From NCBI RefSeq assembly GCF_007744675.1, contig NZ_CP036269.1, positions 3,513,546 through 3,577,545 on the forward strand: a stretch of 64,000 bases of DNA, written 5' to 3'. The DNA comes from Gimesia alba (GTDB lineage: Bacteria; Planctomycetota; Planctomycetia; Planctomycetales; Planctomycetaceae). Of this stretch, positions 1 to 64,000 are shown piece by piece. Within the stretch, counting starts at the first letter, position 1; the number at the start of each line of letters is the position of its first letter. The notes beneath the pieces were generated by a model that was not told the DNA's origin, ran no database searches, and saw only the letters and a list, made by a program, of their open reading frames with translations. Made by a program: the position numbers and the translations under genes.

Positions 1-1641
1 GGCGTAGGCAAAACCTCGATGGCCCGCATTCTGGCGAAAGCTTTAAACTGCCCGAATTCCCAGGATGGAATTCCCTGTGGCGAGTGTGAAGTCTGCCAGA
101 ATATCTCGGTAGGCAGCGATGTGGATGTACTGGAAATCGATGGTGCCTCTAACCGCGGGATCGATGATATTCGTTCGTTGAGAGCGAATGTGAATGTGCG
201 GTCGATGCGATCAAAGTATAAGATTTATATCATCGACGAAGTGCATATGTTGACCAAAGAGGCGTTCAATGCCCTGTTAAAGACGCTGGAAGAACCGCCT
301 CCGAATGTGAAGTTTATCTTCTGTACCACCGAGCCGAATAAGCTGCCTGATACGATTTTATCCCGCTGCCAGCGCTTTGATTTTGGCTATATTGAAGAGA
401 ACAGTATCTGCGATCGGCTGAAGCAGATTGCCGAAGCCGAGCAAGTCAGTGTGGCCGACGATGCGATTCAGCTTGTCGCCCGCCGTGCCGGCGGTTCCAT
501 GCGGGACAGTCAGTCAATTTTTGATCAACTGCTCTCATTTGGTGAATCGCATCTGACGGCAGAAAGTGTGCATCGGATCTTGGGAACCGCCAGTGATGAG
601 CGGCTGATTGAGCTAATTGATGCCCTGATCGATCGCAAACGCGATGTCGCGTTGTCGCTGTTTGATGCGGCGTTGAATTCGGGAGTGCAGCTCAACGAAT
701 TCGTCGATCAATTACTGAATTATTTACGCGATTTATCAGTGGTCGCTACCGGGGCGAATGAGGTTACTCTGCTGGCCATTTCCGAAATCAATCGCGCCAG
801 TTTGCAGAGACAGTCTGAGGCTTGGGGCATTCAGACATGTCTGGCAGCGTTTCAAATTCTGAATGAATCACGCAATAAGATGTTTCGCGCCAGTCATGGT
901 CGCGCGCTGGTCGAACTGGCGTTAATTCGGATTTCTCTGCTGGAAGATCTGGACCAGTTATGTGCCTTTATTTCTTCTGCCGGAAAGCTGCCTGCTGTCG
1001 CGCCTGCCTCGCGGCCTCCTCAACAACAGGCACCTCAAACAAGTCCGCCGGCGATTTCAGCGCCCCCCTCTGCTGCTCCTGCTGTTGAGACGAGTCCCGT
1101 CGCTCCCGATCAAAAAAAAATTGAAAAAAAAAATGAAAATCAATCGGTTGTAGCGTCAAATTCAATTGAAAGCCCTTCTTCTCCTCGGGAGCTGGTTCCA
1201 TTTCGTGCAGGGATGGAAAGTTTATTGTTGACACAACTTGTTGAAGATGCAGAGGATACTCTTAAGGGCTCTTTGAAGGGAGTGGAGTCAATAGCAATTT
1301 CTGGGCCGAAACAGCTGGATTTACAATTCTCCAAGAGCTATAATTTTGCGAAACAGTATTGTGAGCGTCCCGAAATGTTATCCCGACTGGAACGCTCACT
1401 GGAGAATGTGACGGGGGAGCGGATTAAAATCCGTCTGACGGTGAAAGAGCCCGCAACTTCGTCCGACAATTCAGAAGAGAAACCAAGCAAGCCTTCGATG
1501 GCACAAAAACGAGCTGAGCAACGCGATTTAGCGCCCGAATCAGACGTTTTTTTGCAGGAAGCACTTTCGGTATTTAATGCTCAGAGCGTGCGAGTCGAGG
1601 TTTTGAAAATGCAAACAGAAGATAAAAAAGAGGAATCGTGA
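1..1641 (+). CDS. dnaX: DNA polymerase III subunit gamma/tau, 5' end missing
   Basis: Clamp-loader ATPase subunit of the replicative polymerase. The window opens inside the gene: the first codons read GVGKTSMARILAKAL, the Walker A loop, so only the N-terminal ~40 residues are missing. A four-Cys zinc module follows (CPNSQDGIPCGECEVC), then the Walker B box IIDEVHMLT and the SRCQRF sensor/arginine-finger motif, then the lid and domain III helices. From about residue 330 the chain becomes a Pro/Ala/Gln-rich linker and ends in a tau-like C-terminal domain. The gene overlaps the ybaB start region by a few bases, giving the common dnaX-ybaB-recR order. No obvious A-rich slippery site for making a short gamma form was established, although a run of nine A lies at about 1112-1120 in the linker. 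Confidence 0.96.
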   Translation, partial: GVGKTSMARILAKALNCPNSQDGIPCGECEVCQNISVGSDVDVLEIDGASNRGIDDIRSLRANVNVRSMRSKYKIYIIDEVHMLTKEAFNALLKTLEEPPPNVKFIFCTTEPNKLPDTILSRCQRFDFGYIEENSICDRLKQIAEAEQVSVADDAIQLVARRAGGSMRDSQSIFDQLLSFGESHLTAESVHRILGTASDERLIELIDALIDRKRDVALSLFDAALNSGVQLNEFVDQLLNYLRDLSVVATGANEVTLLAISEINRASLQRQSEAWGIQTCLAAFQILNESRNKMFRASHGRALVELALIRISLLEDLDQLCAFISSAGKLPAVAPASRPPQQQAPQTSPPAISAPPSAAPAVETSPVAPDQKKIEKKNENQSVVASNSIESPSSPRELVPFRAGMESLLLTQLVEDAEDTLKGSLKGVESIAISGPKQLDLQFSKSYNFAKQYCERPEMLSRLERSLENVTGERIKIRLTVKEPATSSDNSEEKPSKPSMAQKRAEQRDLAPESDVFLQEALSVFNAQSVRVEVLKMQTEDKKEES

Positions 1642-1643
1642 CC

Positions 1644-1997
1644 ATGTTCAAAGGACTGGGAAATATTGCCGGCATGATGAAACAGTTTTCAGAAATGCAG
1701 GGCAAAATGCAGGAAATGCAGGACAAACTGGGGCAGCTTCGTTTTGAAGGTTCTGCCGGTGGTGGGATGGTCAATGTAGAAGCGAACGGCCAGCAGAAAA
1801 TATTGGGTTGTAAGATCGATCAAACTCTGTTCGATAGTGGTGATAAGGAGATGATAGAAGATCTGCTGATTGCTGCGACGAATCAGGCTTTGGATAAAGC
1901 TCGTGAAGGTGCTGCTGAAGAGATGGCACAAATCACGGGGGGAATGAATATTCCGGGACTGGAAGAAGCATTGTCAAAATTCAATCCGAATGCTTAG
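1644..1997 (+). CDS. ybaB: YbaB/EbfC family nucleoid-associated protein
   Basis: Small DNA-binding protein of about 117 residues, the usual length for the family. It has the N-terminal Met- and Gln-rich helix (MMKQFSEMQGKMQEMQDKL), the central GSAGGGMVNVEANG sheet segment and the C-terminal helix pair. These proteins form dimers that coat DNA, and the gene normally sits between dnaX and recR, as here. The ATG at 1644 is preferred over the GTG at 1638 because GAGGAA at 1630-1635 is well spaced from it. The start lies 2 bp after the dnaX stop codon, so the two genes are probably co-transcribed and translationally coupled. Confidence 0.93.
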   Translation: MFKGLGNIAGMMKQFSEMQGKMQEMQDKLGQLRFEGSAGGGMVNVEANGQQKILGCKIDQTLFDSGDKEMIEDLLIAATNQALDKAREGAAEEMAQITGGMNIPGLEEALSKFNPNA

Positions 1998-2079
1998 CGC
2001 GTTACTTTCCTGTTTCAAGCTTTCAGACCTACCTGCTGCTACGGGTCTGGCGTTCTTCAGTTTTTAAAGAGTCAATGTT

Positions 2080-2706
2080 ATGTCGTCACGTGGAAGAGAG
2101 AGCCAGTCTCATCCTTATGGTTCCAGTGTGGGGCAACTGATTGATCAGTTTGCTACGCTTCCCGGTATCGGTCGTAAATCAGCCGAGCGTCTTGCGCATT
2201 ATATTTTGTCGGTCCCGGAGCCCAAAGCACGTCTACTGGCTGATGCCATTCTGGCGGTCAAGCAGTCAGTGCGTCCCTGTTCGGTTTGTTACAATCTTAC
2301 GGAAAATGAAGTCTGTAGTATCTGCTCAGATTCCCGGCGTGATAAAAAGCTGGTGTGCGTGGTGGAGCAACCTCGCGATGTGGTTTCACTGGAAGCAACC
2401 AGTTCCTTTCAAGGCGTTTATCATGTTTTGCAAGGTCGGATCTCTCCCCTGGAAGGGGTTGGTCCAGAGAATCTGACGATTGACGCGCTGGTCCGCCGTG
2501 TGAGGCAAGAGGGTGTCACCGAAATTATCATGGCAACGAATCCGACGCTCGAAGGGGATGGAACGGCCTTGTATATTTCTAACCTGCTGGAAAATGAAAA
2601 TGTCGAAATAACCAGACTGGCCCGGGGAATCGCCTCCGGAAGTGTGCTAGAGTTTGCTAATAAAGAGATGCTGTCCGATGCACTACAGGGACGGCAACGT
2701 TTTTAA
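2080..2706 (+). CDS. recR: Recombination mediator RecR
   Basis: RecR works with RecF/RecO to load RecA on gapped DNA. The 208 residues match the family length. Visible in order are the helix-hairpin-helix segment ([17 protein letters not shown]), a four-Cys zinc finger ([16 protein letters not shown]) and a Toprim domain beginning with [11 protein letters not shown], with the conserved EGDGTALY-type segment near residue 165. The gene is third in the dnaX-ybaB-recR group. The 82-bp gap after ybaB shows no terminator, so an operon is likely. Confidence 0.96.
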
Positions 2707-2776
2707 GAGGCCTCGGTTTTCATTTGTTTTCACTTTTAATAAATACGACAACGATGAGTATGGATTCGGATAATAC

Positions 2777-4267
2777 ATGCATCTGAATATTTCCCAACAA
2801 ATGAAACTGGGCCAGCAGATGAAGCTGGCTCCCCGAATGATCCAGTCGATGGAGATTTTGCAGCTCCCTTTACAGGCGCTGGAAGAACGGATCGACCAGG
2901 AACTGGCTGAGAATGTCTGTCTGGAGCGTATTAGTGACAACGAAAATACGCCCGATACCGAATCGGAGTTGATGCGGGATCAGGCGAATGCGGAGTCCAA
3001 CAGCTCTGAACTCGATGAAAAAGAAATGGTTGCCGGCAGCGAGCAGAATAACGAGTCGGACTTTGAACGCTTGCTGGAGATGGCCGAGCAGTGGCCTGAA
3101 GACAATGTGACTTCTGCCACGAAGCCGTCTTCGAACCGCATCAGCGATGATATGGATCGCAGTAACGACGCGATTGCAAATATTTCTGAACGTCAGCAGA
3201 CTTTGAATGAATATTTGCTGGAGCAATTTCATTACTTCAACTGTCCTGCAGAAATTAAGGACTTTGGTGAGTATCTGATTCAGAATCTGGATCATAACGG
3301 CCGGTTGCAAAGTTCCTTGCCTGAGATCGTGCAGGTTTACGGCAAACACATTACTCAAGAGCAGGCTGAAGAGGCTTTGCAACTGATTCAGAAATGCGAT
3401 CCCCCGGGGGTCGGTGCCCGGGATTTGAAGGAATGCTTACTGCTCCAGTTGAAACCGGATGCACCGTTCCGGGATGTGTTGGTGACTCTGATTTCCTCGC
3501 ACTTGGAAGATCTGGGACAGAATCGGTTGCCGGTGATTCAGCGTAAAACCGGTTATTCTATTGATACGATCAAAAACGCGATGTCCTATTTGCGTTATCT
3601 GGATCCGTTTCCCGGACGTGGTTTTGAATCAGAACCGGTCTTGAAAGTGACGCCGGATGTTTTTGTCAAACTTGATGAAAACGGAAAGTATGTCGTTGAG
3701 TTGGAAAATGAATATACGCCTCCGCTGCGTATCAGTCGGCGGTATGCCCAGTTGTTACGAAACAAAACCGACGATCAGACCAAGGACTATATCAAGAAAA
3801 AAATTGATGCCGCGAAATGGTTGATCGAGGCCATTGAACAGCGTCACAGTACCTTAAAACGTGTGGCGCAGGCGATTGTCGATTTTCAGACTGATTTTCT
3901 GGATAACGGTCCCGAGCATATTGTGCCTTTGAAGATGCAGCAGATTGCTGATGTGGTCGGCGTGCACGTGACGACGGTTTCTCGAGCCGTCGATGATAAA
4001 TGGATTCAGACGCCACGAGGCTTGTACCCGCTCAAACGGTTCTTTGGAGGAGGCACGAAAACCTCTGAAGGAGAAGACGTGGCCTGGGGCATCATTCGCC
4101 TGAAGCTCAAAGAGATCATCGATGCGGAAGATAAGAATAAGCCTCTCAGCGATGATGCCCTTGTGGAAGCACTGTCCAAAGAAGGCTACAATCTGGCACG
4201 TCGAACCGTGACAAAATATCGCAAGGCAATGAATATTCCTTCCTCACGGCAACGTCGCGAATATTAA
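2777..4267 (+). CDS. rpoN: RNA polymerase sigma-54 factor
   Basis: Alternative sigma factor that recognises -24/-12 promoters and needs AAA+ activators. The N-terminal region I is Gln/Met/Leu-rich ([20 protein letters not shown]), followed by an acidic region II (about residues 50-120). The core-binding domain carries the [18 protein letters not shown] signature. The helix-turn-helix lies near [16 protein letters not shown], and the RpoN box lies near the C-terminus ([20 protein letters not shown]). The length of 496 residues is typical. The gene follows recR by 70 bp on the same strand and may share its transcript. No clear sigma-54 promoter was found in this window. Confidence 0.96.
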
Positions 4268-4289
4268 GCCCGGTGCTCCCCTGCTCTGT

Positions 4290-5216
4290 TTAGAGCTCGT
4301 GTTTCCAGCCTGAGTCTTCCAGGGAAGTTTGAGAACCGTCGGGGTGTTGAAGAAAGGCGGTTTGTCTGCTGGTGACTTCTCCGATATGCGTCAATTTGAT
4401 CGAGAGCGGATTTTGATTGAGTAACTGTTTTCCATCTTCGGGAGAAACCGTAAACAGCAGTTCGAAGTCCTCGCCGTCAGAGAGCGCATGCTGCAGGCGA
4501 GTTTGTTTTGGCTCATCGGCTGAGATCCTGTTGCTGATCGGAATCGTAGTGGCATCCAGAATCGCACCGACGTTGGATTCGCGGAGAATGTGATTGAGAT
4601 CAGAGGCGAGACCATCGCTGATATCAATCATCGAATGGAGGGAGACTGTCTGGTTCAGGGTCGAGGCTTCATGGATACGCGGAGTAAATGAAAGATGGTG
4701 GTCCGGCAGACTGCCACCTAATTCACCCGTCACGAAGATCCAGTCGCCGGGCATGGCACCGGGACGTTTGACGGACTTGGATTGAGGGGCTGTCCCGATG
4801 ATGGCGACATTGATTACCAAAGGGCCGTCCCAACTGTTTGTGTCGCCGCCAATCAGTTGGATTTGAAATTCTTTTGCGAGATTGATGATCCCCTGCATGA
4901 CGGCCTTCGCAAATTCCGGGCCTTTTGATTTCGGCAAGGCGAGGCTGATGAGAGCCGAGTGAGGCTGTCCTGCCATCGCGGCGATATCACTTAAATTCAC
5001 AGCCAATGCTTTACGACCGGCCCGTTCAGGCGTTGCTGGTGGGAAGGTGAAGTGGGTGCCTTCCATCAGCATGTCTGTTGCAAATAACATTTCACTGTTC
5101 AGGGGTGGCTGCAGAATGGCAGTGTCGTCACCAATGCCGATGAGATTCGCTTTTGAGTTAGGGCATTGCTCACGAATCCATTGAATGAGATCAAATTCAT
5201 GAAATGAGGGGGCCAT
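4290..5216 (-). CDS. thiL: Thiamine-monophosphate kinase
   Basis: Phosphorylates thiamine monophosphate to thiamine pyrophosphate, the last step of vitamin B1 cofactor synthesis. The 308 residues fit the family. Visible features are the N-terminal GIGDDTAIL metal/ATP motif, FATDMLMEGTHF, the NLSDIAAMAG segment, GGDTNSWDGPLVINVAIIG, and the C-terminal MIDISDGLASDLNHI with SDGEDFELLF. It is convergent with rpoN, 22 bp from its stop codon, with no hairpin between them. Confidence 0.95.
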   Translation of the reverse strand: MAPSFHEFDLIQWIREQCPNSKANLIGIGDDTAILQPPLNSEMLFATDMLMEGTHFTFPPATPERAGRKALAVNLSDIAAMAGQPHSALISLALPKSKGPEFAKAVMQGIINLAKEFQIQLIGGDTNSWDGPLVINVAIIGTAPQSKSVKRPGAMPGDWIFVTGELGGSLPDHHLSFTPRIHEASTLNQTVSLHSMIDISDGLASDLNHILRESNVGAILDATTIPISNRISADEPKQTRLQHALSDGEDFELLFTVSPEDGKQLLNQNPLSIKLTHIGEVTSRQTAFLQHPDGSQTSLEDSGWKHEL

Positions 5217-5361
5217 GCGATTAGTCTCTGTATCGACAGAAATCAGGGGTGAATGTAATTACCGGAGTGTAAGATAATTAAGGGTATCATAGCAGGCAAC
5301 GCTTGTTTTTGGCGAGTCTCAGAGGTCGCTGGATTTTGTAGTCGTTCGTATAGATAGAAAG

Positions 5362-5396
5362 AGCCCGGCACACATCAAAAAGATATGTGTCGGGCT
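5362..5396 (-). terminator. Hairpin terminator downstream of the HtrA gene
   Basis: Inverted repeat AGCCCGGCACACAT / ATATGTGTCGGGCT around an A-rich loop lies about 33 bp past the stop codon of the minus-strand HtrA gene. Read on the minus strand, the stem is followed by CTTTCTATC, a weak pyrimidine tract. The stem is strong and has only two mismatches. Confidence 0.7.
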
Positions 5397-5428
5397 GATG
5401 GATCAGTTTGATAAACTGAATGATGGAT

Positions 5429-6826
5429 CTAGGGTGTGCCGGTGAGGTTCAGCGGCAGATGTCCGTAAAGGGTTTCGTTCTTACGGAGAATGTAAAACTT
5501 GAGCGGGTTAAAAGTGGGAAGTTTTGAGTTGCTCAGCACATAAGAGATGTTACTGAGATTCACTGTTTCCCAAATATGAAGCCCGACCAGAATATCGCCT
5601 CTTCGCATTCCGTTCATGGCGGCAGGGCTTTGTGGGCGAACTTCTTCAATCAGCATGCCACCCTCATAGCGTGGGTTGAGCATGTGTTTTTGAGCTTCTG
5701 TAATTTTCGTAATACGAATCCCGAGGACTTCCCAGGTCTTTTCAAGAGTCGGGTCGTTCGAGATTTCATTGTTTTGTGCTCGTACAATGGGAGCACTCAC
5801 AGGTGTTGTGCGGGCAACCGTGGTGGAGTCGGCCAGTGTGATTTGAACTGACTGAGTTTTCTCGTCGCGTCGAATCAGAAGATCAATCGTATCGCCTGGC
5901 TTGTGTCCCATGAAGGCACGTTCCAGGTCGGCACGGTCTACGACATTCACAGAACCGGCTTTCATGACGATGTCGTCTTTTTTGAGTCCTGATTTTTCTG
6001 CAGGACTGTCTTTCGCGGGGTTACCGAGCACCAGCATCTGCTTGTCACCCTGTTTGATGTCATTGGCCAAAATGCCATGGTATGTGTGATCGATTAACTC
6101 GGTGCTGATCAAGTCGGCGATGATTTTTCGTGCGTCATCAATGGGAATTGCAAAACCGATTCGTTGGGCACCGGCTCGGATCGCAACGTTGATGCCGACG
6201 ACTTCCCCGTCCAGATTCAGCAAGGGGCCGCCACTGTTACCGGGGTTGATACTGGCATCGGTCTGGATTAGATTTTTGTATGATTGCTTTTCGTTGACTT
6301 CGACATCGCGAGACAGCGAACTGATAATTCCGGAAGTCACGCTATGTTCGTATCCAAATGCGTTTCCGACTGCGATGACGGTTTCCCCCAGCATTAAATC
6401 TGATGAGGTTCCCGGCGGCATCACAGTGAGTTTCTTCGTCGGATTGATTTTGATGATCGCCAGATCTTCGCTCTGGTTCGAAGAAATGATCCGCGCGTTG
6501 TAGGTGCTGCCATCCATCATGGTCACGCGGAGTGAATCGACTCCATCAATGACATGATGATTGGTGACAATATACCCTCGGGGATCAACAATGATTCCTG
6601 TGCCCATGCCATTGACTTTTCGGCTTTTTCCGGAGCCGAATAGCGAATCTTCTGTACGTGCGGTTTTCTCACTGTGGATATTGACCACAGAAGTTTTAGC
6701 ACGTTCAATAGCGCGAACCAGGGGTGTTTTGCGTACATCGGACGCTATACTGTTCTCGCAGAATGCACCTAAGCCTGTGACAAGCATCATGGTGCACAGT
6801 GTGAGTTTATAAAAGCACTTAATCAT
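5429..6826 (-). CDS. HtrA/DegP-like periplasmic serine protease with PDZ domains
   Basis: Envelope quality-control protease. The ATG at 6826 places a signal peptide first (MIKCFYKLTLCTMMLVTGLG); a longer frame to 6907 would bury it behind 27 charged residues. The S1C catalytic triad is present: His in TNHHVIDG (about residue 92), Asp in EDLAIIKI (about 119) and Ser in NPGNSGGPL (about 197). A first PDZ domain (around DSPAEKSGLKKDDIVMKAG) and a second one (SPAAMNGMRRGDILVGL) follow. Two PDZ domains are typical of DegP/DegQ. The gene is monocistronic with its own terminator. The exact DegP/DegQ/DegS subtype cannot be set from the sequence. Confidence 0.92.
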   Translation of the reverse strand: MIKCFYKLTLCTMMLVTGLGAFCENSIASDVRKTPLVRAIERAKTSVVNIHSEKTARTEDSLFGSGKSRKVNGMGTGIIVDPRGYIVTNHHVIDGVDSLRVTMMDGSTYNARIISSNQSEDLAIIKINPTKKLTVMPPGTSSDLMLGETVIAVGNAFGYEHSVTSGIISSLSRDVEVNEKQSYKNLIQTDASINPGNSGGPLLNLDGEVVGINVAIRAGAQRIGFAIPIDDARKIIADLISTELIDHTYHGILANDIKQGDKQMLVLGNPAKDSPAEKSGLKKDDIVMKAGSVNVVDRADLERAFMGHKPGDTIDLLIRRDEKTQSVQITLADSTTVARTTPVSAPIVRAQNNEISNDPTLEKTWEVLGIRITKITEAQKHMLNPRYEGGMLIEEVRPQSPAAMNGMRRGDILVGLHIWETVNLSNISYVLSNSKLPTFNPLKFYILRKNETLYGHLPLNLTGTP

Positions 6827-7170
6827 TCGGTGGCTCAGTTCATCGAGGTGGCGGTGCGATTGCTCGCGTGTCCTAGTTCCATCTACCGACCGGAGACGAT
6901 CCATCAATGCTCCGTAGAACTGGATATCGGAATGAACTCTTTTGTGGCTTAATCATGAACGCACTCTCTGTAATAGTTTACCTAGTTGACAGGGCGTCAG
7001 AATGGGTAAAGTGTATCGATTGTGCGGCTGGATATTTCAGCAATTTAAATGTGCAAATGAAAATGTCTCATGAAATAATGTTAAGAAGAGTCTGCGAAAC
7101 CGTGATGAGTGTCAATTTTGCGTAAGTGGAGCCCTGAACTCATCCTGAGAGGGGCTACTTGAGTTGAATT
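6827..7170. other. Intergenic stretch between two minus-strand genes
   Basis: This stretch holds the upstream region of the HtrA gene. A 72-codon plus-strand frame exists at 6907-7125 but has no ribosome binding site and no recognisable composition. I see no RNA gene, repeat or convincing promoter. Confidence 0.5.
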
Positions 7171-8268
7171 TTACAGTTTCTTGAAAATCTCAAGTTTCTT
7201 TTTCAATTCATTTTTTTGATCTGTGGGTGCTTTTTGAATTGCCTGCGTGAGGGTTTTCACTGCTAAATCCATTTGCTGGTTTTCACGATAGGCCGTTGCC
7301 AGTGTATCGAGCATATTCCAGTCAGCCGACCGAGTGAGCTCGCAAGCTTGTTCAGCATGTGTCACTGCTACTTTGGGATCATGGTACTTCGTATCAGGAC
7401 AAGTGGCAAAGAGCCAGGCTAAGTCATTATGCGCTGTTGCTGAGACGGGATTGAGCTCCAGTGCTCTCTGATAGTCCTTGATGGCTGATTCGAACTGTTG
7501 CCTCTGTTCCCAGAGTGAAGCCCGATTGCTGAATACTTCGGATACGAATTTGTTGACTTTGATCGCCTGATTAAAATCCTGGAGCGACCGATCGAGTTGA
7601 TTCAGGTCGCGATACACAATTCCTCGCGCGTTCAGTGCCGAGACCATTTGGGGGTTCAGTCGAATTGCCTCGTTAAAGTCAGCGATCGCTTTCTGCGGCT
7701 GGTTGTTTTCAAAGTAAATTAAGCCTCGGATATGAAATGCGTTGGCGCTCGAGGGATTGAGCTGAATGGCCTGGTTCAGGTCTGCCAGTGCTTTCGCGTA
7801 CTCCCCTTTCAGACGCTGGATGTTTCCCCGGTTTACATAAATATGTGGGTTGTCTGTCTTGAGTTTGAGCGCTGCATCAAAATCAGAGAGAGCCTGGTCA
7901 TTTTTTTTGAGAACCAGAAAAGCGATCCCTCTCAGGTGATAGCGTTCGGCCGTCGGTTCTGTTTTCAAAGCCTCATTTAAGAACTGGATCAGTTCTTCGG
8001 GAGATCGGACATCGGTTTGTTTGATCCAGCCACCTAGTAAAGGAATCCAGAGCCACTCCTTATTGTTTTGTGTAATCAGAACGACTTCACCAGGATTGAC
8101 TTTCTGCAGCGTACCGCCACTGGTTTTGATTTCCGCATCTTTTGCTGTCACGATTTTGATGCGGGGCTGTATTTTCGGGGCTTCTGCACCAAAAGCGGAA
8201 ACTGAACAAAAAGCCATTTCGCAGATGAGTAAAACCAGCAGTGGATGAGTTTTGAATTGAGTTGGCAT
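7171..8268 (-). CDS. Secreted TPR-repeat protein with N-terminal SH3-like region
   Basis: 365 residues. A signal peptide (residues 1-28, ending near SVSAFGAEA) is followed by a short beta-rich region (about 35-90, with VNPGEVVLITQ and WLWIPLLGGWIKQ) that resembles a bacterial SH3-like or GW module. At least six tetratricopeptide repeats follow from residue 100, with recurring A-x-x-D-[FLY]-x-x-A-[IL]-x-L-[NK]-P units. TPR arrays mediate protein contacts, and the export signal puts this one in the periplasm. No catalytic domain is seen. Partners are unknown; the flanking HtrA gene is separated by a terminator. Confidence 0.8.
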   Translation of the reverse strand: MPTQFKTHPLLVLLICEMAFCSVSAFGAEAPKIQPRIKIVTAKDAEIKTSGGTLQKVNPGEVVLITQNNKEWLWIPLLGGWIKQTDVRSPEELIQFLNEALKTEPTAERYHLRGIAFLVLKKNDQALSDFDAALKLKTDNPHIYVNRGNIQRLKGEYAKALADLNQAIQLNPSSANAFHIRGLIYFENNQPQKAIADFNEAIRLNPQMVSALNARGIVYRDLNQLDRSLQDFNQAIKVNKFVSEVFSNRASLWEQRQQFESAIKDYQRALELNPVSATAHNDLAWLFATCPDTKYHDPKVAVTHAEQACELTRSADWNMLDTLATAYRENQQMDLAVKTLTQAIQKAPTDQKNELKKKLEIFKKL

Positions 8269-8458
8269 TAGACAAGATCCCGAATTGACTAACGATCAAA
8301 ATTCGTTGATTTGTTAGTTTTTCGATATAAGTGATATATTTCGTAGAATTCCTATGTTAACATGTTATCCTATAGGCTCGTACAACACTTTCCCAAACTA
8401 AAGGGAATTTGAAAACGGAAATTTTCAATTTATTCGTATCAGGAAGTTCAAAACAGCG

Positions 8459-9796
8459 ATGAGGGGGAAGAAAGTGATACAATTGATGAGAGTACTGTGT
8501 GCTGTGTTGGCCATCGTGATGGCTGGCTCCACGGTCCAGGCTGGGAAATGCAAATCTCAGCAATGTTGTGTGAGCGCGGCACCTTGTCTGAGCGGTTGTA
8601 ATCCGTGTGCGACGATGGCCTGCAAGCCCGTCTGTCAGACCGTTGAGCGAACTGTGATGGTTCCTGAAATGGTAACAGAAATGCGGAAGATCAAATGTAC
8701 CGCTTACCGAGCTGAAACCCGTCAGCGGGATATCACAATTTATGAACGCGTTCCGGAAACGCGGGAAGTCACGCAGACCTTCACCGTGATGCGTCCGGAA
8801 ACACGCACTCGCATGGAAAAATATATTGCCTGCAAGCCGGTCTGGAAGACTTCGCAGAAGACTTACACCGTCAACGTGCCTTACTATGAAACACGTACCG
8901 GAACACGTCAGGTCAAAAAAACATTCTGGAAAGACGTCACGCAGGAATACACGGTTAACGTTCCTTACACGGAAAAGCGAACCGGAACACGTCAGGTCCA
9001 GAAGGTGGTCATGAAAGATGTCGTTCAGGAATATTGTGTGAATGTTCCTTACACGGAAAAGCGTCAGGGCACACGGACTGTAATGAAATGTGTTCCTGTC
9101 AAACGCTATCGTACGGTTTGTGAAGATCAAGGCCACTGGGAAGATCGTCCGATCAAAGCGGCCTGCCCTGCTCCAGCCTGTGATAATTGCGGAAACTGTG
9201 GCGACTGCTGCCAGACGGCCTGTGCTCCTGTTTGCACTCAGCGGGTCTGGGTTCCTAAAATCGTACAGAAGAAAGTCGAATATACTTCGTACCAGCAGCA
9301 GTGCGAGCAGGTACCGTATACGTATGAAGTGCGACTGTGCAAGCCGGAAAAACGAACTCGCACTGTGAAAGTCTGCGAGACCGTTTGTGTACCTGAAAAA
9401 TACACATATGAAGTTCAGCTTTGCAAACCCGAAAAACGGACGCGTACGATGAAAGTCTGCGAAGTCAAATGCGTTCCGCAAGAGTATACCTATCAGGTTA
9501 AACTTTGTAAGCAGGAAACACGAACCTGCGATGTCAAAGTCTGCTCTTATGTCAAAGAAGAAAAAACGCGTGAAGTCAACTACACGGTTTGTGTGCCTGA
9601 GCAAAAAACGTGTACTCGCAAGATTACTGTTTGTAAGCGGGTACCCAAGGTTGTCAAGCAGAATTATACGGTTTGTGTACCTTACACCGTTGAGAAAGAA
9701 GTTCCTGTTCAGGTTTGTCGGCAGGTTGCCAGAAAAGTCCTGGTACAGGTTCCCGTCTGCTCTGCTTGTGAAACAGGCTGCTCAAAGTGTAAATAA
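8459..9796 (+). CDS. Cys-rich YTV-repeat envelope protein (planctomycete type)
   Basis: 445 residues with a signal peptide (MRVLCAVLAIVMAGSTVQAG) and a mature chain made of repeats. A first block has three units of the form Y-[TC]-V-N-V-P-Y-x-E-[TK]-R-x-G-T-R (about residues 138-230). A second block has units of the form YTYEVRLCKPEKRTRTVKVC (about 283-370), and the chain ends with YTVCVP units. Cys residues are abundant (CCVSAAPC, CDNCGNCGDC) and suggest disulphide cross-linking. YTV-repeat proteins are known from planctomycete cell walls, so a structural surface role is inferred. The GC-skewed repeat composition opens a long antisense frame, which I reject. A strong terminator follows. Confidence 0.82.
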   Translation: MRGKKVIQLMRVLCAVLAIVMAGSTVQAGKCKSQQCCVSAAPCLSGCNPCATMACKPVCQTVERTVMVPEMVTEMRKIKCTAYRAETRQRDITIYERVPETREVTQTFTVMRPETRTRMEKYIACKPVWKTSQKTYTVNVPYYETRTGTRQVKKTFWKDVTQEYTVNVPYTEKRTGTRQVQKVVMKDVVQEYCVNVPYTEKRQGTRTVMKCVPVKRYRTVCEDQGHWEDRPIKAACPAPACDNCGNCGDCCQTACAPVCTQRVWVPKIVQKKVEYTSYQQQCEQVPYTYEVRLCKPEKRTRTVKVCETVCVPEKYTYEVQLCKPEKRTRTMKVCEVKCVPQEYTYQVKLCKQETRTCDVKVCSYVKEEKTREVNYTVCVPEQKTCTRKITVCKRVPKVVKQNYTVCVPYTVEKEVPVQVCRQVARKVLVQVPVCSACETGCSKCK

Positions 9797-9840
9797 GTAA
9801 CAATGTGAAGAACGCTTCTTCGTTCTCCATAGTCAGAGAC

Positions 9841-9873
9841 AAGCCTCATACTTTCGGGTATGAGGCTTTTTTT
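9841..9873 (+). terminator. Rho-independent terminator of the YTV-protein gene
   Basis: Perfect 11-bp stem AAGCCTCATAC / GTATGAGGCTT with a short TTTCGG loop, followed directly by TTTTTAT. It lies 45 bp past the stop codon. This is the clearest intrinsic terminator in the window. Confidence 0.93.
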
Positions 9874-9913
9874 ATAAACTGACTATCAGAGGAAACTGAT
9901 TTTCGCTTTTTTA

Positions 9914-11026
9914 ATGAGAAACCTGATGTCCGAATTTTCTTCGCAGTTCAATAAACCTGTTCGCTTCACAGACGATTTCGAGCGTTTAATTAAGAACATT
10001 TCCCAGCTGGCTGAAAGCAGCGATACAGAGCATCTCTGGCCTGCGGAATCGTGGGATGCCATCAAGCAGGCGGGAGTCCTGGGCTGGAACGTGCCGCTGG
10101 AATTTGGCGGAGCCGACTTGAATTCGGTCGAGATGACCTACGGCTATATCAGGCTCGCCGAAGCCTGTTTAACCACAACGTTTGTGCTGACTCAGTTCAA
10201 CGCGGCCTGTCAGCGGATCAACTGGTCTGAAGATCAAGCATTAAAAGCCCGGGTCTTCAACGAGTTGGTCTCGGGAACCAAATTTGCTACGGTGGGCATC
10301 TCACATTTAACCACCTCGCGTCAGCATCTCAGCAAGCCGACGGTGACCGCTGAGAAGACTTCAAACGGTTGGAATCTGGATGGCTTTGTTCCCTGGGTAA
10401 CGGGCGCCGTGAAAGCAGATTACATTGTGACCGGTGGTGTCTGTGAAGATGCGACGCAAATCCTGGGGCTCGTCAGTACCGACCTCGATGGCGTCGAACC
10501 ACAGCCTCCGATTGAAATGCTCTCGATGACAGGCTCGCAGACAGGAGCCGTCAAACTCAATCGGGTGACCATTCCCGCTGAATGTCTGATCGCCGGCCCC
10601 GTCGAAAAAGTAATGAAGCGGCCCGACGGTCAGGGAGGCGCCGGCTCGCTCACCACATCCGCACTCGCACTGGGTGTTGCCAGTCGCGCCATCATGAAAC
10701 TGGAAGAAGAAACTGAAAAACGACCCGATCTGCAGGAAATATTCAACCCGCTGCAGGCCGAGTATCAAGGCATTTTTGATGAGATGTTTGAAACTCTTAC
10801 AGCGGGAACCTTGAACGGTTCGATTTCCGAGAAGATTCGCCAGCAATCAAACTCGCTGGTCCTCCGCGCTTCGCAGGCCTTATTGGCAGCCGTGAAAGGC
10901 GCCGGCTTTGTCAAAGGGCACCCCGCCGAGCGTGCCATTCGCGAAGCGATGTTCTTCCTCGTCTGGTCCTGTCCACAGCCGGTGGTCCATGCCAATATGA
11001 AAGAGTTCGCCTGCGTGCTCGACTGA
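9914..11026 (+). CDS. Acyl-CoA dehydrogenase family flavoprotein
   Basis: 370 residues in the ACAD fold order. The N-terminal helical domain contains AESWDAIKQAGVLGWNVPLEFGG. The middle beta domain has the FAD-binding segment TVGISHLTTSRQHLS and the turn WNLDGFVPWVTGAVKADYIVTGG. The C-terminal helices carry ASQALLAAVKGAGFVKGHPAERAIREA. The classical catalytic Glu could not be assigned, so the substrate is unknown; it could be an acyl-CoA or an FAD/FMN-dependent monooxygenase-type member. The weak ribosome binding site leaves the ATG at 9926 as an alternative start. It is convergent with the Na/Pi transporter gene, 20 bp away, with no hairpin between. Confidence 0.85.
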   Translation: MRNLMSEFSSQFNKPVRFTDDFERLIKNISQLAESSDTEHLWPAESWDAIKQAGVLGWNVPLEFGGADLNSVEMTYGYIRLAEACLTTTFVLTQFNAACQRINWSEDQALKARVFNELVSGTKFATVGISHLTTSRQHLSKPTVTAEKTSNGWNLDGFVPWVTGAVKADYIVTGGVCEDATQILGLVSTDLDGVEPQPPIEMLSMTGSQTGAVKLNRVTIPAECLIAGPVEKVMKRPDGQGGAGSLTTSALALGVASRAIMKLEEETEKRPDLQEIFNPLQAEYQGIFDEMFETLTAGTLNGSISEKIRQQSNSLVLRASQALLAAVKGAGFVKGHPAERAIREAMFFLVWSCPQPVVHANMKEFACVLD

Positions 11027-11046
11027 GCCGTTTTGTGTTCTACCGG

Positions 11047-12711
11047 TTACTTCTCGCCCGCCAGTGCTTCTGCCAGGTTGATGACATGATCCCGGACGCG
11101 GCGGAGTGCGTTCAACGTTGACGTATAGGAAACATTGATATACGGGTCGACTTTCTCTTTCGACAGATAGTCCAGATGCTCACGCTGCAACGTTTTGACT
11201 TTCTTTTTGATTTCTTCTCCCGAATGGACGGTCGCCGAAACAATGTCTGTGTTTTCCTCCTGGTAAGCCGTGGTGACATGGGTCAACTGCTGTTCCACCA
11301 TGTTGAGCAGATCCAGCAGTGAATTATTATGAGCTTCGTCAAAGGCCCTGCCCTGTTTGTTGAGCTTCAATCGGAATTTGGCAATCCGCTGCAGGTAGTC
11401 ACTGATCGATTCATACTCGTCTGCCATTCTCAACTGGCAGCGCCCTTTCGAAATCACTTCCTGAGGCAGGTCCATCGCCAGCAAATGCGTGATATAGGTG
11501 GTGATCTCATCCTGCATCCGGTCCAGCTCTTCTTCGTATTCAAAGAGCTTGTCCACATCCTCAGTGGCTGGTGTTTCCTGAGAGAGAATCCGATTCAGTA
11601 TCTGAACCATTTCGTCGCAGATCATGCCCATCTTAAGTACTTCGCCGCGAGATTGATCAATGGCAAGCACCGGCGTTTCCAGAATGCGGATATCCAGGCT
11701 TCTCAGATGCGCAACTTCCTGAGGTTTGTCTTTCACAATGCGAGTCAATAACGTCGCGATCTTCCCGGCGAAAGGCAGGAAGACGATCGTATTCAAAATA
11801 TTGAAAACCGAGTGCGTGGCGGCGATCGCTTTCACGCTTTCCGGAAACGTGGCCTGACCATTCACGATGACTTCTTTCGTCACGTCGACATCAATCAGCC
11901 ACGGGATAAATTTGATGTACCAGAAGAAGATGGTCGAGATCCAGATCACGCCGCTGATATTAAACAGTACATGGAAATAAGCTGCGCGGCGGGCATTAGT
12001 TGTAGTACCCAGTGAGGCGAGTAATGCGGTAACCGTGGTTCCGATGTTTTCTCCCAGAACCAGTGCTGCTGCCGTTTCAAAGGGAATCAGCCCGGTGACC
12101 GCCAGCGAAATCGTAATCCCCAGTGTCGCTGAGGAAGACTGCACGAGAACCGTTAAAATACAACCCACGAGCATACACTGATACAGGCCGAGATAGCTGT
12201 TGGCCTGGAAGTGAAGAAACCATTCCTGAAACTCGGGCAGATCTTTCAGGAATTTACAGGCTTCTTTCATGAGCTGTAAACCAAAAAAGACCATGCCGAC
12301 CCCCATGACCGCCAGAGCCGTATAACGTATTCTTTCATGTTTGGAAAACAGGTAGACGAAAGCAGAAACGCCCAGAATGGGGAGCCCGTACTTACCAATT
12401 TTCAGAACTAGAATCCAGCCGGTCACCGTCGTGCCGACGTTCGCACCCATGATCACACCGATGGCCTGCGTCAGCGACATCAAGCCACCGTTGACGAACC
12501 CAACGGTCATCACCGTCGTCACAGAACTGGACTGCACCAGCACGGTCACGAGGAATCCAACCATGGTTGCCAGGACGCGATTATTGGTAACCGCCCCGAT
12601 CAAGCGTCTCAGGCTGGCACCGGCAATTGATTGCAGGCCCTGAGACATGTACTTCATTCCCAGGAGGAAGATCCCCAGACCTCCAATGAGGGTGGTCGTC
12701 ATTTCAAACAT
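11047..12711 (-). CDS. Na/Pi cotransporter family protein with PhoU-like tail
   Basis: 554 residues of the NptA/YjbB type. The membrane half has two inverted Na/Pi-cotransporter repeats, each with the QSSS signature (VTVLVQSSSVTTVMTVGFVN near residue 60 and LTVLVQSSSATLGITISLAV near 190) and the GANVGTTVTGW / GENIGTTVTALL motifs. The soluble C-terminal half (from about residue 340) is a helical PhoU-like domain. The family exports or imports phosphate with sodium at the inner membrane. The gene is monocistronic; its upstream region (12712-13012) separates it from tRNA-Arg. No Pho box was recognised. Confidence 0.92.
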   Translation of the reverse strand: MFEMTTTLIGGLGIFLLGMKYMSQGLQSIAGASLRRLIGAVTNNRVLATMVGFLVTVLVQSSSVTTVMTVGFVNGGLMSLTQAIGVIMGANVGTTVTGWILVLKIGKYGLPILGVSAFVYLFSKHERIRYTALAVMGVGMVFFGLQLMKEACKFLKDLPEFQEWFLHFQANSYLGLYQCMLVGCILTVLVQSSSATLGITISLAVTGLIPFETAAALVLGENIGTTVTALLASLGTTTNARRAAYFHVLFNISGVIWISTIFFWYIKFIPWLIDVDVTKEVIVNGQATFPESVKAIAATHSVFNILNTIVFLPFAGKIATLLTRIVKDKPQEVAHLRSLDIRILETPVLAIDQSRGEVLKMGMICDEMVQILNRILSQETPATEDVDKLFEYEEELDRMQDEITTYITHLLAMDLPQEVISKGRCQLRMADEYESISDYLQRIAKFRLKLNKQGRAFDEAHNNSLLDLLNMVEQQLTHVTTAYQEENTDIVSATVHSGEEIKKKVKTLQREHLDYLSKEKVDPYINVSYTSTLNALRRVRDHVINLAEALAGEK

Positions 12712-13012
12712 GGTATTTTTTGGACCCTGCTGTGATATTTCTCAGCCCCAGTTTTTTTAAACAGGGCCGCATAGAATGGTGTTCATTTGGATTGAAAAAT
12801 GTTAAGATTGTGCATATTTATTATGAAGATCTGTTAATAATACAAGCCTGTGGCCGGACTCTCTTGGAACTCGGCACTAAAATTATGCTGCTGGTCCTTG
12901 TGAGATTACACAGTTCACGGTAAATCAGTGCATAGACTTATCAGGGAATGCAGGAAGACGCGAAAAACGGGCTAAAAAACGAACCTGTTCAAGTGATCTA
13001 GTCCCGAGTTTT

Positions 13013-13086
13013 GCCCCCGTAGCTCAATTGGATAGAGTGCTGGCTTCCGAAGCCAGAGGTTGCTGGTTCGAGCCCAGCCGGGGGTA
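13013..13086 (+). tRNA. tRNA-Arg (anticodon CCG)
   Basis: A complete 74-nt cloverleaf without encoded CCA. Acceptor stem GCCCCCG pairs with CGGGGGT (first pair G-U). D-stem GCTC/GAGT, anticodon stem CTGGC/GCCAG around loop TTCCGAA, and T-stem GCTGG/CCAGC around TTCGAGC. The discriminator base is A. The anticodon CCG reads the Arg codon CGG. Confidence 0.97.
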
Positions 13087-13621
13087 CTTTCGCAAGAACC
13101 CCGTCCCGATCCAGATCGAATTCTGAAGCCAGAACACAGCGCTCTTCTTCAATTTTCATTCCTGAATCTCTCTCTACTGCCAGCTGAAAAAATCCGACTT
13201 GACGGCAACGTGCTCATCGTCATCATCATGCGGAGATAAAGTCGGGCGCGCGAGTGAGCACTACGGGTTCAGTTGAGATTCCTGTAGCACTGGGAAAATC
13301 AGTACTATCAAACCCACTTGTTTCAGCCCGATTTTCCAAACACCTGCTCCCCTGCACCTCAATTATCAAACGACATCGCAACGCTTCATGCCGCTTTCTC
13401 GTTATTTGATAAAGACATTCTGGCCCATCGTATGTCGTTCGCAGGAAAAACAAGCGTCCTCCCATTGACTTTCCCACGCCCCTACAGATGATCTGCATCA
13501 CAAATGGAGTTTGTTCATTCCAACCACGAGTAAGCCCGGAGACAAATCCAGGCCGAACGCAGCACGTAGGAAACCAACAGATCGACTCACAAAACCAGAG
13601 CATGAATTCATCTACCAAAGT

Positions 13622-13648
13622 AGGGTGCGGCCCTATGTGGCCGCCCGC
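13622..13648. repeat. Palindromic intergenic repeat (CCTATGTG core)
   Basis: Stem of the form GGTGCGGCC - CTATGT - GGCCGCCC. It shares the CCTATGTG core and hairpin design with the element at 28948-28970, so both probably belong to one dispersed family. Confidence 0.5.
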
Positions 13649-13760
13649 AGAGACTCACCCCTGAAATAGACACAGGCAAATAATTGCGCCCGTTCCAACC
13701 ACAAGCGGTACGGTGCTAGGTAGTGTTTCTTAATTCGAATGCCTCTTTGCAAATGGAAGG

Positions 13761-13850
13761 AACCGGGGCTAACGCCCTTCGGCTAATAAGTTATTCCGGA
13801 TGGGAAATCACCAAAAACCGGATCAGCCGCACGGCGTTAGCCCCGGTTAA
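13761..13850. repeat. Inverted pair of the dispersed AACCGGGGCTAACGCC repeat
   Basis: One copy reads forward at 13761-13790 (AACCGGGGCTAACGCCCTTC...) and a second reads in reverse at 13821-13850 (...GGCGTTAGCCCCGGTTAA). The 30-bp spacer lets the two form a long imperfect hairpin. Single copies of the same repeat occur at 24116-24145, 29296-29325 and 34895-34923. Confidence 0.75.
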
Positions 13851-14191
13851 TGCCGATCTCGGTAAGGGTACAATCTTGAGAATCACATTCAAAACCAATA
13901 AATAAACGCTACTTGGCCGTCGTTTGAATGTCTGGCAACAAGCCAAACCAATGGCAGACGAATCCTACCCGATATCACCAGCCCAACTCAGATGAACATT
14001 CCGCAGCATTCCTGAAGAGATCCCTTGAGACAGATGGAAGCGCCAGGGCGGTCCCTGGTTTTCAGTCTAATCCCTCCCTGCGAGATACCAGATTGTAACC
14101 TATCCTTTTATTACAGTTCTGTTTTACCATCGATTGCAATACTTGGTTTGAAACACATCGATTTCACTCAGTAGAAGGACTCAGACTTGAT

Positions 14192-14635
14192 ATGGAAGAA
14201 GAACCGAAACAGGAAAAGCCCCTGCTGGAATGTCGGGTACTATTGGTAGAGGATTTTCCCGACAGTCAAAGACTGATCTCGTACCACTTGAAACAGGCCG
14301 GTGCGGAGGTTTTCTTCGCTGACAATGGGCTGATCGCATTAGAGCTTGCATTAGAAGCGCGTGATCACGGTCTCCCGTTTGATATCATACTCATGGATAT
14401 CCAAATTCCGGTATTCGATGGCAATGAAGCAACGAAAATTTTGCGTGAAGCAGATCTTAGAATTCCCATCATTGCGCTGACCGCCCACGATGATCTTTAC
14501 AATCGTGATCAAAGCATGCAAGCGGGCTGTGATGAGTACTTTACCAAACCCGTCGACGCAGAGGTTCTGGTCGATACGCTGGCAGAGTATATGAAAACGC
14601 AAGAAAAACTTTGGGATCGTGTCACCAACGCTTGA
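14192..14635 (+). CDS. Single-domain response regulator (CheY-like receiver)
   Basis: 147 residues forming one receiver domain and no output domain. The acidic pocket (VEDFPDSQ), the phospho-acceptor Asp in ILMDIQIPVFDG (about residue 68), the switch Thr in IIALTAHDD and the Lys in YFTKPVD are all present, so it should be phosphorylatable. Such stand-alone receivers relay signals from hybrid histidine kinases or act on partner proteins. No kinase gene is nearby. The first direct-repeat copy begins 5 bp after its stop codon. Confidence 0.9.
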   Translation: MEEEPKQEKPLLECRVLLVEDFPDSQRLISYHLKQAGAEVFFADNGLIALELALEARDHGLPFDIILMDIQIPVFDGNEATKILREADLRIPIIALTAHDDLYNRDQSMQAGCDEYFTKPVDAEVLVDTLAEYMKTQEKLWDRVTNA

Positions 14636-14640
14636 ATCTC

Positions 14641-15073
14641 AATCGAAGAAATGATCCAGCAAGAACGATTTCCCGGATACCTTTCGTTCTGGGATCGCTG
14701 TATTCTGACTGCTTAAATGCGTTTCGTGAATTTTGATTCTCGGGACAAGTTTTTCATACACATTAGACTCAAGTTCGGGTGTAAACTGTCTTATTGATAT
14801 CTCTTCGAAAATCGAACAAAAAAAGTGATTTCGTTGCCAACAGTTGCTAGCCCTGCAGCGAATGGCTGTTAATCAACTAACCGATCTCTCGAAAAGGAAA
14901 ATAACCATGCCTGTCTTCTTTGAAATTCTCATCATTGCTGTGGTCGTCTGCGTTTTCGGCACTGGCGTTTTTCAACGTTTTTGTACTGGTACCCGAAAAT
15001 GAATAGCGAGTTCGTTCGCTTTTGTCATCTAATCAACTCTTACGTATTCCAGTACATGCCTTAATAGCACCGG
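14641..15073. repeat. Left direct repeat bounding the accessory island (with internal insert)
   Basis: 14641-14834 matches 22164-22360 with most bases identical by eye. Shared landmarks are CGATTTCCCGGATAC, GACTGCTTAAATGCGTTTCG, CACATTAGACTCAAGTTC and AAAAAAGTGATTTCGT. The match resumes at 15026-15073 (CTAATCAAC ... ACGTATT ... CAGTACATG). In the right copy the two parts are adjacent; here about 190 bp lie between them, including a 31-codon membrane peptide gene. The pair flanks the IS element and the RiPP-like operon. Confidence 0.85.
14907..15002 (+). CDS. Small membrane peptide, 31 aa
   Basis: Short frame encoding MPVFFEILIIAVVVCVFGTG plus an 11-residue basic tail ending in RK. A good Shine-Dalgarno sequence (AAAAGGAAA) lies about 8 nt before the ATG. 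One transmembrane helix covers residues 3-22. It lies entirely inside the segment that interrupts the left direct-repeat copy. The function is unknown. Single-helix peptides of this size can be toxins, regulators or membrane-complex subunits; nothing here decides between them. Confidence 0.5.
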   Translation: MPVFFEILIIAVVVCVFGTGVFQRFCTGTRK

Positions 15074-15260
15074 TCTCGCTGACTCCAAGACATGTTCTGA
15101 TAACTAGTGAAGTGTCATTTTTAAATTTTGGGTTGATAGATATCACCAGAGTGCGACAACGGAGCGCGTAAACAACACCCCCAACCCTCAATTTCTAGCT
15201 TTACAAAGCACTAGTACGTTTTGCGAATTCAGACTCGACCAAACAATTCTAGAGGGCATC

Positions 15261-15662
15261 TCAAAACCTTTTTAATAGTGTAAATAAACACCCAAGAATT
15301 ACAAAGCTTTCGTAGAGGTAATCGTGATATTCCCAGCGCGTGACAATGCGACGATAGTTGTGGAGCCAGGCAATACTGCGTTCCACAATCCAACGTCGTT
15401 TGAAGCGTGGAAGCTTTCGACCATCTTGCGTCGGCGGTTTGACTCTCGATTTTCGATGCGGGCAGATCAGATCGATATTCTTTTCCATCAGCCGTTTGCG
15501 CAACGAGTCCGAATCGGCGGCTTTGTCATAAACAAGTCGCTCGGGTTGTCGATTTTGCAATGTGATTTTTTCAAGCAGCGGTTCGATCAGCTTGACTTCG
15601 CTACGACGGGCCGATTCTGTGTCGATCGCCACAGGTGTCCCGTGACGATCGACAAAAATCAT
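15261..15662 (-). CDS. IS5-family transposase, C-terminal frame (OrfB)
   Basis: Downstream half of the DDE transposase. It supplies the second Asp (LVYDKAADSD) and the Glu of the triad within RWIVERSIAWLHNYRRI, the Y-(2)-R-(3)-E-(6)-K region typical of IS5. It is in the -1 frame relative to OrfA and overlaps it by 4 bp. Slippage at the A7 run upstream gives a continuous chain, so this frame is unlikely to be made alone. Confidence 0.88.
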   Translation of the reverse strand: MIFVDRHGTPVAIDTESARRSEVKLIEPLLEKITLQNRQPERLVYDKAADSDSLRKRLMEKNIDLICPHRKSRVKPPTQDGRKLPRFKRRWIVERSIAWLHNYRRIVTRWEYHDYLYESFVILGCLFTLLKRF

Positions 15663-16105
15663 GACCTTTGTGCCTTTGCCACGACGAGTCGGGCCAACTC
15701 TTCTACCCCTTTTTTTGCCGAGGCAAAAGTGCCATCAGCAAAGGTTTCCGAGAAATCAATCTGGCCAGCATCATCCATTCGTTCCAAGATGATTTGCCAG
15801 GCAGATAAGAGCCGCCCTTCGATCGTCCATTGCTGGAAACGTCGATGGCACGTCGCTTTTGAGGGATACTCTCTTGGTAAATCTTTCCATCGTGCTCCTG
15901 TCACCAAAATCCAGAGAATGCCTTCCAGGCAATCTCGTGGATGGGCTTTTGGACGTCCTCCCTTTTTGGAAGGGGGAGTCCAGGGAAACAGTTTTGCGAC
16001 TAAAGACCATTGTTTATCGGTCAAAACGACCGGGCGTTCCGTCCTGGACGCTGTTTTTGTGGAAACCCGTTTTCGTTTGGGCCACCAGACCAGCGTCATA
16101 TACAT
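15659..16105 (-). CDS. IS5-family transposase, N-terminal frame (OrfA)
   Basis: 148 residues. It contains the DUF4096-type helix-turn-helix region (LTDKQWSLVAKLFPW ... KKGGRPKAHPR) and the first catalytic Asp in ETFADGTFASAKKG. Around 15709-15715 the minus strand reads GCAAAAAAAGGGG. A -1 slip there turns AKKG into AKKRGRRVGPTRRGKGTK, the conserved IS5 segment that runs into OrfB. This is a standard way for this IS group to make a fused transposase. Confidence 0.88.
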   Translation of the reverse strand: MYMTLVWWPKRKRVSTKTASRTERPVVLTDKQWSLVAKLFPWTPPSKKGGRPKAHPRDCLEGILWILVTGARWKDLPREYPSKATCHRRFQQWTIEGRLLSAWQIILERMDDAGQIDFSETFADGTFASAKKGVEELARLVVAKAQRS

Positions 16106-16400
16106 AAGAAATTCTCCTTTCAGGAGAACACTTCATGCAAAAGACGCGCCAAACCGTTCACTTTTTTTGACGTTATGAGACAACCTCTAGTCTGGACGGG
16201 CTTTGGAACGTGCGATTAAATCAACCATTTGCGAAACATTGTCTGAACTGCAACCTTGGTCGCTCATACTTTTGGTGGCTCGAATCTTCTCTGACTGCTC
16301 GAAATTATTCACTTTGAACACCCTCGACACGCCCCACTGCTTATTATAATTTGACAGCTACGCTATGAAAAATGATTCACTGCTTTTATCGTATCGAACG

Positions 16401-17459
16401 TCAGTTTTTAGTGTCAGGATAGTTGTTGATGATCACAACAATTGGGCGATCGTTATTTTCTGTAGGTGGCTCTGGAGGGGGCAATTCTGATTCCAACTGC
16501 TTTCGTCGATTGATTTCAGACATCAACGTGTGAGCCTCCAATAGATCTACTCGGTCGACTCTAGGACGCAGTCGGTACTGAAAATAATCGGGATTTTCGG
16601 GGAGCCCAAACGTTGAAAGTTCTTCCATCGGGTAAAAAACTGAGTGGCTCTTCTCGCCGATCTTGAACGTGATTTCCCCTACCGGTGTATCTGGAAGTAT
16701 CTCGGGAATGGAGTCCGCATCGATCGCTGAATCGTCTAAAATTAGGGAACGAAGAAGATCTTTCAGTCTCGCAACGGAATCGCCATCGAATTCGCGTTCA
16801 ATCGAGCGCGATTGATTGTTGGGCATGTCACTCAAAATCGATTTAGCGGTACGCATCGATTCATCCAAACGTGTCTCAAAGTGCAACTTCTTTTCCGGAA
16901 ATCCGCCACTGACAATCAACTGGATGTTTATTGGCCTTTCTATGTCCAATGGCCGAATATCGCTAGGCCGACGAGCGGGAGGCGTGTCTCCTTCAGTATC
17001 GTCTACCAAGGACAACAGGCGATCGACAACCGGGCCTGTTGGCGTTTCCATTACCGTGCCAGTATCGACAGGGCTCCGCAAAGAGCACTCAGGAAAGGGA
17101 TAGTGGTACTCGTCTTTCAAGCCAATCATGTGGCCAAATTCGTGTGACGCAACGTGCCCAGTATCGAACTGATCCCAACGCTTCATATGGCTTCGGCTGA
17201 CTGATGGGGTGACTTCAACGACATAGTGTTCGTCATGGTCGACGAACTCCACCTTGAATCGAAACCTCTGGTCGTCACTCCTATTCCATTTCGACAGAAT
17301 CCCACGACGCCATTCCTCCTTGAGCGTCTCGATTTTGTGAGACGAGATGGAGGAGTCGGGCCGGAGTTTGATTCTGACCGAGATAAGGTCCCCATCACGG
17401 TGAAAACGTACTCTCCAGTTGTAGCGACAGTCCCACCTGCGGTAATTGATTTCAGGCAT
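16401..17459 (-). CDS. Metzincin-type zinc metallopeptidase of a RiPP-like operon, with precursor-like C-terminal tail
   Basis: 352 residues from the ATG at 17459 (GTTGGA lies about 10 nt upstream; a TTG at 17483 would add 8). The N-terminal beta-rich part (RRWDCRYNWRVRF) leads to the zinc site HEFGHMIGLKDE (His106, Glu107, His110, Asp116), which fits HExxHxxGxxD of metzincins; VDTGTVMETPTG supplies a plausible Met-turn. There is no signal peptide. After a Pro-rich linker (ELPPPEPPTENNDRP) the chain ends in IVVIINNYPDTKN, which closely matches the end of the candidate precursor (IRVIIDNYT). It is the last gene of the operon, 208 bp after the precursor. It may cleave the leader, act on an outside target, or carry a modified tail itself; these are inferences. 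Confidence 0.8.
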   Translation of the reverse strand: MPEINYRRWDCRYNWRVRFHRDGDLISVRIKLRPDSSISSHKIETLKEEWRRGILSKWNRSDDQRFRFKVEFVDHDEHYVVEVTPSVSRSHMKRWDQFDTGHVASHEFGHMIGLKDEYHYPFPECSLRSPVDTGTVMETPTGPVVDRLLSLVDDTEGDTPPARRPSDIRPLDIERPINIQLIVSGGFPEKKLHFETRLDESMRTAKSILSDMPNNQSRSIEREFDGDSVARLKDLLRSLILDDSAIDADSIPEILPDTPVGEITFKIGEKSHSVFYPMEELSTFGLPENPDYFQYRLRPRVDRVDLLEAHTLMSEINRRKQLESELPPPEPPTENNDRPIVVIINNYPDTKN

Positions 17460-17691
17460 CGTGTAATTTCCAACGTTGATCAAAGAACCACATTTGCGAA
17501 ATCAGCCCTCAGGATAAATTCTGCCAACCAACAATTTGGAAATCGTCGACAACCGAGAATAAAAGATTACTCACCAGACACTCGAACGAATCACCCACAT
17601 AAAACTCGCACTTCAAGAGAGACCTACAGACCTGTTTGCTTCGATATCGAGTAGCAACGGACTTCACGAAGATCGCAGCCATCACTCGCTG

Positions 17692-18024
17692 CTAGGTGTA
17701 GTTATCAATGATCACGCGAATCTTGATTTTCGCCGTAGTTGCGTCACCTGCAATTCCAGCCTTGTTTCGGTCGAGATTACGGGTCAAAACTTCCGAAAGC
17801 GTGTTGTCCTTGATTGTTACCGTACCATCGTCAGAGATTGCGAAGGAGTCTTCCAGTTCAGCAGCTACCGGTAGATTCACTTCACTGGACTCTCGTTTCA
17901 GTTCAAGCGGCCGAACGACCGGCTCCTGTGGCGGCAGTTCGCCCCCGTCACACTTCCCAACCTGTTGCAATGCTTTTTCGATTGCGTCGTTAGCTTCTTC
18001 CAGAGTCTTGCGAATATCACTCAT
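17692..18024 (-). CDS. Candidate RiPP precursor peptide, 110 aa
   Basis: A short gene with a strong ribosome binding site (AAGGGGAAAATTC before ATG) between the modification enzymes and the peptidase. The N-terminal half is a charged helix (MSDIRKTLEEANDAIEKALQ) followed by a Pro/Glu linker and an acidic stretch with ISDDGTVTIKDNTLSEVL. The C-terminal end, TAKIKIRVIIDNYT, is rich in beta-branched residues, which are plausible targets for radical C-methylation or beta-hydroxylation. The leader does not look like Nif11 or nitrile-hydratase leaders, the usual partners of this radical SAM family. The precursor role is inferred from size, position and the tail shared with the peptidase. Confidence 0.65.
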   Translation of the reverse strand: MSDIRKTLEEANDAIEKALQQVGKCDGGELPPQEPVVRPLELKRESSEVNLPVAAELEDSFAISDDGTVTIKDNTLSEVLTRNLDRNKAGIAGDATTAKIKIRVIIDNYT

Positions 18025-18109
18025 GAATTTTCCCCTTGGTTAGTAGTATCGATAAACCTTACATTAGCATATGGCTGTGAACCCGTCAAATGTATCCATG
18101 CGTCCTGAC

Positions 18110-18631
18110 TCATTGATTCGGCAGTCCGCTGGCTCGAAATGCTAGTTTTGCACGAGGGGAAAAACGTCCGGAATGCATCCCGAACCAAGGCATCGATTTT
18201 CCGTCAAAATACTCACGGCCTAGACGGACATATTGTTCCAGAAAGTTCGCGAACGCGACTGTGGCCAAAGATGTGGAATCACACGGATCCAGAGTCGTTT
18301 CCTTACCGTCGAAACGATTGATATAAATCACGCGACCTTCGTCGGTTTTTACATCCGACATGGAACAAAATGCGTAGACGAGTGATTCCGCGTCCTTTCC
18401 TATTATCTTCCGTACGAATTGCCGATGATCCGTCGAGAGCCAGTCTCGATCAATCGATTTTCGTCCGTAAACGGAATGGAACAACCCCGCGTCGCAAACA
18501 TGATCTGGTTCCTGCCAGAATCGCAAAAGTTCATACGTACCTAAGAAATGTTCGAGCGCAGTTCCCATGCTGTGCTGTGAATCCGCACCTAGTGTTCGAA
18601 GAAACTCAAGCTTTGCTTCAAGGTTGACCAT
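18110..18631 (-). CDS. DUF6817-like protein of the RiPP-like operon
   Basis: 173 residues. The segment SMGTALEHFLGTYELLRFW followed by HVCDAGLFHSVYGRK fits the pattern I associate with DUF6817, an alpha-helical family with conserved His and Asp residues that may be HD-like; the assignment is from memory. The C-terminal half is helical. The gene starts 2 bp after the stop codon of the radical SAM gene and is surely co-transcribed with it. No function is established for the family. In this context it could process a small-molecule cofactor or the modified peptide. Confidence 0.65.
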   Translation of the reverse strand: MVNLEAKLEFLRTLGADSQHSMGTALEHFLGTYELLRFWQEPDHVCDAGLFHSVYGRKSIDRDWLSTDHRQFVRKIIGKDAESLVYAFCSMSDVKTDEGRVIYINRFDGKETTLDPCDSTSLATVAFANFLEQYVRLGREYFDGKSMPWFGMHSGRFSPRAKLAFRASGLPNQ

Positions 18632-18633
18632 GA

Positions 18634-20709
18634 TTAAACCACCGAAAAAGCGTAATCTGACAAATCAAACGACAGCTCCGAGCCATTATTGGCCGTAGGT
18701 TGAGAAACAGATCGCACGAGTTCGACGAATGTTTCAAGCGCTGTTCCGATCGGAGCGTGGGACGAGAGGGGCACTGCCAGTGAAAGATACCTGCCATTTA
18801 TCTGGATCATCAAGCGTTTTTCGCAAAATGCTTCTAGGATAGCCAGGATTGTCTCACCCATTGGAGCTTTGAAAACGGAAGCGTATTTGGCTTGGATGGA
18901 GCCGAAGCTCTTTGAGGAATCGCAAAATTCGTAAATCTCTTTAGAAAGCCCGTGCAATACCGTCAGTGGACGCGTCGCAACGTGACGTGTGTCCCAGAGC
19001 AACAAGTACTTACCTTTGGTCATCGCTACAAAGATCGAATGCTCATGGTGGTCACGCCACCGTTTGAGCCCATCGGCGAGGGGCTTGGTGTATCTGGTGA
19101 TCTCGGAGGCGCTATCGGAGTCGAAGTGAAAAAAGTAAGCGGAATTAAATACGTGGTTGTCGTTCATCGCACCCGACTGCCACTTTGAACGACAGCGATG
19201 TAGGAACCGATACGACGGATAGGGTTGAATGTTTTGAAACCCAAGCGAGTCGGCCTCGTTAAAATTTGGGCTGTAACGATCCAGCCGAATCTTTGCGCCT
19301 CCACCAGGTGGTTGCAAATGCTCTAAAGCAGGCGTTAGGCCCGCCATTTCTTCATAGGCTAACTGATCCTCAAAAGGAAATCCCCAAATGATATTCCACT
19401 CCACGTTGATTCCCAGCTCAATTGCCCACTTCAAGAGTTGGATGTTTTGGATCGACGAAACCCCCTTTTTCATCAGCTTGAGCACTAAATCACTGAGGCT
19501 CTCTATCCCGGGCTGGATGTTGTTGATTTTTGCACGTTGAAGACTCTCCAGTTGCTTTCTCGTGAGATTCGCCTTCGTCTCATAAAAGATCGAAAGGTTC
19601 CAAGCTTGATCCCCAAGCCAGGGGACAAAATCATCGAAATATTTCATGCTGAGAATGTTGTCGACGGCATCGACTGATCGTTCCCCGTACTTTTCTATCA
19701 ACTCTTGAAGTTCAGTTGCCGCTCGCGTGTGAGATTTTTGCCGGAACGCCATGTTTGATCCGTTCAAGCCACAAAACGTGCAGTGATGTTTTTCCCCCCA
19801 CCAACATCCGCGTGATGTTTCGAATGCCAACCGCGGTTCAAAACTGAGTTTCCAAGACAAAGCACCGACAGTGTCAAAGTAGTCGTCAAAGTCCGGCGTT
19901 GGTAAGCTGTCCATATCCTGAATCCGACCATTTCCCAACACAGGCAACCGCGCATCCACCCCATCGGTTGAGCAAGTTTTGGAATCGCCTGTCGCTTTTG
20001 AGCAGACAGAGACTCCAGGAATACCCAGGAAATCATGTCCATTTCGACTTCTATCGAGGATATCAAGAAACGCTTGCTCACCTTCACCGGAAACGACCGC
20101 GTCAATACAATCATACATTTCCATCAGTGACTCACCCATTGGCGACTCGACATTCGCACCGCCAAAAATGATATCGATTTCCGGCTGCAGCTCCTTGAGT
20201 TTTTTGGCAAGAGCAAGGGAAGCGAAGTTTTGTTGAAACACCGTTGTGAATCCGACAATCTGCGGGTTGTCGTCCAACACTTTTTCTGCCGCATCGTGGA
20301 TGAATCGCTCCGCCCGAACCTTAGCGACGATCAACTCCGAAACAAAATGATCCAGGCGAGAACAATCGCTCAGGTCATCTTTGGAGTGTTCCCTGGCGTG
20401 TCCGAGCACTACTTGGTGCAAGTAGTTATAGTTGTCCTCGTCGCTTTGATCATTGACAAGACCAGAAAACAACCATTCTCCCGCGAGATCTTGGGTCGCA
20501 GGGAATCCCGATGCGATTTTATTGTAGAGTGTTTCTCCGATTCGTTCTGCAAATTGAAACCCCAGGTGGTGTACGGAAATCCGGTAGCCGGAGTTTCGGC
20601 CAATCGCCGCAAGCAAACCCAAGGCGATGGAAGGACTAAAGAGTGGTCCGAATGGCATGGAGACCAATGCCGCATCAGTACGAGCGATTCCGCCTGATTC
20701 CGTAATCAT
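18634..20709 (-). CDS. RiPP maturation radical SAM protein with B12-binding domain (rSAM/ocin type 1)
   Basis: 691 residues. The N-terminal ~270 residues form a Rossmann-like cobalamin-binding domain (VGFTTVFQQNFASLALAKKL, IIFGGANVESPMGESL, VVSGEGEQAFLDIL). The radical SAM core has SRGCWWGEKHHCTFCGLNG with Cys302, Cys310 and Cys313, the C-x7-C-x2-C spacing typical of ribosomal-peptide maturation radical SAM protein 1. The C-terminal ~100 residues look like a winged-helix or PqqD-like peptide-recognition domain. Characterised relatives are B12-dependent C-methyltransferases acting on peptides. Its ATG overlaps the stop of the upstream HExxH gene (TAATG), so translation is coupled. Confidence 0.85.
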   Translation of the reverse strand: MITESGGIARTDAALVSMPFGPLFSPSIALGLLAAIGRNSGYRISVHHLGFQFAERIGETLYNKIASGFPATQDLAGEWLFSGLVNDQSDEDNYNYLHQVVLGHAREHSKDDLSDCSRLDHFVSELIVAKVRAERFIHDAAEKVLDDNPQIVGFTTVFQQNFASLALAKKLKELQPEIDIIFGGANVESPMGESLMEMYDCIDAVVSGEGEQAFLDILDRSRNGHDFLGIPGVSVCSKATGDSKTCSTDGVDARLPVLGNGRIQDMDSLPTPDFDDYFDTVGALSWKLSFEPRLAFETSRGCWWGEKHHCTFCGLNGSNMAFRQKSHTRAATELQELIEKYGERSVDAVDNILSMKYFDDFVPWLGDQAWNLSIFYETKANLTRKQLESLQRAKINNIQPGIESLSDLVLKLMKKGVSSIQNIQLLKWAIELGINVEWNIIWGFPFEDQLAYEEMAGLTPALEHLQPPGGGAKIRLDRYSPNFNEADSLGFQNIQPYPSYRFLHRCRSKWQSGAMNDNHVFNSAYFFHFDSDSASEITRYTKPLADGLKRWRDHHEHSIFVAMTKGKYLLLWDTRHVATRPLTVLHGLSKEIYEFCDSSKSFGSIQAKYASVFKAPMGETILAILEAFCEKRLMIQINGRYLSLAVPLSSHAPIGTALETFVELVRSVSQPTANNGSELSFDLSDYAFSVV

Positions 20710-21809
20710 TACTTTACCGCCTGTAATCCGTAGACGTACTGAACAACTCGCTCAGGAGTCGCGTTATCCAACAGAATTTCGAGCGCGGCGTCCATGTTTA
20801 TCAGGTTTGACAATTGAGCGTTCAAAACGCGTATGCCTCGCTTCAGGGCAACAACGCGGGACCGAAGCTCGCCAGCATAATCAAGATATTCGTTTGTTCG
20901 AATTGTATGAGTCAACAATTCGATAGTTGCGGTATAGATCAGCATTGCGTGAGACATAACCTGCACGGATCTAACATTGCCCGTTACCGGAGATTGGATG
21001 TCAGCGTGTTCTGCACTAACTTGGAATTCGGGGTGCAGCTCCCAACCTTGCCAAAGGAGCTGATGGATCGATTCGTGAAGTATTGCTTCGGCGATTTGAG
21101 TTTCGTTCATGCCAAAGGCGTTAACGAAAATTACACCGCAATAAGGTGTTCGGCAGTTGAAATGACGTTGAGTGCGTCCTAGGCAGGTTGGCAACACAGC
21201 AATCGTTCCGATGACGCATCGGATTTCGTTTGCCCAAATCTTCGAAAACTCATCGATCAGTGCAAAAGCCTTATGGATTCGGTAGTCGATATCTCGACGT
21301 TCTGTCTCGGTCAATTCTTCAGAGCCAGGTGGGTATTCATCAGCTTCTAAAAAATCATCGAACAAACGCTCGCTCGGGTATAAAATCCAAATGTGATGGT
21401 CGTCACCTGTGTCCAGGCGACTGAGCAAATGAGATTGGTCGTTCAACACACCATCACTTTGCAGGAGAACGCGTCCATGTGAATGGATCAACCGAACGAA
21501 TTGCCCGTTGTGAAACGGAATGTCACTTGGAGAGCATAGGCCACAATGCAGGGCGAGAAGGGTTACGAGATAGTCTCTCTCGGATTCCTCAGTTGGTTGA
21601 GAGAGACGTTTGATGAGCGGAAAATGCTCTGGGTTCGGGATCCTTTTCTGCCGTTGCGAAACAATGTTGTTCCAAGCTGCTTTGAGGATATGAATCGTGT
21701 CAGGGTGAGAAGTGTTCGTGAGCAGAGCATCATCCCAAGCCTTCTCTAGGTTCGCCCATCCGCCGAAAGATGCCGAGTGCTCAGGCTTGTTAGTTTTTAA
21801 GATGACGAT
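20709..21809 (-). CDS. HExxH-motif peptide beta-hydroxylase-like protein, start codon unclear
   Basis: The open frame has up to 366 codons. The motif ILHESIHQLLW (His245, Glu246, His249 in the full frame) and GLCSPSDIPFHNGQFVRLIH fit the HExxH proteins found beside peptide-modifying radical SAM enzymes; several are thought to be 2-oxoglutarate-dependent peptide beta-hydroxylases. The first standard start is the TTG at 21491, yet about 106 protein-like codons lie upstream, back to a TGA at 21812-21810, with no ATG, GTG or TTG. Options are an ATC start behind GGAGAGG, or one extra A in the A5 run at 21794-21798: removing it joins the GTG at 21813 to this frame. First gene of the operon. Confidence 0.7.
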   Translation of the reverse strand: MVILKTNKPEHSASFGGWANLEKAWDDALLTNTSHPDTIHILKAAWNNIVSQRQKRIPNPEHFPLIKRLSQPTEESERDYLVTLLALHCGLCSPSDIPFHNGQFVRLIHSHGRVLLQSDGVLNDQSHLLSRLDTGDDHHIWILYPSERLFDDFLEADEYPPGSEELTETERRDIDYRIHKAFALIDEFSKIWANEIRCVIGTIAVLPTCLGRTQRHFNCRTPYCGVIFVNAFGMNETQIAEAILHESIHQLLWQGWELHPEFQVSAEHADIQSPVTGNVRSVQVMSHAMLIYTATIELLTHTIRTNEYLDYAGELRSRVVALKRGIRVLNAQLSNLINMDAALEILLDNATPERVVQYVYGLQAVK

Positions 21810-21836
21810 TCACCTCTCCAAATTCTCGCTATTGAC

Positions 21837-21871
21837 TGCATAGGGACTGGATCGATTGCATAGGGACTGGA
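21837..21871. repeat. Tandem 15-bp repeat at the RiPP operon promoter
   Basis: TGCATAGGGACTGGA occurs at 21837-21851 and again at 21857-21871, a 20-bp period or roughly two helical turns. It sits right at and after the predicted transcription start of the minus-strand operon, where a repressor or activator dimer pair could bind. Confidence 0.55.
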
Positions 21872-21878
21872 CTTGAAA

Positions 21879-21907
21879 ATTTTAACAACATCGCTCAGGG
21901 AATACAA
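21879..21907 (-). promoter_or_regulatory. Predicted sigma-70-type promoter of the RiPP-like operon
   Basis: Read on the minus strand, TTGTAT (21907-21902) is followed after exactly 17 bp by TAAAAT (21884-21879). These match the -35 box in four of six positions and the -10 box in five of six. The expected start, near 21872, lies about 60 nt before the first gene and next to the tandem repeat. Confidence 0.5.
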
Positions 21908-22163
21908 ACGATCCTTCGATATCGAATACCGGTGTTCTGGCCAATTGAGCTGGCATGGGAGCAGATGCCCTGATTTTGAGACCAAGCCGTGAAACGAACG
22001 TTTTTTGCAACCCAGATAACCCGCGATAGCTACGGTGAGAGTTTCATCTCACTCAAGATGTTTTGTCTGGTTATGAAAAAATGAAGAAGTTAAGATACTG
22101 CCCTGAAAATCTTTGAAGAAGTTAGAGTTGGAATATCGCCACTCGCCAGCGACATCTCTGGAA

Positions 22164-22407
22164 AATCGCAGAAATTGTTCCAGCCAGTAACGATTTCCCG
22201 GATACTTTTCTTTCTGGGATCGTTGTTTTATGACTGCTTAAATGCGTTTCGTGTATTTTGATACTCGGGATAAGTTTTTCACACACATTAGACTCAAGTT
22301 CTGGTATAAATTGGTGTTAGTGATATCTCTTCGAGAATCGAACCAAAAAAGTGATTTCGTGATCTAATCAACTTATACGTATTGCAGTACATGTCTTAAT
22401 ACCACCC
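22164..22407. repeat. Right direct repeat bounding the accessory island
   Basis: Second copy of the sequence at 14641-14834 plus 15026-15073, uninterrupted here. It runs from AATCGCAGAAATTG through GACTGCTTAAATGCGTTTCG to AGTACATGTCTTAATACCACC. Both copies are in the same orientation, and no coding frame is conserved between them. The remaining non-coding parts of the 21.8-22.6 kb gap show only short internal repeats (GAAGAAGTTA at about 22083 and 22115). Confidence 0.85.
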
Positions 22408-22584
22408 ATTTCGCGAAATGCATGGGGCATATTGATATTGCGTGATCCTGATAGAGAGCAGAGGGGCAACATCCGTTGTCATGTCAGTATTACATGAATA
22501 ATTTTTCCATAGACTCAAGCCTTGGTTAACTATAGTTGACACCATGCAAAACGCTGGTAAATCGAGACGGAATCGATTAGGCCT

Positions 22585-23046
22585 ATGAATAGCTCTTCAA
22601 AAAGTTCTCGACTCAGAACAATGATCATATATCGCAATCAAGTTCTCGCTCTAGCATCACCCGCCGACGTGCAGATCAGATTGTTTCCACAAGGGGCGTG
22701 TATTGGTGATGAACTAGTATCTGACTTTGATCATAATAAACTGGAATTTGTTACGAACCACGAAGTAACAACGGAGCAGTTAGAGGCGATCGAAGTGCTG
22801 GACGAATTTCTTACGGAACTATCCGGTTCTGACAACGAAGTATTCTGGTGTGACCCTGAGCCACTAAGAGACGATCCACGGTGGAATCGTATTCGGGAAT
22901 TAGCAGGTGCCGTATTACAATGCTTCAATTGGAAGTACTCACGACCTGAAAAAGATGGCGCAACTTACATCTTTGATGATCACGTTGAAATAAATATCAA
23001 GGGTGTTGAGAATAAGTCCGTCAGAATTAAGGGCGGTCAGAATTAA
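22585..23046 (+). CDS. Hypothetical protein, possibly altered C-terminus
   Basis: 153 residues that I do not recognise. The chain is acidic and soluble, with a helical middle (TTEQLEAIEVLDEFLTEL) and a Trp/Cys-containing segment (EVFWCDPEPL). The last residues (SVRIKGGQN) come from GTCAGAATTAAGGG, which occurs twice in tandem at 23022 and 23036, and the stop codon lies within the TTAAGGGGTC palindrome. The natural end may therefore have been replaced when that repeat arrived. A second ATG at 22621 is an alternative start. It lies just outside the right direct repeat. Confidence 0.5.
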   Translation: MNSSSKSSRLRTMIIYRNQVLALASPADVQIRLFPQGACIGDELVSDFDHNKLEFVTNHEVTTEQLEAIEVLDEFLTELSGSDNEVFWCDPEPLRDDPRWNRIRELAGAVLQCFNWKYSRPEKDGATYIFDDHVEINIKGVENKSVRIKGGQN

Positions 23047-23084
23047 GGGGTCTGGTCTCAATTATTCTGGACCTGACCCCTTAA
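23043..23084. repeat. REP-like palindrome (TTAAGGGGTC)
   Basis: TTAAGGGGTCtGGTCT and, after a 10-bp loop, GGACCtGACCCCTTAA form a 16-bp inverted repeat with two mismatches. The GGGGTCAGGTCC core resembles REP-type elements moved by RAYT (IS200-like) transposases. No such transposase gene is in this window. Confidence 0.65.
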
Positions 23085-23104
23085 ACCTCTGCCAAATCGA
23101 TACA

Positions 23105-23314
23105 GAACTCAGCCCCTATCTCGGGAAAGAGGCGCCCGCCGTGTCGACTTTGTCTCCCCAGGGGGATGTTCAATTTGAGGACCAGCGACTCGAGGCAGCA
23201 TCGGCATCCGGTGCAATGATTTCAGCGGGGACAAAACTGAAGGTGATCGGCATCCAGGATCGAAAGCTGTTAGTCGCGGAGCAAATCGAATTGGAGAACA
23301 CACCGGTAAATTAA
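23105..23314 (+). pseudogene. Fragment of an NfeD-type membrane protein (C-terminal OB domain)
   Basis: About 69 codons read LGKEAPAVSTLSPQGDVQFE, then a DQRLEA segment, then ISAGTKLKVIGIQDRKLLV. This is the C-terminal OB-fold pattern of NfeD/YbbK proteins (G-x-A-x-[ST]-x-L-x-P-x-G-x-V, then G-[TS]-x-[LV]-x-V). No membrane or protease part lies upstream; instead the frame runs straight out of the TTAAGGGGTC palindrome. I read it as a leftover of a gene broken by deletion or insertion. Confidence 0.6.
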
Positions 23315-23501
23315 TTGGTCGTAATTAACCCGACACGGTTCAATACCTGCGGCGAGTTAGGGTTTCTAAATGCAATTGCTCATATTAAAGACTCTCAGCT
23401 AGCTACTCGTTGGTCTGACGCTGGCGCCCAATGTAATATAACTATGATGTAATGCGCTTCCCTGATGGCTTCGTTGAATCCAATACAGTTAATGCAGGTG
23501 A

Positions 23502-24020
23502 ATGATGGCCCACTTTTTCCAGTCAGAAATTGATCGTAATATTTATATTTGGCAGATGTTTCGAGATGGCGGTGTTGCGCTAGTCCATTCTGAATCAATG
23601 CTTCAGAAAATTATCAATGAACTGCACTCCGAGAATTACCTGATTCATGACTGTGAGGTTACCTCTGAAGACAGTGTTTCATTTGAAAAATCGATCAGAG
23701 CAACACTTGGCTTTCCGTCAGGGCAAAAAGATCAGACCAATCTGGATGCACTGAATGATTTGGTTGGAGATCTGGTGTTTCCCAAAGATCGTGCAGGTAT
23801 CGTCGTGGTCACCAGACACATACAAAAGTTACATGAAAAAGAGCCTGGATACCTCCACCAAGTAGCAGATATCTTTGCGAATGCAGCCAGGTATCATATG
23901 TGTCTTGGCCAGCGTTTATTGCTGTTGTTGCAATCTGATGACTCTGAAATACAGTTCGATGTCGTAGGTGGTTTTCGCCCTCATTGGACAATTCGTGAAG
24001 GCCCCTTTTCAAAGAAATAA
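23502..24020 (+). CDS. Barstar-like protein
   Basis: 172 residues. The region from about residue 25 to 130 follows the barstar pattern: a beta strand and helix, LGFPSGQKDQTNLDALNDLV with the typical N-L-D-A-L segment, then an acidic stretch before GIVVVTRHIQ. Barstar relatives inhibit barnase-type ribonucleases, but no barnase-like toxin gene is adjacent, so it could be an orphan immunity protein. The similarity is judged by eye. The ATG at 23502 has GCAGGTGA just upstream. Confidence 0.55.
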   Translation: MMAHFFQSEIDRNIYIWQMFRDGGVALVHSESMLQKIINELHSENYLIHDCEVTSEDSVSFEKSIRATLGFPSGQKDQTNLDALNDLVGDLVFPKDRAGIVVVTRHIQKLHEKEPGYLHQVADIFANAARYHMCLGQRLLLLLQSDDSEIQFDVVGGFRPHWTIREGPFSKK

Positions 24021-24115
24021 ATTATGTATGATTCCCACAAAGGATCGGAAGAGTCTATAGATCCAAACGCCCGATGTTGTTTCATTTTTTAGAATGGCCT
24101 TAGAGTGTGCGAAAG

Positions 24116-24145
24116 AACCGGGGCTAACGCCCTGCGGCTGGTGGG
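24116..24145. repeat. Dispersed AACCGGGGCTAACGCCCTGCGGCT repeat
   Basis: Forward copy in the gap between the barstar-like gene and the sialidase-like gene, which face each other. The CTAACGC-CCT-GCGGCTGG part can fold into a small imperfect hairpin. Same family as 13761-13850, 29296-29325 and 34895-34923. Confidence 0.75.
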
Positions 24146-24235
24146 TTTTAGTTACAGTCGGTGTTTCAGATAATTCAGTGAGGTGTTTCTAATCATTTTC
24201 ACCTGCAGCTGGCTTTGATGAGGTTGTGGATAGGC

Positions 24236-25615
24236 CTACCGCTCGACAGTAATCTCCCTGCACAGAATCGTCTTGCGTTTCACGCCGTTTTTGTCCGGGT
24301 AGTAAAAATCGCTGTAAAAGATGAGGGCGCTGTTTTTGTCGAGGGGGATGATTTCCGGATTATTACAGGAGCCGTCCCAGTCGTGGAAGGTGGGGTCGGC
24401 GACCGGTTTGTTGGCCAGGGCGCTCCGGTCGTTTGGCGTCATCACGACCAGAGGTTCGGTCCACTTTGTGCCGCTGTTGTTGAGGGCGGCTCGCACGAAG
24501 GTGCCGGGACGGGCATAGCAGAGCAGCGTGACGCCGTTGTCGAGCTTACACAATCGTGGCAAGATGCCGACCTTGTCGAACTTAACGGGCTTTGACCAGG
24601 TGTGGCCGCCGTCTGTCGAACGCGTCATATACATCGGGTCCCACTCTTTGCCGGTGGAAGAATACCAGGTGGAACGCAGGAACCAGACGATGGAACCGTC
24701 CGGCATGAATTCAAAATCACTGTCGCTGAATCCGCCACTCTTGTAGGGAAACGCGTGGCCGTCGGCCTCGTATTCCAGGTGAGCCCGTCGCTTGAAAGTC
24801 CGGCCGTTGTCTTCAGAGCGGAAGATTTCCGCAGAGTAGTAGGGACTGTACTGTCCGTTGACGGGATTGAGATGACCCTCGCCGGAAAAGACGCTGACCC
24901 AGATTGCCCCGTCGGGACCCAGCTTCGGATTGCCGCGCGGGAAGATCGACTTCAGGACCTTCTTTCCACTACGGCTGACGTGGACCACGCGCGTCAGGTA
25001 CGGCCAATCCACCTGGGCATGTTCGAGCACGGGTTTTGTCTGTCTCGCGGGAATCCGAAACAGCGTCCATGCCTGCTGAGAGAGACTGGGCGGCAGGCGA
25101 TCGGCGTTATAAGCATTGATGGTCGTGCCTCCCATCCAGAATGTCATGCCGTCGGGAATTGGCAATGTTCCTTCTTCCGCCTGTTTTGAGAAATCGTAGT
25201 CGGGCGTGTATTTGTTCCAGGGTGTCATCTTATAGTCGCTGACGTCGATGCCCGATTCCGGCGGAAGGTAGACCCGGTCACCGTTTGGGAGCAACAGACC
25301 GCACTCCTGCGCGATGGAAGCATCGACCTCGTTCCAGGTCTGACCCTGATCGCGGCTTTCAAACCAGAGGGCCTTTGCCCCATAGTTGCTGATGTCGTCA
25401 TTTTTGACGTGCACGGAAACGACAAGCCGATCACCCAGCTTAAAAGGCCGCGGAAACTGATACGGCCCCCAGAGCTGTTCCTCCGGTCGAATCCCCCGCA
25501 CGATGACACGTTCTTTTCCCATTGTGAGTTTGATGTTTTCTTCTGCGACTGCACTGGTCGCGCAGGCGAATACGAACATCAAGGAACAAAGGGTTAAGCG
25601 CATGGTGGTTCTCAT
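24236..25615 (-). CDS. Secreted BNR-repeat sialidase-like protein
   Basis: 459 residues with a signal peptide (MRLTLCSLMFVFACATSAVA; the upstream Met is an alternative). Three Asp-box (BNR) repeats of the form S-x-D-x-G-x-T-[WF] are visible: SRDQGQTW (about residue 87), SEDNGRTF (about 266) and STDGGHTW (about 336). They mark a six-bladed beta-propeller of the exo-sialidase superfamily. True sialidases need an Arg triad plus Tyr and Glu, which I could not confirm, so the substrate is open. Such genes are numerous in planctomycetes, probably for algal or mucin glycans. Confidence 0.8.
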   Translation of the reverse strand: MRTTMRLTLCSLMFVFACATSAVAEENIKLTMGKERVIVRGIRPEEQLWGPYQFPRPFKLGDRLVVSVHVKNDDISNYGAKALWFESRDQGQTWNEVDASIAQECGLLLPNGDRVYLPPESGIDVSDYKMTPWNKYTPDYDFSKQAEEGTLPIPDGMTFWMGGTTINAYNADRLPPSLSQQAWTLFRIPARQTKPVLEHAQVDWPYLTRVVHVSRSGKKVLKSIFPRGNPKLGPDGAIWVSVFSGEGHLNPVNGQYSPYYSAEIFRSEDNGRTFKRRAHLEYEADGHAFPYKSGGFSDSDFEFMPDGSIVWFLRSTWYSSTGKEWDPMYMTRSTDGGHTWSKPVKFDKVGILPRLCKLDNGVTLLCYARPGTFVRAALNNSGTKWTEPLVVMTPNDRSALANKPVADPTFHDWDGSCNNPEIIPLDKNSALIFYSDFYYPDKNGVKRKTILCREITVER

Positions 25616-25771
25616 TTTGTTTGACTTTGAATTGATACGGGCTCGTAGCAGAGTATGTTACCATCGTACCTGCACCACTCAGCGCGTTCAACTCGAGAAG
25701 AAATGCGGGGAGAAAAAGTCTTGCCCTTTTTATCACCAGAGATCGATCCGTTAAAAAAACACTGACACGCA

Positions 25772-26278
25772 ATGGTGAAAACTGATATCATGCTGGAGAA
25801 TAAATTCCATAGATTGAGTACTTTCATGAATGATCGATCCAAAAAATCAGGTTTTACGATCTCGTTATTAGAAGTTGCTGTTATTTTTTTTATTCAAGCG
25901 GCACTCATCTCTTTCCTGATGTCCGCTGTGAATCCTGCAAAATACAGATTAAAACCCGACATCGATCCAAAAATACCTTCAACTGAATATTCTCCCGGCT
26001 TTTTCGATCCCCCTGTAATGGATCCCGACCGCTATGAAACAGTCTATCAGTATCCTTCTTTCAGGATTATCAATCCAACCCATGGCTTGCCCGTCTGGAT
26101 GATGCTGTGCTACCCGCTTTTGTTCGGGCTTGTCATCAGCATTCTCGGAACCATTTGTGTGAGAACTTTGATCTGGTTGCTGCCTCGCAAATTCCAACCC
26201 CGCTTGAACTGGAAACTGCAGGGACTGGAAGCAACAAGGAACGCTCGGAAAGTCAGGGACGGGAGCCCTCTGGGTTGA
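25772..26278 (+). CDS. Hypothetical two-helix membrane protein
   Basis: 168 residues (150 if the ATG at 25826 is used). Transmembrane helices are visible at VAVIFFIQAALISFLMSAV and MMLCYPLLFGLVISILGTIC. Between them lies a Pro/Asp/Tyr-rich loop of about 60 residues, probably periplasmic. A basic tail ends the chain. There is no known domain. It lies about 100 bp upstream of the fatty acid isomerase gene on the same strand, but nothing else links the two. Confidence 0.55.
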   Translation: MVKTDIMLENKFHRLSTFMNDRSKKSGFTISLLEVAVIFFIQAALISFLMSAVNPAKYRLKPDIDPKIPSTEYSPGFFDPPVMDPDRYETVYQYPSFRIINPTHGLPVWMMLCYPLLFGLVISILGTICVRTLIWLLPRKFQPRLNWKLQGLEATRNARKVRDGSPLG

Positions 26279-26375
26279 CACCCAATTTATTCACGCCTAT
26301 CTTGAATTTCAGGACGGGAAAGCGTAAACCTTGATCCAGAATCGGTTTCTCATGATGGAGTAGAGGATAAGGGCA

Positions 26376-28796
26376 TTGAAAATTAAGGTTCACCATACGG
26401 CCATTGTGTTGCTCATCCTGATTGCTGGTGGCGTGATCGTCGGCAGCATTCTCTGGGACCAGGCACGTGTCGAATCAGACTGGCAACCCTTCGTTTATGC
26501 TCCCCCCGTCTATCCGGATTCGACCGGCTCAGATCTCGATGGTGAATTCTATCTCAGCAAAATTCAGCCGATCTTTAACCGGCGTTGCATTGTCTGTCAT
26601 GGGTGTCTCGATTCGCCCTGTCTGCTCAAACTCACCTGCTATGAAGGACTGCTCCGCGGCGCGCGGAAAGGCAATCCCGACGGTACCCACCTGTTTGCAG
26701 AAAAACCGGTCCGTCTGTCTGACCAGCCTTCAATCGAGGCTTGGCGCGAGCAGGGTTTCTGCAGTGTGGTCGAACAACAGGGACCGCCTGCAGAGCGTCC
26801 TGCGAAAAGTATTCTGTTTCGTATGCTGGTCGCCGGCACCGAGCATAATCAGCCCCCCTTTGATTTAAAGTCGGTGCAACCTGTCTATCAAGCCGTTAAC
26901 AAACACATTTGCCCGTGCGAACAGGGAGTCGACGACTATCTGAAACAACGACCAACCGCGGGGATGCCTTTCGCAATGCCAGCCCTCTCGCCCGATGAGA
27001 ATCAACTGTTTTCCCAGTGGATTACCGCTGGCTCACCGGGACCGACGGCCGCAGTGATGGCCGAGACTCGTAAACTGGCGCAGCCTGAAGTGATCGCACG
27101 CTGGGAAGCATTTTTGAACCAGGAAGCGGCGTTGTCACCCCTGGTCAGCCGTTTTATTTTTGAACATGCCTTTCTGGCAACGCTGCATTTCGACGAGTCG
27201 CCCGGCGAGTACTTTCGACTGGTCCGCTCCACTACGCCGCCGATCCAAGTGACAACTGATGAGGACGGCAAGCAAGTCGTCGATGCCAGTCCGGTTCACG
27301 AGATCAAAACGGCCCGGCCTTATGACACACCGTATCCCAAGGGAGTCGACAAGTTTTACTACCGCCTGAAAAAGGTCACCGAATCGCGGTCTCAGAAGTC
27401 GCTGTTCGTGTGGAAGTTGAGCGACGCCAAACTGAAACAACTCGACGAACTCTTTTTTCAAGTCGATCCGGTACCCGGGAAGAGCCTGAGGTCTGACTAC
27501 GCCAGTCACAACCCGTTCGAAGTTTTTCAGGCGATTCCCGCGCGGTCGCGAGCCTATTTTATGGTGGAGAATTCTCATTTAATCGTCAGCGGCATGATTC
27601 GCGGGCCGGTCTGCGTCGGGAATCTGGCGACCTACGCTATTAAAGACAATTTCTGGGTCTTCTTCGTTGATCCTGCTCACGATCCGTCTGTCTTGAAGCC
27701 GGAACTCGGTCTCAAGTCGTGGAATGATTTCATGGATTATGGCATTACGGGTAACGTCGAATACAACGATGCCTATAACCGGATGCTCGATCAATACAAA
27801 CCGACGGGCTATGAGATTAAAGACATCTGGGACGGGAATCAGAAAAACCCGAATGCCTGGTTGACCATTTTGCGCAATGAAACCAACGCCACCGTGCTGC
27901 GAGGACGACAGGGGGGCATTCCGCCCACATTCTGGCTGATCGACTACAGTGGTTTCGAACGACTCTACTACTCCCTGGTAGTCAACTACGAATATTATGG
28001 CAGCGTCGAACAAAAGCTGGCCACCTGGGAATTCATGAGCCGACTGCGGCAGGAATTCGAAGACAACTTCCTTCGCCTGCTCCCCGTTGATGAACGTCAG
28101 AAATATCGCGACCTCTGGACGCGCGGCATCGGTCAGGAACTGCTGTTTCGCATGCCCTTTCCCGGAGAAGACATCGGCAAGGGACTCGAGGTGGAAGGAA
28201 CGGACCCTGTTTCAGGTGTGCTGGGCAAGATTCAACGCCGCTTCACGGAAGCCGTCAGCGGCCCGCATGACCTGCTCAACCCCGGCAGGAAACCGGAAGT
28301 CAAATTGTCAGATCCGATCGACGACTTCGCCGGCTGGGATGCGGCTGTCTCCACCCTCACCATGCGGACACAGCTCAAGTTCACACGATTTTTGCCCAGC
28401 AACACGTTTGTTCGATTGACTAAAGGGGAAGAAAGCCGCGTCTACTCGCTGGTGGCGAACCGTTCGTATGCTTTTAACAACGTCGTGTTCGACGAAAACG
28501 GCGCCCGGCAGCCCGAACTGGATACAATGAGCGCCTACCACGGTCTCGTGGGCGACTTTCCCAATCTGATCATCGATCTGAAAATCGAAGACGCAGCAGC
28601 GTTTCTCACAGAGCTCAACGCCGTTTCCTCTCCTGAGGAGTGGGCCGCCTGGAAAACGAAGTTCGGCACGCTCCGCAATACGGCCGCCTTCTGGCCAATG
28701 CTGGACTGGCTGACCGACTGGAATTTTTCAAATCGCCAACCCGACGCCGGCTACTTCGACCTGAAATACTACATGCTGCTCGATTCCATGCACTGA
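26376..28796 (+). CDS. cti: Fatty acid cis/trans isomerase
   Basis: 806 residues, similar to the known family. After one N-terminal membrane/signal helix comes the haem c motif CIVCHGC (about residue 72), as in the periplasmic Cti of Pseudomonas and Vibrio. The surrounding segment FNRRCIVCHGCLDSPCLLKL and the long C-terminal part (WAAWKTKFG, AAFWPMLDWLTDWNF) follow the family pattern. Cti converts cis- to trans-unsaturated membrane fatty acids under solvent or heat stress. The start is a TTG at 26376, supported by GAGGATAAG about 8 nt upstream; no ATG fits. Confidence 0.88.
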   Translation: MKIKVHHTAIVLLILIAGGVIVGSILWDQARVESDWQPFVYAPPVYPDSTGSDLDGEFYLSKIQPIFNRRCIVCHGCLDSPCLLKLTCYEGLLRGARKGNPDGTHLFAEKPVRLSDQPSIEAWREQGFCSVVEQQGPPAERPAKSILFRMLVAGTEHNQPPFDLKSVQPVYQAVNKHICPCEQGVDDYLKQRPTAGMPFAMPALSPDENQLFSQWITAGSPGPTAAVMAETRKLAQPEVIARWEAFLNQEAALSPLVSRFIFEHAFLATLHFDESPGEYFRLVRSTTPPIQVTTDEDGKQVVDASPVHEIKTARPYDTPYPKGVDKFYYRLKKVTESRSQKSLFVWKLSDAKLKQLDELFFQVDPVPGKSLRSDYASHNPFEVFQAIPARSRAYFMVENSHLIVSGMIRGPVCVGNLATYAIKDNFWVFFVDPAHDPSVLKPELGLKSWNDFMDYGITGNVEYNDAYNRMLDQYKPTGYEIKDIWDGNQKNPNAWLTILRNETNATVLRGRQGGIPPTFWLIDYSGFERLYYSLVVNYEYYGSVEQKLATWEFMSRLRQEFEDNFLRLLPVDERQKYRDLWTRGIGQELLFRMPFPGEDIGKGLEVEGTDPVSGVLGKIQRRFTEAVSGPHDLLNPGRKPEVKLSDPIDDFAGWDAAVSTLTMRTQLKFTRFLPSNTFVRLTKGEESRVYSLVANRSYAFNNVVFDENGARQPELDTMSAYHGLVGDFPNLIIDLKIEDAAAFLTELNAVSSPEEWAAWKTKFGTLRNTAAFWPMLDWLTDWNFSNRQPDAGYFDLKYYMLLDSMH

Positions 28797-28947
28797 CAGC
28801 CGCGGTTTTTGCGACAGAAAAGAAGACAAGCCCCGCGTGTGTTCGGCCACCGAGTGCCATTGATGGGCTTGCTTGACAGAGTTGAAATCACGGTGGAATG
28901 ATTCACAAGCATGCGAATTTTATGTTATTTCCGAATACAAATCATAG

Positions 28948-28970
28948 GGGGCAGGCCTATGTGCCTGCCC
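28948..28970. repeat. Palindromic intergenic repeat (GGGCAGGC-CTATGT-GCCTGCCC)
   Basis: Perfect 8-bp stem around a CTATGT-type loop. It shares the core and design with the element at 13622-13648. Confidence 0.6.
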
Positions 28971-29048
28971 GCCTGGTGATGATCGTTGTTGTATCACGCA
29001 CGAAACGGAACCAACTTCGTGCCTCTTCACGCAAAGCACATCGATACC

Positions 29049-29080
29049 GCGGGCAACCACACAGAGTTGCCCCCGCTTTT
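29049..29080. repeat. Hairpin GCGGGCAAC / GTTGCCCCCGC followed by T4
   Basis: A 9-bp stem with one bulge and a short CACACAGA loop, followed by TTTT. It could act as a weak terminator on the plus strand, or be one more member of the dispersed hairpin repeats. Confidence 0.5.
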
Positions 29081-29295
29081 CCTGACCGTATCGGCTACGT
29101 TGCCTTCTTCAAGTTCTACTTCCCGGTCATCGGTATCTTGATCTTCTACTGGCTAGACGCCGGCATGTCGCAACCCAAACCAAAACCACAATACTGAGGA
29201 AGCAGATTTTAAAAAGCAGAGACAAGCAATGCATCAAAAACCAACGAAGACCCGCAACAGACTAAACCGCTAGAACGCAGACAAAGTCGATTAAA

Positions 29296-29325
29296 CCACT
29301 AGCCGCAGGGCGTTAGCCCCGGTTA
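29296..29325. repeat. Dispersed AACCGGGGCTAACGCC repeat (reverse orientation)
   Basis: ACCACTAGCCGCAGGGCGTTAGCCCCGGTT without its first base is the reverse complement of the copies at 24116-24145 and 34895-34923. It marks the left flank of the AT-rich defence-like module. Confidence 0.75.
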
Positions 29326-29681
29326 GCGAATTGGATGCAGTGGGTTGAAAGAGGAGTGTTTTCGGGGGCGTGGGAATGATTCCGGGAATTTAAACCTTGA
29401 ATCTCAGCGAATGATTTCATGAACAGTTCGTTTACGTATTTCACAACAAGTAATGATTACAAGGCGGCCTTAAAAATGAAGCGATAGTTTTAATTCGAAC
29501 ATGTTGCTTTGACGCTTGGATGCACTGCTTCCAAGAAAACTAACTGGAAAATAGCCTAGGTACTGGAAATTGTGGGGATAGGAATTTATAAATAACGAAA
29601 TGTGTCTCGATGTATACAGTGCTCTTTTGTGTGTGTCGAGGGGTTGTTTATGTATATTTCGATGACTGCAGTTTTAAGAAA

Positions 29682-30341
29682 ATGAATGATATTTTTATTG
29701 ATCAACTTGAGGATGTAATTGCTGCTTGTGAAGACGCTCTTAAGCATGCAGAGTCCCTTGGGGCTGATGAAGGATTTGGCGAAGAGAGATCAGGTTACTT
29801 ACACACTCGCTTGTTTAGTGTGATAGAACGAATTGCAGGCAGAAATTCAGTTTACTATGAGAATGCCAGAGAGTTCTATCAGATGTCTATTGATACTGAA
29901 GGATGGTTGAAAAGAGTCTGTGGAGTTTCCAAATCTTTACTGCACGATATGAAAAATGGCTACTTAAAATCTTTCGAAGAAGTTATTCACTCAGATTTAT
30001 TTAGTGATTTTCTTGAGATGGCGGAGCATTTAAATGAAAACGGTTTCAAGGATGCGGCAGCTGTAATTGCAGGAAGTACTTTAGAAGCTCATCTTAGAAT
30101 GCTTTGTGAGAAAAATAAGATTGAGATTGAATTAGAGAATGGTAAACCTAAATCGGGGGACGCATTGAATGTTAGCTTGGTGAAAGAAGGGGTTTATTCA
30201 AAATTAGAACAAAAGAGCGTGACAGCATGGTTCGGACAGAGAAATAAAGCCGCACATGGTCACTATGAAGCTTACGATAATCAACAAGTGGCTCTCAACA
30301 TAGATAGTATAAGAGCTTTTATTGGAAGAAACCCTGCATAA
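29682..30341 (+). CDS. HEPN-motif protein of a defence-like module
   Basis: 219 residues from the ATG at 29682; a 24-residue extension upstream (from 29610) looks non-coding. The chain is almost all helical. Near the C-terminus WFGQRNKAAHGHYEAY contains R-N-K-A-A-H, the R-x4-6-H signature of HEPN ribonucleases. An N-terminal helical domain precedes it (FIDQLEDVIAACEDALKHAE). HEPN proteins often act as RNA-cleaving effectors in abortive-infection and toxin systems, but some only bind. Base composition is clearly AT-rich compared with neighbouring chromosomal genes, which suggests horizontal transfer. It is the first gene of a three-gene plus-strand set. Confidence 0.65.
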   Translation: MNDIFIDQLEDVIAACEDALKHAESLGADEGFGEERSGYLHTRLFSVIERIAGRNSVYYENAREFYQMSIDTEGWLKRVCGVSKSLLHDMKNGYLKSFEEVIHSDLFSDFLEMAEHLNENGFKDAAAVIAGSTLEAHLRMLCEKNKIEIELENGKPKSGDALNVSLVKEGVYSKLEQKSVTAWFGQRNKAAHGHYEAYDNQQVALNIDSIRAFIGRNPA

Positions 30342-30409
30342 CACTTACTAATTTGAGTTTGAATAACGTGGGACTCTCTGTTCTATCTTAATTAAATGAT
30401 TGGTCTAAA

Positions 30410-30985
30410 ATGGCGACTGATGACAAAGCAATTTACCATTTTATTACGAAAACAAATGAACTTGAGAATTCAAACTATTGGAAATACCTTCAAAATACGA
30501 ATCTCTCGGTTAATATCCAATGGAGAAGTGGAATAGCATCTTCACAAAGAATTGGTCCAGGTGAAGAAGAGACTAAAGCCTTCATCTTAACACTTCGTCT
30601 TTTTTGTCAAGATAATGATTTGATATCTCTTCGAAATATGAAGAAGAAGATTGATTCCTTAACAATTGATCAACAACTAAAGAATGAGTTCTTAGATATT
30701 CGTGATGGTTTGAATGATTTTCTGGATAACTTCAATTTGATCCCCATCATTACAATAGATGAGCACACTCCTTCAAATCGTGAGATATTCAATGCATTCA
30801 TGTATGGTAAGTATGCTCATATTACGCAACATGAAACAATTGAGAGTTGGGAGAAGCTAGTCTCATATAATGGAATGCGCGCAAAATTTGATCAGATTCT
30901 ACGCGAATATGTTGCTGCGCTTATAGCACTGAGAGACGTCTGTAAGAAAATTCTTGTTGATCTCGATGAGAAGAAAGTCGAGTAA
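30410..30985 (+). CDS. Hypothetical protein of a defence-like module
   Basis: 191 residues with no family I recognise. It is predicted to be largely helical, with an aromatic/polar N-terminus (FITKTNELENSNYWKYL) and repeated amphipathic helices (MKKKIDSLTIDQQLKNEFLD and EYVAALIALRDVCKKILVDL). It is AT-rich, like both neighbours, lies 68 bp after the HEPN gene and 123 bp before the ATPase-nuclease gene, and is on the same strand. A structural or sensor role in the module is possible, but only position supports it. Confidence 0.55.
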   Translation: MATDDKAIYHFITKTNELENSNYWKYLQNTNLSVNIQWRSGIASSQRIGPGEEETKAFILTLRLFCQDNDLISLRNMKKKIDSLTIDQQLKNEFLDIRDGLNDFLDNFNLIPIITIDEHTPSNREIFNAFMYGKYAHITQHETIESWEKLVSYNGMRAKFDQILREYVAALIALRDVCKKILVDLDEKKVE

Positions 30986-31108
30986 TTTTATAATCGGTAT
31001 CAAAAAGAGCTGTCCCATTAATTAATCGGTATAGCCCTCCCAATTGGCTGATCATGTTTTGCGTCAGGCATTTAGCAAAAACAGTTTTCCGATCGAAAGT
31101 AAGATGAA

Positions 31109-33139
31109 ATGGCAGGTAAACGTCTAAAACTCGAAGCAAAAGAAGATTTTGTAAAACGTTTGTGTCAGGCATCTCCACTCGATGCGATTGAAGAATTGAT
31201 CTGGAATTCGTTCGATGAAAATGCAAAAGAGGTTGAAGTCAGTTTCAAACTGAATCAACTTGATGGTATTGAAGAAATCAATATCGAAGACAATGGGCAC
31301 AGCTTAAGCTACCTTGATGCAGCCGAAAAATTCACCAATCTTGGTCAAAGTGATAAAGTAAATAGAAGGCGAAGTACTGGTGAGCATCTTCATGGTCGCC
31401 GGGGTGAAGGAAGGCATAAAGCTCTAAGTATTGGCGAGCAGGTCACGTGGCGATTCACTTATTACAAAGGGAAAACGCTATATGTATATGAAATAATTGG
31501 TACCAGCAATCGATCTGATCCATTCTATTTGTGCGAAGAAAAAAAAGCGCCCCCAGGGAGCTTTTGTGGGTGTTTAGTTACAATTAATAAAATCAATAAA
31601 AGACTGGGTAGTTTGTTGGAGTCAAAAACTTGTAACGACCTAGCTGCGCGGTTCGCACAATTTCTATTGAGTTATCCAGATTTTGAATTGAAATATAACA
31701 ATCGAATAATCAATCCTCAAAATATGATTTTGGATCAACGGAAGATTCGAAAATATAGAGTAGATTATGAGGGAGAAAGATATGATGTTTCAATCAGTAT
31801 GGTTGAATGGAAATCCTCAACATTTAGAAAGGAAGCTTTTCTTTGCAGGGAAACAGGCATACCTTTACACAAGTTGAGCGACACCTTTCTAGGCTCTTCA
31901 AATTCAGGAACAGCTTTTATTAAAAGCTCACTTTTTGAAATATTGGATGAAGAGAATAATCTTCAGACTATAGAAAATACTACAAACGATCACCGCAAAG
32001 AAGTGATGGATTCAGTTCGAAGAAAGATAAAAAGTCATTACAGAAAACAAAAGCAGTTAAAAGACAGTGAAACAATTAATAGCCTCAAGATTGAAGGCAG
32101 TTATCCATATACTAAAGATGCCCAGAGTTCGATTGGTAAGGTGGAGCAACATGCATTTGATATGTGCGCAATAAGTATCAATCGACATTTACCAAATTTT
32201 TCAGATGGAATGGATGCACAAGGGCGAACTTTTTTGCTGCGAATGATTAAAGAGACTTTAACTCAAGATCCATCTGCTGTTGGTAAAGTAATGCGTGAAT
32301 TGTTTAAATTACGAGAAGAAGACATAGAGCTATTCGCAGATCTTCTGGAAGATACTCCTCTATCAAAAATCGTTCATACTATCCATCTTATTACTCAAAG
32401 ATTAGAGTTCTTGAAAACATTTAAAGCTGTAACCTCATTAGATATATTTGAAAAAACTATCTATGAACGAACTCAATTACAAAAGCTGATTTCACCAAAT
32501 ACCTGGATCTTTGGGGAGGAGTATTCACTAGGTACTGATGATGAAGATATTCGTTCTATACTATTGAAGCATATCGATATTTTGGGTAGGCAGCATCTAG
32601 ACACAGAAATTTCTGATCAAGACATTAAAAAAATCATCAAAGAGTATAATCAAAATAGAAAAAATAAAGAGACAAGTCTTAAAAGAGTTCCTGATTTTAT
32701 GATTTGGAAAAAATTTAAGGAGAGGCGTGCTGATGAATATGAGTTTCTGGTCATCGAAATTAAAAGACCAGGGGTTTCACTAGATACAAGAGAATTGAAT
32801 CAAATCGAAGACTATGCTCGAGCGGTGTCTTCTACTAGCTTAGTAGATCAAGATAAGACAAAGTGGGTCTTTGTTGTGGTCAGTGATTCATTAGCAGATG
32901 CTGCCATAGAACGAGCGCACCAACAGAATATGCCTCCGTATACAATCTCTCAACCATCACATGGAAAATATGAAGTTAGGGCTTTTCCATGGAGTGCAAT
33001 TATTCAAAGCGCAGAAGGAAGGCATGAGTTTCTTAAAGACAGGCTTTCCCACAATATAAGAATTGAAACCGCTTTAGAACGTTCTCAGAAGAAATACCAA
33101 GGATTGATACCTCGGCTTAAGAAAAAAAAGGTGGGATAA
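31109..33139 (+). CDS. GHKL-type ATPase fused to a PD-(D/E)xK (Shedu-like) nuclease domain
   Basis: 676 residues. The N-terminal third is a GHKL (Hsp90/MutL/MORC-like) ATPase: AIEELIWNSFDENAKEVEV (N-box), NIEDNGHSL (G1 box) and GRRGEGRHKALSIG (lid). A middle helical region (about 290-510) links it to a C-terminal nuclease-like domain. There PDFMIWKKF supplies Asp (about 527), VIEIKRPG the E-x-K (about 548-550) and QIEDYARAV the Q-x-x-x-Y helix, as in Shedu/DUF4263 nucleases. Such ATPase-nuclease fusions fit antiphage defence. AT-rich DNA and the HEPN neighbour support this. The function is inferred, not shown. Confidence 0.72.
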   Translation: MAGKRLKLEAKEDFVKRLCQASPLDAIEELIWNSFDENAKEVEVSFKLNQLDGIEEINIEDNGHSLSYLDAAEKFTNLGQSDKVNRRRSTGEHLHGRRGEGRHKALSIGEQVTWRFTYYKGKTLYVYEIIGTSNRSDPFYLCEEKKAPPGSFCGCLVTINKINKRLGSLLESKTCNDLAARFAQFLLSYPDFELKYNNRIINPQNMILDQRKIRKYRVDYEGERYDVSISMVEWKSSTFRKEAFLCRETGIPLHKLSDTFLGSSNSGTAFIKSSLFEILDEENNLQTIENTTNDHRKEVMDSVRRKIKSHYRKQKQLKDSETINSLKIEGSYPYTKDAQSSIGKVEQHAFDMCAISINRHLPNFSDGMDAQGRTFLLRMIKETLTQDPSAVGKVMRELFKLREEDIELFADLLEDTPLSKIVHTIHLITQRLEFLKTFKAVTSLDIFEKTIYERTQLQKLISPNTWIFGEEYSLGTDDEDIRSILLKHIDILGRQHLDTEISDQDIKKIIKEYNQNRKNKETSLKRVPDFMIWKKFKERRADEYEFLVIEIKRPGVSLDTRELNQIEDYARAVSSTSLVDQDKTKWVFVVVSDSLADAAIERAHQQNMPPYTISQPSHGKYEVRAFPWSAIIQSAEGRHEFLKDRLSHNIRIETALERSQKKYQGLIPRLKKKKVG

Positions 33140-33224
33140 TTTATTGGCATTGAATTCAAAATACAGAAGCGTGGTGACTGCGATATGTTCAGAGGCAGTC
33201 AAGCAAATTCGATCCCCAAAACAC

Positions 33225-34718
33225 TCACATTCCCTCCCCCATCCTCCTGCCCACTTCTTTCGCACTGGGGCGGTTGGTCGGATCCATGGCGAACAGGTCG
33301 ATCAGTTCGTTGCGGAATTCGCTGGGAATCTGCTCGGTCAGGGAGGCGACGAAATCGGGGCGCCATAAGGTGGCGATGATTTCGAGGGCCGTCATGTCGC
33401 GCATGACGGAAGTGCCTGAGAGCATCTGCACGAAAATTAAGCCCAGGGAAAAGATGTCGCTGGCTTCGCTCAATGCCGCGCCGCGGGCCTGTTCGGGTGA
33501 CATGTACGCCGGGGTGCCGGAGATGCCGTTGGAGTGAGCCGCCGAGAGCGTCGCCGTTTCCACCGGATGGTTCTCGAACACGATCGTTTCTTCTAAATCC
33601 AGCGATGATAAGTCCGCTTCCGGCGTGGCGTCTGTGTTCGTTGTGACTGAGGCGGGGGGCTCACTGTCTGTACTGTCGCTGGTGACGGTTTCCCGTTGTT
33701 GAAACGAACGGGCCAGCCCGAAATCGACGATGACCGGCGTTTCTCCGTCGCGCAACAGAATATTCGCCGGCTTCAGATCGCCGTGGACGATCCCCTTTTC
33801 TTGAGCGGCCGCCAGGCCCAGGGCAATCTGCTGTGCGATTCGGCGGAACCGACGGTGGTCGCATCCGCTGCCAATCAGATCGGTGAGTGGTGCGCCGTCG
33901 ATGTACTCCATGACAATCGTCGGCAGCGTGTCGATTAAATCCGCGGAATAGATCGTGCAGACATTCGGGTGGTTAATGCCGGCAGCCGCGCGTGCTTCGC
34001 GCAGGAGTTGTTTTTCGGTTTGATCATTCTGTTTCAGAATCACCTTGAGGGCGACTTTGCGTTCGAGTCGCAAATCGTCGGCTTCGAAAACCTGACCGAA
34101 GGCCCCCTGCCCCAACGCGCGGACGATGCGGTAATGGCCGAGCACCCGGCCCGACTTCAACAGCGACGCGGTATCCAGCACGCCATCGGCACGTTTCCAG
34201 TTGGCCGGACAGAGGCCGCCCGCCTGCAGTGCGTCTAAAATACGCAGGACGTCTTGCACATTCCGCCCCACGCTCAGATCGTAACTGGCGGCGAAACGCA
34301 GGATGCCTTCCGGGTCAATCAGAAACAGGCCGCGATTGGGCAGGCCGTCAGCTTCACGCCAGACACCAAAATACTGGCACAGCGCGCCCTCGGGATCAGC
34401 TGCAAGGGGAAAGCGGAGTCCTTCCACGCCGCCGTCATCGGCTGGAGTTTGAAGCCACTTCGCGTGTGTCTCAAGCGAGTCGATGCTCACGCCGAGCAGT
34501 TCGCAGTTGAGTTGATCAAACTGCGGCTTCTCCGCACTGAACCCGGTGAGTTCGGTGGGACAGACAAACGAGAAGTCATGCGGATAGAAGATGAGTGCCA
34601 GCCAGCGTCCCCGGTAATCTTCCGAGTTGATCTGCTGTTGTTGAAGCTGGGGAGTCACCGCGTGCAACTGAAAGGGACGAACCCGGGACCCAACGACGCA
34701 GCTTTGTTCGGAGTTCAT
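33225..34718 (-). CDS. Peroxiredoxin - Ser/Thr protein kinase fusion
   Basis: 497 residues. Residues ~1-180 are a 2-Cys peroxiredoxin (AhpC/Prx1-type) with the peroxidatic Cys in FSFVCPTELTGF and a resolving Cys in AGGLCPANW. From ~195 a Hanks-type kinase follows: LGQGAFGQVFEA (P-loop), ALKVIL (Lys), GIVHGDLKPANILL (catalytic loop with HGD instead of HRD), VDFGLARS and GTPAYMSPEQARG. A Ser/Thr-rich insert of ~65 residues lies in the activation segment. The layout suggests that peroxide sensing by the first domain controls signalling by the second. The ATG at 34718 has AAAGGAT 5 nt upstream. Confidence 0.9.
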   Translation of the reverse strand: MNSEQSCVVGSRVRPFQLHAVTPQLQQQQINSEDYRGRWLALIFYPHDFSFVCPTELTGFSAEKPQFDQLNCELLGVSIDSLETHAKWLQTPADDGGVEGLRFPLAADPEGALCQYFGVWREADGLPNRGLFLIDPEGILRFAASYDLSVGRNVQDVLRILDALQAGGLCPANWKRADGVLDTASLLKSGRVLGHYRIVRALGQGAFGQVFEADDLRLERKVALKVILKQNDQTEKQLLREARAAAGINHPNVCTIYSADLIDTLPTIVMEYIDGAPLTDLIGSGCDHRRFRRIAQQIALGLAAAQEKGIVHGDLKPANILLRDGETPVIVDFGLARSFQQRETVTSDSTDSEPPASVTTNTDATPEADLSSLDLEETIVFENHPVETATLSAAHSNGISGTPAYMSPEQARGAALSEASDIFSLGLIFVQMLSGTSVMRDMTALEIIATLWRPDFVASLTEQIPSEFRNELIDLFAMDPTNRPSAKEVGRRMGEGM

Positions 34719-34894
34719 CAACGATCCTTTAACACTGGTTAGTCAGAAAAGAGTCTTTCGCATTCCGGCCTGAATAACGAAATCCCTTCCCTGATACCAT
34801 AAATCGGACGAAATAAACAGAACAGAGGCGTCAGGTCTCCTCAATATTTGACAAGACGCGTTTCAGAAGACGTACGGTCTATGCCAAAGACGTT

Positions 34895-34923
34895 AACCGG
34901 GGCTAACGCCCTGCGGCTAGTGG
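34895..34923. repeat. Dispersed AACCGGGGCTAACGCCCTGCGGCTAG repeat
   Basis: Forward copy between two minus-strand genes. It is nearly identical over its length to the reverse complement of the copy at 29296-29325; together the two form an inverted pair around the defence-like module and the peroxiredoxin-kinase gene. Confidence 0.75.
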
Positions 34924-34967
34924 TCTTTTCCTGCTCGACGTACGAGAGCGAAAGACTCTTGAGACTG

Positions 34968-35585
34968 CTACTCGGCTTCTGTCGATTCGACACGCTGTGC
35001 CAGTTCTTTGCATTCGCGATAGGTTAGTTTGAAGTGAGACCGGAGTTGGCGGAAAATGTTTTGTTGATTGTCGGGTTGACCGTTGGGTTTGAGACGCAGG
35101 TGCCGATAGAGGGCTTCAGGGCCTGTTGAAATCGCCTGCTTCAGTTGAACCAGAGTTTCGCGCTGCTCGTCAGAAAGGCCCCGGGGCTCCAAACATTGTC
35201 GTTTCGTCAGTTGAGCAATTTCCTCAAGGGCTGCTTTACCAAACTCCGGGTCCGCTTCAATCACGGTACGCCACCAGTTTGCGGTCCGCTCCTGGCGGTC
35301 ACGGTTGGACTTCATTTTTTTGACTGAGATCCTGCCGAGCAGCATTTGTTTCAATGAGCCGGTGGTATAGCCATTGGGGATCGCGACACATTTGCCGGCA
35401 TTCCCCAGTTGTACAAACTCCTCCGGCGTCGTGCAGTAGGTCACGTTCTCGGAGCAGACATCGCAGAAACGAACGCCAGGCGTCTCGGTGGGAGTTAGTT
35501 CCGCCCATTGTTTGGGACAGAGATTGGAAAACGCATGTTCGCAATTCCAAAGCTGTGAATCCAGATTATTCAGCAGATCAGCCAT
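34968..35585 (-). CDS. Hypothetical protein with N-terminal Cys-rich (zinc ribbon-like) part
   Basis: 205 residues. The first 70 contain Cys residues at CEHAFSNLC, RFCDVCSENVTYC and GKC, a likely zinc-binding or redox region. The C-terminal part (about 80-205) is helical and charged, with SDEQRETLVQLKQAISTGPE and RQLRSHFKLTYRECKEL. I recognise the N-terminal pattern as common in planctomycete hypothetical proteins, but no function is known. There is no signal peptide, so a cytoplasmic location is likely. Confidence 0.65.
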   Translation of the reverse strand: MADLLNNLDSQLWNCEHAFSNLCPKQWAELTPTETPGVRFCDVCSENVTYCTTPEEFVQLGNAGKCVAIPNGYTTGSLKQMLLGRISVKKMKSNRDRQERTANWWRTVIEADPEFGKAALEEIAQLTKRQCLEPRGLSDEQRETLVQLKQAISTGPEALYRHLRLKPNGQPDNQQNIFRQLRSHFKLTYRECKELAQRVESTEAE

Positions 35586-35695
35586 GAGAGTAAGCTTAGT
35601 CTTGCCTCATCTATTTTGATAGAGTGAATTTGAATCTATCTAGCAAGAAAACGGTTTCAGGAACCAGATTTCCTCCTGTTGTGCTCCCCTGCCCA

Positions 35696-37096
35696 TCAGA
35701 TTAATTCGCTGATAGGAGCACCGTGCGGCAGGATGGGCATGGGGCGGCCGCTGCGGTCGAGGAATTCGTGGTTCTGGTCGATTCCCAGGAAGCGGTAGAC
35801 GGTGGCCAGGAGGTCGTTGGGGTCCAGCTTGTTGTCCTTCGCGTATTCGCCTTTGGCGGTGGTGGAGCCGATCACCTGCCCCATGGGGGCGCCGCCTCCT
35901 GAGACGAGAACGGACATCGCACCCGGCCAATGGTCGCGGCCCGGTTGCATGACTTTGCTCTTGGTGCCCGGCTGAACCGTAATCCGTGGTGTGCGGCCGA
36001 ACTCGCCCGAGACGACCAGCATCACTTTTTTATCGAGGACGCGTGCATAGATGTCTTCAATCAGAGCCGAGACGGCGCGATCAAAGGGCGGCATGCGGAC
36101 GCCCAGATCGTAATACAGGTCGCCGTTAATGGCGTGGATGTCCCAGTTGGAATGGATGCGGTTTTTCTGTGTGCCGGGGACATCGGGGTTGTTCATATAC
36201 ATGGTGACAAAGCTGGTGCCGGCTTCGACAAGACGCCGGGCCAGTAACGCACGCTGACCCCATTTGTGACGACCATAGCGGTCGCGGGTGGCGTCACTCT
36301 CTTGCGTGAGATCAAACGCCTGCCGCGCTTTTTCGCTGGTCAACAGGCTGAGCGCCTGCTGGTTGATGTCATCCAGAGACTCCATCGAGCCGTTGAGGTC
36401 GGTGTCTTTTCGCATTTGATCGAATGCTTTTAAAAGTCCCACGCGATCATCGAGGCGGTTTTTCAGTCCATTGGATAACGACAAGTTGGGCACCTTATAA
36501 CCGGGGGCGCCGGGATTGCCGCCCACGACAAACGGCATTGCCGATTCACCAAGATAGGCACTGCCCCCGCCATAGGCGCGGGGCGAACTGGCGACGTAGT
36601 TGGGAACACCGACACTGCGGTGCTCGCGCATTTTGGCCACGATCGGTCCTACGGTAGGAAATTCGGAAATCGGATTCACGCTCTGGGTTTTCCGGCCACT
36701 CAGAAACCGGACGGAGCCGCGGGCGTGTTGTGAGTCTTCATGCGAGATCGAACGGATGATGGAAAATTTGTCCGCCACCTTCGCATGCAGCGGCAAGAGT
36801 TCACAGATCTCGATACCCGGTGCGTTGGTCGCGATCGGGTTGAGCTGCCCCCGGTAATCGCTGGGGGCGTTGGGTTTCATGTCATACGTTTCCATATGAC
36901 TGGGGCCACCCAAAAGCCAGATGAAGATGACCGCGGTATCGTCGTTTGAGTTGGTGCCGCCGGAGATCGCATTGGCCAGCGCCCGCTGCTGTAGCAACTC
37001 TGATAATCCGAGCCCCCCTAATGCCAGGTAGCCGGCTTCCAGGAAGCTGCGTCGGGACATGGGACCAGGACAAAAAACGGACTGATCAGAACTCAT
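35696..37096 (-). CDS. DUF1501 family secreted protein
   Basis: 466 residues. A twin-arginine-type leader (SRRSFLEAGYLALGGLGLSE) is followed by the DUF1501 pattern: VIFIWLLGGPSHMETYDMKP, FSIIRSISHEDSQHARG, HKWGQRALLARRLVEAG, and near the end LVVSGEFGRTPRI and GRDHWPGAMSVLVSGGG. DUF1501 proteins are related to the alkaline phosphatase/sulfatase fold and are very numerous in planctomycetes, often paired with a DUF1553/DUF1549 cytochrome gene. No such partner is next to this one. The ATG at 37096 has AGAGGTAT upstream. Confidence 0.92.
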   Translation of the reverse strand: MSSDQSVFCPGPMSRRSFLEAGYLALGGLGLSELLQQRALANAISGGTNSNDDTAVIFIWLLGGPSHMETYDMKPNAPSDYRGQLNPIATNAPGIEICELLPLHAKVADKFSIIRSISHEDSQHARGSVRFLSGRKTQSVNPISEFPTVGPIVAKMREHRSVGVPNYVASSPRAYGGGSAYLGESAMPFVVGGNPGAPGYKVPNLSLSNGLKNRLDDRVGLLKAFDQMRKDTDLNGSMESLDDINQQALSLLTSEKARQAFDLTQESDATRDRYGRHKWGQRALLARRLVEAGTSFVTMYMNNPDVPGTQKNRIHSNWDIHAINGDLYYDLGVRMPPFDRAVSALIEDIYARVLDKKVMLVVSGEFGRTPRITVQPGTKSKVMQPGRDHWPGAMSVLVSGGGAPMGQVIGSTTAKGEYAKDNKLDPNDLLATVYRFLGIDQNHEFLDRSGRPMPILPHGAPISELI

Positions 37097-37435
37097 CAAG
37101 ATACCTCTTATGTAAGAGTCAGGCGTTCGGAGTGTATCAGGTCAATAGGTAAGCCATAGGGAGGGATGCTGAATTTCGTAACTTTGTTAAGTTTAGTGTA
37201 ACTGACGTTGAATCTCATCGCAAGCCGAAACCCGCGAGAATCGCTGACTGTTATAAGAGGTGTTTTAAGGGTCCGGTTTTGGTTCGACTGCTTGATTGAG
37301 AAGTCTCATCCGGTCCTATTGGAAAGTACGTTTAGAACGATTCAAAGTGAATGAGTAAGCCCAAGGTCGATGAGACAGAACAGGATTGAGACTGGAGTCG
37401 CTGACAGGCAAAGAGACCTGATTGACGAAAGAGAA
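37097..37435. other. Intergenic region upstream of the DUF1501 gene
   Basis: About 340 bp. I see no coding frame, repeat family member or strong hairpin. It should contain the promoter of the DUF1501 gene, but no clear boxes were found. Confidence 0.5.
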
Positions 37436-39145
37436 TCATTCTAACATTTCGTGTGGCTCTGGGTGTCCCGGTTCATTTTTGTTTTCCTGAGAATCATTCG
37501 CTGAGGTTAACTCGTGGATTCGGATTGCATTTTTTAATACCTGGTTTACACCGGGACGGGGCCGACATTCCACCAGAATCTGAAATGCAAATAAAGAGGG
37601 CCATAATTTTGCAAGCAGGTTGGCAGCCCAACCAAGCATACGACCTGTGCGACCTGGCATGACTGCTGAGAACGGAACACCAACCCCGTGTACCCGCTCT
37701 ATTTCATATCCACAAACCCGTAGCATCTGTAACAGTGAGCGTTTTGTGAATAGTCGCTTGTGGGTGATGTCCAGAATTCCCCGTTCAGCGTATCGGAATT
37801 GGCCGAACAGCAAATTGAGCCTGATTGCTACAAATGCAATGTTGGGGGTTGATAGGATGAGCAGTGGTTGAGATGTGTTATTGTCCGTTGGGGGAGCGTC
37901 GTTCGTTGCTGGAGTGTTGTCGCGATGGTTTTGTGTGGATGAATTTGTTGAATCGGTTGCAGACGAGACGAAGGGAGGGTTCTGGTCTGGTTCTGATGGC
38001 ATGGGTGCTTGAATCGCGTCTTCTGAATTCTCATGGTCTGCGTTGCGGATCGACAGCAAAAATTCTTCCGGATCCGCAAGGTGCTCAATGACGTCCAGCA
38101 ACAGCATGGCGTCGAATTGAGAGATGGAAACGGGCAACGCGTCGTGTTCCAGATTGACAGAATGGAATTCTGTCATTGTCTTGGGGAGTGGCGTCACACA
38201 GTCGATGCCTGTGACCTGCATTCCGGATTGTTCGCAACGAGAAGCAACGTGTCCCAGACCACAGCCGATGTCGAGTACCTTCCGGGCATGATGTTTCTGC
38301 AACACATTCAGTGCTAGCGCGTGTGATGAATATTCGGCCTGGGTTTTGTCACGATATCGGTCTGAAGACAAGTTTCGTAACTTGAGTGAGCACAGCATGC
38401 CCCACTGATGCATCTTGAATTGTACCGTAGCAGTGACGACATCCCAGGCGTATTTCAAGCCCGGTACCCGACAAATTTCGTCGCCGTAGAAAGTCGGAAT
38501 TTCAATTTCTCGTACGCTGGCTCCCACATGCGCAGCCTGCAACAGGATTTCTGTATCGAAGTGAAATTCGTTCGTATTGATTTCGAATGGGACACTTGCC
38601 AGGAATTTCGTTGAGTACGCACGATAGCCTGTGTGGTACTCGCTCAATTTCCAGCCCGTCAGCCAATTCTGAAACGTGGTCAGAATTCGGTTGCCAACCA
38701 GCTTGTAAAGCGGCATTCCCCCTTTGCGGGCGCTGCTGTTCGAATGCATTCGTGTGCCCAAAATCACGTCCGGTTGTGACTCGTTCCAGGTATTTAAAAA
38801 CTCCGGCAGACGTTCGGGGGTATATTGTCCATCGCCGTGCAACAGGATCAAGCAGTCAAATCCTTCATCAACGGCTACCCGGAAACCGATTTTCTGGTTT
38901 CCCCCATATCCCTGGTTGACGCGATTTTTCAGAATCGTGACATTGTAGATGTCGTGGGCTTCCAGCCATTCTTTTAAAACTTGTGCTCCGTTGTCGGAGG
39001 ATGCATCATCACTGACGAGGAAATGGATATCTGACCGATTGAACAAATCGTATGGAATCTGTTCAAACAAGTCGTACAAATGCTGCTCCGCTTCATAGGC
39101 GACAACATAGATAAGAAATCGGTGTGATGAGTGAGTCGTTTGCAT
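37436..39145 (-). CDS. Fusion of GT2 glycosyltransferase and class I methyltransferase
   Basis: 569 residues. Residues ~1-230 are a family 2 glycosyltransferase (FLVSDDASSDNGAQVL, LILLHGDGQYTPERLPEF, YHTGYRAYSTKFL), as in polyprenyl-phosphate sugar transferases. From ~285 a SAM-dependent methyltransferase follows (VLDIGCGLGHVASRCEQSG, LLLDVIEHLADPEEFLL). A low-complexity Asn/Ser/Thr/Pro-rich insert of ~65 residues interrupts the methyltransferase before LLILSTPNIAF. The fusion suggests coupled transfer and methylation of an envelope sugar. It precedes no terminator and follows the GT39-like gene by 44 bp on the same strand, so the two are probably one operon. Confidence 0.85.
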   Translation of the reverse strand: MQTTHSSHRFLIYVVAYEAEQHLYDLFEQIPYDLFNRSDIHFLVSDDASSDNGAQVLKEWLEAHDIYNVTILKNRVNQGYGGNQKIGFRVAVDEGFDCLILLHGDGQYTPERLPEFLNTWNESQPDVILGTRMHSNSSARKGGMPLYKLVGNRILTTFQNWLTGWKLSEYHTGYRAYSTKFLASVPFEINTNEFHFDTEILLQAAHVGASVREIEIPTFYGDEICRVPGLKYAWDVVTATVQFKMHQWGMLCSLKLRNLSSDRYRDKTQAEYSSHALALNVLQKHHARKVLDIGCGLGHVASRCEQSGMQVTGIDCVTPLPKTMTEFHSVNLEHDALPVSISQFDAMLLLDVIEHLADPEEFLLSIRNADHENSEDAIQAPMPSEPDQNPPFVSSATDSTNSSTQNHRDNTPATNDAPPTDNNTSQPLLILSTPNIAFVAIRLNLLFGQFRYAERGILDITHKRLFTKRSLLQMLRVCGYEIERVHGVGVPFSAVMPGRTGRMLGWAANLLAKLWPSLFAFQILVECRPRPGVNQVLKNAIRIHELTSANDSQENKNEPGHPEPHEMLE

Positions 39146-39189
39146 CTGTTCGAAATGGAACCTTGCTTAATTATCTGAAGAGAGTTTTT

Positions 39190-40914
39190 CTATGACGCGT
39201 TTTTTTTGGCTGTGTCTTTGGGATGGCTGGTATCGCCGTTCGTTTCTTTCCGGGGGGGACGGAATTGTACGTGCAGGATCTGGTTATCCAGGTAACTTAC
39301 TTTTTTAATGAGGCGTCCTGCTGGGAATCGTTTAAAGATTAATGAAGGATTATTTGCGGGTACCTCAAATCCGATGTATGTCACCCAGAGTGGTTTTACT
39401 GCATTCTCGCCAAAGACTTTTTTGAAGCTGGACCAGTCTGCGCGAAAGTCATACATATAAAACTGGAATTTGGGAATTGTCACGACTCGATAGCCTGCCA
39501 TCTTATATTCAGTGTAACCGTTTCCGAGTGGCTTCCCGTGAATGATGGAATTGCCGACGAGGTAGTATTCCAGGACATTACGCGTACTGTCGTCGGTTAA
39601 AATGAGCCCACCTTCAGGGACGGTCTTTTTCAATAATGCAACTGCTTCACGCGCCATCGCGGGAGTTTGTGTCGTCTGCAGCTTCCAGACGTTTGGGTAA
39701 GCGTATGAATAAACCCACAAAGCGACAGTCAACGATACGATTGCCCCACGTATAAAACCGGGGCGTTTCAGCAGGGGCAAAGTCGCAGCCGAAAGTCCCA
39801 GTGCGACAAACGGAATAATCCATATCGAATGCCTCGTGTGACCCACGGGGTACACTCGGAAGTGAAACAGCAGCATTGCTACGATCATTGGCAGCAGTAC
39901 CAGCAGACTACGTTCGACAGCAATCCATTTTGACCCGCTCTCGCGATATCCTTTCCGCAGTAAAACAATCGCGCCGAATACTACCATCCCGGTAATCAAA
40001 GGCCACATCAGACCAGCGTTATACTGAATAAATTCGACAACACGCATCATCGCGAGGTAGGCGGGGTGAGTCGTTGTCGGATCGTAGGCACTGTCAATCA
40101 GCCAGAAATCCCACATATCAGTCTGGAGTTCACTTTTGACGAATCGCCGAACATGCCCGAAGTACAAAGCGACACAGACACCAAGTAGTATCACTTGCAG
40201 AATGCCCCAGCTAATGACCGCACGTCGAGGCAGTGTGCCTGATAGAATTCGCAGAGTGATGAACAGCCCGAGCACGAGCATGATCCATGCCGCGCTATAG
40301 TGCGTCAGCATAGCCAGAGCCAGACAGCAGCCGCTTCCCGCCAGTGAAACAATTGATTGAGTACGCAGAAATCGCTCCTGGAAATAGAGAGCCGCGAAGA
40401 AAAACGTCAGCAGCAGTGTGTAACTCCGCATTTGCGCGCCGAGATGGATCATCGGCATCGAATATGTCAGAAATGCAAGGCCCACCAGTGCAGGACGTGG
40501 TCCGACTAATTCCTTGAGCCACATGAATCCAAAAACAAGAGCGGAAATACTAAACAGCAAGGCCGGCATTCGAAGCATTAGTTCGGAGTCACCAAGCTTC
40601 ACCCAGAAGTGATAGATTAAGAACGTCAGCGGCGGGTGCGTATGGATGAGGCTGGCACGCCAGGCATCTGCCAGTGTGGTTTCCCTGGCGGCCTGGAAGT
40701 GCATTGATTCATCAAAATCAAGAAAGAAGGCTTCCAGTAACATTGCCCGGAAGACAATCCCCCCAAGAATAATCAGCGCCACTGCTAACCAGACCCAGTA
40801 AGAAGCAGTCGTACTAAAAGCTTCTTCGGTGTCGGTATTCAATACATTAGTAGGAAGTTCTGCCACTCTTTGTGGAGTTGATGTGGCCGAGCTTTCAGCT
40901 CCCCTGATGTCCAT
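39190..40914 (-). CDS. GT39/ArnT-like membrane glycosyltransferase
   Basis: 574 residues with about 11 membrane helices. After the first helix the loop FFLDFDESMHFQAARETTLA carries the Asp/Glu typical of GT-C transferases. THPPLTFLIYHFWVKLGDSE matches the conserved HPPL motif of the dolichyl-phosphate-mannose/ArnT superfamily. A soluble C-terminal part of ~150 residues lies outside the membrane. Such enzymes use polyprenyl-linked sugars on the outer face of the inner membrane. It is the first gene of a likely two-gene operon with the GT2-methyltransferase fusion. Confidence 0.82.
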   Translation of the reverse strand: MDIRGAESSATSTPQRVAELPTNVLNTDTEEAFSTTASYWVWLAVALIILGGIVFRAMLLEAFFLDFDESMHFQAARETTLADAWRASLIHTHPPLTFLIYHFWVKLGDSELMLRMPALLFSISALVFGFMWLKELVGPRPALVGLAFLTYSMPMIHLGAQMRSYTLLLTFFFAALYFQERFLRTQSIVSLAGSGCCLALAMLTHYSAAWIMLVLGLFITLRILSGTLPRRAVISWGILQVILLGVCVALYFGHVRRFVKSELQTDMWDFWLIDSAYDPTTTHPAYLAMMRVVEFIQYNAGLMWPLITGMVVFGAIVLLRKGYRESGSKWIAVERSLLVLLPMIVAMLLFHFRVYPVGHTRHSIWIIPFVALGLSAATLPLLKRPGFIRGAIVSLTVALWVYSYAYPNVWKLQTTQTPAMAREAVALLKKTVPEGGLILTDDSTRNVLEYYLVGNSIIHGKPLGNGYTEYKMAGYRVVTIPKFQFYMYDFRADWSSFKKVFGENAVKPLWVTYIGFEVPANNPSLIFKRFPAGRLIKKVSYLDNQILHVQFRPPRKETNGDTSHPKDTAKKNAS

Positions 40915-41559
40915 TATCGCCCTTAATTTTTCATCTTTATTGGCTTCACATGTCGGTTGAGGTGATGCGCTGAGCGCATTCGCTTGCCGTGAATACGTTT
41001 CGTGCCCAGTGAATCGTGTTCCGCTGACTGTTTTTGCGGGTGTCTTATTCTCTTTATCTTACCTATGCTTACGGCAAGGTTCTATCTGTAAATTCTCGTA
41101 AGAGGCATTATTTCTCGTGTTTCTTGCCAATAGAATTCAGCAATCTTTGTGCCCATCTCATAGGGAGGGAATTGCTTGCAGCATTCGGAATCCGCTCGTT
41201 TGTAGATGGCTGTAAGGTGCTTAGTGGTTCCAGCTTAAGATTCTTATCAAATCCGAAAAAACTGTTAAAATTCATTTACATTTGATGAAAGCCGGGACCG
41301 ATGCACGGGCGGTTGTACTTTGCTCTGCCTGGGAAGAGATGAAGGTATTCTGCTAATGAGATCACTTTCGACGGCCTGGCTGTCGAAAACTGGGTGCCGA
41401 GTGATTGTACATCTCGGGTGATCAAAGTTCGTTGAGATCTGTCAGAATGTGAAGCGACACAAAAGAAATTGAGTCCACAGGCAAGAAATGCGCAGCCTCA
41501 ATTCTTTCAAGCTGACCTTGAGGAGTACATGAGGGGATCGAAACTGGTGTCGCTGAAAT
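40915..41559. other. Intergenic region between GT39-like gene and csrA terminator
   Basis: About 0.65 kb. An 83-codon plus-strand frame (41034-41285) has no ribosome binding site or recognisable protein. Nothing else is supported here. Confidence 0.5.
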
Positions 41560-41591
41560 AAGAAGGAGAGCTACGAAGAGCTCTCCTTCTT
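41560..41591. terminator. Strong hairpin downstream of csrA
   Basis: AAGAAGGAGAGCT / AGAGCTCTCCTTCTT forms a 13-15 bp near-perfect stem with a 2-4 nt loop. It begins 24 bp after the csrA stop codon on the minus strand. The A/T-rich stem ends can serve as the T-tract in either direction. Confidence 0.8.
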
Positions 41592-41615
41592 GTCGTTGAA
41601 TTTGCGGTTCGTTAC

Positions 41616-41849
41616 TCAGGAAATGCTGCCACAGAAGGCGAGGGAGAATTGGGAATTTTCTCGTGTTCCTTCTTGTGATGCAGGCTCCTGTGTCACGGTC
41701 TGTTTGACCTGCTCGGGGCGGGAAATCTGAATCTCCCGGGGGGCGGCAATGCCGATGCGGACGGTCCCTTTTCTGGTTTCCAGAATGGTCACCTGGACGT
41801 TGTCGCCAATTTGAATCGTTTCGTTGACTTTGCGGGATAAGACCAACAT
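41616..41849 (-). CDS. csrA: Carbon storage regulator CsrA
   Basis: 77 residues from the ATG at 41849, with AAGGAG 7-8 nt upstream; a frame extension to 41924 is not needed. It opens with MLVLSRKVNETIQIGDNVQV, continues ETRKGTVRIGIAAPREIQIS, and keeps the Arg in the binding strand. CsrA is a dimeric RNA-binding protein that blocks or shields ribosome binding sites and controls carbon storage and motility; in flagellated bacteria it is often antagonised by FliW, which is not seen here. The tail (about residues 55-77) is Gln/Ser-rich and longer than usual. Confidence 0.94.
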   Translation of the reverse strand: MLVLSRKVNETIQIGDNVQVTILETRKGTVRIGIAAPREIQISRPEQVKQTVTQEPASQEGTRENSQFSLAFCGSIS

Positions 41850-42205
41850 TTGAAGACTCCTTCTTGCAATGTGGATGGTGTGTGTGGAACAATCTTTTGG
41901 ATTGCCAGTGCGGGGTGAAGTCATCTAATTCTGCAAGGGATAGATGAATTCGGTTGTTTAGCCAGACAGTGCAAAATGCTGGCTCAGAAACAAAGGCAAC
42001 CAAAAAATACGATTGAACTAGTTGTGCAGCTCAATTCAGCAAAATATTGCTGTCGCGTATCTCAATTTTTGAAAGGCTCGCTCCTCCAGCGGCGAGCATG
42101 CGGCCGGCTCCTGCCGGGCAAGTTGTTGATTGCTGGCGCGAAATTTACCTCCCCCCGCGTTTTTTGGCAAGAGCAGTTTTTACTTTTTTACAAAAAAATT
42201 TTGAG
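41850..42205. other. Region upstream of csrA
   Basis: About 355 bp between csrA and the sulfatase stop codon. It contains a GC-rich inverted segment around GCATGCGGCCGGCTCC (about 42098) but no gene. The csrA promoter should lie here; no convincing boxes were found. Confidence 0.45.
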
Positions 42206-43645
42206 CTAGGTCCCCTGCTCCTTTTGAGACAGGACTTTGTCGTCAATTGACTTCATCCGGGAGAGGATTTTCTGGTGCAGTTGCTTGCGGATTTTGATGA
42301 CCTGGGGATCCTGGGAGTTGATCAGGTTGGTCGTTTCTGCAGGATCTTCCGTGAGGTGATACAGTTCATCCCGCCTTGGGTTTAAGAAGTCCCGGATCAG
42401 CTTCCATTCCGGGGTGCGATACATCCGCATGTGAGTTTTTGACTGGTGTTTGGTGCTGTATTCCGCGTAGAAATCGTTGTCCCACTCGGCCTGTGATCCC
42501 TTTTTCAGCAAGGGAACGATGCTGCGACCTCGGATGGTCAGATTGGCTGGTTGGGAAACCTGAGCCATTTCGAGCAGTGTCGGAAACCAGTCCAGATTGG
42601 AGACGGTCTGCTTGACGATCTGATTGGGCTGCGTCACGCCCGGCCAGAGGACCGCAGTGGGAATCTTGAGCGAGTTGTCATACATATTAGGGCGCTGGCC
42701 TGCTGGTATATTGGGAGTCGGTTTGGGATTTTTGTTAAGCACCCAATGTCCGTTGCCTTTATGCCAGATTCCGTTGTGTCCCATGTTATAGCCGTGATCA
42801 CTGGAGAAGATGATGACCGTGTTCTGATCCAGCTGCTTTTGTTTCAATTCCTGGAGCAGGCGTCCCACATTGCGATCTACGCTGGCGACACTGGCCAGAT
42901 ATTCGCGCGTCATTTTCTTGACTCGTTCTACATTCAAATCGGGATAGTCCGGGTTGGGAATTTGTGGATCGAGGTCTTTAAAGGGCGCCCAGTCTTCATC
43001 GGCGACCGGCAGCCAGCGGGTGTGCGGTGCTCTGAAGTGCAGCGACAGCATGAACGGCGTCCCCTGCTCTTTGTTGATAAATCGAATCGCATCATCCACC
43101 AGAATGTCCGGGAGCAGCCCTTTCAGTTTCGTGTCTTTGCCGTTCACTTCGAGTGTGGGATCTTTCGGCACATTGCCTCCACTGCGGAAGCCCATGAAAT
43201 AGTCATAGCCAAATTGCGTGGGATGATGCTTGTCGAGCAGGCCCAGATGCCATTTCCCAATCAGACCGGTGCGATAGCCGGCATCTTGCAGGAGTTTCAT
43301 CCAGGTCACGGTATCAGGTTTTAAGCCATGCTCCGGTTCCGTACGGGGATGAATCCAATCGGTGATTTCCAGTTCCGATCCGTAGCGGCTGGCGACCAGA
43401 CTGGCACGCGAAGGACTGCAGACCGGCGTCGTGGTGAAGGAGTTGACCAGATACGCGCCTTCCTGAAAGATCCGATCGATGTTTGGTGTTTTGGCATGCG
43501 GGTGCCCGGACTTTCCCAATGCCCAGGGAGCCTGATCATCGGTGAAAATGAACAGAATGTTCGGCTGGGAAGCTGCTTCTGTCTGAGTGGGTCCCAGATG
43601 GAAGAAAAACGGCAGAAAGACAAATGTGATCAGAAGAAAGCGCAT
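42206..43645 (-). CDS. Secreted type I sulfatase (arylsulfatase family)
   Basis: 479 residues with a signal peptide (MRFLLITFVFLPFFFHLGPT). The metal-binding start PNILFIFTDDQAP, the formylglycine site VCSPSRASL (C-x-P-S-R), and GYRTGLIGKWHLG are all in their expected positions. VIFSSDHGYNMGHNGIWHKG provides the second metal site. The Cys in C-x-P-S-R must be oxidised to formylglycine by a sulfatase-modifying enzyme encoded elsewhere. Planctomycetes have dozens of such genes for sulfated algal polysaccharides; the substrate here is unknown. Confidence 0.92.
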   Translation of the reverse strand: MRFLLITFVFLPFFFHLGPTQTEAASQPNILFIFTDDQAPWALGKSGHPHAKTPNIDRIFQEGAYLVNSFTTTPVCSPSRASLVASRYGSELEITDWIHPRTEPEHGLKPDTVTWMKLLQDAGYRTGLIGKWHLGLLDKHHPTQFGYDYFMGFRSGGNVPKDPTLEVNGKDTKLKGLLPDILVDDAIRFINKEQGTPFMLSLHFRAPHTRWLPVADEDWAPFKDLDPQIPNPDYPDLNVERVKKMTREYLASVASVDRNVGRLLQELKQKQLDQNTVIIFSSDHGYNMGHNGIWHKGNGHWVLNKNPKPTPNIPAGQRPNMYDNSLKIPTAVLWPGVTQPNQIVKQTVSNLDWFPTLLEMAQVSQPANLTIRGRSIVPLLKKGSQAEWDNDFYAEYSTKHQSKTHMRMYRTPEWKLIRDFLNPRRDELYHLTEDPAETTNLINSQDPQVIKIRKQLHQKILSRMKSIDDKVLSQKEQGT

Positions 43646-43851
43646 GGGAATTGCCTCAGATTTTGTTTCAGAATTCGAATCAGTTCAGGCTTCCAGCTTG
43701 TCATCTGATACGGGACGCGTCAAGTGTTCTCGTTTTCTGCGGGGAAGAACGCGAATCCGGGGCTTCTTTTTTGCATTCTGTGGCTAAAGAAAATACAATA
43801 CTGGCTACGAAGTGCGCTTTCCTCTTTTTCCTTCCAGTGGGATCTCTTCTA

Positions 43852-46164
43852 ATGGTCAAACCGCAAAATCAGTTTGTGCAATACGAACGGTGGTATAGAG
43901 TCTCGATATGGTCTGGCTTGTTTGTGCTCTGTTTGATTCCAATAACCCTTGCGGCGGAGACTGATTCGGACCAGCCGATTGCCGCGAAGCGTCCTGTCGT
44001 TAATCAGCCTGATTCTAATCATATTCTGACGGTGGAAGAGTTAGCCGAGAAAGCCAAAGAATCGGTGGCCTCCGTTTCCTTTGCGGGGCGAGATGGACAG
44101 CAGGCCGGTTTGGGGACCGGTTTTGTCATCTCCGCGGACGGGTTGATCGCGACGAACCTGCATGTGATTGGAGAAGCACGACCGATTACCGTGCAGCTTT
44201 CCGACGGCGAGAAATATGACGTCAAAGAAGTGTATGCGACGGATCGGCAGATGGATCTGGCGGTGTTACGAATCGACGCCAAAGATTTGACGCCGCTACC
44301 CCTGGCGGAACCCGAGACATTGAAGCAAGGGGCGGATATTGTCGTGCTCGGAAATCCGCAGGGGCTGCGCTACAGTGTCGTCAAAGGGGTGAATTCCGGA
44401 ACCCGGGAGATTGACGGCAAGCCGATGATCCAACTGGCGATTCCGATTGAACCCGGAAACAGTGGCGGCCCCGTACTCGATTCCCTGGGACGCGTGCAGG
44501 GAATTGTGACTTTGAAATCAGCGGTGACCAGGAACCTGGGATATGCCGTCAATATCAGTGCACTGAAGCAACTGCTGGAGAAGCCGAATCCGGTGCCCAT
44601 TAATCGCTGGCTCACGATCGGAACACTGGATGAGCGGCTCTGGAAGCCGTTGTTCGGTTCGCGCTGGCGACAGCGGGCCGGCCGAATCATGGTGGATGGC
44701 TTTGGTTCCGGCCTGGGCAGCCGTTCGTTGTGCGTTTCACAGGAAGCACTGCCGGAGCTGCCTTATGAAATTGCGGTCGAGGTCAAGCTGGATGATGAAT
44801 CGGGGGCGGCCGGCCTGATTTTTTATTCCGATGAAAATACGAAGCACTACGGTTTTTATCCCAGCAATAAAAGTTTGCGCATCAGTCGTTTTGACGGACC
44901 CGATGTGTTTTTGTGGCGTGTGCTGGAAGAGAAGAAAAGCAATTCGTATCGTGACGGAGAATGGAATCAGTTGAAGGTTCGTCTCGAAGCCGAACGTATT
45001 GTATGCTATGTCAATGATGACCAAGTCTTTGAGGTGAAGGACCAACGCTATACCCAAGGCAAAGTAGGACTGGCGAAATTTCGCAACACGGTGGCCTCCT
45101 TCCGGGGATTTCAGGTGGCCTCCGAAATTGCCCCTTATCGGCCTTCCAAAGAAACCGCACAGAAGATTCTGGATCTAACCGAAGACCTACGAGTGGATCG
45201 ACCCCCGAAAGAAGAGCTGATCGAAGAGGTCGTCAAAGAGACGGATCAAAAACGGGCACAGCAGGCATTGCAGGAACGGGCACGATTGCTCAAGAAGCAG
45301 GCGGAGCGTCTGCAACAGTTGGCGCAGTCGATTCATGAGCGTGCGGTGCGGGATGAACTGCGGGCGCTGTTTACCGATAAGAAAGAAGCAGACATCGATT
45401 TGTTGTCTGCGGCCCTGCTGGTGGCACGACTCGATAATTCTGAAGTGGAATTAAAGGCCTATCTCAATCAGGTCTCTAGTATGGTGAATGAGATTCAGAA
45501 GACACTGCCTGCAGATGCGAACGCGAAAGCAAAGCTCAAGGCGTTGAATCAATATCTGTTTCATGAAACCGGCTTTCACGGCAGCCGTACCAATTATTAC
45601 AGTCGCTCAAACAGTTATATTAATGAAACGATCGAAGATCGCGAAGGGCTGCCGATTACTCTGGCGATTCTGTATATGGAACTGGGACGCCGCCTGGGAC
45701 TGGATATCGAAGGCGTTGGTCTGCCCGGCCATTTTGTCGTTCGCGTGAACTCGACCGCCGAGAAAGGCGAGTTGGTTGATGTATTTGAAAGTGGCGCGAT
45801 ATTGAGTGATGAAGCCGCCAAGGTCATGATTGTCTCTGCCAACAGCGGCCAGTTTGATGAATCGTTTCTGGAAGCACAGCCGAAGCGGGAAATTATCAAA
45901 CGCATGTTGCGGAATCTGTTGAATCTGGCGCGGGACAGTGAAGACGTTCAATCGATGTTGCGCTATGTTGAGACAATGATTGCCATTGATGACGAGTTGT
46001 TGCAGGAACGCTGGTTGCGGGCGGTGCTGCGTTATCAAACCGGGCGGATTACAGAAGCGATGGCGGACGCCGACTATCTGCTGGAAAAATCTCCCGAGGG
46101 CTTTGACCTGCGTCGGATTCATGAGTTCCGAAATTATCTGGAGACGGTCAAGCAGTCGGAATAG
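43852..46164 (+). CDS. Three-part protein: trypsin-like protease, LamG-like domain, transglutaminase-like (SirB1) domain
   Basis: 770 residues from the ATG at 43852, which puts an export helix first (WSGLFVLCLIPITLAAETDS); a longer frame begins at 43651. A trypsin-like S1C protease follows with His (IATNLHVIGEA), Asp (QMDLAVLRID) and Ser (EPGNSGGPVLDS). Residues ~280-420 form a beta-rich, concanavalin/LamG-like region (AGLIFYSDENTKHYGFYPSN). From ~490 comes a SirB1-type transglutaminase-like domain (REGLPITLAILYMELGRRLG, GVGLPGHFVVRV) with TPR-like helices at the end. No PDZ domain is seen. The active Cys of true transglutaminases is missing in this family. Confidence 0.82.
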   Translation: MVKPQNQFVQYERWYRVSIWSGLFVLCLIPITLAAETDSDQPIAAKRPVVNQPDSNHILTVEELAEKAKESVASVSFAGRDGQQAGLGTGFVISADGLIATNLHVIGEARPITVQLSDGEKYDVKEVYATDRQMDLAVLRIDAKDLTPLPLAEPETLKQGADIVVLGNPQGLRYSVVKGVNSGTREIDGKPMIQLAIPIEPGNSGGPVLDSLGRVQGIVTLKSAVTRNLGYAVNISALKQLLEKPNPVPINRWLTIGTLDERLWKPLFGSRWRQRAGRIMVDGFGSGLGSRSLCVSQEALPELPYEIAVEVKLDDESGAAGLIFYSDENTKHYGFYPSNKSLRISRFDGPDVFLWRVLEEKKSNSYRDGEWNQLKVRLEAERIVCYVNDDQVFEVKDQRYTQGKVGLAKFRNTVASFRGFQVASEIAPYRPSKETAQKILDLTEDLRVDRPPKEELIEEVVKETDQKRAQQALQERARLLKKQAERLQQLAQSIHERAVRDELRALFTDKKEADIDLLSAALLVARLDNSEVELKAYLNQVSSMVNEIQKTLPADANAKAKLKALNQYLFHETGFHGSRTNYYSRSNSYINETIEDREGLPITLAILYMELGRRLGLDIEGVGLPGHFVVRVNSTAEKGELVDVFESGAILSDEAAKVMIVSANSGQFDESFLEAQPKREIIKRMLRNLLNLARDSEDVQSMLRYVETMIAIDDELLQERWLRAVLRYQTGRITEAMADADYLLEKSPEGFDLRRIHEFRNYLETVKQSE

Positions 46165-46209
46165 AGTATGTTTTTCCTGGCGGTTGCAAATTAAAGGTGG
46201 AGACGTCGT

Positions 46210-47226
46210 ATGAGTCTGGTGAAGCAGTTTCTGATTTTGTCGGCTTTGATGGTTTATGTGACCATTTCAATGGGAGCACACCCCTACTCTGCGCCCGGCG
46301 TCACCAGTCTGACCAATCCCAGTGTGAAGTATAAGCTGACAGATCAACATGCGGTTGTTTTAAAGCGGGGTAAGGTCACCACGATCATCGTGGATAACGC
46401 GGCCATTGATACCGCGCAGCTTCCCGGTCATCGCGCCGGTTATAATGGAGTGGCGTCGCTGAAGTACGAGGGGCAAACTGAAAATCTGTTTGTGCCTGCG
46501 GTGGCGGGCCTGAATTTTGAACACATTCACGATGGAACGCCCGCGCTAAAGGAAAAATTCGAGCCCCGTAAACATCCGATGCAACTCCGGATCATTTCCG
46601 ACGACACGGTCGAACTGTATCAGTCGCCGACCCCGAACTGGAAACTGGAGAGTTGCGGCCGCTATCAGTTGCTGGATGACGGCACGATTGAATATACGTT
46701 TGAATGTATTCCGCGTGCGGCTCTGTTTAAAAAGGGTTATATAGGTCTGTTTTGGGCCAGCTACATGCAGGCTCCGGAAGATCGCCGGATCTATTTTTAC
46801 GGAAAAGCAAAGTCGGCTCTCAATCAAGGCGAATCTCTGATTGCCGCCCGAACGCCCGCGCATGGAGTGGACAGCACGCATCCCCCCGACAATGCCACGT
46901 TTTTCCCGGATGTGTCGGCTGAATTTCCGCTGACCCTGGTGAACCATCCTTCGCGGTATGTTTATTCGCAGCCATGGTTCTATGGTATTCGCCAGAAATA
47001 TTCCTATACTCAGATGTTTCGTAAGCGTGATCAGATCTGGTTTGCGCAATCTCCTACGGGAGGCGGGAAACAGAACCCCGCCTGGGATTTTCAATGGTTT
47101 ATTCCCGATTACAAAGTGGGTGAGGCTTACGGATTTGTCATGCGGGCGCATTATGCACCCTGGACCGATCACGACACATTACAACATACCATTCAAAAAC
47201 ATTTATCTGCTCTGACTCAAAAATAA
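46210..47226 (+). CDS. Secreted hypothetical protein, beta-rich
   Basis: 338 residues with a signal peptide (FLILSALMVYVTISMGAHPY). The mature part is beta-rich with many Tyr/Trp residues (PSRYVYSQPWFYGIRQKYSY, GYIGLFWASYMQAPEDRRIY). It resembles planctomycete secreted proteins that are found with sugar-active enzymes, but I cannot name the family. A ribosome binding site (AAAGGTGGAGA) precedes the ATG. The gene starts 45 bp after the protease-fusion gene and may be in the same transcript. Confidence 0.7.
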   Translation: MSLVKQFLILSALMVYVTISMGAHPYSAPGVTSLTNPSVKYKLTDQHAVVLKRGKVTTIIVDNAAIDTAQLPGHRAGYNGVASLKYEGQTENLFVPAVAGLNFEHIHDGTPALKEKFEPRKHPMQLRIISDDTVELYQSPTPNWKLESCGRYQLLDDGTIEYTFECIPRAALFKKGYIGLFWASYMQAPEDRRIYFYGKAKSALNQGESLIAARTPAHGVDSTHPPDNATFFPDVSAEFPLTLVNHPSRYVYSQPWFYGIRQKYSYTQMFRKRDQIWFAQSPTGGGKQNPAWDFQWFIPDYKVGEAYGFVMRAHYAPWTDHDTLQHTIQKHLSALTQK

Positions 47227-47307
47227 TTTCGACAACAACTTCTCGGAATAAACTGGTTTCAGGATCAAAATCAGGTTTGTTGTCCAAAGCATGGATTGAT
47301 TTAAACA

Positions 47308-48219
47308 ATGAGAAAAATTGGCTCGCTCGAATCCGAGCAGCAGGCAAGGCATTTTGCAGACTATCTGCTGACGCAGGGAGTCGACATTAATGTGGAGACA
47401 TCCGGCGATCAATGGTCGGTCTGGGTGTTAGATGAAGATCAGGTCGAACAGTCCAAAGCGGAGCTCGCCGAGTTTTCCAGGAATCCGGAAGCCGAAAAAT
47501 ATCTGAGTGCTCGGCTGCAGGCGAATGAAATTCGCGATGCACGAATCAAAAAAGTGCGCGAGGATGCAAAAAAGCGGGTTGATGTACGCGAGACCTGGAA
47601 TCGCCCGTTTACCAGCCGTTGTCCGGTGACCTCTTTGCTGATCGGCGTGAGTATTGTTGTATTTTTATTCATGCAATCAAACGAATATGAGAATCGGGTC
47701 AGGCAGGCATTGAGTATCTGCACGTTCAAAACATCAGGCAACATGATAAGCTATGATACCCGCTTAATGGAAGTGCGCGATGGCGAAGTCTGGAGACTGG
47801 TGACACCGATCTTTATTCATTTTGGCGTGTTTCACATTTTGTTTAACTCAATTATGACCTATCAGCTGGGAGGCGCGATTGAAATGAATCGCGGCAGTAC
47901 CCGGCTGGCGTTGCTGGTTTTAGTGACGGCGATTCCGTCTAATCTCGCACAGTTTTACTGGTCTGGTCCCGGCTTTGGTGGTTTATCGGGGGTTGTGTAT
48001 GGCATGTTTGGTTATATGTGGATGAAGAGCCAGTTTGATCCGAGATCGACTTTTTATATTCCACCCAATATGGTGTTTATTCTGATCGGCTGGTTTTTTC
48101 TCTGTATGACCGGCCTGGTTGGGAATGTTGCCAATCTTGCACATGGGTTTGGTCTGGTTACCGGCATGGTAATCGGCATAGGATCGTCGTTTTTAAGGCA
48201 AGCCGGCAAATCAAGGTGA
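47308..48219 (+). CDS. Rhomboid family intramembrane serine protease
   Basis: 303 residues. An N-terminal cytoplasmic domain (residues 1-90: SLESEQQARHFADYLLTQGV ... VWVLDEDQVEQ) resembles the GlpG N-domain. Six membrane helices follow. The catalytic Ser lies in GGLSGVVYGMFGY (G-x-S-G) and the His in NLAHGFGLVTGM; the HFGVFHILFNSIMTYQLG helix has the conserved His/Asn. Rhomboids cut membrane proteins within their transmembrane helices. The gene stands alone on the plus strand. Confidence 0.93.
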   Translation: MRKIGSLESEQQARHFADYLLTQGVDINVETSGDQWSVWVLDEDQVEQSKAELAEFSRNPEAEKYLSARLQANEIRDARIKKVREDAKKRVDVRETWNRPFTSRCPVTSLLIGVSIVVFLFMQSNEYENRVRQALSICTFKTSGNMISYDTRLMEVRDGEVWRLVTPIFIHFGVFHILFNSIMTYQLGGAIEMNRGSTRLALLVLVTAIPSNLAQFYWSGPGFGGLSGVVYGMFGYMWMKSQFDPRSTFYIPPNMVFILIGWFFLCMTGLVGNVANLAHGFGLVTGMVIGIGSSFLRQAGKSR

Positions 48220-48352
48220 ACTGAGCGATTTCTGACAGACGGTGATTGTTGACGTTCAGAGAATCGCCTATAATTCTCACAGAAGTCGACAAAGACTGTT
48301 GAGTTAAGGACCATCAATATTGCTGACCCTCTCAAGTGGAGCGAATTTTCGG

Positions 48353-51091
48353 ATGATGAATCGACAAAAATGGAGTTTAATCGCAGGGGTATTTTTAGTA
48401 ATGAGCTTTGCTTCCCACACCTCTCTTTCAGCAGCGGGAGACCCTGCTCCTCCTGAAAAAATCAGAACCGTAGAAGGCATAACCGAGTATTCACTGGAAA
48501 ACGGCATGAAAGTGCTGCTATTTCCCGATCCTTCCAGCCCCAAGGTGACGGTCAATTTGACCCTGCTGGTTGGCTCCCGTCATGAAGGTTACGGCGAGAC
48601 CGGTATGGCGCACCTCCTGGAGCATATGTTGTTCAAAGGCACGCCTACGCATCAAAATATCCCGAAGGAACTGCAGGCCCGTGGTGCTCAGTTTAACGGG
48701 ACAACCTGGTATGACCGTACGAATTATTACGAAACTCTGCCCGCCAGCGAGGACAATCTGGAGTTCGCGCTGAAGATGGAAGCCGACCGCATGATGAACA
48801 GTTATGTGAAGGCCGAAGATCTGGCATCAGAAATGACCGTCGTGCGGAACGAGTTTGAACGCGGAGAAAACAGCCCTTCACGCATGCTGATGCAGAAAGT
48901 GATGGCGTCTGCTTTTGAATGGCATAACTACGGGAAATCGACCATTGGTAACCGGGCCGACATCGAGCGGGTTCCCATCGATCGCCTGAAAGGGTTTTAC
49001 CAGAAATATTATCAGCCGGATAATGCCGTGCTGATCGTGGCGGGGAAATTCGAGCAGGCCGAAGCACTGAAGCTGATCAACAAATATTTCGGCACGATCC
49101 CCCGCCCCGAGCGAAAACTGGATAAAACTTATACGGAAGAGCCAGCCCAGGAAGGCGAGCGCATCATCACGCTGCGCCGGATTGGTGAAGTTCCTTCCGT
49201 TGGGGTGGTGTATCACATTCCGGCAGCCGCCCATAAAGATATGGCGGCTTTGGATGTGCTGGAGTCAACGCTGACCGATGATCCGGCGGGCGTTCTCTAT
49301 CAGGCACTGGTCAAAACCAAGAAAGCCTCCAGTGTCTCAGGATCGATCTTTGCACTGCATGATCCGGGCGTATTGCGACTGATGGTGGAAATCGTCAAAG
49401 GCAACGATCCGCAGGTCATTTTGGGGATTCTGTTTGATACGCTGCAGGAAGTCCGCGAGAAAGGAATCTCCCCTGAAAATGTGGCGCGTGCCAAAGAAAA
49501 ACTGCTCAAGCAATACGAACAGGCTGAGAATAACAGTTCCCGTCTGGCTGTTGAACTGTCTGAATGGGTGGCGATGGGAGACTGGCGGCTCCGATTTCTG
49601 TATCGGGATGCACTGGAGAAAGTCACTCCCGAAGATGTGAAACGCGTTGCAGACGAGTATCTGAGAGCCAACAACCGGACGGTCGGAATCTTCGAGCCGG
49701 TCAAGGAAAGTCAGAAAGTGGCAATCCCACAGGTCGCCGACATCGAAAAAATGATTGGCGACTACAAAGGACGTGAAGCGGTTGCGATGGGAGAAGACTT
49801 CGACGTCTCTCCCGAAAATATCGACAAACGCACGACCGTCAAAACATTGCCGGGCGGCGTCAAAGTCGCTTTGCTTTCGAAGAAAACACGCGGCGAAGAA
49901 GTCAATCTGACGATGACCCTGCGATATGGAAATCTGGAAAATCTGCAAGGCAAACGGACTGCCTCTGAGTTTCTACCGGTGATCATGAAGCGGGGAACAA
50001 AGAATAAAACCCGTCAGGAAATTGAAGACGAACTGAATAAGTTACGTGCGCAATTAAATCTTTCCGGATCGGCCGGCGTAGTGAACGTGGGCATTAAAAC
50101 CCGCAAAGAGAGTCTGGGGAAAGTATTAGAGATCCTCAAAGAGATTCTCCGCGAGCCAACCCTGCCCGCAGCAGAGCTGGAACTTTTGAAAACCCAGCAA
50201 GTCGCGATGCTGGAAAAACAGAAAACCGATCCGCAGTCTCGGGCGATTCTGTCAGTACGCCGTCAATTGAGACCATATAGTGAGCAAGACCCCCGTTACG
50301 TGCCTGATATTGATCAGGAAATTGCGCGCGTCAAAGCCCTTTCGCAAAGTGATCTGCAATCGTTGTACGAGAATTACCTCGGTGCGTCGGTGGGTGAAAT
50401 TGCGGTTGTCGGCGATTTTTCTGAAGAGGAAGTCTATTCACAACTCGGGTCTGTTCTGGAAAACTGGGAATCGAAAGCCGCCTATGCTCACATTCCTGCA
50501 GAGGCACACGATATTCCTGGAAAGCTGACAGAAATCATCATTCCCGATAAAGCAAATGCCTTCTATTTTGGCGGTCTGACTTTTCCGATGAACAGCACGT
50601 CTCCCGACTATCCGGATCTGATTGTCGCTGGTTCGGTGCTCGGTTCGAGTGGACTCTCTTCGCGACTGGGGGATCGTGTGCGCCAGAAAGAAGGGCTCGC
50701 GTATGGTGTGGGTGCATTTATCCACGCTGACACGATTGATATGCGTGGCTCGATTTCCCTTTATGCCAGCTGTAATCCCGATAATATGGAGAAAGTCGAA
50801 ACTGCCATCAAAGAAGAGTTGGCACTGTTGATCTCCAAAGGGATTACGAAAGAAGAACTGGCGAATGCTCAGAAAGGTTATTTAGAGAAGCAGGAAGTTT
50901 CGCGGACCAGCGATGCTTCACTGGCCTCGATTCTGTCAACGAATTTATTCGCCGATCGGAATATGACCTACTATTCAGAGCTGGAACAGAAAATCAATGC
51001 GGTGACTACTGACGCAGCGCAACAGGCGTTTGCGAAGTACATTCACCCCGAAAATCTGATTATTGTTGTTTCCGGCAGCTTGAAGAAATAG
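48353..51091 (+). CDS. M16 family zinc metallopeptidase, two-domain
   Basis: 912 residues from the ATG at 48353 (GTGGAGCG about 9 nt upstream; a TTG at 48320 is less likely). A signal peptide (WSLIAGVFLVMSFASHTSLS) precedes the first M16 domain with the inverted zinc motif AHLLEHMLFKGT (H-x-x-E-H) and the distant Glu in EMTVVRNEFERGE. A second M16 domain from about residue 490 lacks the zinc motif, as usual. It is likely a periplasmic peptide-degrading enzyme of the pitrilysin/PqqL type. Confidence 0.92.
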   Translation: MMNRQKWSLIAGVFLVMSFASHTSLSAAGDPAPPEKIRTVEGITEYSLENGMKVLLFPDPSSPKVTVNLTLLVGSRHEGYGETGMAHLLEHMLFKGTPTHQNIPKELQARGAQFNGTTWYDRTNYYETLPASEDNLEFALKMEADRMMNSYVKAEDLASEMTVVRNEFERGENSPSRMLMQKVMASAFEWHNYGKSTIGNRADIERVPIDRLKGFYQKYYQPDNAVLIVAGKFEQAEALKLINKYFGTIPRPERKLDKTYTEEPAQEGERIITLRRIGEVPSVGVVYHIPAAAHKDMAALDVLESTLTDDPAGVLYQALVKTKKASSVSGSIFALHDPGVLRLMVEIVKGNDPQVILGILFDTLQEVREKGISPENVARAKEKLLKQYEQAENNSSRLAVELSEWVAMGDWRLRFLYRDALEKVTPEDVKRVADEYLRANNRTVGIFEPVKESQKVAIPQVADIEKMIGDYKGREAVAMGEDFDVSPENIDKRTTVKTLPGGVKVALLSKKTRGEEVNLTMTLRYGNLENLQGKRTASEFLPVIMKRGTKNKTRQEIEDELNKLRAQLNLSGSAGVVNVGIKTRKESLGKVLEILKEILREPTLPAAELELLKTQQVAMLEKQKTDPQSRAILSVRRQLRPYSEQDPRYVPDIDQEIARVKALSQSDLQSLYENYLGASVGEIAVVGDFSEEEVYSQLGSVLENWESKAAYAHIPAEAHDIPGKLTEIIIPDKANAFYFGGLTFPMNSTSPDYPDLIVAGSVLGSSGLSSRLGDRVRQKEGLAYGVGAFIHADTIDMRGSISLYASCNPDNMEKVETAIKEELALLISKGITKEELANAQKGYLEKQEVSRTSDASLASILSTNLFADRNMTYYSELEQKINAVTTDAAQQAFAKYIHPENLIIVVSGSLKK

Positions 51092-51167
51092 GAGTCAGCT
51101 GGTTCGTTCCAGTGAAATGGAGTACAAGAAGTTCGGTTCCTCTTGATGGCCTGCTATTGAGCATTCG

Positions 51168-52325
51168 ATGACTAAAAAGATACGGATTCTTTTTGCGATT
51201 GGAAGCCTGGGAGGAGGGGGAGCCGAACGTGTGCTGCTGGATCAACTGGCCCGATTGGATCGTGACCAGTTTACGCCACTGTTATATCTGGTTTCGCACT
51301 CGGGTTCGCTTTTGGAAGAGCTTCCCGAAGATGTGCCTGTGTATGCGTTCTCTTCACGGAATGCCACGCCGCGCTGGAACTGGCCTGGCCGAATTCATCG
51401 CCAACTGGTTTCTGATCTGGCACGTGTGATTCAAGAACAGCAGGTTGATCTGGTGTTCGATCATACGTTTCATATGACACTGATCGCAGGACCCGCTACG
51501 AGAAAAACGAAGACCCCGAGACTCTCTCTCATTGTCTGTGATCCGGAACAGGATCTTACCAACAGTGAAAGCCGATTCCTGTTCTTCAAAAAACGTCTGT
51601 TGCAACAGGCATATCATTCGGCGGATACCGTGATTGCTGTTTCTGAAGGAGTAAGGCAGGCGGCGATTGCATATTACGATTTAGATCCCGCGCTCGTGCA
51701 GACGTTTTATAATCCGGTCAATCTGGAACGCATCGATGCGCTCTACGCTCAGGGGGACTTGCGGCTGGACCTCGACAAATTTCATGTTGTCAGTTGCGGG
51801 CGATTGCATCCGCAAAAAGGGTTTGGTTATCTGCTGGAGGCGGCTGAAAAACTGATCTATCAGAATGGTCTGACCGATTTACGCTTTCATATTCTGGGAG
51901 AAGGTCCGAGTCGGGAAGAATTACAGCGACAGATCAAGCAGCGTCGGCTGGGTGAAGCTGTTTTACTGGAAGGGTTTCAGGACAACCCGTTTCAATATTA
52001 TCGCGAGGCACAATTGTTTTGTCTGCCTTCCCTGTATGAAGGGTTTGGCCTGGTGCTGGCGGAGGCGATGGCGTGTCGGATTCCCGTACTTTCGACGGAT
52101 TGTCCCAGCGGTCCTGCTGAAATTCTGGAGAACGGAAAATATGGTCGTCTGGTTCCTCCCGCCAATGCGGATGCGCTGGCCGACCAGATTGCCGATGCTG
52201 TTTCCGACTATGAAGCCTGGCAAACACTTGTGCCCGCGGCGCGGGAGCGTGTGGAAACGATGTTTGATGCGGGGGCAGTGATGCGAAAATTCGAATCACT
52301 CTTCGAGCGCATCGCGGCGAAATAA
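51168..52325 (+). CDS. GT4 family glycosyltransferase
   Basis: 385 residues with a GT-B fold. The N-terminal Gly-rich loop IGSLGGGGAERVLLDQLARL is typical of GT4. The C-terminal half has VVSCGRLHPQKGFGYLLEAA, the nucleotide-sugar pocket LPSLYEGFGLVLAEAMAC (E-x7-E) and PVLSTDCPSGPAEIL. It most likely adds a sugar to an envelope polysaccharide or lipid. It is convergent with the methyltransferase gene, 7 bp away. Confidence 0.92.
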   Translation: MTKKIRILFAIGSLGGGGAERVLLDQLARLDRDQFTPLLYLVSHSGSLLEELPEDVPVYAFSSRNATPRWNWPGRIHRQLVSDLARVIQEQQVDLVFDHTFHMTLIAGPATRKTKTPRLSLIVCDPEQDLTNSESRFLFFKKRLLQQAYHSADTVIAVSEGVRQAAIAYYDLDPALVQTFYNPVNLERIDALYAQGDLRLDLDKFHVVSCGRLHPQKGFGYLLEAAEKLIYQNGLTDLRFHILGEGPSREELQRQIKQRRLGEAVLLEGFQDNPFQYYREAQLFCLPSLYEGFGLVLAEAMACRIPVLSTDCPSGPAEILENGKYGRLVPPANADALADQIADAVSDYEAWQTLVPAARERVETMFDAGAVMRKFESLFERIAAK

Positions 52326-52332
52326 GACTCCA

Positions 52333-53229
52333 TTACTTCTTCGGAGTCAGGTAGATCCAGTCCATCAGGGACGCGCGGTTTTCCCGCAATAATTCTCGCC
52401 GCTGATTCAGATCGTAGTCTGCCAGTTCTTCGATGGGATACGTTCGCGCTTTTTCATTGTCGTCCGTACTTTGAATCATCATGATTTCATGTGTATTCGC
52501 AAACCGCTGTTTAATTGTTTCCGAGATCGTCATGTCGATGAAATCATGTAATTCAATCAGCAGGTCGCATTGTTTCAGGTGAGGGACGACCTCTGCGGTA
52601 AAGAGTTCTACTTCGTAGCCTTCACAGTCGCAGATGATGAGTCCCCTGCCCTTGATTGGGATGGAGATCAGCGTTTCCGGATCGCAGGAGTCGTGAATCT
52701 GAATTCTCTGCTCACACTGATTGAGTTGTGCCAGCTGGAAACAATATTCTCGTTTTGATGGAATCAGATCGTAGGCGTAAACTTTGGCTTCGGGGAATTT
52801 CAATGCGCAGCCGACAGTATAAAAGCCTTCCGCACAGCCGACATTGATGATTTCCGAATAAGCCCGGTTGTTCAACGTGTTGATAATCGGATGCAGTTCG
52901 CGCTCGTACGAGCCGATCAGTTTGGGGAACAGATTGCCGCACATCGGATTAATTTCAGCATATTCAACCTGCTTGATGGTTCCGCGGCGAATTGCATCGG
53001 CCGGGTATTTTAAGCCTTGAAACGGGCCGTGCTGAACCGTCAGATCCGGGCAGAAGCGCTCGATGGCGGTCACTTCAAGCGGGATGCCGCGCAACCTTTG
53101 TTTCTGAACGCGGTGTTCCCATTCCATAAAGCGTGCCAGTTGCAGAAATGAAGCGTCCAGAAATTTCCAGACGAAATCAACCTGAATGATACGGGAGACT
53201 GCTTTTTTTAAGTTCGATTTGAAGCTCAT
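52333..53229 (-). CDS. SAM-dependent methyltransferase (FkbM-like)
   Basis: 298 residues. The Rossmann start EIINVGCAEGFYTVGCAL and AYDLIPSKREYCFQLAQLN form the SAM pocket; GRGLIICDCEGYEVELF matches the acidic D-x-E-G-[YA]-E motif of FkbM-type methyltransferases. The N-terminal ~100 residues are helical and specific. The neighbouring GT4 gene suggests a sugar or glycolipid as substrate. The gene is monocistronic; the 279-bp gap upstream shows no other feature. Confidence 0.8.
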   Translation of the reverse strand: MSFKSNLKKAVSRIIQVDFVWKFLDASFLQLARFMEWEHRVQKQRLRGIPLEVTAIERFCPDLTVQHGPFQGLKYPADAIRRGTIKQVEYAEINPMCGNLFPKLIGSYERELHPIINTLNNRAYSEIINVGCAEGFYTVGCALKFPEAKVYAYDLIPSKREYCFQLAQLNQCEQRIQIHDSCDPETLISIPIKGRGLIICDCEGYEVELFTAEVVPHLKQCDLLIELHDFIDMTISETIKQRFANTHEIMMIQSTDDNEKARTYPIEELADYDLNQRRELLRENRASLMDWIYLTPKK

Positions 53230-53508
53230 GGTTTTGATTTCTAAAGGAACTTGATTAGCAGTGTTTGTGAGCTGATTGTGAGAGGCACATGTGAACTGTC
53301 ATTTGAATTCAAACTCTGATTTCAGTTCATTCGAATGCGAGAACAGCAGCACTCGTTCACGCTTTCTTTGAGTTAAGCGATTCTCACGCTGGATCGAGGA
53401 GCGATGCTTGATTCTCAGCCCATAACTGGTTACCTTGGTTCTTCCTGTATCTCAGACTTAATCTTTATTTAACATATCCAATAACTATTGGTATAGCAAG
53501 AGTTTGCA

Positions 53509-55302
53509 ATGACAGACGAAGCAGCAAATTCCCGAATTGAACAAGACCGCCAACTCATCCTGGATGCCAAACAGCGTGGTACGGGGGCAAAGATTGCCGC
53601 GTACACAAAGCTCTCCGGCCCTGGGTGGTTGCAGAGTGCGATTACACTCGGTGGCGGTTCGCTGGCAGGTGGCCTCTATCTGGGGATTCTTTCCGGATAT
53701 CACCTGATGTGGTTACAGCCCGTGGCGATGATCATGGGCGTGATCATGCTGAGTGCCATCGGTTATGTGGCATTATCAACGAAGGAACGACCCTTCGCAT
53801 CGATCAATACTCACATCAACCCGGTTCTGGGTTGGGGCTGGGCGATTGCGACTCTGATGGCAAACCTGGTCTGGATTATGCCTCAGTATGCGTTAGGGAC
53901 AGCAGCCCTGCAGCAGAATCTGGCGCCCGAATTTTTTGGTGACGGAAAGAACGGTCTCATCTCTGCGGTCGCAGTCCTGTTTGTGATCTCAGCAATTGTG
54001 ATCTGGTTTTACGATTCCGGTGGATGGGGCATCAAACTGTTTGAAGCGATCCTGAAAATTCTGGTGGGAATCGTCGTACTCTGTTTCTTCGGCGTCGTAC
54101 TGAAAATGAGTTTCTCCACCAATGATCTGGACTGGGGAAAGATTCTCGCCGGCTATATTCCCAATTTCAGTCTGTTCGCGAATCCTTCGCCGGAATTTTC
54201 TGACGTCCTGTCACAGGCAGGAAGTTATGCTGATTACTGGAAAAATCTGATTGTGGGAAATCAACAGAAGGTGATGATCACGGCAGCTGCGACCGCAGTC
54301 GGAATTAATATGACCTTCCTCTTGCCCTACTCGATGCGCGCCAAAGGTTGGGACAAGGATTTCCGCGGACTGGCCATGTTTGACTTATCAACGGGCCTGT
54401 TTGTCCCATTTGTATTGGCAACGAGTTGTGTTGTCATCGCAGCTGCTTCACAGTTTCATGCGAAGCCGGCGGCAGGCTTATTGGGCGAAAAAAATGCCGA
54501 AGGCCAGGTTGTTCAAGCCGACCCCGGATTATTAGGCCAGTACAACAAACTGCTTGACAACCGTATTAAAGAAGAGCTGTTTGACAACCGTAGTAAAGCA
54601 GAAGTCTCTCCTGAAGAATGGAGAGAATTGCAGAAAAAATGGAGCGAATTGCAGCGTAAAGACAAAGGGGAGGCTTTGCAGGCAAAACGGAACGAATTGC
54701 CTCTGCCCGAACGAACGCTGGCAGCCATGCTGGTGAACCGGGATGCATTCCAACTGGCGGCAGCACTCAAGCCGTTGGCGGGGGCAACGGTGTCTCAGGT
54801 GGTCTTCGGCATGGGCGTGGTCGCGATGGCTATTTCTACAATTATCATTCTCATGCTGATCAACGGGTTCGTGTTCTGCGAAATGCTGGGAGTCGAACCG
54901 CGGGGAACCTTCCACCGCATCGGCTGCTATATGCCGGCGTTGACCGGAATTGCAGGACCCTTTATCTGGGGTGATTCGGATGCCAAGGCCTGGTTGGCCG
55001 TGCCGACATCCATGTTCGGCATGGTGCTGTTGCCGATTGCTTATGCGACCTTCTTCTTCATGATGAACTCGCCGAAAATTCTGGGAGATCGGATTCCCAA
55101 AGGGGGCAAGCGTGTTGCCTGGAACCTGGCAATGGGGATTTCGACACTACTGGCGACATTCGGTTGTGTCTGGAGTATCAAGTCCAGCCCGTTTGCGACT
55201 TATGGATTTATTGCGCTGGGCGCGTTTATTGGGCTGGCGATCATCGTGCATTTCATGCGGATGGCCGGCGGCAGTCATTCCTCTGATACGCAAGCAGACT
55301 AA
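53509..55302 (+). CDS. NRAMP-like divalent metal or amino-acid/cation transporter
   Basis: 597 residues with about 11 membrane helices. The first helix pair carries KLSGPGWLQSAITLGGGSLA, the position of the D-P-G-N motif of NRAMP proteins, but here Asp is replaced, so classic Mn/Fe transport is doubtful. A soluble charged insert of ~90 residues lies between helices (about 325-410; LLDNRIKEELFDNRSKAEVS, EEWRELQKKWSELQ, KGEALQAKRNELPL). At the DNA level the insert contains a short duplication (TTGACAACCGTA... twice). The substrate is unknown. There is no neighbour in the same direction. Confidence 0.8.
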   Translation: MTDEAANSRIEQDRQLILDAKQRGTGAKIAAYTKLSGPGWLQSAITLGGGSLAGGLYLGILSGYHLMWLQPVAMIMGVIMLSAIGYVALSTKERPFASINTHINPVLGWGWAIATLMANLVWIMPQYALGTAALQQNLAPEFFGDGKNGLISAVAVLFVISAIVIWFYDSGGWGIKLFEAILKILVGIVVLCFFGVVLKMSFSTNDLDWGKILAGYIPNFSLFANPSPEFSDVLSQAGSYADYWKNLIVGNQQKVMITAAATAVGINMTFLLPYSMRAKGWDKDFRGLAMFDLSTGLFVPFVLATSCVVIAAASQFHAKPAAGLLGEKNAEGQVVQADPGLLGQYNKLLDNRIKEELFDNRSKAEVSPEEWRELQKKWSELQRKDKGEALQAKRNELPLPERTLAAMLVNRDAFQLAAALKPLAGATVSQVVFGMGVVAMAISTIIILMLINGFVFCEMLGVEPRGTFHRIGCYMPALTGIAGPFIWGDSDAKAWLAVPTSMFGMVLLPIAYATFFFMMNSPKILGDRIPKGGKRVAWNLAMGISTLLATFGCVWSIKSSPFATYGFIALGAFIGLAIIVHFMRMAGGSHSSDTQAD

Positions 55303-55336
55303 GATTCAAAAATCCCGATACCGCTGGTAACTGCGA

Positions 55337-56251
55337 TTACTGCAGTTGCACGCGGTTGTCGGCTTCGGATTCGATTTTCTTACTGAAGAAAATTTTTGAA
55401 GGCCGAATTCTGAGTCGTTGTGCCCAGAAGCGTGCCAGAACAGACAGGGTTCCCAGCCCGTATTTGACACAACGCCGGAAATTGATACTCGATGCTTCCG
55501 GGAAATAACGGACCGGCACGGGAATGTCGCCGACACGGAATTTGAAGTGAACGGATTGTGCTAAAAACTGGCTGTCGAACACAAAGTCGTCTGAGTTCTG
55601 TTCAAACGGGATCGTTTCCAGGACTTCTCTGCGATAAGCGCGGAATCCGCTGTGAAAATCTCCCAGGTTCTGGCCGAGCGCGACGTTTTCCGTAATTGTC
55701 AACAAACGGTTGGCGAGATATTTCCAGGCAGGCATGCCTCCGGCCAGCGCTTCCTGGCGGGTGCGAATGCGCGATCCCATGACGACATCGCAAATTCCCA
55801 GTTTGAGTAGCTGAACAGCGATCCCTACGACCCGACTGTCGTACTGATAATCTGGGTGCAGCATCACAACATACTCTGCTCCGTGATTCAGAGCATATTC
55901 ATAACAGGTTTTCTGATTCCCACCATAGCCCCGGTTCTGCTTATGCTGAATGACGGTGAGCCCTTCCCGCAAAGCCAGGTCGATGGTGCCATCGGTACTG
56001 CCGTCATCCACCAGGATAATTTCATCCACCACATCTGTCGGCAAATCAGCCAATGTTTTTAAAAGTGTCGGTGCCGCATTATAGGCAGGCATCACAACGA
56101 TGGTCTTTCCCACAGGTGCGCTGGCACGTTCGATTTCTTCGAGCAGGGGTTCCAGATTACGGAACTGCGACATGACCTCGGCACTATCCGGAGCAATCAC
56201 AGGTTCTGCCAGATGGGAATTCGAGCTTGATGTTGAGATGGATTCCAGCAT
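55337..56251 (-). CDS. GT2 family glycosyltransferase (dolichol-phosphate mannosyltransferase-like)
   Basis: 304 residues. The GT-A motifs are clear: [52 protein letters not shown] in place of DxD, and [14 protein letters not shown]. No membrane helix is present at the C-terminus, so it is the soluble DPM1-like kind, which charges polyprenyl phosphate for the membrane GT-C enzymes. It is divergent from the TMTC-like gene next door, a plausible partner. Confidence 0.9.
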
Positions 56252-56560
56252 GTGAGTCTCCAGGAAATAAATCGAGTCGTTGATTGTCTTTGTCGCCGAT
56301 CTAAATTTGATATCGAAAACTTACCTTACAGAATGAAACGGCGATTCACTTGATTCCGTCTGGAGAATGGGGAAGCCTGATCTCATTTCACGTTAATTCC
56401 GATTGAACCGATTGTATCGATCGTCGTGTCTGATTCTCTGATTGATGTTTCAATTAATCATCAAACGTTGCAAAGTGTCAGCGGGAATCCATCCACGACC
56501 TATGTTAAGAATACGCAGGGCTCCTTTCATCTCGCCCTGAGAGCAAATGGAAAAGGTACG

Positions 56561-58009
56561 ATGACGAATCAAGACCAGCAAACATTGCCCTGGCAATTAT
56601 TTCAGGCGATCCGGACCCAGAAAGTGCCCATTATTTCATTGGGACTGACGGTGCTGGTCAGCTTTGGAATTGCGATCAGCTTTGGTTTTGTCAACTGGGA
56701 TGATCCCTGGTATGTGATTCATAATCCGCTCGTGAAAAGTTGGAGCCCGGATAATCTGCAGAAGATTGCAACTCAAGTGGTCACCCGGAATTACGCACCG
56801 CTGACGGTGTTCTCATTTCTGGTGGATCACAGTTTGTACGGGATGTGGGCCGGCGGGTATCATCTGACGAATATTCTACTGCATCTGATCAATTCGGTTC
56901 TGGTCTTTCTGCTCGTCACCCGGTTGACTCACAACCGTCTGATTGGCTGGGCTACAGCAGCGGTATTTGCGATACATCCGGTACAAGTCGAAACGGTGGT
57001 TTGGATTTCTTCACGCAAAGGCCTGTTGTCTGGTGCATTTATTCTGGCGTCGCTCTGGTATTGGCTGCGGAAAGATCGCACTTTGGAGCAGAATACCTGC
57101 GGGTTTCTTTGCTTTATTTTTGCGTTGCTCTCCAAAGCACTTGCGGTGATCGTGCCGGCGATTGTCTTCTGCTTTGATTACTGGGTGGCAAAGGTGCCGT
57201 TCCGTGAAGCAGTGAAACGACAGATTTTTCCCGGGTGCTGTGCCCTGCTGTTGCTGGTGATTACCATGTTGGCACAAACCAGCGAACTGGGGGGCGTCCG
57301 CGATCATTTCGGCATGAGCAAACTGGAAATTCTTTCGGTTGATACCGTGATCATGTCGAAATACATCCAGATGCTGCTCTGGCCTGACGCGCGATCGGTC
57401 CTTTACGATCCGCCAACTTCGGGAATCAGTTTGAATATCATGATTTCGATTGGTGTCTGGCTGATTGCAGCCTGGCTGTTTGTGCGGATGGGAAAACGCC
57501 AGCCCTTAATTCTATTTGCCGGGGCGACGTTTGTATTGTTATTGATCCCGGTACTCAACTTATTTCCGATCACCACATTAATGAATGATCGCTATCTCTA
57601 TCTGCCCTGTATCCCATTTTTTGCCCTTCTATTTAGTGCCTCTCTGCAGCTTTTAGAGTTAATGCGGGAACGAATTCTGAAACCTCTGCTGAGTCCCAGA
57701 CATATTTCGGGGTACCTCGTTCCGGGCATTTTCGGCGTGCTGGTTCTGTTTTTATTAACCCGCTACAGCCTGCTGACAGAGCGTTATCTGACGATCTGGA
57801 AGGATGGTCTTACGTTATGGCGCTACACATCGCAGCAGGTGCCTCAGTTGCCTGTCGTGCAGATTCAACTGGCGAACAGCTATCACAGCCAGGGGGAATC
57901 GGAGCGGGCAATCGCGATTATCAGGCAGGCCTTACAGGATACGAATCCTGATGAACTGGATCGCCAGCGGATGGAGCAGAAGATTCAGGAATGGGAACGG
58001 CAGAAATAA
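56561..58009 (+). CDS. TMTC/GT-C-like membrane protein with TPR tail
   Basis: 482 residues from the ATG at 56561, with GGAAAAGG upstream; a GTG at 56426 would add 45 residues. About 11 membrane helices. FVNWDDPWYVIHNPLVKSW has the acidic pair of GT-C enzymes in the first loop, and the segments TNILLHLINSVLVFLLV and VFAIHPVQVETVVWISSRKG match TMTC-type O-mannosyltransferases. The C-terminal ~60 residues hold a TPR-like helix pair. It likely moves a polyprenyl-linked sugar to an exported protein. Divergent from the DPM1-like gene, which could supply the donor. Confidence 0.78.
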   Translation: MTNQDQQTLPWQLFQAIRTQKVPIISLGLTVLVSFGIAISFGFVNWDDPWYVIHNPLVKSWSPDNLQKIATQVVTRNYAPLTVFSFLVDHSLYGMWAGGYHLTNILLHLINSVLVFLLVTRLTHNRLIGWATAAVFAIHPVQVETVVWISSRKGLLSGAFILASLWYWLRKDRTLEQNTCGFLCFIFALLSKALAVIVPAIVFCFDYWVAKVPFREAVKRQIFPGCCALLLLVITMLAQTSELGGVRDHFGMSKLEILSVDTVIMSKYIQMLLWPDARSVLYDPPTSGISLNIMISIGVWLIAAWLFVRMGKRQPLILFAGATFVLLLIPVLNLFPITTLMNDRYLYLPCIPFFALLFSASLQLLELMRERILKPLLSPRHISGYLVPGIFGVLVLFLLTRYSLLTERYLTIWKDGLTLWRYTSQQVPQLPVVQIQLANSYHSQGESERAIAIIRQALQDTNPDELDRQRMEQKIQEWERQK

Positions 58010-58619
58010 ACGGGCCGCGTTGCTTCCCTGTTTTCTACTCTGACCGCGCAGAAATTCTCGTGAGGCAGCGTTGATTGAATGCTCCCAATCCAGAATCCAG
58101 TGCACCGTCTGTTGTCATTGAATCGTAAGTCGCGAAAAAAAGTGGATGTTGATTTTTGGCAACATGCTTTCAGTTCTCGGATTTCATAGAGTTTGCGGGC
58201 ACTTGAGTGTTTCTTTTTCAGAACGTGTCATTTTTATCAAAAAATCTTTTGTATCTCTGCTTGACTGTTTCAACCGGTGACCTACTTTTGTGTGTCAGCA
58301 CAAGACATTGAGAAACAATGAATCAAGTGTGCTAACAAGTTAAATGACATTATCTCGGAACTCCTGTTCCGTTTTTATGAAACTTTAAATCTCCAATACG
58401 TTTTCTGCATTTCTGATGGGAGTGCAGAAAGTTTGCTCTTCTAAAGAGGGGGCATATTGGGCGCTTCATTTGAGGATGTAACTCAAAGAGGCAAATGTTT
58501 CGGGTGAGTTGTGTGAAGATGCGGGCACGCCGTGTTACCTCTTCCATAGCTTGGTTGTTTTGTGTCGAGACATGTGGTTCATGAATCGACTCCAATTGGA
58601 AAGAAAGAGAGCAACAACA
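58010..58619. other. Leader region upstream of the flp pilin gene
   Basis: About 0.6 kb. A weak promoter-like pair TTGACT (58261-58266) and TACTTT (58283-58288), 16 bp apart, lies 330 bp before flp. A terminator-like hairpin CGGAAC-TCCT-GTTCCG followed by TTTTT is at 58356-58376. No gene was found. Confidence 0.4.
58356..58376 (+). terminator. Terminator-like hairpin in the flp leader
   Basis: Perfect 6-bp stem CGGAAC / GTTCCG with a TCCT loop and a T5 run. It lies 240 bp before flp and 350 bp after the TMTC-like gene. It either ends transcription from upstream or attenuates the pilus operon. Confidence 0.6.
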
Positions 58620-58793
58620 ATGAAGAATCTGACAAAGAGCATCAAGAATTTCCTGGTTTCAGAAGATGGTCCTACAGCTGTTGAATACGCTGTGATGCTT
58701 GCTCTGATCGTGATTGTTTGTCTGACTGCTATTCAGGCTGTCGGTACAAACGCGAATGCGAAATTCGAAGCTGTTCGTGATGCATTGACCTAA
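58620..58793 (+). CDS. flp: Flp/Fap-type pilin precursor
   Basis: 57 residues from the ATG at 58620 (GGAAAGAAAGAG upstream). It has the class IVb layout: short basic leader, then GPTAVEYAVMLALIVIVCLT, with the cleavage site after Gly and the conserved Glu five residues into the mature part. The rest is a hydrophobic helix and a short polar end. It is the major subunit of the Tad pilus used for surface attachment. It is the first gene of the Tad locus that continues to the end of the window, followed by a hairpin that would let flp be expressed at higher level. Confidence 0.93.
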   Translation: MKNLTKSIKNFLVSEDGPTAVEYAVMLALIVIVCLTAIQAVGTNANAKFEAVRDALT

Positions 58794-58835
58794 TAGTGGT
58801 TAGTTGCCTCGCAACAAAATTGCGTGTAATTCGCT

Positions 58836-58862
58836 CAGCCGAACCGTTCGGCTGGGCGTTTT
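58836..58862 (+). terminator. Hairpin after flp
   Basis: AGCCGAA-CCG-TTCGGCT with flanking C-G gives an 8-bp stem, followed by GGCGTTTTC. The T-tract is short, so termination may be partial, which fits high flp and lower downstream expression. Confidence 0.6.
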
Positions 58863-58965
58863 CTCGCGTAATAGATTCTTTAAAAGACCGTTTGAAATCT
58901 TTTGATCCCTGTGTTTTACCCGAAGCGTGTTTGTAATTACTTCTTAATTTCGAGGAGAGAGCAGA

Positions 58966-59076
58966 ATGTTTCCTTTCTGCATAGATGCCCCAGCGAGTGC
59001 GATTTTGGAAATGATCATGCTGATCGTTCCCGTCATTGTCTGGTTTACATCGCTTCTAACATGTAGCCGCTGCTAG
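58966..59076 (+). CDS. Small membrane peptide, 36 aa, in the Tad locus
   Basis: A short frame with a strong ribosome binding site (GAGGAGAGAG, 4-5 nt before ATG). It begins MFPFCIDAPASAI, has a single membrane helix from about residue 14 to 30 (LEMIMLIVPVIVWFTSL) and ends in CSRC. It sits between the pilin and the prepilin peptidase. It lacks the pilin G/E site, so it is not a minor pilin. No family is known to me. Two C-terminal Cys residues could be lipidated or disulphide-bonded. Confidence 0.55.
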   Translation: MFPFCIDAPASAILEMIMLIVPVIVWFTSLLTCSRC

Positions 59077-59353
59077 TCTGTTTGAAACAGATGACGCCGG
59101 GATGACACACAACCCAGAGTGCTTTAACCGGGTTGTAAGAAAACTGCATAATTTTGCAAGATATTCCCTGCTCTGCTCTGCTTGTGACCTAAACTGAATA
59201 ATAAGAATACAAAAGTAAAATGATTCAGCTCTGGTCGTCTAGGTTCTTTCCGCTTTGGGAACCAGTTCTGAATTTTTGATTTAAAACAAGAAACATCCCC
59301 AACGAAATGTGAAAAACACATTTCAATCAGATTGAATAAGAAAGGCCAGATTG

Positions 59354-59905
59354 ATGGATTGGCATCAGATACTTCTCGAGAATTGGCATGTTAAGTTTGT
59401 TTCCATCGTCTTGATTTATGCTGCTTACATCGATGGAAAAGAGCTGCGGGTTCCGAACTGGATTACCTACCCGATGGTACTTTCCGGACTGGTCTATATG
59501 ACCTGGACCGGCGGACTGGCAGGCCTGGGTTGGGGATTGCTCGGAATGGTAGTTGGCCTGGCGACTCTTCTCCCCTTGTACAGCGTGGGGGGCATGGGAG
59601 CCGGTGATGTGAAGTTGATGGCAGGCATCGGTGCCTGGTTGGGTGTCAAAATTACCTTCTATGCATTCTGTGTCACAACCGTCGTTGGTGCCATTATGGC
59701 GATCGGCATGGTCCTCTACCGCAAGAGCTTTTACAAGCATTTAGGTCAGGCCATTTTGATCCTGGATGAATGGCGTTCGGTCAAGAATCCACGTGAACTA
59801 TCTCGGATCGCGAAAGAGCGAAAACCGACCATGTATCTTCTGCCTTATGGGATTCCCATTTGCATTGGATCCATCGCCTACTTTTTCTATGCCGGCTTAC
59901 TGTAA
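59354..59905 (+). CDS. cpaA: Type IV prepilin peptidase (TadV/CpaA-like, A24 family)
   Basis: 183 residues with five or six membrane helices. The two catalytic Asp residues are in YAAYIDGKELRVPNW and GGMGAGDVKLMAGIG (G-x-G-D). It lacks the N-terminal methylase domain, as TadV/CpaA enzymes do. It cleaves the Flp leader. The ATG at 59354 is preferred over the TTG at 59351 (AAAGG upstream). A basic C-terminal part (about residues 130-160) is cytoplasmic. Confidence 0.92.
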   Translation: MDWHQILLENWHVKFVSIVLIYAAYIDGKELRVPNWITYPMVLSGLVYMTWTGGLAGLGWGLLGMVVGLATLLPLYSVGGMGAGDVKLMAGIGAWLGVKITFYAFCVTTVVGAIMAIGMVLYRKSFYKHLGQAILILDEWRSVKNPRELSRIAKERKPTMYLLPYGIPICIGSIAYFFYAGLL

Positions 59906-59964
59906 GACTCGGATCGAAAAAGGTTGATGGGAAAATAGAAAAAATACAACAAGTGCGGGTTATT

Positions 59965-59994
59965 GGTTAGGGCGCCCTTCGGGGCGCCGTAACC
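59965..59994. terminator. Strong GC-rich hairpin between cpaA and cpaB
   Basis: GGTTAgGGCGCC / GGCGCCgTAACC forms a 12-bp stem with one mismatch and a CTTCGG-type loop. The bases after it (AGAATTATTATT) are only partly T-rich. It may reduce readthrough into cpaB or stabilise the upstream mRNA. Confidence 0.65.
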
Positions 59995-60216
59995 AGAATT
60001 ATTATTCCAAACGATAAAATCGTTATAAATTGAAGCAAGTACTCATAAAGTGCCGATGTTGACCATGATGGCAGAATTTTCTTTCTGCATCACCTGTGAA
60101 TTCAGGATGAAATCAGGTCTGACATTTCGGGAAACAGCGACTGGCTCTTAGCGGGGACAAGGCTGTTTTCAGACACGAGAGTCACTTGATTTGTTTCTCT
60201 TTGACGGGTGACAGAT

Positions 60217-61263
60217 ATGAAAGTTAAGTCATTAATGATGTTGGTAGTCGCAATCGGCTGTGGTTTGGTTGCGATGTTGGGCGTGAGGCAAGTTCTCAGT
60301 AAAGATGGGGATAAGGAACCGGTCAAGACTGCAAACGTTCTGGTGACGATTGCGGAGATCGCTCCTGGGACTCCTCTGACTGAGTCCAATGTGAAATTCA
60401 AGTCATGGCCAATCGACCAGGTGCCGGAAGGCTCTGTTACAAAACTGGAAGAGTATAAAGATCGTTCTATTAAAACCCGGGCAGTTCCTGGTGAGATCGT
60501 GATGAAAGCGAAGCTCAGTGAACAAGGGGTGCGTGGAGCATCGGTAGAAATTCCAGATGGGAAACGAGTCTTTACGACATCGGTGGATATGACAAAAACT
60601 CACAGTGGGTTAATCCTGCCAGGTGACTTTGTGGATGTCTATGTGACATTCACGGCACGCAAGCCACAGGGCGGTCTGTCAACGATTACCAAGGTCATTC
60701 TGGAACGCGTCAAAATATTTGCAACAGACAATTTAACGGATGTTGGAGGAACAGACAGTAATCAGGTGAAATCGAAGAATATTTCCTTGTTACTTTCTCC
60801 CAAAGAAGGGGCCATCCTGAAGCTGGCCGAGAAAAAAGGAGAAGTTCACCTGGCTTTGAGGGCTGCCTCTGATGATTCGGATACAGAAGACGTTCAATTT
60901 GATGATGATGAGCTGGCGGAAGTCTTTTCGATTGATGGCAGCGAGTATCTGGATGAGGAAAAAGACAACTCAGAAGGAGATGTGAAAGAAGACAAATCTC
61001 AAAAACTGGCTCAAAAAGGCAAAGGCGGCTCAGCCAAAAAGTTTCTGGACGAAGAACAGGGACCACAGGAAATGACCTCTGCAGAAGTGGAGCCAGAGGT
61101 GGAAGAAGCCAAGCCAATGTGGCAAGTTGAGGTTTATGCCGGGGAAGAAAAAATCATTCAGGAAGTCGAACTTCTGGAAGAAGAGCTGGATGATCAAAAA
61201 GAGGCATTAAAAGATTTGTGGGAAGTGTTTACGAACAAAAAAGAGAAAGAGAAGATCAACTGA
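60217..61263 (+). CDS. cpaB: Flp pilus assembly protein CpaB/RcpC
   Basis: 348 residues from the ATG at 60217 (a GTG at 60208 is an alternative). An N-terminal membrane helix (SLMMLVVAIGCGLVAMLGV) is followed by an SAF domain (about 35-110: IAPGTPLTESNVKF, TRAVPGEIVMKAKL) and the CpaB/RcpC domain (LPGDFVDVYVTFTARK, KNISLLLSPKEGAILKLAEK). From about residue 225 the chain becomes a long acidic/charged tail (Asp/Glu/Lys-rich), longer than usual, ending in a coiled-coil-like helix. It works with the secretin in the periplasm. Confidence 0.9.
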   Translation: MKVKSLMMLVVAIGCGLVAMLGVRQVLSKDGDKEPVKTANVLVTIAEIAPGTPLTESNVKFKSWPIDQVPEGSVTKLEEYKDRSIKTRAVPGEIVMKAKLSEQGVRGASVEIPDGKRVFTTSVDMTKTHSGLILPGDFVDVYVTFTARKPQGGLSTITKVILERVKIFATDNLTDVGGTDSNQVKSKNISLLLSPKEGAILKLAEKKGEVHLALRAASDDSDTEDVQFDDDELAEVFSIDGSEYLDEEKDNSEGDVKEDKSQKLAQKGKGGSAKKFLDEEQGPQEMTSAEVEPEVEEAKPMWQVEVYAGEEKIIQEVELLEEELDDQKEALKDLWEVFTNKKEKEKIN

Positions 61264-61418
61264 TTCTGCCCTGCCCTGTCAGGGAGTGCAGAGGCAGTGA
61301 GTGGGCCAGAAAGAAATATTCCGATCCAGTATGGGATCATGTTATTGAACTGAGTGAATTGAAACCGGGGTTTTCCCAGGTTTCAATGGTTTCACTGTTT
61401 AAAAAGTAAGGGGCAAGG

Positions 61419-63191
61419 ATGCTGGCCTTAAAAAAATGCTTAAGAATGAATAGTCTTCCTTTGTTTTTCGCATTGGTGTGCAGTCTCATCAATGCAAAAG
61501 GATATACGCAGGAAGAGCCGCCTGCTCCTCCCGGAGCAAGCGAGCCGATCGTTCAGGTTACAGCTGACAAGATGAAGCTGGAAGTCACTGAAAAATTCTC
61601 CAAGATTCTTAAGTTCCCCGGTAAAATTAAACGCGTGGATGGTTTCGATCCCACCGTATTGGGGATCACCGCCCTGACTCCCAATGAGATCCGGGTTCAA
61701 GCTCTGGTTCCGGGCGTGACCACACTGGTCATTACAGACGAAAACGGGAAAGTGTTTTCTGTAGAGACATTTGTGAGTGGTGATGCACGGCACCTGCAGG
61801 CTTATCTTCGCGAGCTGTTTCCCAAGTCATCTGTGACTGCCATCAAGGTTCAGGATTCTGTCGTCTTGCGTGGCTGGGTGACAGAGCCGGAAGCGATTAC
61901 CGAAATGGTAGAAATTGCTGAGCAATTCTTCCCCAATGGTGTGTTGAATCAGATGAAACTGGCTGGTGTGCAGCAGGTACTGCTCAAAGTCAAAATCATG
62001 GAAGTTCAGCGATCCAAGATTCGCCAGTTAGGCGTAAACTGGTTATTCCTGAATCAATCCTCTTATGTTTACAGTACGCCGGGGACGTTAGTTCCCATCA
62101 CGGGGATTACAGTTCCCTTTGGTGGACCCCCTGCATTGACTGCTTCACAGAACCTGATTAGTGGGACTTCACTTGGTTTTGGTTTAGTAGACAGTTCCAG
62201 TATCTTTCAGGCCTTCATTGAAGCCTTGAAGCAGGAAGCGTTATTGAAAATTCTGGCAGAGCCGGAACTGGTAACAACCAGTGGTCGCCCTGCCAATCTG
62301 CTGTCCGGTGGTGAGTTTCCCATTCTGGTTCCTCAAAGTTTAGGTACCGTGACTATCGAGTGGCGTGAATTTGGTGTCCGAATGGAAGCAGTTCCGATTG
62401 TGCTCGGTAATGGGCGTCTGCGATTAGAAGTACAACCTGAAGTCAGCGAACGCGATTTTTCCAATGCGGTACAGGTTGCCGGGACGACAGTACCCGGGTT
62501 AACCGTGCGTCGTGCGAATACTGCTGTAGAAATGAATTTCGGTGAAACCATGGTGATTGCCGGTTTGATTTCCAGCCGAAAAACGGCAGAGACTTCCAAA
62601 ACACCCTTCCTGGGAGAGTTGCCTGTGATTGGGGCGGCCTTCCGTCGTGTGCGATACACCGAAGGAGAAACAGAACTGGTGATCATGGTGACGCCGGAAC
62701 TGGTTTCGCCGCTGAAGTCAGGTCAGGTGCCTCCAGGTGGTCCTGGCCGATTTACGGCGACACCAACAGATCGCGAGCTCTATCTGGATGGCGTACTGGA
62801 AGTTCCCAGCTATGGCAGTGATTGCCCTGAGTGCCGGTATTCGATTCCCGGGCCGATCGGTCCTGAAGCGATGATGAACATGGAAAATGTCTTACCCCCT
62901 GCTTCCGCATCGCAAATTCCCCCTGCCCCTCCTGCACCGACGATTCAATCTGAAGTGATCAGGAAGCCTTCTCTATCACCAGAAAGTGTGAAAAATTTGG
63001 AGGTACAGCAGAAACTGAATCAAGTGCCTGCCCAGACTCCAGTGAATACTAAAGTGCCTGATCTGTCGAGTTCTCCCAAACAGGAATGGAAGGCAAAGCA
63101 GAAAGCAACGAGTCCGAAGCCGGTTAAGAAGCCCAGTAGTGTGAGCAAGCCTGCCGGAGATCGCCCGGGTTTAATTGGACCGGGAGGCTAG
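61419..63191 (+). CDS. cpaC: Tad pilus outer-membrane secretin (CpaC/RcpA)
   Basis: 590 residues with a signal peptide (SLPLFFALVCSLINAKGYTQ). The pilus-secretin N-domain (TADKMKLEVTEKFSKILKF ... TLVITDENGKVFS) and a BON-like segment (SVTAIKVQDSVVLRGWVTEP) are followed by the secretin core (about 180-425) with VQQVLLKVKIMEVQRSKIRQ, ILAEPELVTTSGRPANLLSG and FGETMVIAGLISSRKTAETS. The C-terminal ~160 residues are Pro/Lys-rich and probably disordered. It forms the ring through which the Flp pilus leaves the cell. Confidence 0.93.
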   Translation: MLALKKCLRMNSLPLFFALVCSLINAKGYTQEEPPAPPGASEPIVQVTADKMKLEVTEKFSKILKFPGKIKRVDGFDPTVLGITALTPNEIRVQALVPGVTTLVITDENGKVFSVETFVSGDARHLQAYLRELFPKSSVTAIKVQDSVVLRGWVTEPEAITEMVEIAEQFFPNGVLNQMKLAGVQQVLLKVKIMEVQRSKIRQLGVNWLFLNQSSYVYSTPGTLVPITGITVPFGGPPALTASQNLISGTSLGFGLVDSSSIFQAFIEALKQEALLKILAEPELVTTSGRPANLLSGGEFPILVPQSLGTVTIEWREFGVRMEAVPIVLGNGRLRLEVQPEVSERDFSNAVQVAGTTVPGLTVRRANTAVEMNFGETMVIAGLISSRKTAETSKTPFLGELPVIGAAFRRVRYTEGETELVIMVTPELVSPLKSGQVPPGGPGRFTATPTDRELYLDGVLEVPSYGSDCPECRYSIPGPIGPEAMMNMENVLPPASASQIPPAPPAPTIQSEVIRKPSLSPESVKNLEVQQKLNQVPAQTPVNTKVPDLSSSPKQEWKAKQKATSPKPVKKPSSVSKPAGDRPGLIGPGG

Positions 63192-63276
63192 AAAAACTAA
63201 AACTCGCCATGAGCTGATTCGATAATAGTAAAATGCAATCGCAATAACTTAAACCTTAAGCATAAGTGAACATCTA

Positions 63277-64000
63277 ATGAGTGGAGTTGTTCGATTATCC
63301 ATCATCGATCCAAATGAATCGACACGCAATGAGCTGAAGAATATGCTGATTGGCGTCGATATGGTTTGGCTTGAAGCAGAATGTAGTCGTTACGAATTCT
63401 TCACGGAGGTTGTTTCACAGACCCAGCCCGACATTGCTTTAATCTCCCTGGATGCCAATCCGGAGATGGCCTTGAACCTGATCGCTCAGGTAACCCGGGA
63501 TTTGCCTACCTGTAATGTGATTGTGGTGAGTAGTTCGCAGGAAGGCAGCCTGATTTTAAAGGCGATGCGAAATGGGGCCAAAGAATTTTTAGGCTATCCG
63601 CTGGTTCTGGAAGACTTCCTGGCTGCGTTGAACCGAATTCAGATGACTTCGGGGAAATCAGAGGGAGATCTGAATGCCCCTCGATCGAGCCAGGTGATTA
63701 CGGTCGCGGGAGTCAGTGGTGGCGTTGGTTGTACTTCACTGGCAATCAATCTGGCTTGTTGTCTGGCCAGCAACGAGCGTAACAGTGTGGCAGTGATCGA
63801 CCTGGATCTCGCGTTGGGTGATACTGATGTCTGGCTCGATATTATTCCAGATTATACGATTCAGGATGTCGCCGAAAATATTTCACGGCTCGATTATTCG
63901 TTATTGAAGCGATCACTCACCAAGCATAGTTGTGGTGCGTTCCTGCTACCCCGCCCCGTTCAAATGGATATGTCGGTGCAGATTACGACTGAAGTCTTAA
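63277..64000 (+). CDS. cpaE: Tad pilus localisation ATPase TadZ/CpaE, 3' end missing
   Basis: The first 241 codons are present; the window ends in the frame. Residues ~1-120 form an atypical receiver-like domain (LSIIDPNESTRNELKNML) in which the phospho-acceptor site appears lost. A ParA/MinD-type ATPase domain follows with the loop VAGVSGGVGCTSLAINLA, which lacks both Lys residues of the deviant Walker A motif, and VIDLDLALGDTDVWLDI. TadZ proteins with weak Walker A sites place the pilus machine at the pole. It directly follows the secretin gene. Confidence 0.88.
   Translation, partial: MSGVVRLSIIDPNESTRNELKNMLIGVDMVWLEAECSRYEFFTEVVSQTQPDIALISLDANPEMALNLIAQVTRDLPTCNVIVVSSSQEGSLILKAMRNGAKEFLGYPLVLEDFLAALNRIQMTSGKSEGDLNAPRSSQVITVAGVSGGVGCTSLAINLACCLASNERNSVAVIDLDLALGDTDVWLDIIPDYTIQDVAENISRLDYSLLKRSLTKHSCGAFLLPRPVQMDMSVQITTEVL

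Follow-up and report, generated by a model that had tools for sequence, protein, structure and literature searches.

Does a run of five genes in the planctomycete Gimesia alba encode a RiPP-type system, and, if so, what is its substrate, and why does the protease at one end of the run carry nearly the same C-terminal tail as that substrate? The window, i.e., the whole 64,000-nucleotide stretch of DNA that was analyzed, contains these genes on its minus strand in the order HExxH enzyme, B12/radical SAM enzyme, DUF6817 protein, 110-residue protein and metzincin peptidase. The coordinates and junctions of the genes bear out the arrangement that had been predicted from an initial inspection of the DNA. 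The HExxH and radical SAM frames overlap by 1 bp (taATG), the spacing from the radical SAM gene to the DUF6817 gene is 2 bp, and that from the DUF6817 gene to the 110-residue gene is 85 bp. The last spacing, to the metzincin gene, is 208 or 232 bp, depending on whether the ATG or the TTG start is considered.

We consider it probable that these genes form a RiPP-type operon, in which the 110-residue protein is the substrate, a TIGR03975 enzyme and an aKG-HExxH enzyme act on its core, the DUF6817 protein is an HD-fold partner, and the metzincin carries a near-copy of the end of the core. We infer the recognition by the enzymes, their chemistry and the order of the steps as follows. The leader would be the conserved block at about residues 47-86 of the precursor, and would dock the enzymes. 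The core would be the Val/Ile-rich C-terminus of the precursor (AKIKIRVIIDNYT); the TIGR03975 enzyme would modify it through B12/radical SAM chemistry, with C-methylation of Val or Ile as the likeliest reaction, and the aKG-HExxH enzyme would hydroxylate a side chain such as that of Asp107 or Asn108. The DUF6817 protein, with its predicted HD fold and probable metal site, may be a helper or a third enzyme. Finally, the metzincin would belong to the system and either cleave the product or be co-modified; that is, its VIINNY tail, which copies the end of the core, would be a second substrate or a built-in mimic of the cut peptide.

The probable precursor and its leader family

The 110-residue protein is encoded at 17692..18024 (-), and its conserved leader block at 17767..17886 (-). 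Four relatives were initially obtained from loci around the nearest TIGR03975 genes, namely those of Rhizohabitans (locus L002), a Methylococcaceae MAG (L003), a Rhizobium MAG (L005) and Mycobacterium (L007), and in each case the relative adjoins the TIGR03975 gene. A sixth family member, of 56 residues, is found on a Niallia plasmid, directly 3' of its radical SAM gene. The relatives are 56-67 residues long, and their similarity covers the C-terminal part of the window precursor, whose 46-residue N-terminal extension is absent from them. Alignment of the block reveals the common pattern L-x3-F-x5-G-x3-I-x4-L-x3-L, in which L57, F61, G67, I71, L76 and L80 are invariant. Most members have a Val/Ile-rich end, as a rule with an aromatic residue at or close to its last position. 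The locus thus has what characterizes a RiPP operon: a small precursor gene, a conserved leader, a variable C-terminal core and an adjoining modifying enzyme.

In leave-one-out searches among 9,652 ORFs, each member was recovered by the others with E-values from 4e-12 to 3e-4, and ranked directly below the training members; across all runs, no outsider scored better than an E-value of 0.0027. A leader profile run over 40 TIGR03975-bearing genomes gave matches in four of them, one each and always at the leader loci; because this profile includes those four sequences, it is the leave-one-out search that constitutes the independent test. The window precursor has no match in Pfam or NCBIfam at an E-value threshold of 1. 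A comparison of the relatives with known leader models, at a threshold of 5, gave two stray Pfam matches and one stray NCBIfam match, all from the L095 relative, and neither library matches the family to a Nif11 or nitrile-hydratase-type leader. The proposal that the 110-residue protein is the precursor of a new leader class therefore fares well, since the protein is precursor-like and its family is absent from both libraries. The same holds for its conservation beside homologous radical SAM genes, the lack of which had been named as grounds for abandoning the proposal: the gene is conserved next to genes with the C-x7-C-x2-C motif in four phyla.

The expectation that other planctomycetes would share the precursor was not supported, as the leader family was found in one of the 392 planctomycete genomes sampled, namely this one. 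Three leader matches in other planctomycetes (E 0.005-0.015) were rejected as chance, as they span 23-29 positions within open frames of 586-668 residues. A search of plasmids with the window precursor returned nothing.

Several neighboring features of the leader loci were recorded in passing. On the Streptomyces plasmid NZ_CP108193.1 (L116), two small ORFs (4459-4689 and 4965-5192) with Cys-bearing cores and look-alike leaders immediately precede a SPASM-type radical SAM gene; one of these leaders scores E 1.8e-6 within the locus and only 0.2 in tblastn. The leader family may therefore serve other radical SAM types too. At the Mycobacterium locus, an asparagine-synthetase-like gene and a gene for an 80-residue peptide (5309-7402) are in the vicinity of those for the leader and the radical SAM enzyme; asparagine-synthetase-like enzymes make C-terminal nitriles in nitrilobacillins (PMC13060819). 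In Rhizohabitans, a sulfotransferase gene (5363-6253) is located just upstream of the precursor gene, on the same strand.

The metzincin and the shared C-terminal tail

The metzincin is encoded at 16401..17459 (-), with 352 residues from an ATG, or 360 from a TTG at 17483. It contains HEFGHMIGLKD, which conforms to HExxHxxGxx(H/D), and a Met turn, VMET. The catalytic motif is intact, and the HExxH, Gly and Asp residues are invariant among its relatives, which are few and clearly similar in the catalytic domain alone. The M6, M7 and M10 models score 16.6, 14.9 and 11.2 bits, below their cut-offs of 25, 24 and 22, respectively. No signal peptide is apparent by eye, and a scan of viral contigs with the metzincin gave no relatives.

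The metzincin ends in RPIVVIINNYPDTKN and the precursor in KIKIRVIIDNYT. The hexapeptide VIINNY of the former (16419..16436, -) thus corresponds to VIIDNY near the C-terminus of the latter (17698..17715, -), the candidate end of the core. When the whole 7.77 Mb genome is scanned with degenerate codons for V-I-I-[DN]-N-Y, two sites match, and they are the ones at these C-termini. The metzincin is also the best match to the precursor tail among 1,321 C-termini (score 27; next 23), and it alone of 1,224 C-termini has 5 of 6 identities to the precursor hexapeptide, figures that are not clean probabilities, because the tests followed the discovery of the motif. We nonetheless regard chance sharing of the tail as unlikely, on account of the adjacency, strand and position of the two copies. 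The motif ELPPxEP is also common to both proteins; being proline-rich, it was not counted as evidence.

A possible but tentative explanation of the shared tail is that the metzincin is the maturation protease, which frees the modified core from the leader, and whose own unmodified VIINNY tail acts as a pseudosubstrate until the modified peptide competes with it. The intact catalytic motif, the membership of the protease in the gene set and the copy of the core end in its tail are all consistent with this explanation, as is the precedent that RiPP clusters can include a dedicated metalloprotease, for example BipI (PMC12707348). The gap of 208-232 bp that separates the metzincin from the other genes argues against it, and so does the absence of the metzincin from the other leader loci. 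A search for tail sharing at those loci gave no neighbor that stood out. Somewhat less probable, and in our assessment unlikely, is that the metzincin is a second substrate, so that its VIINNY tail, too, would be a target of the radical SAM and HExxH enzymes. This explanation would account for the near-identity of the two C-terminal hexapeptides, which have no further copy in the genome. The metzincin, however, is leaderless: a leader hidden in it was looked for, and none was found. The leader would therefore have to act in trans, from the 110-residue protein. The absence of the metzincin from the other leader loci and its lack of a leader also weigh against the RiPP-type reading of the operon as a whole. 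Modification of the protease tail, if it occurs, would mean that a folded enzyme can serve as a substrate of RiPP enzymes and that the leader need not be on the same chain as the core.

A separate observation concerns a Paraburkholderia plasmid (L092, 7249-8462), in which a gene for a 164-residue protein lies upstream of that of a metzincin relative and overlaps it. A weak resemblance links this protein to the C-terminal half of the window metzincin; BLASTP detects nothing between the two, and 6 of 1,000 shuffles reach their local score. The arrangement hints at split and fused forms of the metzincin.

The candidate modifying enzymes and the DUF6817 protein

The B12-binding radical SAM protein, of 691 residues, is encoded at 18634..20709 (-). 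It matches TIGR03975 (rSAM_ocin_1) with 597 bits, relative to a cut-off of 281.85, over model positions 2-606. The B12-binding domain PF02310 (33.8 bits; cut-off, 32.1) and the Radical_SAM domain are likewise above their cut-offs, and the cysteine triad C302-x7-C310-x2-C313 is exact (CWWGEKHHCTFC). The identity and the motif assigned to this protein in the original prediction are thus upheld. Its gene provides the one TIGR03975 match in the 7.77 Mb genome. No Pfam match to a PqqD-like recognition domain was found at its C-terminus, and radical SAM scans of viral contigs and of phages gave no relatives.

The radical SAM proteins of the window, L002, L003 and L005 group together in a 100-row tree (support 97), and L004 and L007 join them (support 99). 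This is a quick tree with long branches, in which L121 is a second copy of L007. The radical SAM genes that have the leader family thus cluster, and L004 is the sole member of the group at which no leader gene was found. Elsewhere, a planctomycete TIGR03975 gene in another genome of the same family (L091, 5286-9977; genome G014) was seen to lie beside a gene for a 77-residue lipoprotein-like protein and a divergent caspase-domain gene.

C-methylation by this enzyme would be in line with its family, as NCBIfam labels TIGR03975 a C-methyltransferase. Related TIGR03975 proteins adjoin DUF5825, and PMC12257519 cites a homologous B12 radical SAM/DUF5825 pair as C-methylating in clavusporin; another TIGR03975 gene is found in a pheganomycin-type cluster. 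Cross-linking of core residues rather than their methylation appears improbable to us in view of the family name and of the C-methylation linked to the DUF5825-paired relatives. Cross-linking does have a precedent in BipD, the B12 radical SAM enzyme of biphenomycin, which forms a biaryl bond (PMC12707348), and several cores of the leader family have an aromatic residue at or near their end; to that extent this alternative counts against the operon reading proposed here.

The aKG-HExxH-type peptide hydroxylase candidate occupies 20709..21809 (-), with 366 codons from stop to stop. None of the start codons ATG, GTG and TTG occurs in its frame upstream of 21491. Because similarity to the Rhizohabitans enzyme begins far earlier than 21491, either a non-standard start codon is used, possibly the ATC that follows GGAGAGG near 21803-21809, or the 5' end has shifted. 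TIGR04267 matches the protein with 22.5-24.2 bits, below the cut-off of 40. With a two-row HExxH profile, the best solved chain is ChlH (E 0.011), with which the HExxH motif and a later His align; both are kept in the Rhizohabitans enzyme. Foldseek searches with a low-confidence model (pLDDT 59) retrieved four chains of 8s5f, with E-values of 4e-5 to 1e-4, and nothing else below 0.001. The model, low in confidence as it is, thus points to the same kind of HExxH hydroxylase partner as was first proposed, as 8s5f is an aKG-HExxH hydroxylase. The score below the family cut-off, the low-confidence model and the doubtful start codon are points against the reading of the operon as a RiPP-type system.

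The DUF6817 protein (18110..18631, -; 173 residues) matches PF20680 with 84.9 bits, relative to a cut-off of 25.2. Its AlphaFold2 model has a pLDDT of 92 and a predicted HD-type fold, with HS replacing HD. The nearest folds are small alarmone hydrolases, with a best E-value of only 0.006 and a TM-score of about 0.5; the first 25 fold matches are all alarmone hydrolases or Rel proteins, except for four chains of listeria lmo0812. The His-Asp motif is absent, as H52 is followed by Ser, or by Ala or Thr in two relatives. Since H20, H28, H52, E82 and E132 are invariant in 19 DUF6817 sequences, the protein likely carries a metal site. DUF6817 was detected in 22 of 149 related genomes, most of which, within the family, have no near TIGR03975 gene.

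Known systems, distribution and genomic setting

RiPP-type operons that combine a B12 radical SAM enzyme with an aKG-HExxH hydroxylase are already known from biphenomycin. The operon described here differs in its leader family, its DUF6817 partner and the shared tail of its protease. Like the bip/bpm cluster of biphenomycin, it includes a metallopeptidase next to those two enzymes (PMC12707348, PMC12257519); unlike that cluster, it has no MNIO, arginase, JmjC hydroxylase or TldD peptidase, and its precursor and core are different, biphenomycin having an FHAFRF motif. With TIGR03975 rSAM_ocin_1 systems it shares the full-length family match, the B12-binding domain, the C-x7-C-x2-C motif and the small adjoining precursor gene. 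What sets it apart from them are its HExxH and DUF6817 partners and a leader that matches neither Nif11 nor nitrile hydratase; the pheganomycin-type and DUF5825-paired TIGR03975 proteins, moreover, are on other branches of the tree than its enzyme. The HExxH enzyme resembles the aKG-HExxH peptide beta-hydroxylases (ChlBH/ChlH 8s5f, PflC/PosC, BpmH/BipH) in its aligned HExxH and later His, in its fold match to 8s5f and in its RiPP-type context, whereas its NCBIfam score is under the cut-off and its identity to 8s5f in the structural match is 13-14%. Similarly, small alarmone hydrolases (RelH/SAH) and other HD-fold proteins are the closest in fold to the DUF6817 model, from which they are distinguished by the modest TM-score and E-value, by HD in place of HS and by their genetic context. 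The metzincin, in turn, has the HExxHxxGxxD/H-type motif and Met turn of snapalysin (M7), matrixin (M10) and immune inhibitor A (M6), whereas it falls below all their cut-offs, and nothing in these peptidases corresponds to its C-terminal half or its VIINNY tail.

The locus adds a leader family that the searched libraries lack and that accompanies one branch of radical SAM enzymes across four phyla. It also shows a DUF6817 protein, whose predicted fold is of the HD type, within a RiPP-type operon. The phrase 'RiPP maturation radical SAM' appears in none of the open-access papers searched, and an earlier description of the leader elsewhere is possible.

The distribution of the operon is sporadic. 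Rhizohabitans keeps together the precursor, the HExxH enzyme (32% identity), the radical SAM enzyme (44%) and DUF6817 (39%). A near relative of the radical SAM enzyme is present in 3 of 170 genomes of the order, and the HExxH branch in this one genome out of 246.

As had been predicted, no peptide transporter is evident, by inspection, among the ORFs near the operon. Nor is a leader cleavage site recognizable; both absences count against the proposed reading. A promoter scan gave no more sites than shuffled sequence, and a reading as a defense system was dropped, as PADLOC returned a single stray weak match.

The operon is flanked by direct repeats, with the left copy on its downstream side (14664..14834, +, and a further 60 nt at 15020-15079) and the right copy on its upstream side (22189..22414, +). 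The repeats share 171 nt at 90-91% identity and the further 60 nt at 83%, and have no other copies in the genome. They enclose the operon together with its IS element, an IS4/5-type transposase in two frames (15261..16105, -; PF13340 and PF01609) that adjoins it. The operon was likely acquired by horizontal gain; the G+C content of the operon stretch does not differ from that of the window. That the metzincin is an unrelated neighbor, e.g., a toxin-like protease that arrived with the island, and that its tail is a coincidence, would suit the mobile region marked by the repeats and the transposase, the nearby barstar-like gene and the other leader loci devoid of a metzincin, and yet is improbable given that the gene is adjacent, on the same strand, and carries the tail motif found twice in the genome, the best match of 1,321 C-termini, albeit noticed before it was tested. 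The barstar-like (barnase inhibitor) protein itself, encoded at 23502-24020, close to the operon, is perhaps the product of an orphan immunity gene.
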